From the IMG/VR virus record IMGVR_UViG_3300017987_000194, positions 1-37,040 of that record: 37,040 bases of DNA. One strand, 5' to 3'. The notes under the pieces were generated by a model that saw nothing but the letters and a program-made list of their open reading frames with translations, was not told the origin of the DNA and searched no databases. Positions 1-37,040 of this stretch are shown one piece after another. Each line of letters opens with the position of its first letter. The first letter of the stretch is position 1. Origin of the DNA: a virus. The position numbers and the translations under genes were made by a program.

Positions 1-39
1 GGGGCGGAGAGAAAGAGAGTTGTGGTCAGCGGGGGATCT

Positions 40-282
40 ATGCCAAAACGGACGCCAAAAAGACGCCCAAAACAAGCGAGCGAAATTGGGACCGAAAAGG
101 GGCGCTTTCGTGCGCGTGATTTGGCGGCAATGCTTCAGAATACTCCGCCGGGACGGGAAATAACGGAAGCCGATATAACGAAGGACATTGATCGCGGGTT
201 GCCGGTCACGAAAGACGGCGAGATCGATTTGGGAAACTATCTCGTTTGGCTCTTGGTGCAGCACGGATACGGAAGGAAATAA
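40..282 (+). CDS. Putative terminase small subunit (80 aa)
   Basis: A short basic protein whose N-terminus is rich in Lys/Arg (residues 1-20). Its C-terminal half reads like the small DNA-recognition domain of Nu1-type small terminases: an ITEADITKDI helix, a turn with GLPV-KDG, then IDLGNYLVWLL. In that family the protein binds the packaging site and recruits the large subunit. Position supports this, because the gene is first in the packaging cluster and lies just ahead of a large terminase gene. I chose the ATG at 40, which has GGGGG a few bases upstream; an in-frame GTG at 22 is an alternative. The match is by pattern and context only, so another small DNA-binding protein is possible. Confidence 0.5.
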   Translation: MPKRTPKRRPKQASEIGTEKGRFRARDLAAMLQNTPPGREITEADITKDIDRGLPVTKDGEIDLGNYLVWLLVQHGYGRK

Positions 283-312
283 CCAAGCGACATTGGATGG
301 AGGATGCGAAGC

Positions 313-561
313 ATGAAAAAGGATAGGGTGCTATCTTATTGGACTTTTGATCGCGACAAATGGTGTTTGACAAAAGACGACGGCAAAAAACCGTGCTATA
401 GGGTCCATAGACAGACCGTGGACAGCTTGGGAAATCCGGCATGGGAACAAACCGCTTGTTTGTATTATCCTAAAAATGAAGGGACGAGAGATTGGTTGAA
501 CTTGTCTGCGCGATCACTTGCTGAAAAGATCGCGGCTCTCGCGAGCGGGGACGACGCTTAA
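313..561 (+). CDS. Hypothetical protein between the terminase genes (82 aa)
   Basis: I do not recognise this protein. It is soluble-looking, with aromatic and charged residues in the N-terminal half (SYWTFDRDKWCL) and a helical, Ala-rich C-terminus. The start at 313 is preferred over the ATG at 304 because GGAGG at 299-303 is 9 nt from 313 but touches 304. Its stop overlaps the start of the large terminase gene (TAATG), so the two are almost certainly co-transcribed and translationally coupled. A packaging accessory role is possible from position alone. Confidence 0.6.
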   Translation: MKKDRVLSYWTFDRDKWCLTKDDGKKPCYRVHRQTVDSLGNPAWEQTACLYYPKNEGTRDWLNLSARSLAEKIAALASGDDA

Positions 562-2774
562 TGCGGTTGCTTTCCGACACGGAGATCGCGGAGACGATAA
601 ACGACACGGCGGGGTTTGACATACTCACCGATCGCCAAGTCGAAGGACTGCGCAAGCGGAGCCCGTGGAAGCTTGGCAGGAACTCCAAGGTGTCTCCGTT
701 GCTTTTGGTCGCTTGGTTAAAGACGACGCTAGATCAAGGCGAGATAATGCACGTCGCCGGAAAGACGACGGCGGAGAGGAAGCTTGACGCGTCCGGGCGG
801 TCGAACGACATAGAGCGGATCTTGGGACATATTCCGGACGTGGAGGATCCGGAGAGAAAAGAAAGTTGTCGCTGCGATCTCCCCGCCTATCTCCGGACGT
901 ATCACGGCGAAACCTTTTGCTTGCCGTTTTCGTCTCGTCATATCGCAATGTTGCAACGCCTACAATCGGCTATGATGGGGTTTAGCGCGTGGATGCTTGA
1001 GACGGCGTTTCGAGCTTTCGGCAAAACGTCGCTTGCGGAAGGGGCGGCAATGTGGGCGATCAACTATGGGCATAGGAAATACGTTCCGATCATCGGTCCC
1101 GACGAGGCGCACGCGGCAAAGGTCGCCGCGAGTATCCAAACGGAATACGAATCGAACGACGTTGTTTGCGCGGACTTCCCGGAAATCTGTTGGGCGATTC
1201 GCGCTCTTGAAGGAAAGTTTCAACGGTGCGCGTCGCAGTCTTACCGAGGGAAGTTAACTTGCGTCGAGTGGAATTCGAAAACGCTTGTCTTTCCAATGAT
1301 CGAGGGTTCCCCGGCGGCGGGCTCAATAATAGAATCCAGGGGATACACGGGGCGGATCCGGGGGCTCCGGCATAAGCGAGCGGACGGCGCGGTTCTCCGC
1401 CCGGACTTTGCGATCTTCGAAGATCCGCAAACGGAAGCGACCGCCAAGAGCCCGTCCAAATGCGACAATCTCTTGGAGATCTTGATCAATGCCGTTCTTG
1501 GGTTGTCCGGACATACCAAGCGGATCTCCGTTGTCGTCCCAGCAACAATAATTCAGCAAGGCGACGCAATCGATCAACTCGCGACGGACAAGGAACGGTT
1601 CGGAGCTTGGGTCCATAACAATACGCCGCTAATGAGTTCGCTCCCGGACAAGATGGATCTTTGGCTTGGCAAGTATGCGGAAATGCGGCGGGCGTTCGAT
1701 CCGGAACTCCCCGGCGACCAAGAGAGAGCGCAAGCCGCAAGCAATGAAATCTACAAAGACAACCGGGAAGAAATGGACACGGGCGCGGAAGCGACTTGGG
1801 CGGAGTGTTTCGACGACACGGAGATCAGCGCGATTCAACATGGAATGAACATCTTGATCGACCGGGGAGAGGAATACTTTGCGAGCGAGTGTCAAGGACA
1901 ACCGATCGACGCCCGCTCCCAAGGGATCTTCGAGCTAGATCAAGACGTTATCGCTCGACGCGTCAACGGGCTTCCGCGTCTACGCGTCCCTGCGACTTCG
2001 CAGGTTCTAACGGCTTTCGTCGACGTCGCCCATCAGCGCCTAGACTGGATCGTTGTTGCTTGGGGGCCGGACTTTACAGGACACGTCGCCGCCTATGGAG
2101 AGTGGCCGGAGAACAAGAAACCGCTTTGGGATACGCGTTATCAATCGCTCTCCCAAGGTATGCTCGCGGGGCTTACGGACTGCGTTAACCATATAAACTC
2201 CCTCGTCGTAACAAGGGACGACGGGGAGGTTCTCCCGCTCGATCGCGTTCTTATCGACTGCGGCGATCCGGAGACGCGGGGCGAGGTCTTTACGATTTGC
2301 GCCGGGAAGCGCTTTGGGTGCAACGTCCTCCCGTCTCGCGGTCGCGCTCACCACAAGTTTAGAATGCCGTCGGACAAAAAGGTTCGGTCCTTCGTGAACG
2401 CATATCTCGATGTTTGGAAAGGGTCGGGGCGCGTCGTTATCCATGACGCTTGCGTTTGGCGCGAGCGAATACAAAAGGGGCTTATGAGTCCGGAAGGGAC
2501 GCCGGGGGCGATCCGCATTTGGGGGAGCGAGCGAGAGCGTCATACGAAGCTTGCGGAGCAACTATGCGGAGAGCGCTTGATCGAAAAATTGGTTGGCGAG
2601 ACGGGCGAGATATACAAGTGGTACGTCGTTCCCGGCGTCGGAAACCATAAGCTCGACTGTCTTGTGGGTTCTGCGGTCGCGGCGGCGATCGAGGGGATCC
2701 GGTTTGTTGGACAGGCTCCCGCAGTGCGGCGCAAGCGGCGCAAGCGGGGTGGAATGAAGGTGATCGATATATGA
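561..2774 (+). CDS. Phage terminase large subunit, GpA-like (737 aa)
   Basis: The packaging motor: an ATPase that drives DNA into the prohead and a nuclease that cuts concatemers. Visible parts in order are a Walker A-like loop FRAFGKTS near residues 150-157, a Walker B-like strand FAIFEDP near 285-291, and a C-terminal RNase H-fold nuclease with acidic residues in LTAFVDVAHQ (about 485), RVLIDCGDPE (about 562) and HKLDCLVGSA (about 699). The length and the early, Arg-containing Walker A fit the lambda gpA class better than the HK97/T4 class. The C-terminal tail is strongly basic (RRKRRKRGG). The start is coupled to the upstream stop; the stop overlaps the next start (ATGA). Confidence 0.92.
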   Translation: MRLLSDTEIAETINDTAGFDILTDRQVEGLRKRSPWKLGRNSKVSPLLLVAWLKTTLDQGEIMHVAGKTTAERKLDASGRSNDIERILGHIPDVEDPERKESCRCDLPAYLRTYHGETFCLPFSSRHIAMLQRLQSAMMGFSAWMLETAFRAFGKTSLAEGAAMWAINYGHRKYVPIIGPDEAHAAKVAASIQTEYESNDVVCADFPEICWAIRALEGKFQRCASQSYRGKLTCVEWNSKTLVFPMIEGSPAAGSIIESRGYTGRIRGLRHKRADGAVLRPDFAIFEDPQTEATAKSPSKCDNLLEILINAVLGLSGHTKRISVVVPATIIQQGDAIDQLATDKERFGAWVHNNTPLMSSLPDKMDLWLGKYAEMRRAFDPELPGDQERAQAASNEIYKDNREEMDTGAEATWAECFDDTEISAIQHGMNILIDRGEEYFASECQGQPIDARSQGIFELDQDVIARRVNGLPRLRVPATSQVLTAFVDVAHQRLDWIVVAWGPDFTGHVAAYGEWPENKKPLWDTRYQSLSQGMLAGLTDCVNHINSLVVTRDDGEVLPLDRVLIDCGDPETRGEVFTICAGKRFGCNVLPSRGRAHHKFRMPSDKKVRSFVNAYLDVWKGSGRVVIHDACVWRERIQKGLMSPEGTPGAIRIWGSERERHTKLAEQLCGERLIEKLVGETGEIYKWYVVPGVGNHKLDCLVGSAVAAAIEGIRFVGQAPAVRRKRRKRGGMKVIDI

Positions 2775-2929
2775 TTGGGTTTGATTGGTTGGCGTCTCCA
2801 AAGCTATTCCCTTGCGTAATGATTGGGATCAGTCTCGCGGCGGCGGCGCGGTATGGGTTCGACGGAGATTTGAGGCGGTTTGTCTATTGGGTTGCGGCGG
2901 CGGTTTTGACGGCGTCGGTTACGTTCTGA
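2771..2929 (+). CDS. Small membrane protein (52 aa)
   Basis: This short frame starts inside the terminase stop (ATGA overlap) and encodes two hydrophobic stretches, about residues 11-28 (LFPCVMIGISLAAAARYG) and 37-52 (FVYWVAAAVLTASVTF), separated by a charged loop. It would be a two-pass microprotein with both helices short. The coupling to the terminase stop and the usual codon choices of the window argue that it is real. Function is unknown; lysis- or assembly-related roles are only speculation. Confidence 0.5.
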   Translation: MIGFDWLASPKLFPCVMIGISLAAAARYGFDGDLRRFVYWVAAAVLTASVTF

Positions 2930-2948
2930 GAAAAGGAAAGGAAAAAAA

Positions 2949-3206
2949 GTGGCAAAAAAAAGGACACGGAAAAAGCGGACCGGAAAACAGGCGCAGAAAA
3001 AGACAACGCCGCAACCGGCGGCGGTCCCGGCGAAGCGGCGGCGGGTTGGGGAAATCCGTTATATATGCGCAGAATGCGGCGGAGACTTGAAACGGAATAG
3101 CGGCGGCGAGTCCGCGCCGGGGTTTTTGAGCCGTCGTTTTATCTGTCTAAATTGCGGGCGTGAAACAGATCAATACGTTACGCCAAGAAAAGAAATCCGC
3201 TTATAA
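2949..3206 (+). CDS. Basic zinc-ribbon protein (85 aa)
   Basis: Starts at a GTG preceded by an AGGAAAGGAAA ribosome-binding site. Residues 1-33 are very basic (Lys/Arg/Gln-rich, disordered), followed by a C4 zinc ribbon: CAEC near residue 40 and CLNC near 67. Such proteins usually bind nucleic acid or nucleoprotein complexes, but no specific family is recognisable. It sits between the terminase and the gpW-like gene, and a GC-rich hairpin follows it. Confidence 0.65.
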   Translation: MAKKRTRKKRTGKQAQKKTTPQPAAVPAKRRRVGEIRYICAECGGDLKRNSGGESAPGFLSRRFICLNCGRETDQYVTPRKEIRL

Positions 3207-3224
3207 GCGAGGTCAAAGCTTGAA

Positions 3225-3268
3225 CCGCCCCCGTCCGGCTCCATATTGTATGAGGCGGGCGGGGGCGG
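3225..3268 (+). terminator. Long GC-rich hairpin, possible terminator or processing site
   Basis: CCGCCCCCGTCCG at 3225-3237 pairs with CGGGCGGGGGCGG at 3256-3268: 13 pairs including one G-U. A further CTC/GAG helix closes above a G-G mismatch. Only ATTCTT follows before a C-run, so it is a weak intrinsic terminator at best. It separates the terminase/zinc-ribbon genes from the gpW-portal-capsid genes and could equally protect or process the mRNA. Confidence 0.45.
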
Positions 3269-3313
3269 ATTCTTCCCCCCCGCCATTGCCCAAACTTCCC
3301 CGGGGGAGACGCA

Positions 3314-3532
3314 ATGGCGCTAACCGCAACGCAGATCCAAGCCATAATTGATCAACTCTACGACGTAGCGAGCCAGCGGGCCGGGATCCTTGCCGTCGAT
3401 TTTGACGGCCATACAATCCGGTACGACTCGATCGAGCAAGTAAACAAAGCGATCAAGTTTTGGGAGAGCCGGTTGGCAAGGCTTACCGGAGCGCGTCCCG
3501 CCGTCGCACAAACCGATCTGAGGGATTTCTAG
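3314..3532 (+). CDS. gpW-like head-tail joining protein (72 aa)
   Basis: In lambda, gpW (68 aa) plugs the filled head and forms the platform for tail attachment. This protein has the same size, the same location (between large terminase and portal) and the same layout: an N-terminal helix (TATQIQAIIDQLYDVASQRA), a beta hairpin carrying DFDGHTIRYDS, and a second helix (EQVNKAIKFWESRLARL), then a short unstructured tail. The pattern of a hydrophobic helix, G-x-x-V-x-hydrophobic strand and helix is typical of the family. The stop at 3532 is directly followed by the portal ATG at 3534. Confidence 0.8.
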   Translation: MALTATQIQAIIDQLYDVASQRAGILAVDFDGHTIRYDSIEQVNKAIKFWESRLARLTGARPAVAQTDLRDF

Positions 3533-3533
3533 T

Positions 3534-4997
3534 ATGGGAAACCGCCTTTCCATCTCGCGTCGCGTTCTGCGTTACTTTGGGTACGATGCGATCAAGGACA
3601 CGAAGCGCAGAAAGTCCCCCCGCTCGATCAACTATTCAGAAGATAACACGTTGCCGGATTGGGCGCGGAAGCGCTTGACCGCCACCGTTCGCGACGTCCA
3701 AAGGAATTTCGCGGTGGCTTCGTGGGCGATTCGGAAACATTTGGATTATGTGTCGTCTTTCTCTTTCCAGAGCAAGACCGGAAACGAAGCGTTCGATCGG
3801 CGTCTGGAAGAGCTTATGGCTTGGTGGAGTCTCCCGGAAAATTGCGACGTCCGCAAGCGCGACTCCCTTTCGCGGTTGACGCGGATCGCGGAGCAAAGCC
3901 GGACGATTGACGGGGACGTTTTTCTTGTGCGGTTAAAGACCGGACAGATCCAAGCGATCGAGTCCGACCGCGTTTGCGACGCTCGCGGTGGAGGCGCATT
4001 GCCGGAAGGGATTAGCGCGGATAACGTCGTTCAAGGCGTTATCCTTGGTCCGGGCGGGGCGGCTCAAGGGTACGTCGTGAACCAGCGCCGGAAGAATTAC
4101 GCCGGATCCATGACGTTCGAGAAAGTGGTAAGCGCTCGCAATTGTTACCATCTCGGCTACTTCGACCGCTTCGATCAAATCCGGGGCGTCTCCCGGCTCG
4201 CCGCCGCGATCAATACCTTCCAAGATCTTTACGAGGGTTTGACGTATGCGATCTGTAAGGCGAAAGTAACGCAGTTGTTCGGGCTTGTTACCTATCGCGA
4301 CGCGACGGAAGCGCTTGGGAATCTCGACGAGGAAGAAAACGCGGACGGCTCGAAGGACTATAGCGAGAATATGGGGAAAGGGATCTTCCACCTTGATCTC
4401 GAAGATGGGGACAAAGCGGAGATCTTGGAATCCAAGAGCCCGTCGACGGAGCTGCAAGAGTTCTCGCAGATAATGATCGCGCTTGCTCTTAAATCCGTCG
4501 ATCTTCCGTTCTCTTTTTACGCCGAGAATTTTAGTAACTACAGCGGAAGCCGCCAAGCTCTCCTCCAGTATCAACAAAGCGCGGAAGCGAAGCGCCAAGA
4601 GGTCCGGGGCTTCCTGGATTGGGTTACGTTCTGGAAGATCGCAACGTGGGTTTCCGTTGGCTTGCTCCGGCTCCCGGCGGGCGCTTCGGTGCGCGACGTT
4701 CGGTGGGAATGGATACCGAAGGGGATCCCGTGGATCGATCCCTTGAAAGAGGTAAAGGCAAACGTCGCCGCGATCGACGCCGGGATTATGTCGCGTCAAA
4801 TGGTCGCGAAGTCGACCGGCGCAGATTGGTTCGACATACTCAAACAACTCGAACAAGAGGATCAAGCAATGCGGGCCGCGAAGCTCTCGGGGGACGAATC
4901 GGGGCGCGGGGCTCTCGAAGCGATCGCGGACAGTATGGCGGACCGAATCAGCGAAAGCATTGGACAAAGAGACGAGCCGCAAGGCGAAAGGGGTTAA
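3534..4997 (+). CDS. Portal protein, lambda gpB-like family (487 aa)
   Basis: Forms the dodecameric ring at the unique capsid vertex through which DNA enters and leaves. Features typical of lambda-type portals are the N-terminal basic segment, the early core with FAVASWAIRKHLDYVSSFSF, the strand QAIESDRVCD, and a mid-protein region with HLGYFDRFDQIRGVSRLAAA followed by a long helical stretch (IMIALALKSVDLPFSFYAENF). The C-terminus is acidic and helical. Length fits the 450-550 residues usual for this family. It is tightly packed with gpW upstream and the protease/scaffold gene downstream (1 nt spacing). Confidence 0.9.
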   Translation: MGNRLSISRRVLRYFGYDAIKDTKRRKSPRSINYSEDNTLPDWARKRLTATVRDVQRNFAVASWAIRKHLDYVSSFSFQSKTGNEAFDRRLEELMAWWSLPENCDVRKRDSLSRLTRIAEQSRTIDGDVFLVRLKTGQIQAIESDRVCDARGGGALPEGISADNVVQGVILGPGGAAQGYVVNQRRKNYAGSMTFEKVVSARNCYHLGYFDRFDQIRGVSRLAAAINTFQDLYEGLTYAICKAKVTQLFGLVTYRDATEALGNLDEEENADGSKDYSENMGKGIFHLDLEDGDKAEILESKSPSTELQEFSQIMIALALKSVDLPFSFYAENFSNYSGSRQALLQYQQSAEAKRQEVRGFLDWVTFWKIATWVSVGLLRLPAGASVRDVRWEWIPKGIPWIDPLKEVKANVAAIDAGIMSRQMVAKSTGADWFDILKQLEQEDQAMRAAKLSGDESGRGALEAIADSMADRISESIGQRDEPQGERG

Positions 4998-4998
4998 A

Positions 4999-6366
4999 AT
5001 GTCAAAGCCGCGTTGGATGATCTCCCAAATGTGTTTCCGGGCGATTGGGGAAGTTGACAGGGAACAAGGCGTTCTCTCAAACGTCGCGGTCGTTACCGAG
5101 GGCGAAGCGAAGGGACACGGCGTAAACCTTGACGCCGAGTTTGTTGGAAAGGTCGTAGCCGATGGAAACGCAGCGGGCGCAAGAGGACTCAAGGCGCGGT
5201 TCGGTCATCCCACTATGTCGTCAACCGCTCTCGGAACTTTCCTTGGACGTTACAAGAACTTCCGAGAGGAAAGCGCGGACGGACGCGCTATTGCAAGAGC
5301 CGACTTGTTCTTGTCCGGAAACGCGAAAGAGACTCCACAAGGAAATCTCTTTGACTACGTAACGGGGCTCGCGTCGGAAGATCCAAGCGCGTTCGGAGCG
5401 TCGATCGTTTTCAAGCCCGGGGCGCGGTATCTTCGCCGGGACGGTGAAAAGAAGTACATCGGCGGGGACGTGCAACCGGAACGCGGCGAGCCCGTGTTTG
5501 TGGACTGCGAAGAACTCGTTGCTTGCGACCTTGTGGACGATCCCGCCGCGAATCCGGACGGCTTGTTTTCGCAATGGTCCCGGGCAACGTGGGCCGGACA
5601 GGTAACGGAGTTCCTTGATCTCCATCCCCATATCTTCGATCTATTCGAGGAAAACCCCGACGTAATGCGCGGGTTTTTGGTTCGTTATCGGGAGTACTTA
5701 GCGAGGAAGGGAAAGAGCATGGCAACGGATCTTGAATCGGCGGCGGAGACCGCACTTGACCAAGGGACCGAAGCGGAAGAGGCGGAAGCTTTGGACGTGG
5801 ATCCCGGTGATACCTCCGAGGAAGTGGACACGGAAGCCGCGAGCGCGGAAGCCGACGGAGAGACGGTCGAGGCGAATACGGGGGAAACCCCGGACGCCGA
5901 AGCGACCGGAGAGGGAGAGACGGCGGACGACGCCGGGGAACCCGCGCCGGAAGCGACAGACGCGATCGATCCCGAGGCGGACACGGACGTTTTGCCTCCT
6001 AGCGATTCGCCCCAAGAGCAAGGGAGCAAAACGGACGGCGAGCGGTTCTTGGAAGCTTTCGGGGACGTCGGCGGAGTTTGGTTTGCGAAGGGATTGACCT
6101 TCGAGCAAGCGCAAGCGGCATACGTCGCGAAGCTCAAGGAAGAAAACGGGGAGCTCCGGTCGCGTCTCGAAGCATTGGACGCGGACGGCGAGGATCCGCT
6201 TTCCTTCGCAACCGCGCCGACCGCTCCGGCGGGGGACTTTGTTTCGCAAGCCAAGGCTAAGGCCGAAGCCGAGGAGATCACATTCTCCAAGGCCGCGTCC
6301 CTCTTGGCGAAGGAAAACCCGAAGCTCCATGCGGAGTACAAACGGAGCGCACGGGAAAGCGAGTAA
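4999..6366 (+). CDS. Head maturation protease with C-terminal scaffold domain (455 aa)
   Basis: Two regions are visible. Residues 1 to about 235 resemble a prohead protease: a conserved RFGHPTMSSTALGTFLGRY segment gives a candidate catalytic His, and AFGASIVFKPG gives a candidate Ser, as in herpesvirus-type (U9/S78-like) proteases. Residues about 240-455 form a scaffold: a long Asp/Glu/Ala-rich low-complexity stretch, then a coiled coil (YVAKLKEENGELRSRLEALD), then a basic helical end (HAEYKRSARESE) suited to bind coat protein. I chose the ATG at 4999 (AGGCGAAAGGGG ahead of it) rather than a TTG at 4960 lying inside the portal gene. Catalytic assignment is inferred from pattern, not proven. 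Confidence 0.75.
   Translation: MSKPRWMISQMCFRAIGEVDREQGVLSNVAVVTEGEAKGHGVNLDAEFVGKVVADGNAAGARGLKARFGHPTMSSTALGTFLGRYKNFREESADGRAIARADLFLSGNAKETPQGNLFDYVTGLASEDPSAFGASIVFKPGARYLRRDGEKKYIGGDVQPERGEPVFVDCEELVACDLVDDPAANPDGLFSQWSRATWAGQVTEFLDLHPHIFDLFEENPDVMRGFLVRYREYLARKGKSMATDLESAAETALDQGTEAEEAEALDVDPGDTSEEVDTEAASAEADGETVEANTGETPDAEATGEGETADDAGEPAPEATDAIDPEADTDVLPPSDSPQEQGSKTDGERFLEAFGDVGGVWFAKGLTFEQAQAAYVAKLKEENGELRSRLEALDADGEDPLSFATAPTAPAGDFVSQAKAKAEAEEITFSKAASLLAKENPKLHAEYKRSARESE
5719..6366 (+). CDS. Nested scaffold protein from an internal start (215 aa)
   Basis: An in-frame ATG at 5719 inside the protease gene is preceded by a strong ribosome-binding site, AGGAAGGGAAAGAG. It would produce only the acidic, coiled-coil scaffold half, the same arrangement as lambda Nu3 within gene C. 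The start coincides with the boundary between the protease-like and low-complexity regions, which supports its use. The product begins MATDLESAAETALDQ and ends with the basic helix. Independent expression is inferred. Confidence 0.6.
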   Translation: MATDLESAAETALDQGTEAEEAEALDVDPGDTSEEVDTEAASAEADGETVEANTGETPDAEATGEGETADDAGEPAPEATDAIDPEADTDVLPPSDSPQEQGSKTDGERFLEAFGDVGGVWFAKGLTFEQAQAAYVAKLKEENGELRSRLEALDADGEDPLSFATAPTAPAGDFVSQAKAKAEAEEITFSKAASLLAKENPKLHAEYKRSARESE

Positions 6367-6411
6367 ACCGGCGAATGGCCGGACGACACTTGGAGCAGGA
6401 AAGGAAACACA

Positions 6412-6789
6412 ATGGCACAGCAAGTTGCAAGCCCGATCACTTTCACGGCGAGCGAAGCGCTCTTGGCGTATCGTCGCGTTAAGCTTTCCAGCGGAAGCGG
6501 GACGGCGGTTGAGTACGCCGACGAGGGCGATTGGTTCTTGGGGATCACCCAAGAGAACGCCGCGAACGCCGGTCTTGTTTCCGTCAAGGACAAGAAAGAC
6601 GGCGGCTCGACGATCTGCGTTGCAAGCGGCGCGATCTCCGTTGGCGCGGACGTTTACGGCGCGGACGACGGCAAGGTTTCCGCGAGCGTATCCGGAATCG
6701 CCATTGGCAAGGCGTTGACGGCGGCTCTCGCGGACGGCGACCAAGTGGAGGTTTACTTGGACGACTCGATCTCGGAAACGTGGAGCTAG
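6412..6789 (+). CDS. DUF2190-like capsid decoration protein (125 aa)
   Basis: A small beta-rich protein just upstream of the major capsid gene, the usual place of capsid cement proteins. The pattern of SPITFTASEAL, FLGITQENA, GAISVGADVYGADDGKVSAS and AIGKALTAALADGDQVEVYL matches DUF2190-type proteins, in which a parameter-like beta barrel sits on the capsid lattice and stabilises it after expansion. It has no Cys-rich or membrane segments. A good ribosome-binding site (AGGAAAGG) precedes the ATG. Confidence 0.7.
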   Translation: MAQQVASPITFTASEALLAYRRVKLSSGSGTAVEYADEGDWFLGITQENAANAGLVSVKDKKDGGSTICVASGAISVGADVYGADDGKVSASVSGIAIGKALTAALADGDQVEVYLDDSISETWS

Positions 6790-6813
6790 GCGCGGGGATC
6801 TCCCTGTAAGACG

Positions 6814-6830
6814 CTCCGGTTCGACCGGAG
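6814..6830 (+). other. Perfect short hairpin between decoration and capsid genes
   Basis: CTCCGGT at 6814-6820 pairs perfectly with ACCGGAG at 6824-6830 around a TCG loop. No T-run follows, so it is not an intrinsic terminator. Located about 30 nt upstream of the major capsid start, it could stabilise a 5' end of capsid mRNA or mark an RNA processing site. Confidence 0.4.
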
Positions 6831-6860
6831 TTCGAAGGACAGAAACAGAAAGGAACGACA

Positions 6861-7817
6861 ATGCCAGGAATTGATCAAGCAACATACGGAGTCCCCCGTT
6901 TGGACCTTGGCGAAGCGCTCATGGAGTACATGGATTCCGAAACCAATTACATCGGAACCCAGGTCCTTCCGCTTACGCCGGTTCCGGTCGAGGGCGGCAA
7001 GTACTCCGCGATCGTCCGCGAGTCTCTGACCGCTTCGGTCAAAACCAACCGGGGCGACAACGCGGCTTACTCACGCGTCGGTTTGAAAGCCGAGGACGTG
7101 ACGTACGCTTGCGAGGAGCACGGTCTTGAGGGTCCGGTTTCGCAGAAGGTCCGCCGTCGTTACATGAACGACTTTGACGCGGAACTCGCGGTTGCCAAGA
7201 AGACTCTTGGGGCGCTTCTGCGGGCGCAGGAGATCCGCGTTGCCGACGCCGTGTTTGACGCGGCGGTTTGGACGGGCGCGGCGCTCTATCTCGACGTGAC
7301 AACCGTTTGGAGCAACGCCGCAGCAACGATCGTTGCGGACATCCAGGCGGGCAAGGACAAGGTGTTTGCGAATACCGGAATGGAGGCGAACTCGCTCATT
7401 CTGAATCGCAACGTCTTCTCCTATCTCAAGACGAATACCGAGATCCTTGGTCGAATCCAGGGAGCGCAGGTCGCGAGCGAGTCCGTTGTAATGGGTTGGC
7501 TTGCCGACATTTTCGGACTCGAACGGATCTACGTGGGGCGCGGCGTCTACAACACGAAGCCCGAGGGCGATACGGCGTTTGTTGGCGCTCCCATTTGGTC
7601 GGATTCGTATGCAATGGTTGCATACGTCCCCGAGGGCGATACGGTCATGGATCCGGCCATTGGTCGGACTTTCCTTTGGACCGAGGATTCCCCGACAAAC
7701 GTTGTCTCCGAGTCCTACGAAGAACCCCAAACGCGTTCGACGGTCGTTCGCGTCCGCCAAAACACGGACGAGAAGATCATCGATCCGTATTTCGGGTTCC
7801 TGCTCAAGATCGACTGA
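6861..7817 (+). CDS. Major capsid protein (318 aa)
   Basis: The main shell subunit, assigned from size, position after the scaffold and decoration genes, a strong ribosome-binding site, and the overall pattern of compact siphophage coat proteins. The N-terminus holds a helix (LDLGEALMEYMDSETNYIG), then the P-domain-like region with RRRYMNDFDAELAVAKKTLG and a long helix (LLRAQEIRVADAVFDAAVW). Later come nucleotide-binding-like strands NSLILNRNVFSYLKTN and an A-domain ending in a conserved-looking VRVRQNTDEKIIDPYFGFLL. HK97 fold is inferred; it resembles the gpE-like class rather than HK97 gp5 proper, having no delta domain ahead of it. Confidence 0.85.
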   Translation: MPGIDQATYGVPRLDLGEALMEYMDSETNYIGTQVLPLTPVPVEGGKYSAIVRESLTASVKTNRGDNAAYSRVGLKAEDVTYACEEHGLEGPVSQKVRRRYMNDFDAELAVAKKTLGALLRAQEIRVADAVFDAAVWTGAALYLDVTTVWSNAAATIVADIQAGKDKVFANTGMEANSLILNRNVFSYLKTNTEILGRIQGAQVASESVVMGWLADIFGLERIYVGRGVYNTKPEGDTAFVGAPIWSDSYAMVAYVPEGDTVMDPAIGRTFLWTEDSPTNVVSESYEEPQTRSTVVRVRQNTDEKIIDPYFGFLLKID

Positions 7818-7843
7818 GTGGACAACCAAGACGGCGAATAACC

Positions 7844-7879
7844 GGGGGGACGGGAGCAAACCCCGTCCCCCCTCTTTTT
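7844..7879 (+). terminator. Strong intrinsic terminator after the major capsid gene
   Basis: GGGGGGACGGG at 7844-7854 pairs perfectly with CCCGTCCCCCC at 7862-7872 around AGCAAAC, and TCTTTTT follows immediately at 7873-7879. This is a textbook rho-independent terminator. It probably makes capsid mRNA more abundant than the downstream lysis and tail mRNA, by partial termination or because a new promoter serves the next genes. Confidence 0.85.
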
Positions 7880-7905
7880 CCGGATTCTGACAAGGGGTTG
7901 GAGCT

Positions 7906-8316
7906 ATGATGGAAGCGATCTTGGCTTTCCTGCAAACGGAAGCGGCGGCAAACCTAATCCTTGGGGCGATCGCTCTCGCGGTTGGATACTTTCTCAAGAG
8001 GTCCGCCGTCAAGAAATACAAGCTCGAACGGTGTATTCTCGCGCTCCAAACCGGCGTCCAAGAGACGTACGAAGAGTACGTAAAGTCTATCAAAGAGGCG
8101 TCGACGGATGGGAAGTTGACAGAGTCCGAAAAGATGCAAGCGCGGGACCGCGCATGGAACGCGGCAAAGGTGATTCTACAAGAGGAAGGGATCGACCTTG
8201 CCAAGTACTACGGGCCGCGCATTTCAAAGGCCGTTATCGAAGCGCTCATAAAGCGCTCAAAGACGGCGGGGAATATGGCGAAAGGAATTCTTGAACCCGA
8301 GGCGGACGGCGCGTAA
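7906..8316 (+). CDS. Membrane-anchored protein, putative holin (136 aa)
   Basis: One hydrophobic segment near the N-terminus (about residues 12-31, AANLILGAIALAVGYFL) is followed by a basic patch (KRSAVKKYK) and a long soluble helical region ending in KYYGPRISKAVIEALIKR. This layout, an N-terminal anchor plus a helical tail ending in a conserved-looking amphipathic helix, is seen in LLH-type phage holins and related membrane proteins. It opens a cluster of membrane and lipoprotein genes, consistent with lysis, but the assignment is weak. The stop overlaps the next start (TAATG). Confidence 0.45.
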   Translation: MMEAILAFLQTEAAANLILGAIALAVGYFLKRSAVKKYKLERCILALQTGVQETYEEYVKSIKEASTDGKLTESEKMQARDRAWNAAKVILQEEGIDLAKYYGPRISKAVIEALIKRSKTAGNMAKGILEPEADGA

Positions 8317-8489
8317 TGGCGATCGGGGAGATTGTCGGCGCGATTCTGGCCGCGTTACTCAAGGCGATTTTCGGAACGGATCAAATCCATGAGACGGAAG
8401 TTTGTAACCCCATACCGGAGATCGACCTTGACACGGGGATCGATCCTGTTGATCGCGATCGCGCTTTGCTTCGGGATTGCGGCTTGTGA
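8316..8489 (+). CDS. Small hydrophobic N-terminus protein (57 aa)
   Basis: A short frame coupled to the previous stop through TAATG. Residues 3-19 (IGEIVGAILAALLKAIF) form one hydrophobic or amphipathic helix, and the rest is acidic (PEIDLDTGIDPVDRDR). The downstream lipoprotein gene starts inside it in another frame, an arrangement reminiscent of embedded lysis genes. Function is unknown; a small pore-forming, antiholin or membrane-anchor role is possible. Confidence 0.5.
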   Translation: MAIGEIVGAILAALLKAIFGTDQIHETEVCNPIPEIDLDTGIDPVDRDRALLRDCGL

Positions 8490-8697
8490 TTTGACACTTG
8501 GGCCAAAGGTCAAAACAAAGTTGATCGTAATGCGTCCGGGCAAGCCGTTTCATATACTCGAAAACCGAAAGGTACGGGGGCGGTTGCTTAACGAGGGGGG
8601 GGACACGGTAGCGCAAGACGTCGGGGGTTGGGTTGCAATGCCGCTCGACCATTGGGAAGCAATCAAGAGGACACTACAACGGGCGGAGAATAACTAG
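8389..8697 (+). CDS. Phage lipoprotein, outer-membrane spanin-like candidate (102 aa)
   Basis: Starts at the ATG at 8389 with a basic n-region (MRRKFVTPYRRSTLTRG), a hydrophobic core (SILLIAIALCFGI) and a lipobox ending in AAC, so signal peptidase II would cleave before Cys near residue 33. The mature part of about 70 residues carries IVMRPGKPFHILENRKVRGR and a VGGWVAMP strand, resembling small phage lipoproteins found next to holins. It could be the outer-membrane half of a spanin, paired with the membrane/coiled-coil protein encoded just downstream. Its first third overlaps the 57-residue frame. Confidence 0.6.
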   Translation: MRRKFVTPYRRSTLTRGSILLIAIALCFGIAACDLTLGPKVKTKLIVMRPGKPFHILENRKVRGRLLNEGGDTVAQDVGGWVAMPLDHWEAIKRTLQRAENN

Positions 8698-8698
8698 C

Positions 8699-8950
8699 AT
8701 GGAAGTTCCCTTGGGGTTGTTGATCGGCGTCGTAACTGCGCTCGCGGGAACGTGCGGCGTTCTTTACAAAAACAACTTGACGCAACAAAAGCAAGTAGAG
8801 TCTCTACTTTCAGAAACAAAGGAGCTAATGGGCTCTCTTGCGGAATTGGTCCGCAGCGCAAACGGGCTCATGCTCGAAGTGAACCGCACAATGGAGGCTT
8901 GCCATATAGAGCGGGAAGCCGTCGAACATAGGGGGAACGTCAATGCTTAA
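8699..8950 (+). CDS. Membrane protein with coiled coil, inner spanin-like candidate (83 aa)
   Basis: An N-terminal membrane segment (about residues 4-22, PLGLLIGVVTALAGTCGVLY) is followed by an almost continuous helix with heptad character (TQQKQVESLLSETKELMGSL and onward). A single N-terminal anchor plus a periplasmic coiled coil is the layout of inner-membrane spanins, which link to an outer-membrane lipoprotein to fuse the two membranes at lysis. Its neighbour upstream is a lipoprotein, which strengthens the idea. It is shorter than lambda Rz (153 aa). The start of the next gene overlaps its end by 8 nt. Confidence 0.5.
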   Translation: MEVPLGLLIGVVTALAGTCGVLYKNNLTQQKQVESLLSETKELMGSLAELVRSANGLMLEVNRTMEACHIEREAVEHRGNVNA

Positions 8951-9374
8951 CTCCCGGGAGTTCGTCAAGGAAAGCCAAAAGACGCGGACGGTAATTCGGC
9001 AAGCGACTTGTCCCGAGGGGTTTTGCTTGGTAGTTGACGACGACGGGGGGACCTTTGAGGTAATAAAGAGACTATTGGATCGCGCAGGGATCGCGGCGGA
9101 GCAAGCGGAAAGCATTGACGCGGCGATCTCCGCCTTGCATGAAAAAGCGCGGCGGATAATCTGCGCGGTGATCGGGAATCACATTAACGGAACAGGGAGC
9201 GGAACGGACGTAATACGCGAGATCGAAAGAGACTGTCCGCAGATCCCTTATGTGGTTTATACGTCCGACGCGAGCGCGGCGGACAAACTCGCAAGACACT
9301 TTCCCCGGGCGAACGTCGTTCTCCAGGGGAACAATACGGCGGCGCTCTCCGAAGCGCTTGGTTTGTTATCGTAA
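8943..9374 (+). CDS. Degenerate CheY-like receiver-domain protein (143 aa)
   Basis: Residues 27-130 follow the response-regulator receiver plan: strand 1 with the acidic cluster (CLVVDDDGG, Asp32-34), helix 1 (TFEVIKRLLDRAGI), an AESIDAAISALHE helix, strand 3 (RIICAVIGN), helix 3 (GTDVIREIERDCP), strand 4 with the conserved Thr (YVVYTSDAS, Thr107), and a terminal strand VVLQ. The phosphoacceptor Asp expected after strand 3 is Gly78, and the conserved Lys near the end appears to be Gln. So it is probably a pseudo-receiver that binds a partner without being phosphorylated. It has no output domain. It sits in the late region between lysis-like and fibre genes, which is odd for a regulator. Confidence 0.6.
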   Translation: MLNSREFVKESQKTRTVIRQATCPEGFCLVVDDDGGTFEVIKRLLDRAGIAAEQAESIDAAISALHEKARRIICAVIGNHINGTGSGTDVIREIERDCPQIPYVVYTSDASAADKLARHFPRANVVLQGNNTAALSEALGLLS

Positions 9375-9389
9375 CGAAAGGGAAACACA

Positions 9390-9746
9390 ATGGGAACTCC
9401 CGCGCCAATTTCGAATCTCACGGTTGAGAAGACAAGCAACGTCGAGTTCTTGAAAGACTCCGCGAGCTATTCGGTTAGCGTTTCGACGTCGTCAAGCGAT
9501 CTCGAAACCTTGATCGGGGAAGCGTTGCCGGACAACGTCTTGGGAGTAACGGTTGTCGTCGGGACAGAGACGATCCATTACAATCCGGCGGGGACCGCGA
9601 GCGCTTCGAACTCCCACTTGCCCGCAGTCTTTACCATTTGGGGGACCAAGGCCGTTCTGGACCTTGCCGAGTTCTACGCGGCGTCCGGCGTCGAAATGGG
9701 CGTAATCGTCCACGTCCCCGCCTATACTCACGACGCCATAGGATAG
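9390..9746 (+). CDS. Hypothetical virion-region protein (118 aa)
   Basis: Unrecognised. The N-terminus is Ser/Thr-rich and beta-prone (YSVSVSTSSSDLETLIG), followed by alternating strands (VLGVTVVVGTETIHYNPAG, AVFTIWGTKAVLDLAEFYA). It resembles small beta-sandwich proteins of virions, and a good AAAGGGAAA site precedes the start. It is just upstream of the large beta-repeat protein and could be a partner or decoration protein for it. No signal peptide, membrane segment or Cys pair is seen. Confidence 0.6.
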   Translation: MGTPAPISNLTVEKTSNVEFLKDSASYSVSVSTSSSDLETLIGEALPDNVLGVTVVVGTETIHYNPAGTASASNSHLPAVFTIWGTKAVLDLAEFYAASGVEMGVIVHVPAYTHDAIG

Positions 9747-9771
9747 GCGCGGAAAGAGAGAGGGCGACACT

Positions 9772-12123
9772 ATGGCCGATCGCTATTGGGTTAACGACGA
9801 CTCGGACGGCGACTTTTCCAATGCGAACAATTGGTCCGCAACGGATGGGGGCGCGGGCGGTGCGGGCGTTCCCGGGTCCGGGGACACTGCGCGGTTTGAG
9901 TCGACTGTAAACGACGACTGCACGTTGTCCGCAGACGTTACGACGGGACCAAGCTTGCGCATTTTCGGCGGATACTCAGGGACGATCGATCTTAACGACT
10001 ACGCCTTGACGGTACAGAACGTCACGGTAAGCGCTAACTCTTGCACATGGAAAACGGGGACGGGGACGTTTACCATAAACGGGACAATGACGGTCGCATG
10101 GAACGTCGGGACAATGACGAAAGAGGGCGGAAAGCTTGTAATCGCCGGTACAAGTAAATCCGTCGACTTTCTCGACACATACGGAAACATAGAGGTAACT
10201 GGAACGACGATCTATTGTGGGCGAATGGTAGCGGACGATCTCACGATCAAGACAGGCGCGAGCATAGAGATCACGTCGTCAAGCAGCCGATGTAAGGATC
10301 TTTACGTTGAATCGTCCGCGACAATGACGATCACAACAAATACGATGGAGGTCGGCTCCGGAAGGAACTTAAAACAGCAAGACGGGACGATCAATGGGAC
10401 GGGGACTCTCCGCTTTTACAATTGGGGCGGGACGCTTCCTTGGGTGTCGGGGATAACGCAATTCGATGTTGCTATTCAACTTTACTCGTTCAATCAAACC
10501 AAGGATCTTACGCTTGAGTCCGGGACGATTACGTTTGACAAGGGGCTCAAGTTCTTGATCGGGCCGTCCGGCTCGATCACGGTTAACAACGACACAAACG
10601 ATCCGGTTGTATACATTGGCGGAGATTTCGCCCACGATCCCGTTTCGACGGGCGGGACTCTTACTTGGAACAAGGGCGTCGGAAACGTCATATTCAGCGG
10701 CAACGCCGGAACCTTTGCGGTCAATCTGGACGGGCAAGATTTCGAGGATACCCAATTTAACCAAGCGGGCGCAACTTGGCAACTCGCCAACGACGCGGAG
10801 TTTGTGCGGCTTCGCATACTGGCGGGAACCGTCAAGATGGGATCCGGCTCCATTGAAACGGGGGATTTGGATTGTTCCGGCGGGGCGCTCGAAATGGAAA
10901 GCGTTTCGCTCACCGTCAACGGCGGATACCAAGTGGGTTCGCTTTCGTCTCTTGACGCGGGGACAAGTTCCGTCGACCTTGCCGGGACGTCCGAAGCGAT
11001 CTATACGACGGCGGCGACGTGGGACTTTTACGATCTCACCGTCTCGGGGAGTTACGATACGTCCGGCGTCGGGCGGAATCTCAATTGCAAGAACTCGATC
11101 ACCGTAACCGGAACGCTCGATCTCGACAACGTCAATAGCACGTTGATCGCAACGTCAACGCTTGCGTCTTTCACCTTGACCGGCGGGACTGTAACCGGAC
11201 TCGGGACGATTAGTTGGGGGACGGCGAGCGGGACGTTCCCAACGGACGGGACGATCAGTTGTTCGCAAGTTACATGGACTCGCGGGACGACGCTTCCGGC
11301 GAGGACGTTTGACGCGGATTTGATGTTACGCGTCAATCAGATCTCAACCGTTACGTTTGGGGCCGGGACTCTCACGGTAAACGGCGATCTCGCAAATACG
11401 GACAATACTTCGAACCTTGCGGTCACGTATGATTTTGACACAAACGATCCGACTGTCAACGTCTCCGGCGATCTGCTATTCAATACGGCGATCGGAACGC
11501 AAACGGTCGAAGCCGGGGCCGCCGTGTTTAATGTCGAGGGCTCCGTGGACGTGTCGACCGTCTCCACCTACACGGGCGGATCGGAGACGTGGAACCTTGC
11601 GGGCGCGGCGTCCGGGACGCAAACCATCGAGAGCAACGGAAAGAGCCTTGGGGCGTTTGTCGTCAACGATAGCGGAGCAATAAAACAACTCGTCGACGAT
11701 TTGAATTGCGCGAGCTTTCAGCTTGACGACGGGGACTTGGACCTTAACTCCAAGACGCTTACGACGAGCGGGAACTTTGCCGTCAATAGCGCGGCGGACG
11801 TCTCCGATTGGGGAGGCGGGACAATCGACGTCGGCGGGAATTTCGGAGCGAACGGCACGGGGATTGGATCGGAACTTGTTATTGCGGCGGCGACGACGTG
11901 GACTCTTAACGTCACGGGCGGAGCAACGGCGCAATATGTCGACGTTCAAAACTCGGACGCTTCCGGGGGAACGGAAGTAATCGCGGCGGACTCGCTCGAC
12001 TCCGGCGGGAACGTAAATTGGGATTTCGGGACGGAACGGACCGTAACGATTGCGGAAGTTGGGGCGCGGAACGTCCATGCTCCGCGCTTGCGCTTGCAGC
12101 GCAACGGGCGTTTGTACGGCTAA
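9772..12123 (+). CDS. Large beta-repeat fibre/adhesin-like protein (783 aa)
   Basis: Almost the whole protein is made of short Thr/Ser/Gly/Asn/Asp-rich strands separated by turns (for example GTFTINGTMTVAWN, GTLDLDNVNSTLIATST, DLDLNSKTLTTSGNF), as expected of a right-handed beta-helix or beta-solenoid. The N-terminus has an aromatic motif (RYWVNDDSDGDFSNANNWSA, then GGAGGAGVPGSGDTA) seen at the front of many beta-helical surface and phage proteins. There is no signal peptide, so it is not a secreted bacterial adhesin; a tail fibre, head fibre or receptor-binding role fits a phage. The last residues (HAPRLRLQRNGRLYG) are basic. No catalytic motif is evident. Confidence 0.65.
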   Translation: MADRYWVNDDSDGDFSNANNWSATDGGAGGAGVPGSGDTARFESTVNDDCTLSADVTTGPSLRIFGGYSGTIDLNDYALTVQNVTVSANSCTWKTGTGTFTINGTMTVAWNVGTMTKEGGKLVIAGTSKSVDFLDTYGNIEVTGTTIYCGRMVADDLTIKTGASIEITSSSSRCKDLYVESSATMTITTNTMEVGSGRNLKQQDGTINGTGTLRFYNWGGTLPWVSGITQFDVAIQLYSFNQTKDLTLESGTITFDKGLKFLIGPSGSITVNNDTNDPVVYIGGDFAHDPVSTGGTLTWNKGVGNVIFSGNAGTFAVNLDGQDFEDTQFNQAGATWQLANDAEFVRLRILAGTVKMGSGSIETGDLDCSGGALEMESVSLTVNGGYQVGSLSSLDAGTSSVDLAGTSEAIYTTAATWDFYDLTVSGSYDTSGVGRNLNCKNSITVTGTLDLDNVNSTLIATSTLASFTLTGGTVTGLGTISWGTASGTFPTDGTISCSQVTWTRGTTLPARTFDADLMLRVNQISTVTFGAGTLTVNGDLANTDNTSNLAVTYDFDTNDPTVNVSGDLLFNTAIGTQTVEAGAAVFNVEGSVDVSTVSTYTGGSETWNLAGAASGTQTIESNGKSLGAFVVNDSGAIKQLVDDLNCASFQLDDGDLDLNSKTLTTSGNFAVNSAADVSDWGGGTIDVGGNFGANGTGIGSELVIAAATTWTLNVTGGATAQYVDVQNSDASGGTEVIAADSLDSGGNVNWDFGTERTVTIAEVGARNVHAPRLRLQRNGRLYG

Positions 12124-12129
12124 CCCGCT

Positions 12130-12216
12130 TTGAGTTGGCTTATTGTCCTTGCGATTTGTGGGATCCTTGTAATGCTCTTGGCGCTTTGCGACGGCGGAAG
12201 GGATCGGAATGAGTAG
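12130..12216 (+). CDS. Possible 28-residue membrane peptide
   Basis: A TTG-initiated frame encodes SWLIVLAICGILVMLLALC, a single hydrophobic helix, followed by a short charged tail, and its stop overlaps the start of the next gene by 8 nt. It fills the 85-nt gap behind the fibre gene. The ribosome-binding site is poor and the start codon is rare, so this may be an expressed microprotein or chance. Confidence 0.3.
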   Translation: MSWLIVLAICGILVMLLALCDGGRDRNE

Positions 12217-12586
12217 CGGCGGATACAATCGAAGCACGTTTGGCGCGGACTTCCAAAACGTCGATCTCAAGTTCATACAAAAAGACGTCCGCTTGGATGC
12301 TACATACAAGCGCGGATTATCTACCGTCGATCTTGAGGTCGTCCGGGGCGCGGCGGTCACGAATTACGACGACCGCGCCGGAGTCGACATTGCGATCGGA
12401 GACGGAAGCTTTTGGATCAAGGCGGATCTGTTGGACTTCGGCTCCGGTCCCTTTGCGCCGGAAATGCACGATCAGATCCACACGGCAAACGGCGACGTAT
12501 ACGAAGTACTCGATCCGGGGCGGCTCGACGCCGAGAACATCCTTTGGAGCGTCCCCGTTGTCCGAGTGGATTACGTGCAACCATAG
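12209..12586 (+). CDS. Putative head-tail connector (head closure) protein (125 aa)
   Basis: The sequence is beta-rich with no helices of note: FIQKDVRLDATYKRGLSTVD, then SFWIKADLLDFGSGPFAP, then HTANGDVYEVLDP and a terminal strand VVRVDYVQP. A Tyr/Phe-rich strand stating a coordinate or connection parameter and ending in VxVDYVQP is typical of small head completion or stopper proteins encoded ahead of the tail terminator. The position, directly before a tail-completion and an HK97 gp10-like gene, supports the role. Family-level identity is not certain. Confidence 0.5.
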   Translation: MSSGGYNRSTFGADFQNVDLKFIQKDVRLDATYKRGLSTVDLEVVRGAAVTNYDDRAGVDIAIGDGSFWIKADLLDFGSGPFAPEMHDQIHTANGDVYEVLDPGRLDAENILWSVPVVRVDYVQP

Positions 12587-12595
12587 GGAGGAATC

Positions 12596-13069
12596 ATGGC
12601 CGCAAGCATTGTCGAGCTATGCCAGGGGATCGCGGACGCGATAAACGGAGCCGGGAGCGGGACGTTCTCGGAGCCGTTTACGGCGGTCTTTGAATACGCG
12701 CCACAATACACGATCCCGGATACGGAAACTCTACGCGTCGTCGTAACCGACGCGGGCGGAACGATCGAGCGTCCGGCGCGGCGGCTTTTACAGTACGCGG
12801 ACACGGCGCGAGTCGTCGTTATGTGGAGAGTCGCGGACGCAAGCGGGACCGGGATCGACGCGGATTTGATGGAGCGCGGGTTGGTTTTGCTCGAAGAGAT
12901 TACGGAGTTTCTTTTCGGATTGCAGATCGGCAACTTTAAGCAATCCGGATCCCTTGTCCGGGGCGACGGGGAAAAAGACAAGTCCCATTACTACCCGGGG
13001 AACCTCGATCAAGGGCTTATCTTTGCGGCGGATCTCCGCATTGGCTATCAAAAGCAAGTACAGGTTTAG
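12596..13069 (+). CDS. Putative tail terminator/minor tail protein (157 aa)
   Basis: Residues 1-18 form a helix (SIVELCQGIADAING), followed by strands (FTAVFEYAPQYTIPDTETL, LRVVVTDAG), a further strand (DTARVVVMWRVAD) and a helix (MERGLVLLEEITEFLFGLQI). A helix followed by a parameter-like beta sheet and another helix in a protein of about 150 residues, at this point of the gene order, matches tail terminator proteins of lambda gpU type. These cap the tail tube at the head-proximal end. Assignment rests on context and secondary structure. Confidence 0.5.
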   Translation: MAASIVELCQGIADAINGAGSGTFSEPFTAVFEYAPQYTIPDTETLRVVVTDAGGTIERPARRLLQYADTARVVVMWRVADASGTGIDADLMERGLVLLEEITEFLFGLQIGNFKQSGSLVRGDGEKDKSHYYPGNLDQGLIFAADLRIGYQKQVQV

Positions 13070-13072
13070 ACA

Positions 13073-13507
13073 ATGTTTCGACTCAACTTCCAGGAATCGA
13101 TCGACGTCAAACCGCTTTTGCGCGAAGTCGCAAGGGCGAACCGGAAAGCGTTGAGCGAATCTGGAAAAGAGGTAAAGCGGGAAGCGAAAGCGCTTGTCAA
13201 AAGAAGGAAAGGAACGCGAGGAAGAAACAAGGCGGGAAGGTTTACGCGAGCCCGTGGCGGCGGAAGCAAGCCCGGGGAACCCCCGTCGAGAGTGTCCGGC
13301 GATCTCCACAGGTCGATCAAGTATGAGACGGGACGAACGATCGTCTTGGTAGGGGCAACAAGACCGCTTGGTTCGCACGGGTCGATCTTGACTTGGGGCC
13401 GGAAGGTCACAAGCAAAACCGGCGAGTTGCGCGAGCGTCCGTTCATGGCTCCCGCCTTGGAGCGGGTCCGGGGGCGATTGCCGGAGAAGTGGCGAAACAG
13501 ACTGTAA
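13073..13507 (+). CDS. HK97 gp10-like neck/tail component (144 aa)
   Basis: A very basic protein with a long N-terminal helix (LLREVARANRKALSESGKEV), a Lys/Arg-Gly loop (KRRKGTRGRNKAG), then PGEPPSRVSGDLHRSIKYE, and RERPFMAPALERVRG near the C-terminus. The combination of G-x-PP-S-G-L--SI and RPFM-PALE is the signature of HK97 gp10-family (minor tail/neck) proteins. These sit at the head-tail interface. It has the family's usual length. The start lies 3 nt after the previous stop. Confidence 0.75.
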   Translation: MFRLNFQESIDVKPLLREVARANRKALSESGKEVKREAKALVKRRKGTRGRNKAGRFTRARGGGSKPGEPPSRVSGDLHRSIKYETGRTIVLVGATRPLGSHGSILTWGRKVTSKTGELRERPFMAPALERVRGRLPEKWRNRL

Positions 13508-13525
13508 CAACGAAAGGGAAACGAA

Positions 13526-14020
13526 ATGGCTGTAGATGTTGAAATTGGATACGAAAGTTCCTTGTATATCAATACGGGAACCTATGGGACGCCCACTTGG
13601 ACCGAGATTACGCTTGCGCGTGATGTAACGGCAAACCAAGCGGTCGACCGGATCGACGTGACAAGCCGGATCACGGCGCGGAACGGTTTTCGCGCCAACG
13701 GTTACGGGTTGCGCGAGCTTGGATGGTCTTTCGATATGCTCGTTCCGGCGGGCGGAGAAGTCGACACGGCTTACAGCGCATTGATCGACGCGCAGAACGA
13801 CCGGACGCCCGTTGACATTCTCCATGTCGAGGGCGGCTTGGTATCGGTTGACGGTCTGACCGCAACCCGCGCCGTTTGTGGCGTGTTTGGCGGCGAGAAA
13901 GGCGAGCCCTTGGCGGACGCTTCGACGCGTTCCTTTGAGCTTTCCTTTGCGCTCAACAGTGATCAAGACGTCCCGCAATTTGGGACGACGAGCGGCGGGG
14001 CATTTGTCCCAAGTAGCTAG
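13526..14020 (+). CDS. Major tail tube protein (164 aa)
   Basis: The order of strands (VEIGYESSLYINTG, TEITLARDVTANQAVDRIDV, GWSFDMLVPAGGEVD, PVDILHVEGG, RSFELSFALNSD) and the TSR-------GLRELGWSFD motif fit the beta-sandwich tail tube protein of siphophages. It is followed by the tail chaperone pair and the tape measure gene, the canonical order. A strong ribosome-binding site (GAAAGGGAAACG) suits an abundant protein. No additional Ig-like domain is present at the C-terminus. Confidence 0.8.
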   Translation: MAVDVEIGYESSLYINTGTYGTPTWTEITLARDVTANQAVDRIDVTSRITARNGFRANGYGLRELGWSFDMLVPAGGEVDTAYSALIDAQNDRTPVDILHVEGGLVSVDGLTATRAVCGVFGGEKGEPLADASTRSFELSFALNSDQDVPQFGTTSGGAFVPSS

Positions 14021-14089
14021 GCCGCAGGTCCCACGTTCCCCGTTCCCTGCTTCGGCCTACGTGGGGTCGTCGCAGGGGCGGGGGTTTTT
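14019..14089 (+). promoter_or_regulatory. Structured RNA with terminator and competing helices (attenuator candidate)
   Basis: Between the tail tube and tail chaperone genes several exclusive pairings are possible. Terminator form: CCCTGC at 14045-14050 pairs with GCAGGG at 14072-14077, extended by CCCCG 14038-14042 with CGGGG 14079-14083 and followed by TTTTT at 14085-14089. Competing form: AGGCCG 14019-14024 with CGGCCT 14053-14058, and CCCACGT 14030-14036 with ACGTGGG 14059-14065, which cross each other as in a pseudoknot. Such an arrangement could adjust the ratio of tail tube mRNA to downstream tail mRNA. The pairings are seen; the regulatory role is inferred. Confidence 0.5.
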
Positions 14090-14109
14090 GATATTGCGAA
14101 GGAAACAAC

Positions 14110-14544
14110 ATGGACAGGTTACAGACTACGTTTCTTAACGAGAACGGGCGCGAATACGACGTAAAGGTAAGCGTCCCGATCGCCCATGAGTTTTGCCGCG
14201 TCAATGGGATCAAACTCGAAGGGTTGAACCCGCTCTTGCTCGACATTGCGCAATTGATCGATCTCGCTTATATGGCAACGCGATCCTCCAAGATGCAAGC
14301 GCTTGGGGAGACGAAAGATCAGTTCTTGGAAGGATTGGAAGGGGAGTCCTTTTCGCGTTGCCAGGACTGCGCGGTAAATGCGCTTGTAAATTTTTCCCTG
14401 CGAGTATTGCCGAAGGATCAAGCGGCGATACTCAGAGCCGAAGTCGAAAAGGTCCTAGCCGTAACCGGGGGCGGTCAAGACTCAAGCGAAAGCCCGGAAG
14501 ATCTTGGGAGTGGCGGGACGTCTTCCGACTCTGCGGAAGCGTAG
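14110..14544 (+). CDS. Tail assembly chaperone, short form (gpG analogue, 144 aa)
   Basis: A helical protein placed between the tail tube and the tape measure genes. Its core (PIAHEFCRVNGIKLEGLNPL and LLDIAQLIDLAYMATRSSKM) fits the chaperone family that coats the tape measure protein before tube polymerisation. The C-terminus is acidic and Ser/Gly-rich (QDSSESPEDLGSGGTSSD), as in many short forms. The reading frame overlaps a second frame shifted by -1 that encodes a T-like domain. Confidence 0.75.
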   Translation: MDRLQTTFLNENGREYDVKVSVPIAHEFCRVNGIKLEGLNPLLLDIAQLIDLAYMATRSSKMQALGETKDQFLEGLEGESFSRCQDCAVNALVNFSLRVLPKDQAAILRAEVEKVLAVTGGGQDSSESPEDLGSGGTSSDSAEA

Positions 14545-14717
14545 GACAGGATCCGTTTACAACGGGTTGTTCTCTGCGGGAGTTGGATTGGCTATACGAA
14601 GGGACGCAGATCGCACGGTACGAAGCGGACGCGTTGTTCGTAACGATGATCGCAAACATTTTCGGGAAAGAGCCGCGAGAGCTAACGGAATTCAACCCGC
14701 ATCCGGAAGAGGGATAA
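14110..14717 (+). CDS. Tail assembly chaperone, long frameshifted form (gpGT analogue)
   Basis: A second open frame, shifted by -1, carries a recognisable T-type domain from about 14503: SWEWRDVFRLCGSVG, then CSLRELDWLYEGTQIARYEA and ALFVTMIANIFGKEPRE, ending at 14717. It has no ribosome-binding site of its own, and the reading begins in the middle of the first frame, so the fusion must come from a -1 programmed frameshift before about 14500. The joined product would be about 202 residues. No perfect X-XXY-YYZ heptamer is visible; GGG-GGC (14467-14472), CCCG (14494-14497 region) and AAAAG (14446-14450) are the best slip candidates. G/GT fusions are established in long-tailed phages. Confidence 0.75.
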
Positions 14718-14720
14718 GCA

Positions 14721-17465
14721 ATGCCAGCAAACGCCGTCGCAATGGGAAAGGCTTACGTCGTCGTCGGAGCGCGGACGGGTCCGCTCTTTAAGGCGTTAGG
14801 CAACGCAGAAAAGCGGATCGCAAGGTTCGGCGCGAAAGTCGGACAGATCGCCGGGGGCTTCGCAAAGCTTGGGACGGCGATCGCTCTTCCGTTTGTCGCG
14901 GCGTCTCGGGTCGGCTTGGAATTTGAAAAGCAAATGTCCGAGGTTCGAGCCGTAACCGGAGCGACGGTCGAGGAATTCCAACGGCTCGAAAAGACGGCGC
15001 GAGATTTGGGGGCGTCGACTTCCTTTACAGCAAGCGAAGTAGGTTCGGCAATGGCGCAACTCGGCCGCGCAGGTTTTGAGGCGAACGAGATCATTGCCGC
15101 AATCCCGACGACGCTTGCTCTTGCCCGGGCGTCCGGGTTGGGGATGGGGGAAGTCGCGGAGATCGTGGCGGACGTGGGGCGAGCTTTCGAGGTAAGCGCG
15201 GGAGAGATTGTCACCGTTGCGGACGCGATAACCTTTACGGCAAACAATGCGACAACTAACATCTCTCAAATGGGGGAGGCGTTAAAGTTCGTCGGCGCGT
15301 CCGCCAACGCCGCCGGACAGAACTTGACGACGATCACCGGGGCTCTTGGTATCCTCGCAAACCAAGCGATCAAGGGAAGCCAAGCGGGGACGTCTCTAAA
15401 TACGATCCTTGTCAAGCTCGCGGAGGTTAAGGTTCAAGATCGGTTGGCGGATCTCAAGGTGGAAATCAAAGACGCGTCCGGCGAAATGCGGGACATGACG
15501 GGGATCCTTGGGGACCTTGGAAAGCGTCTCGAAAACGTCGGACAAGTCGAGCGGTTGGGGATCCTCTTTGAGTTGTTTGGAAAGCGCGGACTCGCGGCGG
15601 CGCAGATTCTTACGAAAATGAACGCGGAATGGAGCGAGTTTACGCAACGGACGAAAGCCGCGACGGGCGTTACGCAAACGACCGCCGACATTATGGAGGG
15701 CCGGTTCAATAAAGCGCTCAACCAAGCCAAGAGCGCGTTCGAGGGATTGCTAATCACGATCTCGAAGCAAGTACAACCTACGTTTACGGCTTGGCTAAAG
15801 ACGCTCACGGACACGTTTAACCAGATCGCGATTTTCACAAAGGAAAATAAGGATCTTGTGATTACGCTTGCGGAAGTCGGGGCCGCAGCGATCGCCCTTG
15901 CGGGCGCGTTTGGAACGCTTGCGGTTGCCGCCAAGTCCGCTTCGTTTGCGATTGGGCTTGCGTCCGGCTTGGGAGGGGCGGTCGCGGCAACCGGAACCGG
16001 GCTCGCGGCTCTTGGTACAATAGCGAAAGCGACGGCGTTTACGTTTGCGGCAAGCGTCGCGCCGTCCGTAGGATCTGCGGCGTTGGCTTTCCAGGGGCTT
16101 TCCATATCTACGCTTGCGGCGTCGTCCGGGTTGCTCAAGCTAAAGGCGCTCGTCGCCGTTGGCATAATCGCGCCGTTCGCAGCGGCGGCGACAATCATTG
16201 GTTCCGTCGTCGCGATAACGTGGAAGCTTTGGAACCTTTGGAGCGACAATAAAGCGATAATAAAGGTCCAAAACGACATTGACAAACTCAACATAATCAT
16301 GCGGGAGCAAAAAGACGCGCTCGACGATCTCGACAAGCTCGACGAAATCTTGGGGAACAAGCTCGACGCCGAGGGCGCGGTTGCGGACGTTGACGCGAGG
16401 ATCCAAAGGCTAAAGGATCTCGGCAAGACCGAGAAGGAAGTAACCGATCAACTCTTAAAGGATCGTGAGATTCTTGCCCGTCAGTCTTCCGCCGACTTGC
16501 AGGGAAGCGCGTTGGGTGGGAATCAGCGAGACGAAATGCAACGCCGCTCCAAGTTGTTACTCGGGGCGACGCAACTTGCGCTTGACGAAAACAAAGCCGC
16601 GACGATCAAGAGCGAAAAGGAGAAAGCCAAGGAAATTCTTGATATTCGCTTGGACCTTATCGAGAGGCTAAAGAAACTCCAAAGCGACTTCGAGGGCAAG
16701 GTTCGGGATCGCGGCGCGGCGGAAGCGTCGGCGGCGGACGCCGAGGCGTTCAAGAAACGTCTTGGGATTGATCCGGAACAAGTCGCGAAGGACCTTGACC
16801 AAGTGATCGCACGGGGCCGCGTAAACCTCGCAAGACTGAAAGCGGAAGCGGACGACGCGTTCGCGCAAGCCGGGGAAGCCGCGACGCGGGACAATGTCCG
16901 GGCGGCGCAGGAGGCGGTCGCTGCCTACAATATGGAAGCGAAGGGGCTTGACGTCTTGGCGGCGCGGCGTCGCCAAGCGGCGCAAGCGTTGACGGCGATC
17001 GCGCAGGAAGAAAAGGATCGGGCAACCAAGACGATCGGAGAGGCGGTCGCCCTACAGCAAAAGATCATCGACTCCGGCAACGTGAACCCATTTATCGAAG
17101 GGGCGACGTCGCAGTTTGACGGCTTAACCGAGGCGGCGAAAGACGCGTTGACGGGAATCCTCGAAGAGATCCAACGCTTGCGGGAAGCTTTCGCGGACGG
17201 ACTCATTGACGAGGCGACGTTTCGGCGGGATCTCGCCGGACTGCGCGAGCAAGCGGACGACGCGTTCGCAGCGCGGCGCGGCGGAGCCGGGGGCGCAGGG
17301 ACAACGCGCCGCGAGACGGGGACCTTTGGGACGTTCTCCGCGAGAGAGGCGGCGGGGAGTCTCGGACCGGCAACGCTCGCCGTCGCAAAGGAACAACTCG
17401 GAGCGCTCCGCGAATTGGTCCGCCTTGGTAAGAAGAACTCAGGAACGGCGGCGTATACAGGATAA
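14721..17465 (+). CDS. Tail tape measure protein (914 aa)
   Basis: Sets tail length and travels with DNA into the host. Residues about 60-290 match the TP901-type tape measure domain: MSEVRAVTGATVEEFQRLEK, DLGASTSFTASEVGSAMAQL, GRAGFEANEI, ISQMGEALKFVGASANAAGQ and GSQAGTSLNTIL. A hydrophobic, Ala/Gly-rich central region (about 385-510) contains probable membrane-penetrating segments (EVGAAAIALAGAFGTLAVAA and others), followed by long coiled coils to about residue 830 and a Gly/Ala-rich tail. The usual estimate of 1.5 angstrom per residue suggests a tail of roughly 135 nm. No lytic transglycosylase or peptidase motif is apparent in it. Confidence 0.92.
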   Translation: MPANAVAMGKAYVVVGARTGPLFKALGNAEKRIARFGAKVGQIAGGFAKLGTAIALPFVAASRVGLEFEKQMSEVRAVTGATVEEFQRLEKTARDLGASTSFTASEVGSAMAQLGRAGFEANEIIAAIPTTLALARASGLGMGEVAEIVADVGRAFEVSAGEIVTVADAITFTANNATTNISQMGEALKFVGASANAAGQNLTTITGALGILANQAIKGSQAGTSLNTILVKLAEVKVQDRLADLKVEIKDASGEMRDMTGILGDLGKRLENVGQVERLGILFELFGKRGLAAAQILTKMNAEWSEFTQRTKAATGVTQTTADIMEGRFNKALNQAKSAFEGLLITISKQVQPTFTAWLKTLTDTFNQIAIFTKENKDLVITLAEVGAAAIALAGAFGTLAVAAKSASFAIGLASGLGGAVAATGTGLAALGTIAKATAFTFAASVAPSVGSAALAFQGLSISTLAASSGLLKLKALVAVGIIAPFAAAATIIGSVVAITWKLWNLWSDNKAIIKVQNDIDKLNIIMREQKDALDDLDKLDEILGNKLDAEGAVADVDARIQRLKDLGKTEKEVTDQLLKDREILARQSSADLQGSALGGNQRDEMQRRSKLLLGATQLALDENKAATIKSEKEKAKEILDIRLDLIERLKKLQSDFEGKVRDRGAAEASAADAEAFKKRLGIDPEQVAKDLDQVIARGRVNLARLKAEADDAFAQAGEAATRDNVRAAQEAVAAYNMEAKGLDVLAARRRQAAQALTAIAQEEKDRATKTIGEAVALQQKIIDSGNVNPFIEGATSQFDGLTEAAKDALTGILEEIQRLREAFADGLIDEATFRRDLAGLREQADDAFAARRGGAGGAGTTRRETGTFGTFSAREAAGSLGPATLAVAKEQLGALRELVRLGKKNSGTAAYTG

Positions 17466-17476
17466 AGGGAAAGACA

Positions 17477-18394
17477 ATGGCGGACTATGACGATTACAGA
17501 CCGACAAGCGAACTTACTTGGACAAGCGACGGAAAGACGATAACCCGCACAATCTATATCCGGGCGCTTGACGAGATCGAAGCTCACCAGCACGTCGACG
17601 CGCCGCAACGCGGAGACGCAATCGATCTCTCCGATTCTTCCGGCGTCAATGAGTATCTGTATTGTACGGAGGTCGACGTTGCGCAAATCGCGGAAGCGGC
17701 GGCGGACGACGATCAGAATTTCTTGTTCGAGGTAACGGCTACCTATAGTCCGCTAGGCGGGCGCAATCCGACGCCGGTTGAGGGCAAAGCAACATGGAAA
17801 GTCGGCTTCCGTCCGCAACAGATCTTGATCCGGGAAGTCGACAACAATTCAGATCAAACGCATTACGCGCCGGGAAGCGGGGCGGAGGACTGGAAGCCCG
17901 TAACGACCGGGATCAACGATACGCAAGAGGGGCCGCAGGGAGTCCAGATCGACGAAATGGTGGAAGCTCTACAGATCGAGTTTTGGAAGAACCCAAGCGA
18001 CGTCGAGGACTATTTGGACGACGTCCGTTCCATCGTCAACAAAACGAATAACGCCGCGTTCGAGGGACCTTGGGGAAGTTACGCCGCCGGGGAAGCCCGC
18101 ATAACGGGGCTCGACGTTATCCAGAACGGCGAAGATATTACAAGCGTTTCCGTCGAGATCTCGCGGAGCCGCAATCGCTCCGGGATCTCTGTCAGTCTGG
18201 ACAACGGCGGCGGGACTTCGGTTAGCGTCGACAAAGACGGTTGGCAATACCTTTGGGTTCGGTGGATCAAGAGTATCGGTCCGACCGATTCGGAAGAGAA
18301 AGTTCTTCCGCGCCGAATTGACGCGCACGTGGCAACGGTCTATGAATCGGGCGACTTTGGTTTGCTTGGCGTAACCGACGATATATGGAGCTAG
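17477..18394 (+). CDS. Distal tail/baseplate protein candidate (305 aa)
   Basis: I do not recognise a family. The protein is acidic and beta-rich, with N-terminal strands (SELTWTSDGKTITRTIYIRA), a mid-region with FEVTATYSPLGGRNPTPVEG and KATWKVGFRPQQILI, and a final domain of strands (VSVEISRSRNRSGISVSL, DGWQYLWVRWIKSIGP). Directly following the tape measure gene, it takes the place usually held by the distal tail or hub proteins. The Trp-rich middle and VxFRPQQ strand are compatible with a hub built from tube-like folds. The stop at 18394 abuts the next start at 18396. Confidence 0.5.
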   Translation: MADYDDYRPTSELTWTSDGKTITRTIYIRALDEIEAHQHVDAPQRGDAIDLSDSSGVNEYLYCTEVDVAQIAEAAADDDQNFLFEVTATYSPLGGRNPTPVEGKATWKVGFRPQQILIREVDNNSDQTHYAPGSGAEDWKPVTTGINDTQEGPQGVQIDEMVEALQIEFWKNPSDVEDYLDDVRSIVNKTNNAAFEGPWGSYAAGEARITGLDVIQNGEDITSVSVEISRSRNRSGISVSLDNGGGTSVSVDKDGWQYLWVRWIKSIGPTDSEEKVLPRRIDAHVATVYESGDFGLLGVTDDIWS

Positions 18395-18395
18395 T

Positions 18396-19256
18396 ATGGC
18401 GATCCCATTTGTCAAAACCGGACAAGCGATCCGGACGAGCCCGCTAAACGACGTCGTCCGGGCGGTTAACCTCTTGCAGTTTGGATCGGGTCCGGCTTTC
18501 CCCGGGATAGGGCAAGCCGGGATCCCCGCGCTCGCCTTGAACAAGACCGGCGCGGATATGAAGATGGGGCATTGTGCAAGCATTATCTACGACAACGCGA
18601 CGTCCTACCGGGACGATCCAACGCAACTCCAAGGGGTCGGAACGGTCTTGCGCTTGCGGGCTCCAACGGCGGACGATCTCGGGAACTTTGTTATCGCGGC
18701 GGAGAGCATTGCGGACGACCAAAGCGGATACGTCTACGTTTCCGGCGTCGTCTTGGCGCGGGTTGCGGACCTTGAGGGATCGGGGCCGGACGAATTGGCG
18801 GACATAGACGACACGGGCGGCGACACGGACGTTCTCAAGTTTGGCGCGTCCGGCGCGGCGCGAGTAATGGACATTATCACGGAGACAAACGACGCCGGGA
18901 TCTCTTGGTGCATGATCAAGTTTCCTCTTGGTGGCGCGTTGGAAGGGACCGCAGATACGCCGTTTCTTGTGGGCCGCGATCCGGACGACGATCCGGATTA
19001 CGACATATTGCATCCAGAAGCAATCGAAGAGACGGAGTGGGATCGCACGGAGGACGAATACCAAGACCAAGGATCCGGGTCCGTTCTCACGGACGGGCTA
19101 AAGCTCACGATCCAAACGCGGACGGAATACTTTGACACGGGCGACGAGAAACTTTACGGCTACTTCCGCGACTTTGTGTTTGACTCCGCCGGATTGCTCT
19201 TGACGGTCGGACCGGAGATCCGTTACGAGATTGAGGCTCCGGTTGTTTGTTCGTAG
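18396..19256 (+). CDS. Tail-associated protein of unknown fold (286 aa)
   Basis: Unrecognised by motif. The N-terminus (IRTSPLNDVVRAVNLLQF) is helical, then the sequence is a run of short beta strands with Asp/Gly turns (RLRAPTADDLGNFVIAAESI, GYVYVSGVVLARVADLEG), an acidic linker with DPDDDPDYDILHPE and a final beta domain (LKLTIQTRTEYFDTGDEKLY). The architecture of an N-terminal helix plus beta modules resembles proteins found at the tail tip. It lies 2 nt downstream of the previous gene, so the two are co-translated. Confidence 0.5.
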   Translation: MAIPFVKTGQAIRTSPLNDVVRAVNLLQFGSGPAFPGIGQAGIPALALNKTGADMKMGHCASIIYDNATSYRDDPTQLQGVGTVLRLRAPTADDLGNFVIAAESIADDQSGYVYVSGVVLARVADLEGSGPDELADIDDTGGDTDVLKFGASGAARVMDIITETNDAGISWCMIKFPLGGALEGTADTPFLVGRDPDDDPDYDILHPEAIEETEWDRTEDEYQDQGSGSVLTDGLKLTIQTRTEYFDTGDEKLYGYFRDFVFDSAGLLLTVGPEIRYEIEAPVVCS

Positions 19257-19275
19257 CTGGACGGGTTAACCTATA

Positions 19276-19962
19276 ATGACGCACATGCGGAAACACGCCG
19301 TCAACGGACACTTGACGAAACAGAAAACGGTTGCGGACAAACCGCTTGTCAAGTGTCCTCTTCCCTGCGACTATCCAACTTTGTATCTCACCGTTTCGGG
19401 AGCCGTTACCAAGAACGTTTATTGGTGCGGCTTTAGCTGGAGTCTCCCGACGGATAGCGGCTTGCGAGTCGAGGCTTGCCCTTGGAATTGGCAAGCCGGT
19501 TGGACGTATGTTGATTACTCGCCGTCCCCATTTGCTCCGCCGTCTTACATTGTACGGAGGAAGATCGGCGGGACTGAGTTTTGGATTATGTCGAACCACT
19601 ATACGATCCCGTATGCCAATTGGAAACGGTCGCTAACTCTTTTTCGGAACGTCTTGGATACGCGGATTTACTTTACATGGGGGACAATCTACGTCGTCCA
19701 CTACCATTTAAACGAACTCAATATTCAACCCGTAAGCGGCACGATCGGACAACCAAAAAGAGACAAGAAGGTTTGGCTTGCTTATTCGACTGTCACTCCC
19801 TACAGCTCGCTAAACTTGATCCTCGGAGTAGCGGAGCCGGTTGTCAATCCTACAACTCAGAGTTACACGTTCGACACGACAACGCCGAGCGCGTTCTACA
19901 ATCAGAAAACGATCAACGGTATCACGTACAAATGGGAAAAGGGGAACGGATGGCCACATTGA
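19276..19962 (+). CDS. Tail-region protein with Cys-rich N-terminus (228 aa)
   Basis: Not recognised. The first third holds several Cys (KCPLPCDYP, YWCGFSW, EACPWNW) and aromatic residues; the rest is beta-rich and Tyr/Trp-rich (TEFWIMSNHYTIPYANWKRS, YFTWGTIYVVHYHLNELN). High Tyr/Trp/Asn/Ser content is typical of carbohydrate-binding or receptor-binding domains at the tail tip. Its end overlaps the start of the first sulfotransferase gene by 13 nt, linking tail and glycan-modification genes in one transcript. Confidence 0.5.
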   Translation: MTHMRKHAVNGHLTKQKTVADKPLVKCPLPCDYPTLYLTVSGAVTKNVYWCGFSWSLPTDSGLRVEACPWNWQAGWTYVDYSPSPFAPPSYIVRRKIGGTEFWIMSNHYTIPYANWKRSLTLFRNVLDTRIYFTWGTIYVVHYHLNELNIQPVSGTIGQPKRDKKVWLAYSTVTPYSSLNLILGVAEPVVNPTTQSYTFDTTTPSAFYNQKTINGITYKWEKGNGWPH

Positions 19963-21182
19963 TCAGCGGTTGCCCGCGTTCGGGAACTAGCCTAATGATG
20001 CGGATCCTTATGGAGACGTTCGGAGAGGATCGGATCATTGGCTCCGGATTCCCAATGGAGGAAGCGCAAGAGGACGACGGACAAGCGGAAGAGGGGGAAG
20101 CTCCCGGCGTCGCGTCTCTCCGGAAGTATGCGAAAGCCCGTCGGCTCCGGCGGGGCCGCACGGAAAAGAAAAGAGAGAAAGCGCGGGACATGAACCCCGG
20201 CGGGTTCTTCGAGTCGACAAATTACGCCGTCAAGGGGATCTCTTTCCGATTGGATTTGCGGGACGAATTGCGGCGCATGATTGCGGGATCGAATCCGGGC
20301 GTTTTCGTCAAGGTGGTTTCCCAAGGACTACAGAACACGAACCCGCTCTACGTCGACCGCGTGATCTATATGGTGCGAGATCCCCGCGCCGTCGCCAAGA
20401 GCCAAGAGCGCTTGACGGTTCCGGGCTTCAACGATCAAGGCGGGCCGGTAGTCGACGGCGTCGAGCAAACGATCCATTCCGCGCAGATGTTTAACCGCGT
20501 TTCAATGGGCGCGGCGGCTTGGTTTTTGGCGTTCCCCGTCCCTGTCCACTTTGTCGAATACGACGACTTGATCGCGGAGCCCGCCGCAACCCTTGAGCGC
20601 TTGCGACTCTTTTTGCTTGAGGGGGACTTTGCGAAAGCCGTTGGCGTAATCGATCCGGAGCTCCGCCGGAGCATCCCGGAAGAGGACAGAACCGGCGAAG
20701 AGTGGGACCTAGCGGACGCGCTATACGCAAAGCTCCGCGCCGGTGATTGGCAAGGGCTCCGAGACGCCGCCCGCGCCCACTTCGATCGGAAGCGTAAGGA
20801 GTCGTTCGCAAACGCGTTCTATTGCTTCCGCATGAACGCGAAAATGTCGCGGACGGAGTGCGAGTTGTGTTATTCCCATCCCGACACGGCTTCGAACTTC
20901 TGTATGTCGGCGGAGACAATCCGCGTCGATTGGCGGAAAGAACCTTGCGCTTATGAATGTTTGACGCAAGGAAAGACGGTAGAGGAAAGCATTGCGGGGA
21001 CGCATTGGACCGGACCGCCGCGCCCTTGCAAGTTCCGGGGCGACGTCTCGGACGGATTCGCGGTTGCGCGGCGTCCGTGTTTGGGCGCAAGGGTCGACTG
21101 TCTTTGTCCGGACAATCTCGCGGACTTCGTAACGGCGAGCGTTTGCGGCAAGGGACGTTGCAAGTTCTACGCGGTAGACTAA
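19950..21182 (+). CDS. Sulfotransferase with Cys-rich C-terminal extension (410 aa)
   Basis: Transfers sulfate from PAPS to an acceptor, usually a sugar hydroxyl. The 5'-phosphosulfate-binding loop SGCPRSGTS lies at residues 6-14 and the 3'-phosphate-binding segment VIYMVRDPRAVAKS at about 138-150; FVEYDDLIAEPAATLERL is typical of the domain's C-terminal part. A long insertion (about residues 35-75, EEAQEDDGQAEEGEAPG then basic) separates loop and core. From about residue 290 to the end lies a region with about 14 Cys (TECELC, PCAYEC, VDCLC, CGKGRC), not part of known sulfotransferases and possibly a metal-binding or disulfide domain. The start at ATG 19950 has AAAAGGGG ahead. Confidence 0.85.
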   Translation: MATLISGCPRSGTSLMMRILMETFGEDRIIGSGFPMEEAQEDDGQAEEGEAPGVASLRKYAKARRLRRGRTEKKREKARDMNPGGFFESTNYAVKGISFRLDLRDELRRMIAGSNPGVFVKVVSQGLQNTNPLYVDRVIYMVRDPRAVAKSQERLTVPGFNDQGGPVVDGVEQTIHSAQMFNRVSMGAAAWFLAFPVPVHFVEYDDLIAEPAATLERLRLFLLEGDFAKAVGVIDPELRRSIPEEDRTGEEWDLADALYAKLRAGDWQGLRDAARAHFDRKRKESFANAFYCFRMNAKMSRTECELCYSHPDTASNFCMSAETIRVDWRKEPCAYECLTQGKTVEESIAGTHWTGPPRPCKFRGDVSDGFAVARRPCLGARVDCLCPDNLADFVTASVCGKGRCKFYAVD

Positions 21183-21201
21183 CAAGACGGGTTCTCGGAA
21201 A

Positions 21202-21909
21202 ATGAATTGGCTTATTGTCTCCCAAATGCGGAGCGGGTCGACGTTCCTTGGGGAAGCTTTGCAAGCGCAGGGGTTCCCCTATTATAATGAGTTGTTCACT
21301 CCGGAGATTTGCCGCCGCTCGAATATCCTCCCCCGGGACCTTGACGACAACATAAGCGCGTTTGTCTTGGATCAAGTTTGGTCGCAAGAGCGGGCGGGCT
21401 TTAAGATGATATACGGGCAGGCTACGCCGGACGTATGGGCGCGGCTTGTTCTTGCGCGGTTCGTAAAGGTAATCCACCTTGTCCGGGACGACGTCTTGGA
21501 GCAATATTCGTCCGTTCAATACTTGGAGCGCGTCGGAGTTAGCGCGAGAGTCGACGGCGTATGTCTTGGGACGGATGGGAAGGAAGCGACGCCGGACCTT
21601 GGCTTTCGGATGCGGGTCGATCCGGATCACTTCCGGGATTGGTTGGAGCGGAACCGCTATTGGCGGGAGTTTGTTTGGCGCTCTTTCCGAGACGGTCACG
21701 ACTACCAAGAGATCCCCTTTCCCGAAGTCTTTACGGAACCCGCCGTCAAGCGCGTTTGCTTCCGATTGAATCCAAACCACAAACACAAGCGCGGCGCAAT
21801 GCCAGGACACAAAGAGACGCCGCGACCGCGAGCGCGGGATATGATTACGAACATGGAGGAATTGCGGCGCGAGTTTCGGGGGACGGATTGGGAAAGGGTC
21901 TTGGAATGA
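21202..21909 (+). CDS. Second sulfotransferase, Stf0-like (235 aa)
   Basis: A shorter, different sulfotransferase. The PAPS loop SQMRSGSTF is at residues 7-15, and the 3'-phosphate segment VIHLVRDDVLEQYSS is near 91-105, where Arg and Ser are the expected binding residues. The gap between the motifs, the YNELF motif after the first helix and the LERNRYWREF helix resemble Stf0-type and related bacterial sugar sulfotransferases (Stf0 acts on trehalose in mycobacteria). The C-terminus lacks the Cys-rich region of its neighbour, so the two enzymes are not recent duplicates. Its stop overlaps the start of the next gene (ATGA). Confidence 0.8.
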   Translation: MNWLIVSQMRSGSTFLGEALQAQGFPYYNELFTPEICRRSNILPRDLDDNISAFVLDQVWSQERAGFKMIYGQATPDVWARLVLARFVKVIHLVRDDVLEQYSSVQYLERVGVSARVDGVCLGTDGKEATPDLGFRMRVDPDHFRDWLERNRYWREFVWRSFRDGHDYQEIPFPEVFTEPAVKRVCFRLNPNHKHKRGAMPGHKETPRPRARDMITNMEELRREFRGTDWERVLE

Positions 21910-24491
21910 ATCGGACGCAGTTTGTATCGATCGAGATCGGGACGGGTTGTAATCTCGGGAAAGAACATACGAAATGCCCAAACATGGATCCGGCGCGTTG
22001 GGCAAACGTCGACACGTCCCGCGCCTTGACAGACGAAAAGATCCTTGACGTCGTCCGGGAAATGTACTCGCGACACGGGTTCACCGGGGCGATCGCTTGG
22101 CATTACTACAACGAACCCCTCTTGTATCGGGATCGGATGCTCTCCCTTATGGAGCGGATCAAGGCGGAGATCCCCGCGTCCCGCTTTGCCCTATGGACGA
22201 ACGGCGAACTCATCGAGGCGAATTGCGATTGGATAAAGGCGTTCGAGTACGTATGGATCACGGACTACCGGGGGCAGGGATTCCGACACGTCAAGCGCCG
22301 CGTTCGGAAAACCAAGGTTATGCGTTGGGGACTCGACGGGCGGAAAGAGCCGCAGGGGGAAGAGAGCTTGGGGGCTTGCGGGCGTATGTACTCCGAGTTT
22401 GTGATCGACCATTTCGGGAACGTCCATATCTGTTGCATTGATTGGGCGCGGAACGTCGACCTTGGCAACGTATGGGATCGATCGCTTGCGGCGATTGTCG
22501 AGCAATGGCAGAAGATCCGCGCCTTGGTAAGCGGGCCGGAAATGGACAAAGAAGCTCCGGAGTTTTGCCGCCGTTGCACTTGCCGCCACGCTCACGTTGC
22601 GAGCTTGATCCCGTCGATTGCGCAGGGGGGGAGAGACAAGCGCGATCGCCGCGTCGCAAGGCGCAGGGAGAGGACCGCTCCGCCGTCCAAGTTGCTCGCC
22701 GTCGCCGGGATCCGTAGAGAGGGAACGAACGATCGCGCTTGGCTCGACTATCACGAAAGGATCGCGGACAAGGTCTATCTCGAAAACGATTGGATGCAAG
22801 CGGCGCGGCGGTTGAAAAAGTCCGGCGCAATGTTTGTCGCCGTAATGACGACGGCGCAACGTCTCCAAGGGGACGTCCGGGAAGCGCTCGAACGTCACCC
22901 AAACGAAAACATTTTGACTGTAAAGGGATGCGGGCTCGACAACGAACCGCGCACGGGGATCACGATCGGCAAGCTATCGGAGATCGCGAAGTGGGCCGGA
23001 CCGCGTCCCGTACTCGGGAGCCGCTTTCGCAAGAAAGCGATCGCCCTTGAGGAATTGATCGTCCTAAGCGAAGCGCTCCCGTCCCGGCGGCGCGTCGCTG
23101 TAACCTTTACGCATTACCGGATCCCGGAACAACGGCTTGCCGACCATTTCCAATGGAACGACGAACTATACCGGAAGCACGGGGCGCGGGTCTTTGTTGT
23201 TACGGATCGCCAATATGACGTCCCGGCGTATGCGCGTTGCCTCGTCTATCCCGAGGAAATGCCAACGTTCGCGCTCTCGAAAACGAGCAACTACGGGATC
23301 CGGTACGCTATCGACTGCGGCTTTTCCGTCATAATCAAGACCGATTCGGATATGGTTTATCCGGCGGAGTCCTTTGCGGAAATGGTAGCGACCGAAGAGG
23401 GGGAGGCGGTGATCCCCGTTTATCGTATGGCGAGCAACTATACGGAGCGGGAGACAAAATACGTCGCCGCCCCCAAAGCAACCGGAACGATCGCAATGGT
23501 TGGCGCGGATTGGAAGCGGGCGAGATTTCATGAAAGTTGCAGGGGTTACGGTTGCGACGACGGGATCTTGAGAAAGGACATTGCGCGAGCCGGGATCCTG
23601 GAAAGGCGCTCAAACGTGATCTACCATATCGCCCACGTTCCCGATACGCCGCAACAGGAGTTTAACAAGGTAACGCCAAGGGTCGATCATTGGAATCGGG
23701 ATACGGGGTTTAACCCCGAGAATTTCGCGGGGAACCGGACGTTCCACCGCAAGCGGGACAAGGTCGACGCTTGGGGGCTCCCGGGGATCTCCGCGCTTGC
23801 GATCGTGGCGACGCATTACAGAATGCCGCTTGCCCGTTTGGATCAATGGATCGAGTGGAACGGAAAGCTCTTCGAGGAATACGGAGCCCGGGCGATCATC
23901 GTCTCCGACGTCGAGCGCTCCGGCTTGCCGGATTGGTTGCGGGTTGCGGTATATCCGGTAGAACTCGAAATGTTCTCCCTTTCCAAAACGAGCAACTACG
24001 GGATCCGGTTGGCGGGCGGCGGGATCGTTGCCAAGACCGATCCGGACTGCGCGTTTTCTCGGGAAGCGCTCGACGCTTGCTTGACTGTAACGGAGACGGT
24101 CGGGATCTGTCCGCGCTATTACATGGCGCATAGTTACGAGGCCCGGGAGCAAGCCGCGTACACTTGGGACGCAAGCAAGGGGACGCTCGTTCTCCATTGG
24201 GATCACTGGAACGCGATCGGGGGATACGACGAGCGGTGCGAGGGATACGGGATCGAAGATGGGGACGCTTACGAAAGAGCGCGACGCGTCGAGGGCCGCG
24301 ACGTGCGACGTCTCAAGATTCCCTTCTGGCATATCGCGCACAGTAAAGAAAAGCAAACCCGGGGGAATACGCGGAAGGACTGTTGGAACCGTCAAGCCGG
24401 ATTCAATCCCCGCAACCATAAAGCCAACGTCCGATCCATGCGCGACGACTATTGGGATCGCGAGTCGTGGGGGATCCCTTCCGTCGAGTAA
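21906..24491 (+). CDS. Radical-SAM/SPASM-like domain fused to two tandem glycosyltransferase domains (861 aa)
   Basis: Three parts are visible. (1) Residues 1 to about 235 look like a radical-SAM/SPASM protein: IEIGTGCNLGKEH at the start, WHYYNEPLL (about 65-73, like the GxEP SAM-contacting motif), and a SPASM-like tail with Cys158, a CC pair near 176, LGNVW and CRRCTC near 221. The canonical CX3CX2C is absent; only Cys15 and Cys24 are there (CX8C). (2) About 236-395 is an unassigned linker domain. (3) About 396-630 and 631-861 are two copies of a GT-A-like glycosyltransferase, each with THYR-P, FxLSKTSNYGIR and a D-x-D (KTDSD near 479, KTDPD near 711); the second ends with GGYDERCEGYGIEDGD. 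Start at 21906 is coupled to the previous stop. Confidence 0.75.
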   Translation: MNRTQFVSIEIGTGCNLGKEHTKCPNMDPARWANVDTSRALTDEKILDVVREMYSRHGFTGAIAWHYYNEPLLYRDRMLSLMERIKAEIPASRFALWTNGELIEANCDWIKAFEYVWITDYRGQGFRHVKRRVRKTKVMRWGLDGRKEPQGEESLGACGRMYSEFVIDHFGNVHICCIDWARNVDLGNVWDRSLAAIVEQWQKIRALVSGPEMDKEAPEFCRRCTCRHAHVASLIPSIAQGGRDKRDRRVARRRERTAPPSKLLAVAGIRREGTNDRAWLDYHERIADKVYLENDWMQAARRLKKSGAMFVAVMTTAQRLQGDVREALERHPNENILTVKGCGLDNEPRTGITIGKLSEIAKWAGPRPVLGSRFRKKAIALEELIVLSEALPSRRRVAVTFTHYRIPEQRLADHFQWNDELYRKHGARVFVVTDRQYDVPAYARCLVYPEEMPTFALSKTSNYGIRYAIDCGFSVIIKTDSDMVYPAESFAEMVATEEGEAVIPVYRMASNYTERETKYVAAPKATGTIAMVGADWKRARFHESCRGYGCDDGILRKDIARAGILERRSNVIYHIAHVPDTPQQEFNKVTPRVDHWNRDTGFNPENFAGNRTFHRKRDKVDAWGLPGISALAIVATHYRMPLARLDQWIEWNGKLFEEYGARAIIVSDVERSGLPDWLRVAVYPVELEMFSLSKTSNYGIRLAGGGIVAKTDPDCAFSREALDACLTVTETVGICPRYYMAHSYEAREQAAYTWDASKGTLVLHWDHWNAIGGYDERCEGYGIEDGDAYERARRVEGRDVRRLKIPFWHIAHSKEKQTRGNTRKDCWNRQAGFNPRNHKANVRSMRDDYWDRESWGIPSVE

Positions 24492-24540
24492 CCTGCCAAG
24501 CGATCCTCCATCCCGACGTCGACCGACGACCAAGGATCGC

Positions 24541-24585
24541 GCCGCCCCCGGGAGCCCGCCGCAACCCCGGGGGCGGCTTCTTTTT
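24541..24585 (+). terminator. Strong intrinsic terminator ending the late block
   Basis: GCCGCCCCCGGG at 24541-24552 pairs perfectly with CCCGGGGGCGGC at 24566-24577 (12 bp), followed by TTCTTTTT at 24578-24585. It lies about 50 nt after the glycosyltransferase fusion gene and separates the late genes from the downstream early-type block. Confidence 0.88.
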
Positions 24586-24828
24586 GTATGTCCCGATAAT
24601 TCGAGGGAGAATCCGCCGGAATGGGGAGAACCCCTAGAAAGCAAAAAAAAATTTGAGGGGTTGCGCGGAAATTGCCGGTTTCCAGGGAGGCGGCGGCGGA
24701 GTCCCTATAGACAAGCGCCGGAAAGGGGGCTTCCTGCAACGCTTCCGGGCTCCGGCGAGTCGTTGGACCTTGGCGGGCGGCGATTGCATAGAGCGCGTTT
24801 ATGGGCTTATTTCGGAAAGTTATAGAAA
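24586..24828 (+). other. Noncoding leader region with inverted repeats, no gene found
   Basis: No convincing gene is present between the terminator and the operator region; a TTG-started 69-residue frame lacks a ribosome-binding site. The stretch holds an AACCCCT/AGGGGTT inverted repeat (24629-24635 with 24656-24662) around an A9 tract, GGAAA/TTTCC arms near 24668-24684, and CGCCGGA/TCCGGCG (24716-24722 with 24751-24757). It may hold further promoter, bending or RNA elements, but nothing decisive is seen. Confidence 0.4.
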
Positions 24829-24881
24829 ATTATGCAGATTGTATAGTTTCCGCTCGACATAGACTATACAGACTGTATAGT
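24829..24881 (+). promoter_or_regulatory. Promoter with two 19-bp operator sites
   Basis: A perfect palindrome, ACTATACAG-A-CTGTATAGT, lies at 24863-24881. A second copy with 16 of 19 identical bases lies at 24829-24847, centre to centre 34 bp, so both may sit on nearly the same helix face. The perfect site overlaps a good sigma70-like promoter: TCGACA at 24854-24859, a 16-nt spacer, and TATAGT at 24876-24881. A protein bound to the palindrome would cover the -10 box, so repression is the simplest reading. The downstream block of small genes and replication genes would be its target. The XRE protein at 25897 is a candidate binder. Confidence 0.65.
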
Positions 24882-24939
24882 TAACTACATGGAAAGCAAC
24901 GGAACAACTCGGACGGGTCATAACGGAAGGGGATTGGAA

Positions 24940-25134
24940 ATGGTAACGATCGAGACGGTCAAGGAAGCGGTGCGGCGGCAAGAGACGACAACCATTATTG
25001 ACGCGGTACGGTTGATCGGCGGCGGAGACGTGGATCAGAACTTGCGGATAGCTCGCGCCGCCGCGATCGACGTCTTGGCGGAACGCAAGGGCGACGCGTT
25101 CGCGGATTACATTATGGACTTGATCGGATTGTAA
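24940..25134 (+). CDS. Hypothetical small helical protein (64 aa)
   Basis: First gene of the second transcription block. I chose the ATG at 24940 because a ribosome-binding sequence CGGAAGGGGATTGGAA, repeated before the next two genes, sits directly upstream; an in-frame ATG at 24889 lies too near the predicted transcription start. The product is helical (ETVKEAVRRQETTTIIDAVR, LRIARAAAIDVLAE) with no Cys or membrane segment. No family is recognised. A GC hairpin terminator follows the stop. Confidence 0.6.
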   Translation: MVTIETVKEAVRRQETTTIIDAVRLIGGGDVDQNLRIARAAAIDVLAERKGDAFADYIMDLIGL

Positions 25135-25141
25135 GGCTTTC

Positions 25142-25175
25142 GCCCCCGGGGACGTCTCCCCGGGGGCTTTCTTTT
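25142..25175 (+). terminator. Intrinsic terminator/attenuator hairpin 1
   Basis: GCCCCCGGGGA at 25142-25152 pairs perfectly with TCCCCGGGGGC at 25157-25167 around CGTC, followed by TTTCTTTT. It is one of three near-identical hairpins that separate consecutive small genes, so full termination here would silence the following genes unless antitermination or internal promoters exist. Confidence 0.75.
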
Positions 25176-25202
25176 GACGGTCGATACGGAAGGGGATTGG
25201 AA

Positions 25203-25454
25203 ATGGATAAGGACAAGGAACGGGAAGCGGCGAGAGAGCGCAAGTCGGGGCAAGCGACGCGGGCTTGCAAGGGTTTGCAGCGGCTCCAAGACGGGCTCGA
25301 CTCCTGCTACGATCGGATCGGATCGTCGCGTCCCTTTATGATGGACGCCGACGAGATCGTTTTGGTTGAGAGCTACGCGGCGGACGTGCATAAGATCGCT
25401 CGCTTTCTTGCGACGCTCGACAAAACCAAGACGCCGATCGCGTCGGAAGCGTAA
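25203..25454 (+). CDS. Hypothetical small helical protein (83 aa)
   Basis: Starts at the ATG in the repeated leader (GGAAGGGGATTGGAAATG). The N-terminus is highly charged (MDKDKEREAARERKSGQATR) and the rest helical (ACKGLQRLQDGLDSCYDRIG, EIVLVESYAADVHKIARFLA), with two Cys and no obvious metal site. No family is recognised. It stands between two hairpins, so it may be expressed as a unit with its own leader. Confidence 0.6.
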   Translation: MDKDKEREAARERKSGQATRACKGLQRLQDGLDSCYDRIGSSRPFMMDADEIVLVESYAADVHKIARFLATLDKTKTPIASEA

Positions 25455-25461
25455 GGCGACT

Positions 25462-25497
25462 CCGCCCCCGGGGAGATCCCCGGGGGCGGCTTTCATT
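25462..25497 (+). terminator. Intrinsic terminator/attenuator hairpin 2
   Basis: CCGCCCCCGGGG at 25462-25473 pairs perfectly with CCCCGGGGGCGG at 25478-25489 around AGAT. The T-tract is weaker than in hairpin 1 (TTTCATT after a C). The stem is nearly identical to hairpin 1, and the same leader sequence follows. Confidence 0.65.
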
Positions 25498-25524
25498 GAC
25501 GGTCGATACGGAAGGGGATTTGGA

Positions 25525-25845
25525 ATGGATAAGGTATTGGAAGCCAAGGGGTCGGACACTTGCGCGGGTTGTGTCCATAATTGGCGCGACTATTATTGCG
25601 AGCTATGGAACGACGGTATTTCCTGTGACTCGAAAGCTTGCCGCCCGAAAGCTCGCGCCGTTATGGAGCGCGATCTTGCGGAGCGTCGGGTTTGGTGGAT
25701 CATACAATCCGCCGCACAGGAAGGAAGAGGGGAAGCGGAAGCGCTTGACAATCTTCGGACGTGGAGAGACGCGAACCCTTGGGCGCAGATTGCGGCGGAT
25801 AAGCTCCGCGAGATTGTTGGCGCAACTTTCGCCCCGCAGAAATAG
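25525..25845 (+). CDS. Small Cys-rich putative zinc-binding protein (106 aa)
   Basis: Begins MDKVLEAKG at the ATG of the second full leader repeat (sharing MDK with the preceding gene product). Residues 13-41 hold five Cys: CAGC, a Cys in YYCELW, and SCDSKAC, which suits one zinc site. The remainder is helical (VMERDLAERRVWWIIQSAAQ, DKLREIVG). No family is recognised. It is the third small gene in the hairpin-separated series and ends just before the third hairpin. Confidence 0.6.
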   Translation: MDKVLEAKGSDTCAGCVHNWRDYYCELWNDGISCDSKACRPKARAVMERDLAERRVWWIIQSAAQEGRGEAEALDNLRTWRDANPWAQIAADKLREIVGATFAPQK

Positions 25846-25851
25846 GGCTCC

Positions 25852-25882
25852 GCCCCCGGGGATCTCCTCCGGGGGCTCTCTT
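25852..25882 (+). terminator. Hairpin 3 of the series, weak terminator
   Basis: GCCCCCGG at 25852-25859 pairs with CCGGGGGC at 25869-25876, and GGA/TCC can extend it partly around the ATCTC loop region. TCTCTT follows. It is the third of the series and the leader behind it differs from the other two (TCGAAAGGTCGAGGC before the ATG). Confidence 0.5.
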
Positions 25883-25896
25883 CGAAAGGTCGAGGC

Positions 25897-26094
25897 ATGA
25901 CGGGACACGAATTACGCGAAGCGCGACGGGCGATCGGTTTGACTCAAGAGGGATTGGCCGCACGTCTCGGCGTCGATTCGAATACCGTTGCGCGTTGGGA
26001 GCGCGGCGAGAGCAAAGCGCCGGGAAACTTGCTTTCTCTTGCAATGCTCGCGCTCGCTGCGTCGAAGGAAAGCGGACAGGTTATAGAATGTTGA
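25897..26094 (+). CDS. XRE-family helix-turn-helix regulator (65 aa)
   Basis: A compact Cro/C1-type DNA-binding domain. The helix-turn-helix is clear: LREARRAIGLTQEGLAARLG (helices 1-2), then VDSNTVARWERGESKAP (recognition helix and turn), then a C-terminal helix. There is no dimerisation or oligomerisation domain, so it may act as a small Cro-like protein or with a partner. It is the best candidate to bind the tandem operators about 1 kb upstream. With no integrase present, it more likely times gene expression than maintains lysogeny. Confidence 0.85.
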   Translation: MTGHELREARRAIGLTQEGLAARLGVDSNTVARWERGESKAPGNLLSLAMLALAASKESGQVIEC

Positions 26095-26110
26095 TTGAGA
26101 GGGAGTCGAA

Positions 26111-26359
26111 ATGGGCTTGACACTCGGACAAGAGCAAGACGGGATCGAAATCATTTCCGCGTTCTATAAGGGCGGCGCGAGCGAAGAGAACGCGTTGGCG
26201 GCGGCTTGCGAAATTCTCGGACTTGAGACGGAAGCGGAAGCGGAAGAACTCCGCCGCGCTTTCATCTACTACGAACGCGACGCCGGGGACGATCGGATCT
26301 TCCTGGAGGTATTCATTCAAGACGAGACGGAATCGTTGACAATGGCCGATTATGCTTGA
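26111..26359 (+). CDS. Hypothetical acidic protein (82 aa)
   Basis: Unrecognised. Acidic and helical (EQDGIEIISAFYKGGASEEN, AAACEILGLETEAEAEELRR), with a C-terminal strand (DRIFLEVFIQDE). The start has GAGGGAG upstream. It overlaps the next frame by 8 nt. The strongly negative charge could indicate a DNA mimic or a protein-binding partner, but no evidence supports either. Confidence 0.6.
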   Translation: MGLTLGQEQDGIEIISAFYKGGASEENALAAACEILGLETEAEAEELRRAFIYYERDAGDDRIFLEVFIQDETESLTMADYA

Positions 26360-26636
26360 TCGGTCGGCGGCGCTCCATATCTTTTCGAGTTTGCGCGTTG
26401 CGGCGTTGCGCGTACCTTACACCGGGGGATCGGTTGCCTTGCAGATTAGACAAATCCTCCCCCCTACCAAGGCACAAACGCCGGACCGATCCCCCCTTCG
26501 CTCCGGGCGGAACGACCGCCCGGGGCGTCGTATTTCTAACAAGCCGCAAGGCCGTTTCCCATTGCTTCCGATTGCGCTCTTGCTTGCGGTCGTCTCGATA
26601 TGGACGGCGGCTTGGCTCTTGCTTTTCTTTGCATAG
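26352..26636 (+). CDS. Putative membrane protein of doubtful start (94 aa)
   Basis: The frame overlaps the previous stop by 8 nt and ends in a clear membrane helix (LLPIALLLAVVSIWTAAWLL). The middle part is Pro/Arg-rich and poor in the window's favoured codons, and it contains a perfect 12-bp hairpin. So either the whole frame is a gene with a disordered cytoplasmic part, or only the C-terminal helix is expressed and the first 180 nt are noncoding. Function unknown. Confidence 0.4.
   Translation: MLDRSAALHIFSSLRVAALRVPYTGGSVALQIRQILPPTKAQTPDRSPLRSGRNDRPGRRISNKPQGRFPLLPIALLLAVVSIWTAAWLLLFFA
26499..26535 (+). terminator. Perfect 12-bp hairpin within or before a membrane gene
   Basis: CGCTCCGGGCGG at 26499-26510 pairs with CCGCCCGGGGCG at 26516-26527 (one G-T pair) around AACGA. 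TCGTATTT follows, a moderate T-tract. It could end transcription of the hairpin-rich early block, or it is an RNA element. Confidence 0.45.
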
Positions 26637-26733
26637 CGGGGAACAACGATCGCGGGTTATCTGACACGGACGGAATGTATCATGCAAGATCCCACCATAA
26701 AACCGACTCAACCAAAACACGAAGGGAGCGGCA

Positions 26734-26880
26734 ATGCCGAAGCATAAAACGCGGATGACGGTTGACGAGTTGACGACGGCGGTTAAGGCGTTGCGGCGCA
26801 AGGCGGCGATCCTGGAAGCGGCTACGTTCGTTGCTTTTGCGCTCGCGCTCTTGTCCGCTTGCGTTGTCTTTGCACAATAG
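26734..26880 (+). CDS. Small single-pass membrane protein (48 aa)
   Basis: Preceded by a clear GAAGGGAG ribosome-binding site. Residues 1-28 are basic and helical (MTVDELTTAVKALRRKAAIL), residues 29-48 hydrophobic (AATFVAFALALLSACVVFAQ). The charge pattern suggests the N-terminus stays in the cytoplasm. It was too short for routine gene calling but has good codon use and start context. Function is unknown. Confidence 0.55.
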   Translation: MPKHKTRMTVDELTTAVKALRRKAAILEAATFVAFALALLSACVVFAQ

Positions 26881-26930
26881 GCGGTCCGCGTGGGCCGCTA
26901 TTGATTGACGGGTTATCGGAGGGTTTGATT

Positions 26931-27476
26931 ATGAAGAGGATTAGAGTTGAATGGGGAACGGACGTAATGGCTTGCGGCGAGTGGTTGTCGAACACTCACA
27001 TTCTGTTGAGGCGTGATTGGTACAATAGGCGCGGGCGTTGTTCTCCGGTACTTGACGCGACGATCAGAACCGGAATAAGCGGCAAGACAAAGACGGCGGG
27101 CAAGGATTGGAATACTGGTTGTTCTCTCCCCCTGCTATCCGCCGTAGCGAAGCAAATGCAAAAGACGGATCTGATTGCGAAGGACTCGGGCGTAAACTTC
27201 TGTCAATTTCAATCCTACCACAAAGACCACAATACAAGACTTTTTATAGTTCCGCCGGGGCGCTTGGTTGGGGTCGGCGCTCCATACGCTCCGCTCGCGT
27301 CCTCCCTTATCGTCTATGCTACGGAGGACGATGGAGGTCCGCTAACGCTTGCGGACGGGGAGGACTTGATCGGGTTGCTCGCGACGAAAACCGGAGACGA
27401 TTACGACTGGAGATTGTCACTTACCAAGGCGCTTGGTAAATGGGACGAATCGAAAGGGATTGACGATGGACGGTAA
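26931..27476 (+). CDS. Hypothetical protein (181 aa)
   Basis: I do not recognise this protein. The ATG at 26931 has CGGAGGG upstream. The sequence mixes strands and helices: MKRIRVEWGTDV, IRTGISGKTKTAGKDWNTG, AVAKQMQKTDLIAKDSG, then RLFIVPPGRLVGVGAPYAPL and a final acidic region (GDDYDWRLSLTKALGKW). It has three Cys and no membrane segment or classical motif. The gene overlaps the next by 11 nt and leads the SSB-containing group, so a replication- or recombination-related role is possible from context. Confidence 0.55.
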   Translation: MKRIRVEWGTDVMACGEWLSNTHILLRRDWYNRRGRCSPVLDATIRTGISGKTKTAGKDWNTGCSLPLLSAVAKQMQKTDLIAKDSGVNFCQFQSYHKDHNTRLFIVPPGRLVGVGAPYAPLASSLIVYATEDDGGPLTLADGEDLIGLLATKTGDDYDWRLSLTKALGKWDESKGIDDGR

Positions 27477-27681
27477 AGGCGGCGTTTTGATGGTACGGAT
27501 CGACGGTAGCGCGGAACAAGCGGAGACGCTTGCGGCGAAGCTCCGCAAGTGGACGGGACGCAGGAAGAACGGACGCAAGGCGCGGAGTCGCGTTGCGGAC
27601 TCGGCGGGATCGCCGGATAGAAAGACGGCGGCGGAAGCGGTCGAACGTGGCGGGAAGCCATTACAAACGAGTTTGTTTTAA
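27466..27681 (+). CDS. Small basic protein with C-terminal clamp-binding-like motif (71 aa)
   Basis: The N-terminal half forms strand and helix (KGGVLMVRIDGSAEQAETLA, KLRKWTG), the middle is Lys/Arg/Ala-rich and disordered, and the C-terminus reads PLQTSLF. QTSLF resembles the consensus QL(S/D)LF by which polymerases and repair proteins bind the bacterial sliding clamp. It lies directly upstream of the SSB gene. The motif is at the extreme C-terminus, where such peptides usually work. Clamp binding is an inference from the motif. Confidence 0.6.
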   Translation: MDGKGGVLMVRIDGSAEQAETLAAKLRKWTGRRKNGRKARSRVADSAGSPDRKTAAEAVERGGKPLQTSLF

Positions 27682-27702
27682 CACAAGACGAAAGGCGACA
27701 GC

Positions 27703-28029
27703 ATGGCAGGGTTTAACCGTATTCACTTGGTCGGGAACCTTACGCGGGATCCGGAGTTGCGATATACGGCGAAAGACGTAGCCGTTTGCGACTTTGGGAT
27801 CGCGGTCAATGAAAAGCGCAAGGGACAATCCGAGACGTTGTTCATCGACGTAACGACGTTCGAGAAAAGCGCGGAGTCCGTTGCGGAGTATCTTGTCAAG
27901 GGGCGAACGGTCTTGGTCGAGGGCCGCTTGGTCAAAGAGGAATGGACAAGCAAGGACAACCAACGCCGCTCGCGTCTCAAGATCATAGCAAGCGGCGTTC
28001 ACTTTATCGGGCGGGCGATCAATGATTAG
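27703..28029 (+). CDS. ssb: Single-stranded DNA-binding protein (108 aa)
   Basis: Clear OB-fold SSB: FNRIHLVGNLTRDPELRYTA at the N-terminus, VCDFGIAVNEKRKG, then LFIDVTTFEKSAESVAEYLV, KGRTVLVEGRLVKEEW and RLKIIASGVHFI. It protects single strands during replication and recombination. Bacterial SSBs end with an acidic DDDIPF-like tail that recruits partners; this one stops after the OB fold (IGRAIND). So it either uses other contacts or delegates recruitment to its neighbours. Four bases of its stop region overlap the next start (ATGATTAG). Confidence 0.9.
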   Translation: MAGFNRIHLVGNLTRDPELRYTAKDVAVCDFGIAVNEKRKGQSETLFIDVTTFEKSAESVAEYLVKGRTVLVEGRLVKEEWTSKDNQRRSRLKIIASGVHFIGRAIND

Positions 28030-28501
28030 CGCGAGACTGCGGCGGGCGGTCCGGGCGTTTGACGCTCACGTGTCCAAGGGCGGCTCCGCCCGTATGTTCT
28101 TCGAGGGCTCGCAGTATTCCAGAGAGGAAGCGCTTTGGATCATGGACGAAAGCTTGGATCGCTTCCTTGATCGGGTTTTTGCCGGAGACGGCGAGACGGG
28201 ACGGGGGACGGATCATGGTAGAGAGGACGTCGATCGACGCTTACAGACTAGCCAAGGAACAACGCAAGACGCAAGAGGGAACGCTTTTGGCGTTGCTTCG
28301 ACAGTATCCCGAGGGATTGACGGATTCGCAGATCGCGGAGCGTATGGGGCTTGCGAAGTCCCAAGCGAGCGCGAGACGCAACGGGATAAAGGACAAGCTC
28401 GCGAGCGGCGGCGGCTTGGAAGCGCTCGCAAAAGTTGGGACGATTACGGATCCCAAGACGAAAAAGACTGTGAATCTTTGGGCGATTGTGCGGCGGTCTG
28501 A
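28022..28501 (+). CDS. Hypothetical protein, C-terminal half overlapping the next gene (159 aa)
   Basis: Coupled to the SSB stop. Residues 1-64 look like a real protein with helices (LRRAVRAFDAHVSKG, SREEALWIMDESLDRFLDRV). After about 28215 the same DNA encodes a better-looking protein in another frame, and this frame turns into a Gly/Arg/Asp-rich sequence typical of shadow coding (DRGAYGACEVPSERETQRDK). Either the true stop was lost and a read-through tail is tolerated, or the overlap is functional. No family is recognised. Confidence 0.5.
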   Translation: MISARLRRAVRAFDAHVSKGGSARMFFEGSQYSREEALWIMDESLDRFLDRVFAGDGETGRGTDHGREDVDRRLQTSQGTTQDARGNAFGVASTVSRGIDGFADRGAYGACEVPSERETQRDKGQARERRRLGSARKSWDDYGSQDEKDCESLGDCAAV

Positions 28502-28523
28502 GGGGCAAACGAAACTCTTTTGA
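28215..28523 (+). CDS. Winged-helix-like DNA-binding protein ending in QTKLF (102 aa)
   Basis: The core reads like a helix-turn-helix of winged type: TQEGTLLALLRQYPEGLTDS, QIAERMGLAKSQASARRNGI (recognition helix), followed by a short wing region (VGTITDPKTKKTVNLWAIV). It resembles small phage replication or recombination accessory proteins. The last residues, GQTKLF, match the sliding-clamp-binding consensus and echo the QTSLF end of the protein encoded before SSB. It starts within the preceding frame, so expression may depend on coupling. Function is inferred from motif and neighbours. Confidence 0.65.
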   Translation: MVERTSIDAYRLAKEQRKTQEGTLLALLRQYPEGLTDSQIAERMGLAKSQASARRNGIKDKLASGGGLEALAKVGTITDPKTKKTVNLWAIVRRSEGQTKLF

Positions 28524-28534
28524 TTGTAGGTCAT

Positions 28535-28561
28535 GGGGATCCCGGCGGCGGTGGGATCCCC
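28535..28561 (+). other. Perfect 9-bp hairpin ahead of the replication gene
   Basis: GGGGATCCC at 28535-28543 pairs perfectly with GGGATCCCC at 28553-28561. There is no T-tract. It ends 18 nt before the start of the initiator gene, so it could affect its translation or stabilise the mRNA. Confidence 0.45.
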
Positions 28562-28579
28562 CGAGTGAAGGGAAAGAGC

Positions 28580-29413
28580 ATGGAAAAACAGGACTTGCCA
28601 TACTTGCCACTATGGATCAACGATCTAATGAGCGACAGAAAAGCGATCTGTATGACGGCGGAAGAGTTCGGATCGTATATGTTGCTTCTGATTTCGCAAT
28701 GGAAAGACGGTCCGATCGATCCGGAGGACATGGACGGGATCGGGCGGTGCAAGGTAACGCGTCGCGTCCGGCGTTGCTTTCCGAAGGGAGTAAACGCAAA
28801 GCTCGAACGGGTCCGGGCGGAAGCTTTGGCCGTGATCGAGGGCCGAAAGGACAGGGCAAGAGCGGCGGCGGGGGCGCGGTGGGGGAATGCGGAAGCAATG
28901 CCGGAGCAATGCCCGGGCAATGCTCAAGCATTGCGCAAGCAAAGCGGAAGCAATGCCGGGGCAATGCTTGGCGATGCCATACCAAGAACAAGACCAAGAC
29001 CAAGAACAAAAGATCTTACTCCGAAAGCCCAAAACAATACGGGTTCCAAGGGGAAAAGCGGCAAGCCGACCAAGGCGCAACGGACAAAGGGGATCAAATT
29101 GGCCGGGACGTTTTGGGATATTGGTACTCTTTACAAGATATTTTCTTGGGCAGGATTAGAGAAGCCGGAGGATCTGTTTTGGCTTGCATGGAATTGCAAG
29201 GGAGCAACCGGAGCAAGCGAGCATGGGTTTTCCGTAGTAACGACAAAGCTTATGGAGTTGAAAGCGTCGGAAAAGAAAGGACAGAAGATCGACAACCCGG
29301 GCGGCGCTTGCGTTGTCGCGTTGCGCGATAGCGGACAGAAGGTAAACGACAAACTATACACTTCCGTTTGTAAGGTAATCACAGAAGCCAAGAAAACGAA
29401 GGGATCCAAATGA
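28580..29413 (+). CDS. DUF1376-type replication initiator-like protein with embedded origin (277 aa)
   Basis: The N-terminus fits DUF1376 (YdaU-like) proteins, which sit at the position of lambda O: LPYLPLWINDLMSDRKAICM, MTAEEFGSYMLLLISQWKDG, PIDPEDMDGIGRCKVTRRVR, then a helix ending in RARAAAGARWGNAEA. The central part (residues about 102-135) is an 11-residue repeat (NAEAMPEQCPG, NAQALRKQSGS, NAGAMLGD) that is the readout of an 11-bp DNA iteron array. After a Lys/Thr/Arg-rich linker a C-terminal domain follows (GTFWDIGTLYKIFSWAGLEK). Expected job: bind its own gene's iterons and load host helicase. Confidence 0.8.
   Translation: MEKQDLPYLPLWINDLMSDRKAICMTAEEFGSYMLLLISQWKDGPIDPEDMDGIGRCKVTRRVRRCFPKGVNAKLERVRAEALAVIEGRKDRARAAAGARWGNAEAMPEQCPGNAQALRKQSGSNAGAMLGDAIPRTRPRPRTKDLTPKAQNNTGSKGKSGKPTKAQRTKGIKLAGTFWDIGTLYKIFSWAGLEKPEDLFWLAWNCKGATGASEHGFSVVTTKLMELKASEKKGQKIDNPGGACVVALRDSGQKVNDKLYTSVCKVITEAKKTKGSK
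28884..28977 (+). repeat. 11-bp iteron array, predicted replication origin
   Basis: The heptamer GCAATGC or a close variant recurs at an 11-bp period: GGAATGC 28884, GCAATGC 28895, 28906, 28917, the inverse GCATTGC 28928, GCAAAGC 28939, GCAATGC 28950 and 28961, GCGATGC 28971. Eleven bp is about one helical turn, so all sites face the same side of the DNA. Three units make 33 bp, or 11 codons. The array lies inside the initiator gene, as lambda's origin lies in gene O. Confidence 0.75.
28978..29045 (+). other. A-rich region next to the iterons, possible unwinding element
   Basis: Directly after the iterons comes a purine-rich, A-rich strand (AAGAACAAGACCAAGACCAA and similar up to about 29040). 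It is clearly richer in A/T than the surroundings and shows strand asymmetry. In lambda an AT-rich unwinding element sits at the same place next to the iterons. It also encodes the basic linker of the initiator. Confidence 0.5.
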
Positions 29414-29757
29414 GAACGAGTCTAACCTATCTCGCAAGCCCATACACCGATCCGGATCCGGAAGTAGAGGAACGGAGATACAAAGCGGTTTGTCTCCAGG
29501 CGTCGAAGATGCTAAAGGCGGGGGAGTTCGTCTTTTCCCCGATTGCGCATTGTCACCCAATAGCCAAGGCGGGCGGACTCCCCGGGGACTTCGGTTTTTG
29601 GATTGAGTACGATCGCCGCATGATCTCCGCTTGCGATTCTCTCGCGGTCTTTATGCTTCCGGGATGGGACGAAAGCACGGGGATCGCCGGGGAGATTGGG
29701 ATCGCCAAGATGAAAGGGATCCCGATTCGATACATTGATTGTCCGGAGTCTTATTGA
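29410..29757 (+). CDS. DUF1937 / nucleoside 2-deoxyribosyltransferase-like protein (115 aa)
   Basis: Family signatures are evident: TYLASPYTDPDPEVEERRYK at the start, an amphipathic helix (AVCLQASKMLKAGEF), VFSPIAHCHPIA, then DFGFWIEYDRRMISACDSLA and VFMLPGWDESTGIAGEIGIA. These correspond to the nucleotide-binding core of DUF1937, a relative of nucleoside deoxyribosyltransferases (E in GEI is the likely nucleophile region). It may rework nucleotides of the host pool. Its start overlaps the initiator stop by 4 nt, so it belongs to the replication operon. Confidence 0.8.
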   Translation: MRTSLTYLASPYTDPDPEVEERRYKAVCLQASKMLKAGEFVFSPIAHCHPIAKAGGLPGDFGFWIEYDRRMISACDSLAVFMLPGWDESTGIAGEIGIAKMKGIPIRYIDCPESY

Positions 29758-29785
29758 TTACACGAAAGGAAGGAAAGGAAAGGCT

Positions 29786-30013
29786 ATGGCGAGAAAGCTT
29801 ACGGCGGAGCAACTTGAGAACCGGATCGTCCGGATTCTCAACATACTCGGAAAGGTCGACGTTTGCCGATACTGCGGTTTGCAGATATGGTGGACGACGA
29901 CCAAGAGCGGAGAAAAGTTCCCCGTCTCCTGCGACTTCCTGCCGCATTTCGCGGACTGTCCCAACTACCCAAAGAGAGGGAAAAGGAATGCCAAACGCGA
30001 ACGCACAGATTAA
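29786..30013 (+). CDS. Small zinc-ribbon-like protein (75 aa)
   Basis: An N-terminal helix (TAEQLENRIVRILNILGKV) precedes a Cys/His cluster: CRYC near residue 27, SCDFLPHFADC near 49-59. Two Cys plus Cys/His/Cys fit one zinc ion. The C-terminus is basic (KRGKRNAKRERTD), suggesting nucleic acid contact. The purine-rich leader AAGGAAGGAAAGGAAAGG gives a strong ribosome-binding site. No family known; its end overlaps the next gene by 26 nt. Confidence 0.6.
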   Translation: MARKLTAEQLENRIVRILNILGKVDVCRYCGLQIWWTTTKSGEKFPVSCDFLPHFADCPNYPKRGKRNAKRERTD

Positions 30014-30206
30014 AACCGCGATCAACCGTTGTCTGTCTCGGATCCAAGAGGGCGTCAACGATCGGATCGAGGAATGCAAGATCCAGATCCGCAAGCCGGA
30101 TCAAGCTATGCGGTCCGGCTCGACGTCTCACCTTGACGCGGTGGAACTCTTGCGGCTCGACGTCAAGAACTATTTTGAGGGATTGATCGCCGGGGAAAAA
30201 CGGTAA
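29988..30206 (+). CDS. Hypothetical small helical protein (72 aa)
   Basis: Starts inside the previous gene at an ATG with AAAAGG upstream. It is helical and of mixed charge (IKTAINRCLSRIQEGVNDRI, LDAVELLRLDVKNYFEGLIA). A coiled-coil or small dimer is likely. No family is recognised. The 26-nt overlap suggests translational coupling with the zinc-ribbon gene. Confidence 0.55.
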   Translation: MPNANAQIKTAINRCLSRIQEGVNDRIEECKIQIRKPDQAMRSGSTSHLDAVELLRLDVKNYFEGLIAGEKR

Positions 30207-30232
30207 GACAACCGACAGGAAAGGGAAAGACA

Positions 30233-30520
30233 ATGGCAAAGAAAGCGAAGGAAGCGGCAACGGAGAACGCCGAAGGAAAGCGGTTTGCGGCGGCGACGGG
30301 GGACCTTGAGAGCATACGGCGTCGGATCCTGGAGGTCGCCAAGGAATCGACCGGGAAGCGCAACAAAGCCCAATCTCTGCTCTTGCAAGCGGCGCAAAAG
30401 TTGACGCTTGCCCAAGCGCAAATCGAGTCGGAGTTTATTGCGGAGCATCCGCAAACGTATCTCGACACGTTGGGCGCGGCGGCGGCGGCAAAGACGGAAG
30501 GGGGGAACGGTGGAGCCTAA
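30233..30520 (+). CDS. Hypothetical helical protein (95 aa)
   Basis: A Lys/Ala-rich N-terminus (MAKKAKEAATENAEGKRF) is followed by helices (GDLESIRRRILEVAKESTGK, SLLLQAAQKLTLAQAQIESE) and an Ala/Gly-rich C-terminus. The composition resembles small nucleic-acid-associated or coiled-coil proteins. There are no Cys residues. A strong AGGAAAGGGAAAG site precedes the ATG. The next gene starts inside its last codons. Confidence 0.6.
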   Translation: MAKKAKEAATENAEGKRFAAATGDLESIRRRILEVAKESTGKRNKAQSLLLQAAQKLTLAQAQIESEFIAEHPQTYLDTLGAAAAAKTEGGNGGA

Positions 30521-30764
30521 ATGGAAGAAATGGGCGCGTGAGAATATGCCGCCGGAGTTGTTCGCGGAAATGGAGGGCGACAGGGATTGGACGGCGGAAC
30601 AACTACGCAAGGCGCGAGCGGAGTTGGGGGAGTTGCGCGGGGCTCTTTCCCTATCGGCGTTCGACGTCTCCCCCTGCGGAGCTTGTGGCTTGCCGGTCGT
30701 ATGTATTCCGGACGGCTTGCCAATGTGCGAGCCGTGCGCGAAAAGAGCAGAAAGGGAGCAATAA
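30510..30764 (+). CDS. Small protein with C-terminal C4 zinc ribbon (84 aa)
   Basis: Begins at a GTG within the last codons of the preceding gene (GGGGGAAC upstream). The N-terminal helices (KKWARENMPPELFAEMEGDR, TAEQLRKARAELGELRGALS) lead to a zinc ribbon: CGACGLPVVCIPDGLPMCEP then C. The spacing C-x2-C-x14-C-x2-C suits one zinc. Its stop overlaps the next start (ATAATG). No named family. Confidence 0.6.
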   Translation: MEPKWKKWARENMPPELFAEMEGDRDWTAEQLRKARAELGELRGALSLSAFDVSPCGACGLPVVCIPDGLPMCEPCAKRAEREQ

Positions 30765-31222
30765 TGGCGGACGGTGGAGAATTGCGCGAAGAGACAAGCG
30801 CGGACGATCTATTGGCTCTTGAAACCGGACGCGTCGAACATCTTGTGGAGACGCTTTCGCCGGAGCGGGTCCGCAAGCTTTGCCTCGTCTATTGGGAGCG
30901 GATACAAGCGATACGGGAAGCGCTCCGGCGCGGCGCAATGGAACTCTCCCATTGCCAGGAATGCCGACAACCCTTCGCGCATAGACTCGGGGGCGGGGCG
31001 AGTTGCGCCGCTTGCGAAGCTAGGCGTAAAGAGGAAGAGCGGGAAGTCGACGGCGTATCTACGGAGTTGCGCTTGTGGTACAGCGCTTACGAATTGCTAG
31101 CACAGGAGCGCGGCGTTTGGTGGGTTGCAACCGGGAATCCGTTGGACTATCAAGAATCTTACGCCGATTATACTCCGGAGGAATTCTTGGACGAAGAGTT
31201 GGACGCCGCCGCGAATACATAG
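30764..31222 (+). CDS. Hypothetical protein with central C4 zinc motif (152 aa)
   Basis: The first 60 residues are helical and acidic (ADDLLALETGRVEHLVETLS), the middle holds CQEC and CAAC separated by a Gly-rich loop (HRLGGGA), and the C-terminus is acidic and aromatic (LRLWYSAYELLAQERGVWWV). It continues the run of small zinc-ribbon proteins in this region. It is coupled to the upstream gene by overlapping stop and start. Function is unknown. Confidence 0.6.
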   Translation: MADGGELREETSADDLLALETGRVEHLVETLSPERVRKLCLVYWERIQAIREALRRGAMELSHCQECRQPFAHRLGGGASCAACEARRKEEEREVDGVSTELRLWYSAYELLAQERGVWWVATGNPLDYQESYADYTPEEFLDEELDAAANT

Positions 31223-31232
31223 GGGAGAGACA

Positions 31233-31511
31233 ATGCGGTTCGCTTTGTATGTCTATTGGTTTGCGGTTGGCGTGTTTCTCGGAATATGCCTTGGAACTAG
31301 CGTCGAGCGCGGGCGCAAGCTCCAAACGGTATTCGAGACGATCCCCGTCTCCGTTGCGGAGTTGGGACCGGCTCACGCGATCGCGCACAATGTTTTGATA
31401 TACAGTTACGGAGCGGACGGAAGGACAATTGGGACCTTTACGGCGGACCGTCTCGATCTCGGGACGGCTCGCGACTTCGCAAGCTTACTTGACGCAATGG
31501 AAGGGGAGTAG
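31233..31511 (+). CDS. Small N-terminally anchored membrane protein (92 aa)
   Basis: Residues 2-21 (RFALYVYWFAVGVFLGICLG) form one membrane helix, and the remainder is a soluble domain of strands and helices (AHNVLIYSYGADGRTIGTFT). The ribosome-binding site GGGGAGAG is good. The following gene has a similar layout, and both are packed with 2 nt between them, so they may form a pair in the membrane. No family is recognised. Confidence 0.6.
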   Translation: MRFALYVYWFAVGVFLGICLGTSVERGRKLQTVFETIPVSVAELGPAHAIAHNVLIYSYGADGRTIGTFTADRLDLGTARDFASLLDAMEGE

Positions 31512-31513
31512 AA

Positions 31514-31792
31514 ATGGATAGACTACCAAGGGCGGTTCTCGCATTGTGGGCGTTCGCGCTTTTGTGCGGCGTCGTATCCGTCGCCTATGCGGTTCGGCAT
31601 TTGGAGACGGAAGCGGGGAAAGAGAAGCCAACGGAGTTCCTTGTTCGCGAAGAATCGACGATCAAGCTAACGCGAGACGGGCGCAACGTGGATCTACGCT
31701 TGCGCGTCAACTCGCAGATTTGGGCGATCGTGCAAGAGGACACGGACAACGGAAACGGCGGGACTGTAACAAGGGCGGCGCGTAATGATTAG
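31514..31792 (+). CDS. Small N-terminally anchored membrane protein (92 aa)
   Basis: Residues 6-26 (RAVLALWAFALLCGVVSVAY) make a membrane helix, or an uncleaved signal; the rest is a soluble domain with strands (EFLVREESTIKLTRDGRNVD, LRLRVNSQIWAIVQEDTD). The pattern suggests the domain faces the periplasm. Its stop overlaps the next gene. It mirrors the preceding 92-residue protein in size and layout, but the sequences differ. Confidence 0.6.
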   Translation: MDRLPRAVLALWAFALLCGVVSVAYAVRHLETEAGKEKPTEFLVREESTIKLTRDGRNVDLRLRVNSQIWAIVQEDTDNGNGGTVTRAARND

Positions 31793-32027
31793 GCGCGATC
31801 GGAAATACTGCGCAAATTGCGGAGAGAGCGCGTTTCGATTGGTCGTCGAGGTCGAGCTTGTGGAAGTTGGGATCGGCGGCAACTATCCGGAGCTAATGGA
31901 CGGCCACAAACTCCCGCTTTTGGTTTGTCTTGGATGCGGACAGGAGACGCGGCTCGTCGAGTTCGAGCCGGAGCCCTACACGTTGAAAGAGCGGCACGGG
32001 GCCGCACGGACGGATCATAATCTGTAA
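31785..32027 (+). CDS. Small zinc-ribbon protein (80 aa)
   Basis: A standard C4 zinc ribbon: CANCG near residues 9-13 and CLGCG near 48-52, with beta strands between (FRLVVEVELVEVGIGGNYP). The C-terminus is basic and disordered. It overlaps both neighbours, so it belongs to the same operon. Role unknown; such proteins may bind RNA polymerase or nucleic acid. Confidence 0.65.
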   Translation: MIRRDRKYCANCGESAFRLVVEVELVEVGIGGNYPELMDGHKLPLLVCLGCGQETRLVEFEPEPYTLKERHGAARTDHNL

Positions 32028-32041
32028 TGCAAGGGGACAAG

Positions 32042-33646
32042 ATGAAAGCTTGGACGGTTACGGCAACTCACGCGGAAGCGTCGATCGTCGTATGGGCCGC
32101 GAATCGTAGCGACGCGAAAGCCCTTGCGCGGACGACCGATTGGCTATGCGACGCGCCTTGGATCGATCTCCGAGTAAAGCGGGAGCCAAGGGCGGACGGA
32201 AAGCGATTGCTCCCGGACGTCGCGGACGGTTCGACGCGCAACGATAGCGAGTTGTTTTGGTCGCTTGGTTGGCATTGCATAATTGACGACGACGTTCCTT
32301 GTAAGCGTTGCGAACGCTTCTCTTGGCCGGACGTCCCGGCGTCGAAGATCGGGGACGACGGGGTTTGCGTTGCTTGCCGACTCGAAGAGGAAGGACCGGA
32401 AGCGCCGCAACGGAACTCGATCATCCTAGGGGATTCGTTGGGCGTATTGAAAGAGATTGACGATTGCTCAATTGACGCGGTGATCACGGATCCGCCGTAT
32501 GGGTTGGCGTTTATGGGGAAGCGTTGGGACTATGACGTTCCAAGCGTCGAGCTATGGCGGGAGACGTTGCGGGTTCTCAAGCCCGGGGGATACCTCTTGT
32601 CCTTCGCCGGGACGCGGACGCAACATAGGATCGCGGCGGCGATCGAGGATGCGGGGTTCGAGATCCGCGATATGATCGCATGGATATACGGAAGCGGCTT
32701 CCCGAAATCCCTTGACGTCTCCAAGGCGATCGACAAAGCAAAGGGGGCGGAGCGGGAGCCCGGGCGCAAGCGCGGCGGAGCCAAGAACAACGCGGACAAC
32801 TCTGAAGCCGCGTCGTTTGTCAAGGGCGCGGTCGGATATTCTCCAGAGTTCGAGGAAACGCGACCGGCAACCGAAGAGGCGAAAGCTTGGGAGGGATGGG
32901 GGACGGCGCTTAAACCGGCGCTTGAGCCTATCACGGTTGCGAGGAAGCCGCTTGCGGGGACGGTCGCGGCGAACGTTTTGGAGTATGGGACGGGGGCGCT
33001 TAACCTCGACGCGTGCCGCGTTGGGTTGGACGGAATCGAAGAACATAAGACCGAGGCGCGATCGGGGTTAGGGCGAAACGTCTACGGCAAGTTCGAGAAC
33101 GCGGAGCGGGAGCCAAGGGAGATCCCGCGTTACGATAGCAAGGGGAGGTTCCCCGCCAACTTGATCCATGACGGGAGCCCGGAAGCGGTCGAGGGGTTCC
33201 CCGTCGACGGCAAGGAATCCGCCGCCCGCTTTTTCTATACGGCGAAAGCCAACAAAGCGGAGCGGGACGCGGGCTTGCGCGGGTTCGTAAGGACAAGCGC
33301 CGGAGAGATCACCGGGGGAAGGAAAGAGGGATCGGCGGGGCTCAACTCCCCCCGGGCCGGAGCGGGCCGGACAAGCGGGGCGCGGAACTTTCATCCGACA
33401 GTAAAGCCGCTCGCGCTTATGGCCTATCTTGTCCGGCTTGTAACGCGCAAGGGAGGACTGGTTTTGGATCCATTCGCCGGGAGCGGGACGACGTGCAAGG
33501 CGGCGGTTCTTGAGGGGCGGGAGTACATAGGGATCGAGCGGGATCCGGAGTACGCGGAGATCGCACGGGCGCGGGTTGCTCACGCGGATCCGCTCGACAC
33601 GGTCGCGCAAGAGTGCGGGTCGGGCGTTATACGCCCGCTGTTTTGA
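32042..33646 (+). CDS. DNA methyltransferase, N6-adenine type, with N-terminal phage domain (534 aa)
   Basis: A beta-class DNA amino-methyltransferase: the catalytic motif TDPPYG lies near residue 150 and the SAM-binding motif LDPFAGSGTT near 475, the reversed order that defines the beta class. DPPY favours adenine N6 over cytosine N4. A large insertion between the motifs (about 200-450, including GFPKSLDVSKAIDKAKG) should hold target recognition. The first 125 residues form a separate domain (WTVTATHAEASIVVWAANRS, IDLRVKREP, then a C4 zinc motif CKRC/CVAC) like a stand-alone phage protein family. No restriction enzyme gene is seen. ATG at 32042 has AAGGGG upstream; 32027 is an alternative. 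Confidence 0.85.
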   Translation: MKAWTVTATHAEASIVVWAANRSDAKALARTTDWLCDAPWIDLRVKREPRADGKRLLPDVADGSTRNDSELFWSLGWHCIIDDDVPCKRCERFSWPDVPASKIGDDGVCVACRLEEEGPEAPQRNSIILGDSLGVLKEIDDCSIDAVITDPPYGLAFMGKRWDYDVPSVELWRETLRVLKPGGYLLSFAGTRTQHRIAAAIEDAGFEIRDMIAWIYGSGFPKSLDVSKAIDKAKGAEREPGRKRGGAKNNADNSEAASFVKGAVGYSPEFEETRPATEEAKAWEGWGTALKPALEPITVARKPLAGTVAANVLEYGTGALNLDACRVGLDGIEEHKTEARSGLGRNVYGKFENAEREPREIPRYDSKGRFPANLIHDGSPEAVEGFPVDGKESAARFFYTAKANKAERDAGLRGFVRTSAGEITGGRKEGSAGLNSPRAGAGRTSGARNFHPTVKPLALMAYLVRLVTRKGGLVLDPFAGSGTTCKAAVLEGREYIGIERDPEYAEIARARVAHADPLDTVAQECGSGVIRPLF

Positions 33647-34466
33647 TAGGGGCTTGGAATGGTGGGGGGGAGTTTTCGTGAGTTGGCATTGTTCGCGGGC
33701 GTTGGTGGAGGATTGCTTGGATCGCTCGCGCTTGGGTGGGAGACGATTTGCGCAGTTGAGATCGATCCGTTCTGCCGATCTGTATTGTGCAAAAGACAAA
33801 ACCAAGGATTACTCCCGGTTTTTCCGATTTGGGACGACGTGCGAACCTTTGACGGAAAGCCTTGGCGCGGACTTGTTGACATTGTTTCTGGAGGCTTTCC
33901 CTGTCAAGACATATCTTGCGCCGGAAAGGGGGACGGATTGCAAGGAAAACGATCCGGGCTATGGTACGAAATGGAGAGAATCGTTCGCGACGTTCGACCG
34001 CGTTTCGTTTTCGTGGAAAACTCCGCAGCGCTCATTGTTCGGGGGTTACAAGACATACTCGGATCGCTTGCCAAATTGGGGTTCGATGCGGAATGGGGAG
34101 TTGTATCTGCGGCGGACGCCGGAGCTCCCCATTTGCGAAAGCGCGTTTGGATCCTTGCCTACTCCGGCGGCGACGCATTACGGGACGAACCGAGGGGGGA
34201 GAGCGGGGCGCTCCGGCAAGGTCCGACCAAGCCTAGAGACAATGGCAAGGGCGGGGATGCTTCCGACTCCCAACGCGTGCGACGCCACAAGGGGAAGTCC
34301 GGAAACGGACGCGGACAAGAAAGCGAGGGGCGCGAACCCGGGCAGGAGCTTGATCGATGTTATTGGCGGCCCATTAAACCCGGACTTTGTGGAGTGGCTT
34401 ATGGGTTGGCCGGTCGGATGGACAGACTTAGAGCGATCGGAAATGGGCAAGTTCCACAATCCATGA
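33576..34466 (+). CDS. Overlapping +1 frame within the C5 methyltransferase gene (up to 296 aa)
   Basis: The frame shifted by +1 relative to the cytosine methyltransferase stays open for nearly 300 codons. From about 33825 it shows a coherent protein-like sequence: FRFGTTCEPLTESLG, FEAFPVKT-like AFPVKTYLAPE, SWKTPQRSLFGG, NWGSMRNGELY, LPTPNA and LNPDFVEWLMGWPVGWTDLE. Similar sequences are, to my knowledge, widespread in phage proteins annotated separately. It has no good ATG; TTG 33576 or TTG 33654 would be starts. It could be a real second product, or a by-product of conserved methyltransferase codons. Treat as a candidate only. Confidence 0.35.
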   Translation: MLTRIRSTRSRKSAGRALYARCFDRGLEWWGGVFVSWHCSRALVEDCLDRSRLGGRRFAQLRSIRSADLYCAKDKTKDYSRFFRFGTTCEPLTESLGADLLTLFLEAFPVKTYLAPERGTDCKENDPGYGTKWRESFATFDRVSFSWKTPQRSLFGGYKTYSDRLPNWGSMRNGELYLRRTPELPICESAFGSLPTPAATHYGTNRGGRAGRSGKVRPSLETMARAGMLPTPNACDATRGSPETDADKKARGANPGRSLIDVIGGPLNPDFVEWLMGWPVGWTDLERSEMGKFHNP

Positions 34467-34528
34467 CGATTGCATATAGGCTATTGAGAGAGAGAGTCCA
34501 GGAAGGGAGGCGCAATGGCAACATTTAG
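33659..34528 (+). CDS. C5-cytosine DNA methyltransferase (289 aa)
   Basis: All main motifs appear in order: LALFAGVGGG (motif I, residues 9-18), AVEIDPFCRSVL (II), FPIWDDVRTF (III), GGFPCQDIS with catalytic Cys82 (IV), FVFVENSAAL (VI), RKRVWILAY (VIII), and IGNGQVPQSM near the C-terminus (IX-X). It methylates C5 of cytosine in a short DNA target. The target-recognition region between VIII and IX is short and Arg/Gly-rich, so specificity cannot be guessed. ENS replaces the usual ENV. The gene follows the adenine methyltransferase closely; together they suggest protection from host restriction. Confidence 0.9.
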   Translation: MVGGSFRELALFAGVGGGLLGSLALGWETICAVEIDPFCRSVLCKRQNQGLLPVFPIWDDVRTFDGKPWRGLVDIVSGGFPCQDISCAGKGDGLQGKRSGLWYEMERIVRDVRPRFVFVENSAALIVRGLQDILGSLAKLGFDAEWGVVSAADAGAPHLRKRVWILAYSGGDALRDEPRGESGALRQGPTKPRDNGKGGDASDSQRVRRHKGKSGNGRGQESEGREPGQELDRCYWRPIKPGLCGVAYGLAGRMDRLRAIGNGQVPQSMTIAYRLLRERVQEGRRNGNI

Positions 34529-34826
34529 CGGAGCGCTGGATAGATTACACGATTTGGTTTACGGTCCAGCGACAAAGTCGGAGCTTGTGCGCGTTGGACG
34601 GGACGCGATACACGAGGCTGGCGAAATGCGAAGAGAGAGGGACGAGCTACGTGCGCAGATCAACACAATGAAAAAGAGCCAACGCCAAGAGAACTTCCAG
34701 CTAGCGCTTATTCACTTGCCGAAAGGCGGCAAGGGCGCACAGCAAATCGCGGACGAGGCGTTGCTTGTGGCTCTTACGTTTGAGGCACACGGGGAAGTAG
34801 GAGGGAGCGACAATGGCAACGCATGA
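34515..34826 (+). CDS. Hypothetical helical protein (103 aa)
   Basis: A strong AGGAAGGGAGG site precedes the ATG inside the methyltransferase's last codons. The protein is helical with a coiled-coil stretch (MRRERDELRAQINTMKKSQR), followed by HLPKGGKGAQQIADEALLVA. No family is recognised. Its end overlaps the DUF3850 gene by 14 nt. Confidence 0.6.
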   Translation: MATFSGALDRLHDLVYGPATKSELVRVGRDAIHEAGEMRRERDELRAQINTMKKSQRQENFQLALIHLPKGGKGAQQIADEALLVALTFEAHGEVGGSDNGNA

Positions 34827-35061
34827 ACTCAAGATCGAGCGACATTGGTTCCACGAAATCCAGGGGCGGCGGAAACGGTGCGAGGTCCGGAAAGACGATC
34901 GCGGATTCCGCGTTGGCGACGTCTTGATCCTTAACGAATACGACAGAGAGGCGGAGAGGTATACGGGCGCAATGGTGCGCCGGATCGTATCGCATATTCT
35001 ACGGGACGTCCCGGGAGTCGAGGCGGGTTACGTCGTCTTGTCTTTGGTCGTCGGAATGTAG
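34813..35061 (+). CDS. DUF3850 (ASCH/PUA-like) protein (82 aa)
   Basis: Closely follows the DUF3850 pattern: HELKIERHWFHEIQGRRKRC, then EVRKDDRGFRVGDVLILNEY, a Thr-containing strand (RYTGAMVRRIVSHIL) and YVVLSLVVGM at the end. DUF3850 belongs to the ASCH/PUA-like fold and is thought to bind RNA or modified nucleotides. Such genes are common in phage accessory regions. It overlaps the preceding gene; ribosome-binding site GGAGGGAG. Confidence 0.8.
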   Translation: MATHELKIERHWFHEIQGRRKRCEVRKDDRGFRVGDVLILNEYDREAERYTGAMVRRIVSHILRDVPGVEAGYVVLSLVVGM

Positions 35062-35074
35062 AGGGGGGCGGCTT

Positions 35075-35272
35075 GTGATTTCGATAGCGACATGGATTAT
35101 CCGACTGGACGCCGAGTGTCCGCATTGTCAGGAGATAGTCGATCTCCTCGATTGCGACGAAATACTTTCTGACGGTCTAATGATAGGGGAACACGGAACT
35201 GAGGCGTCCGTTCGTAGAGAGGTTTATTGTCCGCTTTGTGGTGGAGAGTTCGAGGCGACGCTAACGATCTAG
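35075..35272 (+). CDS. Small zinc-ribbon protein (65 aa)
   Basis: Starts at a GTG with GAGGGGGGCG upstream. It has two CxxC knuckles, CPHC near residue 15 and CPLC near 52, connected by an acidic stretch (EIVDLLDCDEILSDGLMIGE). The beta-rich ends (WIIRLDAE, GGEFEATLTI) fit a zinc ribbon. Function unknown. Confidence 0.6.
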   Translation: MISIATWIIRLDAECPHCQEIVDLLDCDEILSDGLMIGEHGTEASVRREVYCPLCGGEFEATLTI

Positions 35273-35288
35273 ATAAAGGGGGAAACCA

Positions 35289-35771
35289 TTGCATTCTAGA
35301 GCCTACGAATTGTTTGGCGAAATGCTCAACGCTCACGCAAGAGGGGAAGCGCTCGAAGTGTTAGACGTTGGATCGTTGGATTTGAACGGGACGCTCCGCC
35401 CGTTGATCGAGGAAAGGGGATGGAAGTACACGGGGCTCGACGTAATCTCGGGGGCAAACGTGGACGTCGTCGCGCTCGACGGATACGCCTACGACTTCGC
35501 CGCCGAGTCATTCGATTTGGTCATATCAAACGCGACGATCGAGCACGTCGAACAGCCTTGGATCTGGATTATAGAGCTTGCCCGGGTCATGCGGCGCGGC
35601 GGTCGCTTAATCATTATGGGGCCGATCGATATGCCTTATCACGGGACGCCGATCGACTGTTGGCGAGTAATGCCGGACGGGATGCGGTTTCTTTTCCGCT
35701 TGGCGTCTCTGAGGACGATCGAGGTCAATAGCGACGGGACTTACTGTTGGGGCGTTGCGACGAAAGGGTAG
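35289..35771 (+). CDS. Class I SAM-dependent methyltransferase (160 aa)
   Basis: Methyltransferase-11-like core: VLDVGSLDLNG (SAM-binding loop, about residues 24-34), KYTGLDVISGANVDVV (acidic motif II), FDLVISNATIEHVEQPW (motif IV), and RRGGRLIIMGP (motif V/VI). The substrate is not evident: small molecules, sugars and tRNA bases are all possible. Short length means it lacks a substrate-binding extension. The start is a TTG at 35289 (AAAGGGGG upstream); no suitable ATG exists before the SAM motif. Confidence 0.75.
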   Translation: MHSRAYELFGEMLNAHARGEALEVLDVGSLDLNGTLRPLIEERGWKYTGLDVISGANVDVVALDGYAYDFAAESFDLVISNATIEHVEQPWIWIIELARVMRRGGRLIIMGPIDMPYHGTPIDCWRVMPDGMRFLFRLASLRTIEVNSDGTYCWGVATKG

Positions 35772-35774
35772 GAA

Positions 35775-35993
35775 ATGGAGCGTATGGCGTGGGGCGTATT
35801 GTGGCGAGTTGCGGACGGTGCAAAGCCGAAATGGCGTCTCGTTAGAGACGGCGTTGTTCCGGTATTGTACGACACAAGGGAAGAGGCGCGGGAGTATATC
35901 CGCCGCAACTTCCCAAAGTATAGTCGCCGCTTGTTTAGGCCAAAGGCGGTCCGCGTGGGCTTCACAATCTACGGCGGCGATCTATGTCGATGA
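35775..35993 (+). CDS. Hypothetical protein (72 aa)
   Basis: Sits 3 nt after the methyltransferase stop. The sequence alternates strands and helices (WGVLWRVADGAKPKWRLVRD, VLYDTREEAREYIRRNF) and is basic. A protein with W-x-V-x-R followed by a T-x-E-A-R-E helix is a common small phage type, but I cannot name it. Its end overlaps the next gene by 10 nt. Confidence 0.6.
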   Translation: MERMAWGVLWRVADGAKPKWRLVRDGVVPVLYDTREEAREYIRRNFPKYSRRLFRPKAVRVGFTIYGGDLCR

Positions 35994-36217
35994 AAGGAGA
36001 GGATTTGCCGGAACTCACATTGGAAGAGACGATCGAGCAACTACGGACGGGACAGACCGCGGAGATCCCGGCGGGGCGCGTCGCGGATTGGTTGGAGGCG
36101 TACGCGCAGATCCGGAAGCATCATAGCCAAGTCGAAGCGGAAGCGTTGCGGCTTGGGGAGATTGTCCGCAAGCTTGGCGGAAGCACGGTAAAGAGAGAGG
36201 GGAACGAAGATGGATAG
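35984..36217 (+). CDS. Hypothetical acidic helical protein (77 aa)
   Basis: Helical and acidic (LTLEETIEQLRTGQTAEIPA, RVADWLEAYAQIRKHHSQVE, ALRLGEIVRKLG). It overlaps both neighbours (10 nt and 8 nt), so the last genes are translated as a coupled set. No motif or family is recognised. Confidence 0.6.
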   Translation: MSMKGEDLPELTLEETIEQLRTGQTAEIPAGRVADWLEAYAQIRKHHSQVEAEALRLGEIVRKLGGSTVKREGNEDG

Positions 36218-36785
36218 CGTCGAGATCTCGATAGACAGAAAGCCGACGACGATCGGGGCCGCTCCCGTTGGGTTAATGCTCGCGGATACGGGGGAGATTC
36301 TATGCAAGGGGGAAGCGGACGACGGCTCTTGCGTCGCGCTCATTGTGGACAGTGGCGAAGAATACCGGGGCGAGCTTTCGCGCCTATGCTTCCCGGTTGA
36401 GCTTGGAGAGATACGCGGACCGCACGGGGAAGCGCACGGCGCGGCGTATAGGGAAGCGCATTGCGAGGCGCGGCTCATCCTCGACGGAACGACCGCCGCG
36501 CTTAACGAAACCCGCGCAATCGTCCACGAACCGCCCGGAATTCACGCGGGAGAGATAGACCGGCGCGTTTTGCTCAACCAAGCCGAGATCATGCGGGCAA
36601 TCGCCGCGCTTATCGATCCGGAGCAAACGGAAGAGCGGGACGCGCTCGCTTGCATTCTCAACGACTGCGAAACCCTTGAGAGGGCAAGGTTTGAGGCGGC
36701 TTGCGCTCTTGGTCTTTATGGTGAGACGATAAGGAAAGAGAACGCGAGCGCGGAGAGGGGCGCGAGCGAAGGGGGGGAGACGTGA
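36210..36785 (+). CDS. Hypothetical protein (191 aa)
   Basis: Unrecognised. The N-terminus is beta-rich (SVEISIDRKPTTIGAAPVGL, EYRGELSRLCFPVELGEI), the middle holds a His/Glu/Ala-rich segment (GEAHGAAYREAHCEARLI), and the rest is helical and acidic (IMRAIAALIDPEQTEERDAL). The His/Glu segment could bind metal, but no catalytic pattern is evident. It overlaps the next start. Confidence 0.55.
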   Translation: MDSVEISIDRKPTTIGAAPVGLMLADTGEILCKGEADDGSCVALIVDSGEEYRGELSRLCFPVELGEIRGPHGEAHGAAYREAHCEARLILDGTTAALNETRAIVHEPPGIHAGEIDRRVLLNQAEIMRAIAALIDPEQTEERDALACILNDCETLERARFEAACALGLYGETIRKENASAERGASEGGET

Positions 36786-36976
36786 GAACGCGAGAAATGG
36801 GGGAGGCTTGCGAGGGGTGCGGGGTATGGGTTATACAACCGGCGTTCTGTAGGGGTTGCGTGGGGGACAGGGAGAGGGACAAGGAATTGGGGTTGACGGG
36901 CGGTTGGGGCGGTTGGACGGGGGGAGAGGATACGCGGGAGAGCGAGCGGGGGGATAGTGGCGGGGAAAGGCGGTAG
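36782..36976 (+). CDS. Small Cys-motif protein (64 aa)
   Basis: Begins at a GTG overlapping the previous stop. Residues 9-28 hold CEGC and CRGC, a short C4 zinc knuckle; the remainder is Gly/Trp/Glu/Arg-rich low complexity (GLTGGWGGWTGGEDTRESER). The low-complexity end makes the reading less certain. It is the last gene of the window and continues the zinc-ribbon theme. Confidence 0.45.
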   Translation: MRTREMGEACEGCGVWVIQPAFCRGCVGDRERDKELGLTGGWGGWTGGEDTRESERGDSGGERR

Positions 36977-37040
36977 GCGGTGGAAACCAGGGGAACCGGC
37001 AATTCTTGCCGGGTCCTTCCTAGGGGTATAGGCCGCGAAC
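36977..37040 (+). other. Terminal noncoding segment with perfect hairpin
   Basis: CCGGCAA at 36996-37002 pairs perfectly with TTGCCGG at 37006-37012 around TTC. CCTAGGGGTATAG follows. If the genome is circular or has cohesive ends, this segment lies directly ahead of the small terminase candidate at position 40, where a packaging (cos) site and a late promoter would be expected. No poly-T follows, so it is not a good terminator. Confidence 0.4.

Follow-up and report, generated by a model that had tools for sequence, protein, structure and literature searches.

A phage gene fusing a radical-SAM-fold domain with an invariant histidine to tandem glycosyltransferases, next to a predicted sulfotransferase: a candidate cassette for virion decoration

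What do three coupled genes behind the tail genes of an uncultured phage build, and on which molecule? The window, 37,040 bases long, is the entire IMG/VR virus record of this phage; terminase, portal, major head protein and tape measure (14721-17465) were recognised in it. Downstream of the tape measure lies a tail-region ORF (19276-19962, plus strand, as are all features given below) without a Pfam or PHROG match. It overlaps by 13 nt the gene directly following it, gene A (19950-21182, 410 aa). A gap of 19 nt separates gene A from gene B (21202-21909, 235 aa), which in turn overlaps gene C (21906-24491, 861 aa) by 4 nt. Coordinates, order and all three junctions were verified, confirming the tight coupling of three genes, the first overlapping a tail-region ORF, that an earlier note on this DNA had described. 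GC content and third-position GC of the three genes are near those of most other phage genes in the window, so that composition gives no sign of a recent foreign insert.

The earlier note had further proposed two dissimilar sulfotransferases with visible PAPS loops, SGCPRSGTS in gene A and SQMRSGSTF in gene B. Both loops are in frame and N-terminal. Gene A matched Sulfotransfer_3 (PF13469; 9.8e-12, 46 bits, cut-off 27) and Sulfotransfer_1 (PF00685; 22.3 bits, cut-off 22) above the cut-offs and is clearly predicted to be a PAPS-type sulfotransferase. Inspection of the translation placed the 5'-phosphosulfate-binding loop GCPRSGTS at 19968-19991 and the 3'-phosphate-binding motif MVRDPRAVAKS at 20370-20402, the latter inside the best Sulfotransfer_3 stretch (residues 137-221). 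The C-terminal third of the protein is rich in cysteine, with 12 residues between positions 292 and 404.

For gene B, the proposal stood as likely only. Besides the N-terminal loop, the sequence VIHLVRDD..S is visible, but the scores were below every family threshold (Stf0, 13.6 bits against a cut-off of 22, E 0.047; Sulfotransfer_3, 13.1 bits against 27), so that the assignment rests on motifs. A genome search with Stf0 (PF09037) was negative for gene B, this model matching nowhere in that search, and no PDB match was obtained by sequence; the single-sequence AF2 prediction had a pLDDT of 36. Gene B is thus a probable, not a certain, sulfotransferase of the Stf0/NodH-like type. Searches of 50,697 phage records and of the viral contigs gave no relatives of gene A or gene B.

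Gene C encodes a BtrN-like SPASM/twitch radical-SAM-fold domain (residues 1-235; 21906-22610), a middle segment (residues 236-392; 22611-23081) and two glycosyltransferase domains of the GT7C/GT-A type (residues 393-628, 23082-23789, DxD at 480-482; residues 627-861, 23784-24488, DxD at 712-714). The first transferase domain was assigned by alignment, profile and fold, the second by alignment and by the match of gene C to Glyco_transf_7C (PF02709; 1.1e-5, 25.4 bits, cut-off 23). Both retain the DxD, GYGxD and HxAH motifs in the alignment, and the match to the beta-1,4-GalT1 profile, weak at 4.4e-4, spans the metal and catalytic motifs. The two copies are 36% identical to each other; together with the predicted structure, this alignment verified the tandem glycosyltransferase claimed in the earlier note. 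In the AF2 model of gene C, calculated from a 12-row alignment, the N-terminal domain and the first transferase domain were confident, the second partly so and the middle segment poor. The sole relative found for the latter is the matching segment of a related contig, G001 (37% identity over 67 aa). The top Foldseek matches of the model were the chondroitin polymerase K4CP (6.6e-11) and BtrN (4m7t; 7.9e-10).

The N-terminal domain had been called radical-SAM-like, which holds for the fold and not for the cysteine motif. Gene C matched SPASM (PF13186) with 6.3e-9 (36.4 bits, cut-off 21.5), and the domain aligned with the BtrN profile over almost its full length (2.4e-12). Its model superimposed on BtrN with TM scores of 0.65 (4m7t, by target length) and 0.71 (4m7s), as predicted for a partial TIM-barrel radical-SAM fold. 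At 21948-21980, the family alignment revealed an altered motif, CNLGKEHTKCP, corresponding to C-x5-H-x2-C-P (C15, H21, C24, P25).

The first relatives displayed CNL-x3-H-x2/3-CP. A pattern scan was then performed on WHYYNEP and a second on the SPASM half, neither of which included the altered cluster motif. The second scan yielded 25 loci, 14 of them new, and all 14 proved to be family members. Two loci from the first scan, L010 and L018, lacked a WHYYNEP ORF and were dropped, and the near-identical copies L002, L003, L006, L007, L021 and L050 were excluded. The final set comprises 23 distinct domains on 23 distinct uncultured phage contigs, with a mean pairwise identity of 38% and a maximum of 63%; we refer to them as the SPASM-His family.

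No tblastn match to this family occurred among the 50,697 phage records, and isolate-based work would therefore overlook it. A scan of bacterial and archaeal genomes with two peptide patterns gave a single match, on a Chloroflexi MAG contig that seems to encode the same proteins as phage contig L004, and a cellular origin of the domain was rejected for the genomes scanned. A profile search of 400 Chloroflexi genomes returned, besides the MAG contig, short SPASM-half matches only, and one plasmid match turned out to be a canonical BtrN-like protein. Within the collections and patterns used, namely two peptide patterns for cellular genomes and a profile for one phylum, the family appears to be restricted to phages.

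The canonical CX3CX2C motif was absent from all 23 domains, and gene C gave no Pfam Radical_SAM match even at E 1. The spacing is C-x5-H-x2-C in 20 domains, C-x5-H-x3-C in two and C-x3-H-x2-C in one (L045), which has the canonical spacing with the middle cysteine changed to histidine. The motif loop contains no further conserved cysteine in any of the 23 domains. This cysteine-to-histidine change, which the earlier note does not mention, is the most unusual feature of the locus, and the SPASM family itself, restricted to phages in the collections used and invariant in this histidine, is the strongest new result of this study. In PqqE, a histidine-for-cysteine change has been engineered, there at the auxiliary cluster (PMC9012708); the open-access literature searched contained no natural histidine at a radical-SAM cluster, which does not prove that there is none.

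With the canonical motif lost, the domain could have ceased to perform radical chemistry. It might then be a radical-SAM relative that has lost catalysis and persists as a scaffold with iron-sulfur or zinc, binding or positioning the acceptor for the glycosyltransferases. The missing CX3CX2C, the missing Radical_SAM match and the frequent direct fusion of the domain to transferase domains all agree with such a role. However, C15, H21, C24 and P25, the glutamate of the NEP motif (E70) and the auxiliary-cluster cysteines C158, C176, C177, C221 and C224 are invariant in all 23 domains, and such invariance of C15, H21, C24, E70 and the auxiliary cysteines at 38% mean identity is unexpected for a dead site. 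In addition, the YNEP motif is shared by a canonical BtrN-like protein of Sodalis praecaptivus, and L045 keeps the canonical spacing as CX3HX2C. We consider a dead scaffold rather doubtful; it would concern the chemistry of one domain only and is compatible with the decoration of virions discussed below. H21 would instead probably be a ligand, giving a first cluster held by two cysteines and one histidine.

We then compared the gene neighbourhoods of the family. At all 23 loci, either a glycosyltransferase or one recurrent partner domain is fused to the SPASM-His domain or located nearby, usually within a terminase-portal-capsid or tail module. A recognised glycosyltransferase, counted as such if recognised by Pfam or alignable to that of gene C, is fused or within a few genes at 17 of the 23 loci (the window, G001, L004, L005, L008, L011, L012, L014, L020, L043, L044, L047, L048, L049, L051, L053 and L054). 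The other six (L022, L045, L046, L052, L055 and L056) have the partner domain, which is fused at either end or adjacent and is also present in L004 and L011. This domain matched no Pfam or PDB profile where tested, and we do not call it a glycosyltransferase. A wider glycosyltransferase search brought up no loci beyond those already in the set.

Sulfotransferases occur on six of the 23 contigs (the window, L008, L051, L053, L054 and the L005 contig), a lower bound since many contigs are fragments. In L051, the sulfotransferase gene lies immediately 3' of the SPASM-glycosyltransferase fusion with overlapping reading frames, and in L054 it is located between the glycosyltransferase and the portal. 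The L008 enzyme matched PF17784 (7.1e-38) and had no tblastn match among the 50,697 phage records. That of the L005 contig (PF13469, 3.5e-14) is encoded away from the SPASM-His domain and overlaps the 3' end of a fibre gene with a YadA head; a gene with similar repeats follows. Since tblastn with one query has a lower sensitivity than the models applied to the contigs, the contrast between contigs and phage records is only suggestive. As to the earlier expectation that the three-gene set would be found in other phages, the exact trio did not turn up in our searches, whereas the combination of SPASM-His domain, glycosyltransferase and sulfotransferase recurs.

The position of the family within these genomes bears on the likely acceptor. 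Terminase and portal flank the domain in L011, L012, L014, L022, L053 (terminase assigned by position) and L054. In L049 it neighbours the portal, in L004 it is located between the portal and capsid genes, and in L045 a capsid-family gene follows it; the window, G001 and L008 have it behind their tail genes. The preference for virion proteins as acceptor rests mainly on this placement in virion modules, along with the fibre-gene overlap in L005. In a hydropathy scan, none of the products of genes A, B and C displayed a likely membrane segment, which fits an acceptor in the cytoplasm. One candidate in the window is a repetitive, Ser/Thr-rich (23%) fibre-like protein (9772-12123), identified by composition; it had no Pfam or PHROG match and shares 26% identity with one of the proteins encoded on phage contig G002.

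A different target would be the host surface: late in infection, the cassette might alter a capsule or a lipid-linked glycan there, so as to prevent superinfection or release progeny from receptors. Surface-polysaccharide loci commonly carry glycosyltransferase and sulfotransferase genes, which counts for this explanation. So does the presence in L008 and L053 of genes typical of surface sugars: NeuB and a NeuA-like cytidylyltransferase are encoded there, along with GT29 sialyltransferase-like and RraA-like proteins, next to the SPASM-His and sulfotransferase genes. On the other hand, the three proteins have no likely membrane segment, and the relatives sit within terminase, portal, capsid and tail operons, not at a separate moron site. 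Nor was a flippase or an initiating transferase for a lipid carrier seen among the named genes in the subset of ORFs tested. We regard a host-surface role as unlikely. The glycans may be sialic-acid-like in some of these phages. A NeuB query gave just two matches in the 50,697 phage records, and no nonulosonate genes were recognised in the subset of window ORFs scanned.

The same fusion of SPASM domain, middle segment and two glycosyltransferases occurs in G001 (contig 3300035670_000404), the nearest relative in architecture, at the same site after the tail genes. The two gene C proteins are 41% identical over their full length, while the terminases are only 27% identical and the neighbouring genes differ; this is expected if gene C belongs to an exchangeable decoration module. 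The other cassette genes of G001 encode a canonical radical-SAM/SPASM protein, a GT29-like protein and, with a score below cut-off, a pyruvyl-transferase-like protein; no sulfotransferase match was obtained with PF13469 or PF17784. Between the two phages, the core is retained and the decorating enzymes are swapped, and sulfation is therefore optional.

We also considered that the enzymes modify phage DNA, forming hypermodified bases that evade restriction. Nucleotide modification based on sulfotransferases and glycosyltransferases has been reported in phages, according to work cited in PMC10829341, and the window also encodes DNA methyltransferases. The transferase domains of gene C, however, belong to the beta-1,4-GalT/chondroitin-polymerase type, and the searches brought up no DNA-glucosyltransferase; moreover, the genes are located in virion modules, and the family is also found beside sialyltransferase-like and NeuB/NeuA genes. 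A role in DNA modification seems very improbable.

Taken together, we lean, with some reservation, towards a late-expressed cassette for virion decoration, whose cytoplasmic enzymes would put a modified, often sulfated glycan on virion proteins. The genes would be expressed late, together with the virion proteins. The glycosyltransferase pair of gene C would assemble a short or repeating glycan in the cytoplasm; its acceptor would be one of the structural proteins of the phage, a tail or fibre protein being the most plausible. Gene A, probably along with gene B, would then transfer sulfate from host PAPS onto the glycan. Before or during transfer, the SPASM domain might act as a BtrN-like oxidoreductase-type enzyme altering a sugar or an acceptor side chain, its first iron-sulfur cluster probably being held by two cysteines and one histidine. 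The fuller proposal, that a phage-restricted radical-SAM-fold family with a catalytic Cys2His cluster builds unusual sulfated virion glycans together with glycosyltransferases and sulfotransferases, is put forward tentatively. The sulfated-glycan pathway suggested in the earlier note is strengthened by the recurrence with sulfotransferases on five other contigs and by the placement in head and tail modules, with gene B not established; judged from sequence, it is plausible and unproved. The open-access literature searched contained nothing on sulfated glycans of phages, which does not prove their absence.

Virion glycosylation by phages is already known. A sulfating version with a radical-SAM-fold enzyme would, if true, widen the chemistry of phage particles, and the nonulosonate genes of the relatives would extend it further, with a bearing on adsorption, evasion and the recognition between phage and host. 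The invariant cysteine-to-histidine change raises the question of whether a radical-SAM cluster has acquired a histidine ligand or the fold has been put to a new use.

With respect to known systems, the claim that sulfotransferases are uncommon in phages holds in that they are uncommon but not unknown: genes of PF13469, the Pfam family of gene A, occur in marine OM43 and Synechococcus phages, where the passages cited give them no function and describe no linkage to a SPASM-glycosyltransferase gene (PMC10580990). For the jumbo phage XacN1, glycosyltransferases were proposed to decorate phage proteins and yield glycoproteins (PMC5852040); compared with this type of virion glycosylation, sulfotransferases and a SPASM-His enzyme are present here as well, and NeuB/NeuA in relatives. 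Gene C resembles the E. coli K4 chondroitin polymerase (2z86) in its tandem GT-A architecture, a similarity of fold only, and beta-1,4-galactosyltransferase 1 in the GT7C signature, the DxD and the His metal motif; unlike either, it is fused to a SPASM domain and phage-borne. HcgA, the radical-SAM protein of FeGP-cofactor synthesis, has the spacing variant CX5CX2C (PMC3087415) and shares with the phage family the five residues after the first cysteine; however, it retains all three cysteines and resembles BioB, and the phage family has histidine at the second ligand position. The nearest relative of solved structure is BtrN, the twitch radical-SAM dehydrogenase of butirosin synthesis (4m7s/4m7t), which the phage family resembles in full-length profile, fold and auxiliary cysteines. 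YNEP or YGEP and (T/S)NG motifs are common to the phage family, BtrN and the Sodalis protein; the latter aligned with the N-terminal domain of gene C (hhalign, 7e-19) and is encoded beside a glycosyltransferase and a 2-deoxy-scyllo-inosose synthase. The Sodalis protein retains a canonical CNRRCTYCP and BtrN a CX3CX2C motif (C16/C20/C23; PMC9012708), whereas C-x5-H-x2/3-C takes its place in the phage family, which is joined to glycosyltransferases by fusion or linkage in phage genomes.

Among the uncultured phage loci with relatives of the SPASM-His domain (the N-terminal part of gene C), a domain with an AMLHxD motif recurs, its copies sharing 31-68% pairwise identity. Copies were located at L004:11439-12266, L011:947-1711 and L045:6899-7861, in the N-terminal parts of the L046, L052, L055 and L056 proteins, and in the C-terminal part of the L022 protein. 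Relative to the SPASM-His domain, it is either fused at one or the other end or encoded close by. Comparison of the tested copies with Pfam and PDB profiles yielded no match.

Nonulosonate-type gene sets (NeuB, NeuA-like, GT29-like and RraA-like) together with a sulfotransferase gene adjoin the SPASM-His gene at L008:6062-14391 and L053:1709-8694, and are positioned behind tail genes or immediately ahead of the portal gene. At L030:7612-10412, a fibre gene with YadA-head repeats overlaps at its end with a sulfotransferase gene; this pair is followed by a second fibre-like gene and further glycosyltransferase-like genes.

In the window, the C-terminal region of the sulfotransferase encoded by gene A (20823-21179) is rich in cysteine (12 residues within approximately 115 amino acids) and was without a family match. 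Between short genes 3' of the cassette (24916-25890), leader-like segments of 28-72 nt are repeated, and strong GC-rich hairpins followed by a T-run occur at 25142-25167 and 25462-25489. An 11-nt tandem unit is present in six copies at 28886-28967, within the ORF at 28520-29413. Finally, close to the glycan genes of phage locus L044, an ORF (685-1560) resembles, by eye, a caspase-like (metacaspase) protein.

Follow-up and report, generated by a model that had tools for sequence, protein, structure and literature searches.

The most probable reading of positions 28884 to about 29045 of virus record IMGVR_UViG_3300017987_000194 is a phage replication origin that lies in the linker codons of a winged-helix initiator gene and acts by the mechanism proposed below; we put its probability at roughly 0.8. 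The record was analyzed over its full 37,040 bp, which we call the window. As to type, the best reading is an origin resembling those of lambda, SPP1, and RepA_N systems, in a little-described single-turn form whose specificity code appears to be readable. The iteron array, the tandem tract, selection at the DNA level, a family-wide 11-bp period, and the pairing of protein motif with iteron are all observed directly in the sequence. Coordinates of the features are given in Table 1.

Table 1. Features of the putative origin and its replication module in the window
Feature	Position	Strand	Basis
Single-strand DNA-binding protein gene, upstream, same module	27703–28029	+	SSB PF00436, E = 3e-29
Initiator-like gene, 277 aa (P0001)	28580–29413	+	Weak DUF1376 match, viral-initiator profile, annotation of relatives
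DUF1376-like N-terminal domain core (residues 7–57), codons	28598–28750	+	Pfam and A2 profile; AlphaFold model of a relative
Long helix (residues 73–104), codons	28796–28891	+	AlphaFold, pLDDT 87–92 for residues 71–100
RW specificity motif RARAAAGARWGN (residues 92–103), at long-helix end	28853–28888	+	Motif-iteron pairing across families
Iteron array, nine GCAATGC-like sites	28884–28977	+	Site scans, Tandem Repeats Finder, codon shuffles
Predicted disordered linker (residues 105–164), codons; holds array and tract	28892–29071	+	AlphaFold, pLDDT about 50, residues 111–160
Tandem tract, ACCAAG-like, period 6, 4.8 copies; candidate DNA-unwinding element	28981–29009	+	Tandem Repeats Finder
Predicted helical C-terminal region (residues 165–277), codons	29072–29410	+	AlphaFold, moderate to low confidence

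The array begins inside the final codons of the long helix and then occupies linker codons. Its sites are GGAATGC at 28884, GCAATGC at 28895, 28906, and 28917, GCATTGC at 28928, GCAAAGC at 28939, GCAATGC at 28950 and 28961, and GCGATGC at 28971; six match GCAWTGC exactly, and three carry one mismatch. The original prediction had them recurring every 11 bp, which holds for the sites themselves and for seven of the steps, the final step being 10 bp. Tandem Repeats Finder reports a period of 11 with 7.5 copies between 28886 and 28967. One site had been described as inverted, a description that reflects only the central A/T of the near-palindrome, since GCAWTGC is palindromic except at that position. 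Relaxed B-DNA has 10.5 bp per turn; at 11-bp spacing, each site therefore drifts by about 17°, and the sites in the window do not lie strictly on one DNA face. The suggestion that an initiator would coat one face is thus only approximate at a spacing of 11 to 12 bp. Across the whole window, GCAWTGC occurs at 18 sites compared to 4.4 expected (maximum of 10 among 100 shuffles). When the encoded protein was held fixed, six or more GCAWTGC sites arose within the gene in 1 of 5,000 synonymous codon shuffles, and the observed four neighboring pairs of sites at 11 or 12 bp were reached in none of 5,000. The tract follows the array after a gap of 3 bp, in the same order as in relatives. The A-rich stretch originally noted downstream of the array does extend to about 29045, but it includes a separate tandem repeat, the 6-bp ACCAAG unit at 28981 to 29009. 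GC skew is uniformly positive across the window, with no turning point, and is uninformative with respect to an origin.

The only Pfam match of P0001 up to an E value of 10 was DUF1376 (PF07120; residues 7 to 57, 19.2 bits, E = 0.0016). This score is below the curated cutoff of 30.1 bits, which leaves P0001 formally outside the family. A profile of 80 viral DUF1376 initiators (set A2) matched P0001 with a full-sequence E value of 1e-12 in a one-sequence search; the alignment covers residues 8 to 105, runs through the A..RW helix, and ends on ARAAAGARWGN, placing the protein within A2. Relatives are annotated as replication initiation protein or as DUF1376/DUF4373. Searches with blastn, tblastn, and a peptide scan found no close relatives of P0001. 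In the AlphaFold model, an ordered N-terminal domain leads into the long helix, which is followed by a disordered linker and then by a C-terminal region that is helical and possibly serves to recruit a helicase. In a relative that is 33% identical to P0001 across the N-domain core region (L472), the N domain (mean pLDDT, 85.5) is modeled as a winged helix, with three helices and a beta wing, that continues into a long helix. Among the best fold matches of this domain are winged helices from ORC2, DnaD, and plasmid Rep initiators (Z = 5 to 6.5). These values fall short of the level that would indicate kinship and are suggestive only, as a Z of <8 may reflect the common winged-helix arrangement. 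A fold search with the full P0001 model returned no meaningful match (best Z, 3.9), and a profile search of solved structures gave no significant match. No helicase or loader gene was recognized among the neighboring genes scanned beside the window initiator gene. Downstream of the replication module are adjoining genes for N6/N4 and C5 DNA methyltransferases (32027 to 33646 and 33659 to 34528).

Relatives were sampled protein first: 240 viral genes were chosen by their N domain alone, with arrays disregarded, giving 172 nonredundant genes from three N-domain families, A1 and A2 (both DUF1376-like) and A3 (DUF4373/Lin1244-like). A tandem tract with a period of 5 to 9 lies downstream of 35 of 46 arrays in relatives (median distance, 4 bp) and upstream of none (0/46), compared to 9 of 138 codon-shuffled controls with a tract. 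The composition of these tracts is 52% A. Tracts following A1 arrays (e.g., L339 and L347) often have a period of 7 (peptide NHKPITINHKPLT), with a strong DNA-level signal at distances of 7, 14, 21, and 28, while other families have 5- or 6-bp tracts. In four contigs (L029, L077, L098, and L109), the array is outside any ORF and the initiator retains the matching helix; these initiators either stop right after the helix (ending in VAGRKGAKARWGNDRR) or keep the helix without a linker array. Such intergenic arrays, away from the initiator gene, retain their tract. Among 75 sampled next genes, 10 encode DnaB-like helicases and 7 encode IstB/DnaA-type ATPases, and named or annotated relatives adjoin DnaC-like loaders or DnaB. 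Six loci (L010, L028, L053, L088, L093, and L097) carry intergenic GCAATGC arrays with a agaatagaaaag-like tract, in each case followed downstream by a similar small, conserved gene. The DNA fetched around these arrays contained no initiator.

The general idea of an iteron origin inside an initiator gene is already known. In lambda-type phages, the origin is situated midway along the O gene and combines iterons with an AT-rich region; in Stx phages, additional iterons lengthen O by 13 residues (PMC7466680). The likeness of the window to lambda and Stx O with ori-lambda is one of architecture, in that the putative origin is placed near the middle of its initiator gene, with iterons beside an AT-rich region. 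Lambda iterons are inverted repeats of about 18 to 19 bp in four to six copies, whereas the window holds nine 7-bp cores on an 11-bp lattice and lacks the four to six iterons of about 18 bp that define the lambda O family. In SPP1, gene 38 contains oriL, which comprises direct repeats and a DNA-unwinding element and is bound by gp38 (PMC6316719). SPP1 differs in having a second origin, oriR, and the likeness to gp38/oriL is drawn from the published description. In the RepA_N system of pSK41, the Rep boxes occupy the center of rep and are bound by a winged helix at the N terminus of the protein, and the origin encodes the central linker; in the natural chimera pPR9, the N domain and origin were replaced together by a phage-like module (PMC5703833). 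The pSK41 system differs in its four Rep boxes and its Pfam family. Plasmid Rep N domains rank among the closest fold matches to the model of the DUF1376 relative, with a Z of about 6; P0001 itself has no RepA_N domain (PF06970), and the fold resemblance is confined to the relative. In its position, DNA-level selection, and predicted disorder, the window array has the arrangement of a gene-internal iteron origin, with tandem sites in the part of an initiator gene that encodes the linker. By analogy, replication would start at this array. Judging from sequence comparison, the same layout, with helically spaced, protein-matched sites inside an initiator-like gene, recurs in hundreds of other phages, where it probably marks the replication start. 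Culturable phages with such sites include Lactobacillus phage LBR48 and Leptolyngbya phage Lbo-JY16.

The strongest rival to an origin is an autoregulatory operator without origin function, in which the protein would bind the array in its own gene and block transcription or time the replication genes, with the origin elsewhere. The sites do have the clear appearance of DNA-binding sites for the encoded protein class, and binding within the gene could act as a roadblock. We consider an operator unlikely, as it leaves unexplained the conserved, one-sided tract, the replication genes next to the initiator, and the intergenic arrays that keep their tract, and the same architecture is an origin in lambda, SPP1, and pSK41.

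The origin mechanism that we propose begins with an initiator made up of a winged helix and a long C-terminal helix ending in A..RW, the end of which would contact GCAATGC. One protomer would bind per 11-bp turn; a dimer per iteron is also conceivable because the site is a near-palindrome. The array would then nucleate a continuous protein rod along the DNA, and a rod on an 11-bp lattice, compared to 10.5 bp, would underwind the DNA and load torsional strain. The adjacent A-rich tandem tract would open next, and the C-terminal region, with neighboring factors, would recruit the replicative helicase. Binding, unwinding, helicase loading, and origin activity are the steps that we infer here.

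We assigned each gene a type according to the motif with which its long helix ends, a motif encoded just upstream of the array. The motifs pair with iterons as follows: A..RW with GCAATGC, AGKxS with GTTSAAC, and GGRP with CTGGGTT. Helically spaced GCAWTGC was found in 67 of 121 RW-type genes versus 1 of 51 others (P = 7e-13), GTTSAAC in 4 of 11 AGKxS-type genes versus 0 of 161 others (P = 9e-6), and CTGGGTT in 7 of 29 GGRP-type genes versus 0 of 143 others (P = 2e-6). The classes were first noticed on the A1 to A3 sample, so these P values are exploratory, and a scan for GTTSAAC serves as the independent test. In that forward test, made from DNA alone (three GTTSAAC at 11-bp steps), 36 of 48 distinct ORFs had AGKxS encoded upstream and none had RW alone, and several of the ORFs lacking AGKxS carry visible variants of the motif. 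GCAATGC arrays had RW in 41 of 52 cases and AGKxS in 2 of 52; both sets of ORFs were counted after strict de-duplication. Random 60-residue control windows from the same loci gave 2 to 3 of 41, with either motif in about 5 to 7%. In each of the three N-domain families, RW goes with GCAWTGC, and within A1 the iteron changes with each motif. The link could reflect shared descent, though RW recurs in three N-domain families, and the best reading is that the motif at the helix end helps set the iteron sequence as a readable code. Hybrid helices (EAGKQGAAKRWGK or similar; L474, L486, and L489) go with variant sites containing CATTTGC/CAAATGC, a hint that single residues may shift the iteron. Likely further classes (L353, L383, L292, and L299 to L301) combine GCGTGAC sites with an arginine-rich helix or have arrays of CTGTCCC or GCGTTAC at a spacing of 11/22 bp. 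GCAATGC might instead be read by a DNA-binding protein of the host, as phages and prophages from many bacterial phyla share this heptamer array. The tracking of iteron sequence with the motif of a phage protein, and the use of different iterons within one N-domain family when the motif differs, make a host factor very unlikely.

Comparing DUF1376 genes for similar arrays had been suggested as a check on the original prediction, and it found them well beyond expectation. An exact 7-mer repeated at a distance of 11 in the linker-coding region was present in 82 of the 172 viral genes, compared to 12.4 ± 3.4 in codon shuffles, i.e., in only about half of the sampled relatives. At a distance of 22, such repeats were found in 56 of 172 genes compared to 7.8 in codon shuffles, and at distances of 10 and 13 the same 172 genes showed no excess over codon shuffles. 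With GCAWTGC-pair genes removed, the distance-11 repeat was still found in 33 of 97 genes (4.6 expected), and prophage genes picked by Pfam family from cellular genomes had it in 14 of 48 (2.1 expected), with GTTCCAAC, GTTCAAC, TCAACCA, GCGTTAC, and CTGTCCC as their other iterons at 11 bp. The single-turn period had been called unusual; within the initiator family, 11 bp is instead the rule whatever the iteron sequence, and on these comparisons the period is the constant and the heptamer the variable. GCAWTGC totaled 346 sites in the 172 genes versus 102 after protein-preserving codon shuffles, and 54 of 172 genes had a pair at 11 or 12 bp versus 6 expected (maximum of 13 over 200 shuffle runs). 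These sites fall in all three codon frames (68/71/26) and are used in both orientations.

Selection on the linker peptide NAxAMxxQC, with the DNA repeat as a by-product, would be the protein-level explanation. The 11-residue repeat described at the outset (NAxAMxxQCxx) is indeed present in the window linker, and 12-bp (four-codon) arrays such as APSNAPSNAPSNA occupy the same position in relatives. We nevertheless read the array as a DNA element under DNA-level selection, not a protein repeat, because protein-preserving codon shuffles lose the 11/12-bp pairs. Sites in every frame and both orientations, a linker predicted to be disordered, and peptides that are wholly different between iteron classes argue the same way, and the four contigs with intergenic arrays make protein-level selection hard to invoke. 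The protein-repeat explanation was rejected on the codon shuffles and these four contigs, and we regard it as highly improbable. The original prediction of iterons inside an initiator gene was to fail if relatives kept the protein repeat and lost the DNA repeat. The opposite was found: DNA repeats exceed what the protein requires, and in the four contigs the DNA array persists although the protein repeat is missing. The core of the prediction thus came through each test applied to it, this one included.

Exact GCAATGC triplets at 11-bp steps formed at least 119 stretches in viral contigs. Among those listed, about 100 are in ORFs of ≥120 aa, mostly initiator-like with an A..RW helix upstream, and about 18 are in no ORF of ≥120 aa. 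Triplets at 12-bp steps formed 80 stretches, 51 of them behind an RW motif, so a step other than 11 bp is also allowed; at 10-bp steps there were 8 stretches, none behind an RW motif. Exact triplets at 11 bp in cellular genomes formed 62 stretches, 15 of which were behind an RW motif. Neutral 11-bp tandem duplication without function could be argued from the perfect cellular repeats outside initiator genes (47 of 62 not behind an RW motif) and is similarly improbable, given that most array-bearing phage ORFs are initiator-like with an RW motif, that spacers diverge while the heptamer stays, and that the enrichment also appears in samples picked independently of arrays. Four DUF4373-type loci (L311, at gene positions of about 178 to 216, L257, L262, and L264) have an extra GCAATGC array within N-domain codons. 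An unrelated ORF without an initiator N domain (L067, 3217 to 3245) also contains a GCAATGC array.

The family extends to YdaU (DUF1376) of the Escherichia coli K-12 Rac prophage (NC_000913.3, 1421119 to 1421976; locus L698, 6120 to 6977), the gene for which is followed by ydaV. YdaU shares the N-domain family of the window protein and has an AGKxS helix (AAGKASVQAR), and the linker-coding region of its gene contains sites resembling GTTCAAAC (GTTCAAA/GTTTGAA at gene positions of about 393, 426, and 450); it differs from the window protein in belonging to another specificity class. An active origin, oriJ, is known in Rac (PMC3945230); the texts searched did not give its location relative to ydaU. 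Nor did the literature searched describe iterons or an origin in DUF1376/DUF4373 genes, the single-turn lattice, its conservation across iterons, or the pairing of helix and iteron. We judge the odds to be somewhat better than even that these genes represent a very large class of phage origin that has hardly been described. In such a class, the short specificity helix, its 7-bp single-turn iterons, and the tract would lie side by side in a single gene and be exchanged together as a cassette; the initiator would assemble into a rod, each 11-bp turn holding one unit; and the iteron could be predicted from the helix residues, so that both origin and specificity could be read from sequence alone. 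The origins of most phages are unmapped, and here they would be predictable from sequence in many DUF1376 or DUF4373 (Lin1244) genes. A short protein motif that predicts its DNA site would provide a testable protein-DNA code, and the arrangement may explain why initiator and origin travel together in mosaic phages and makes the ydaU repeats a candidate site for oriJ.
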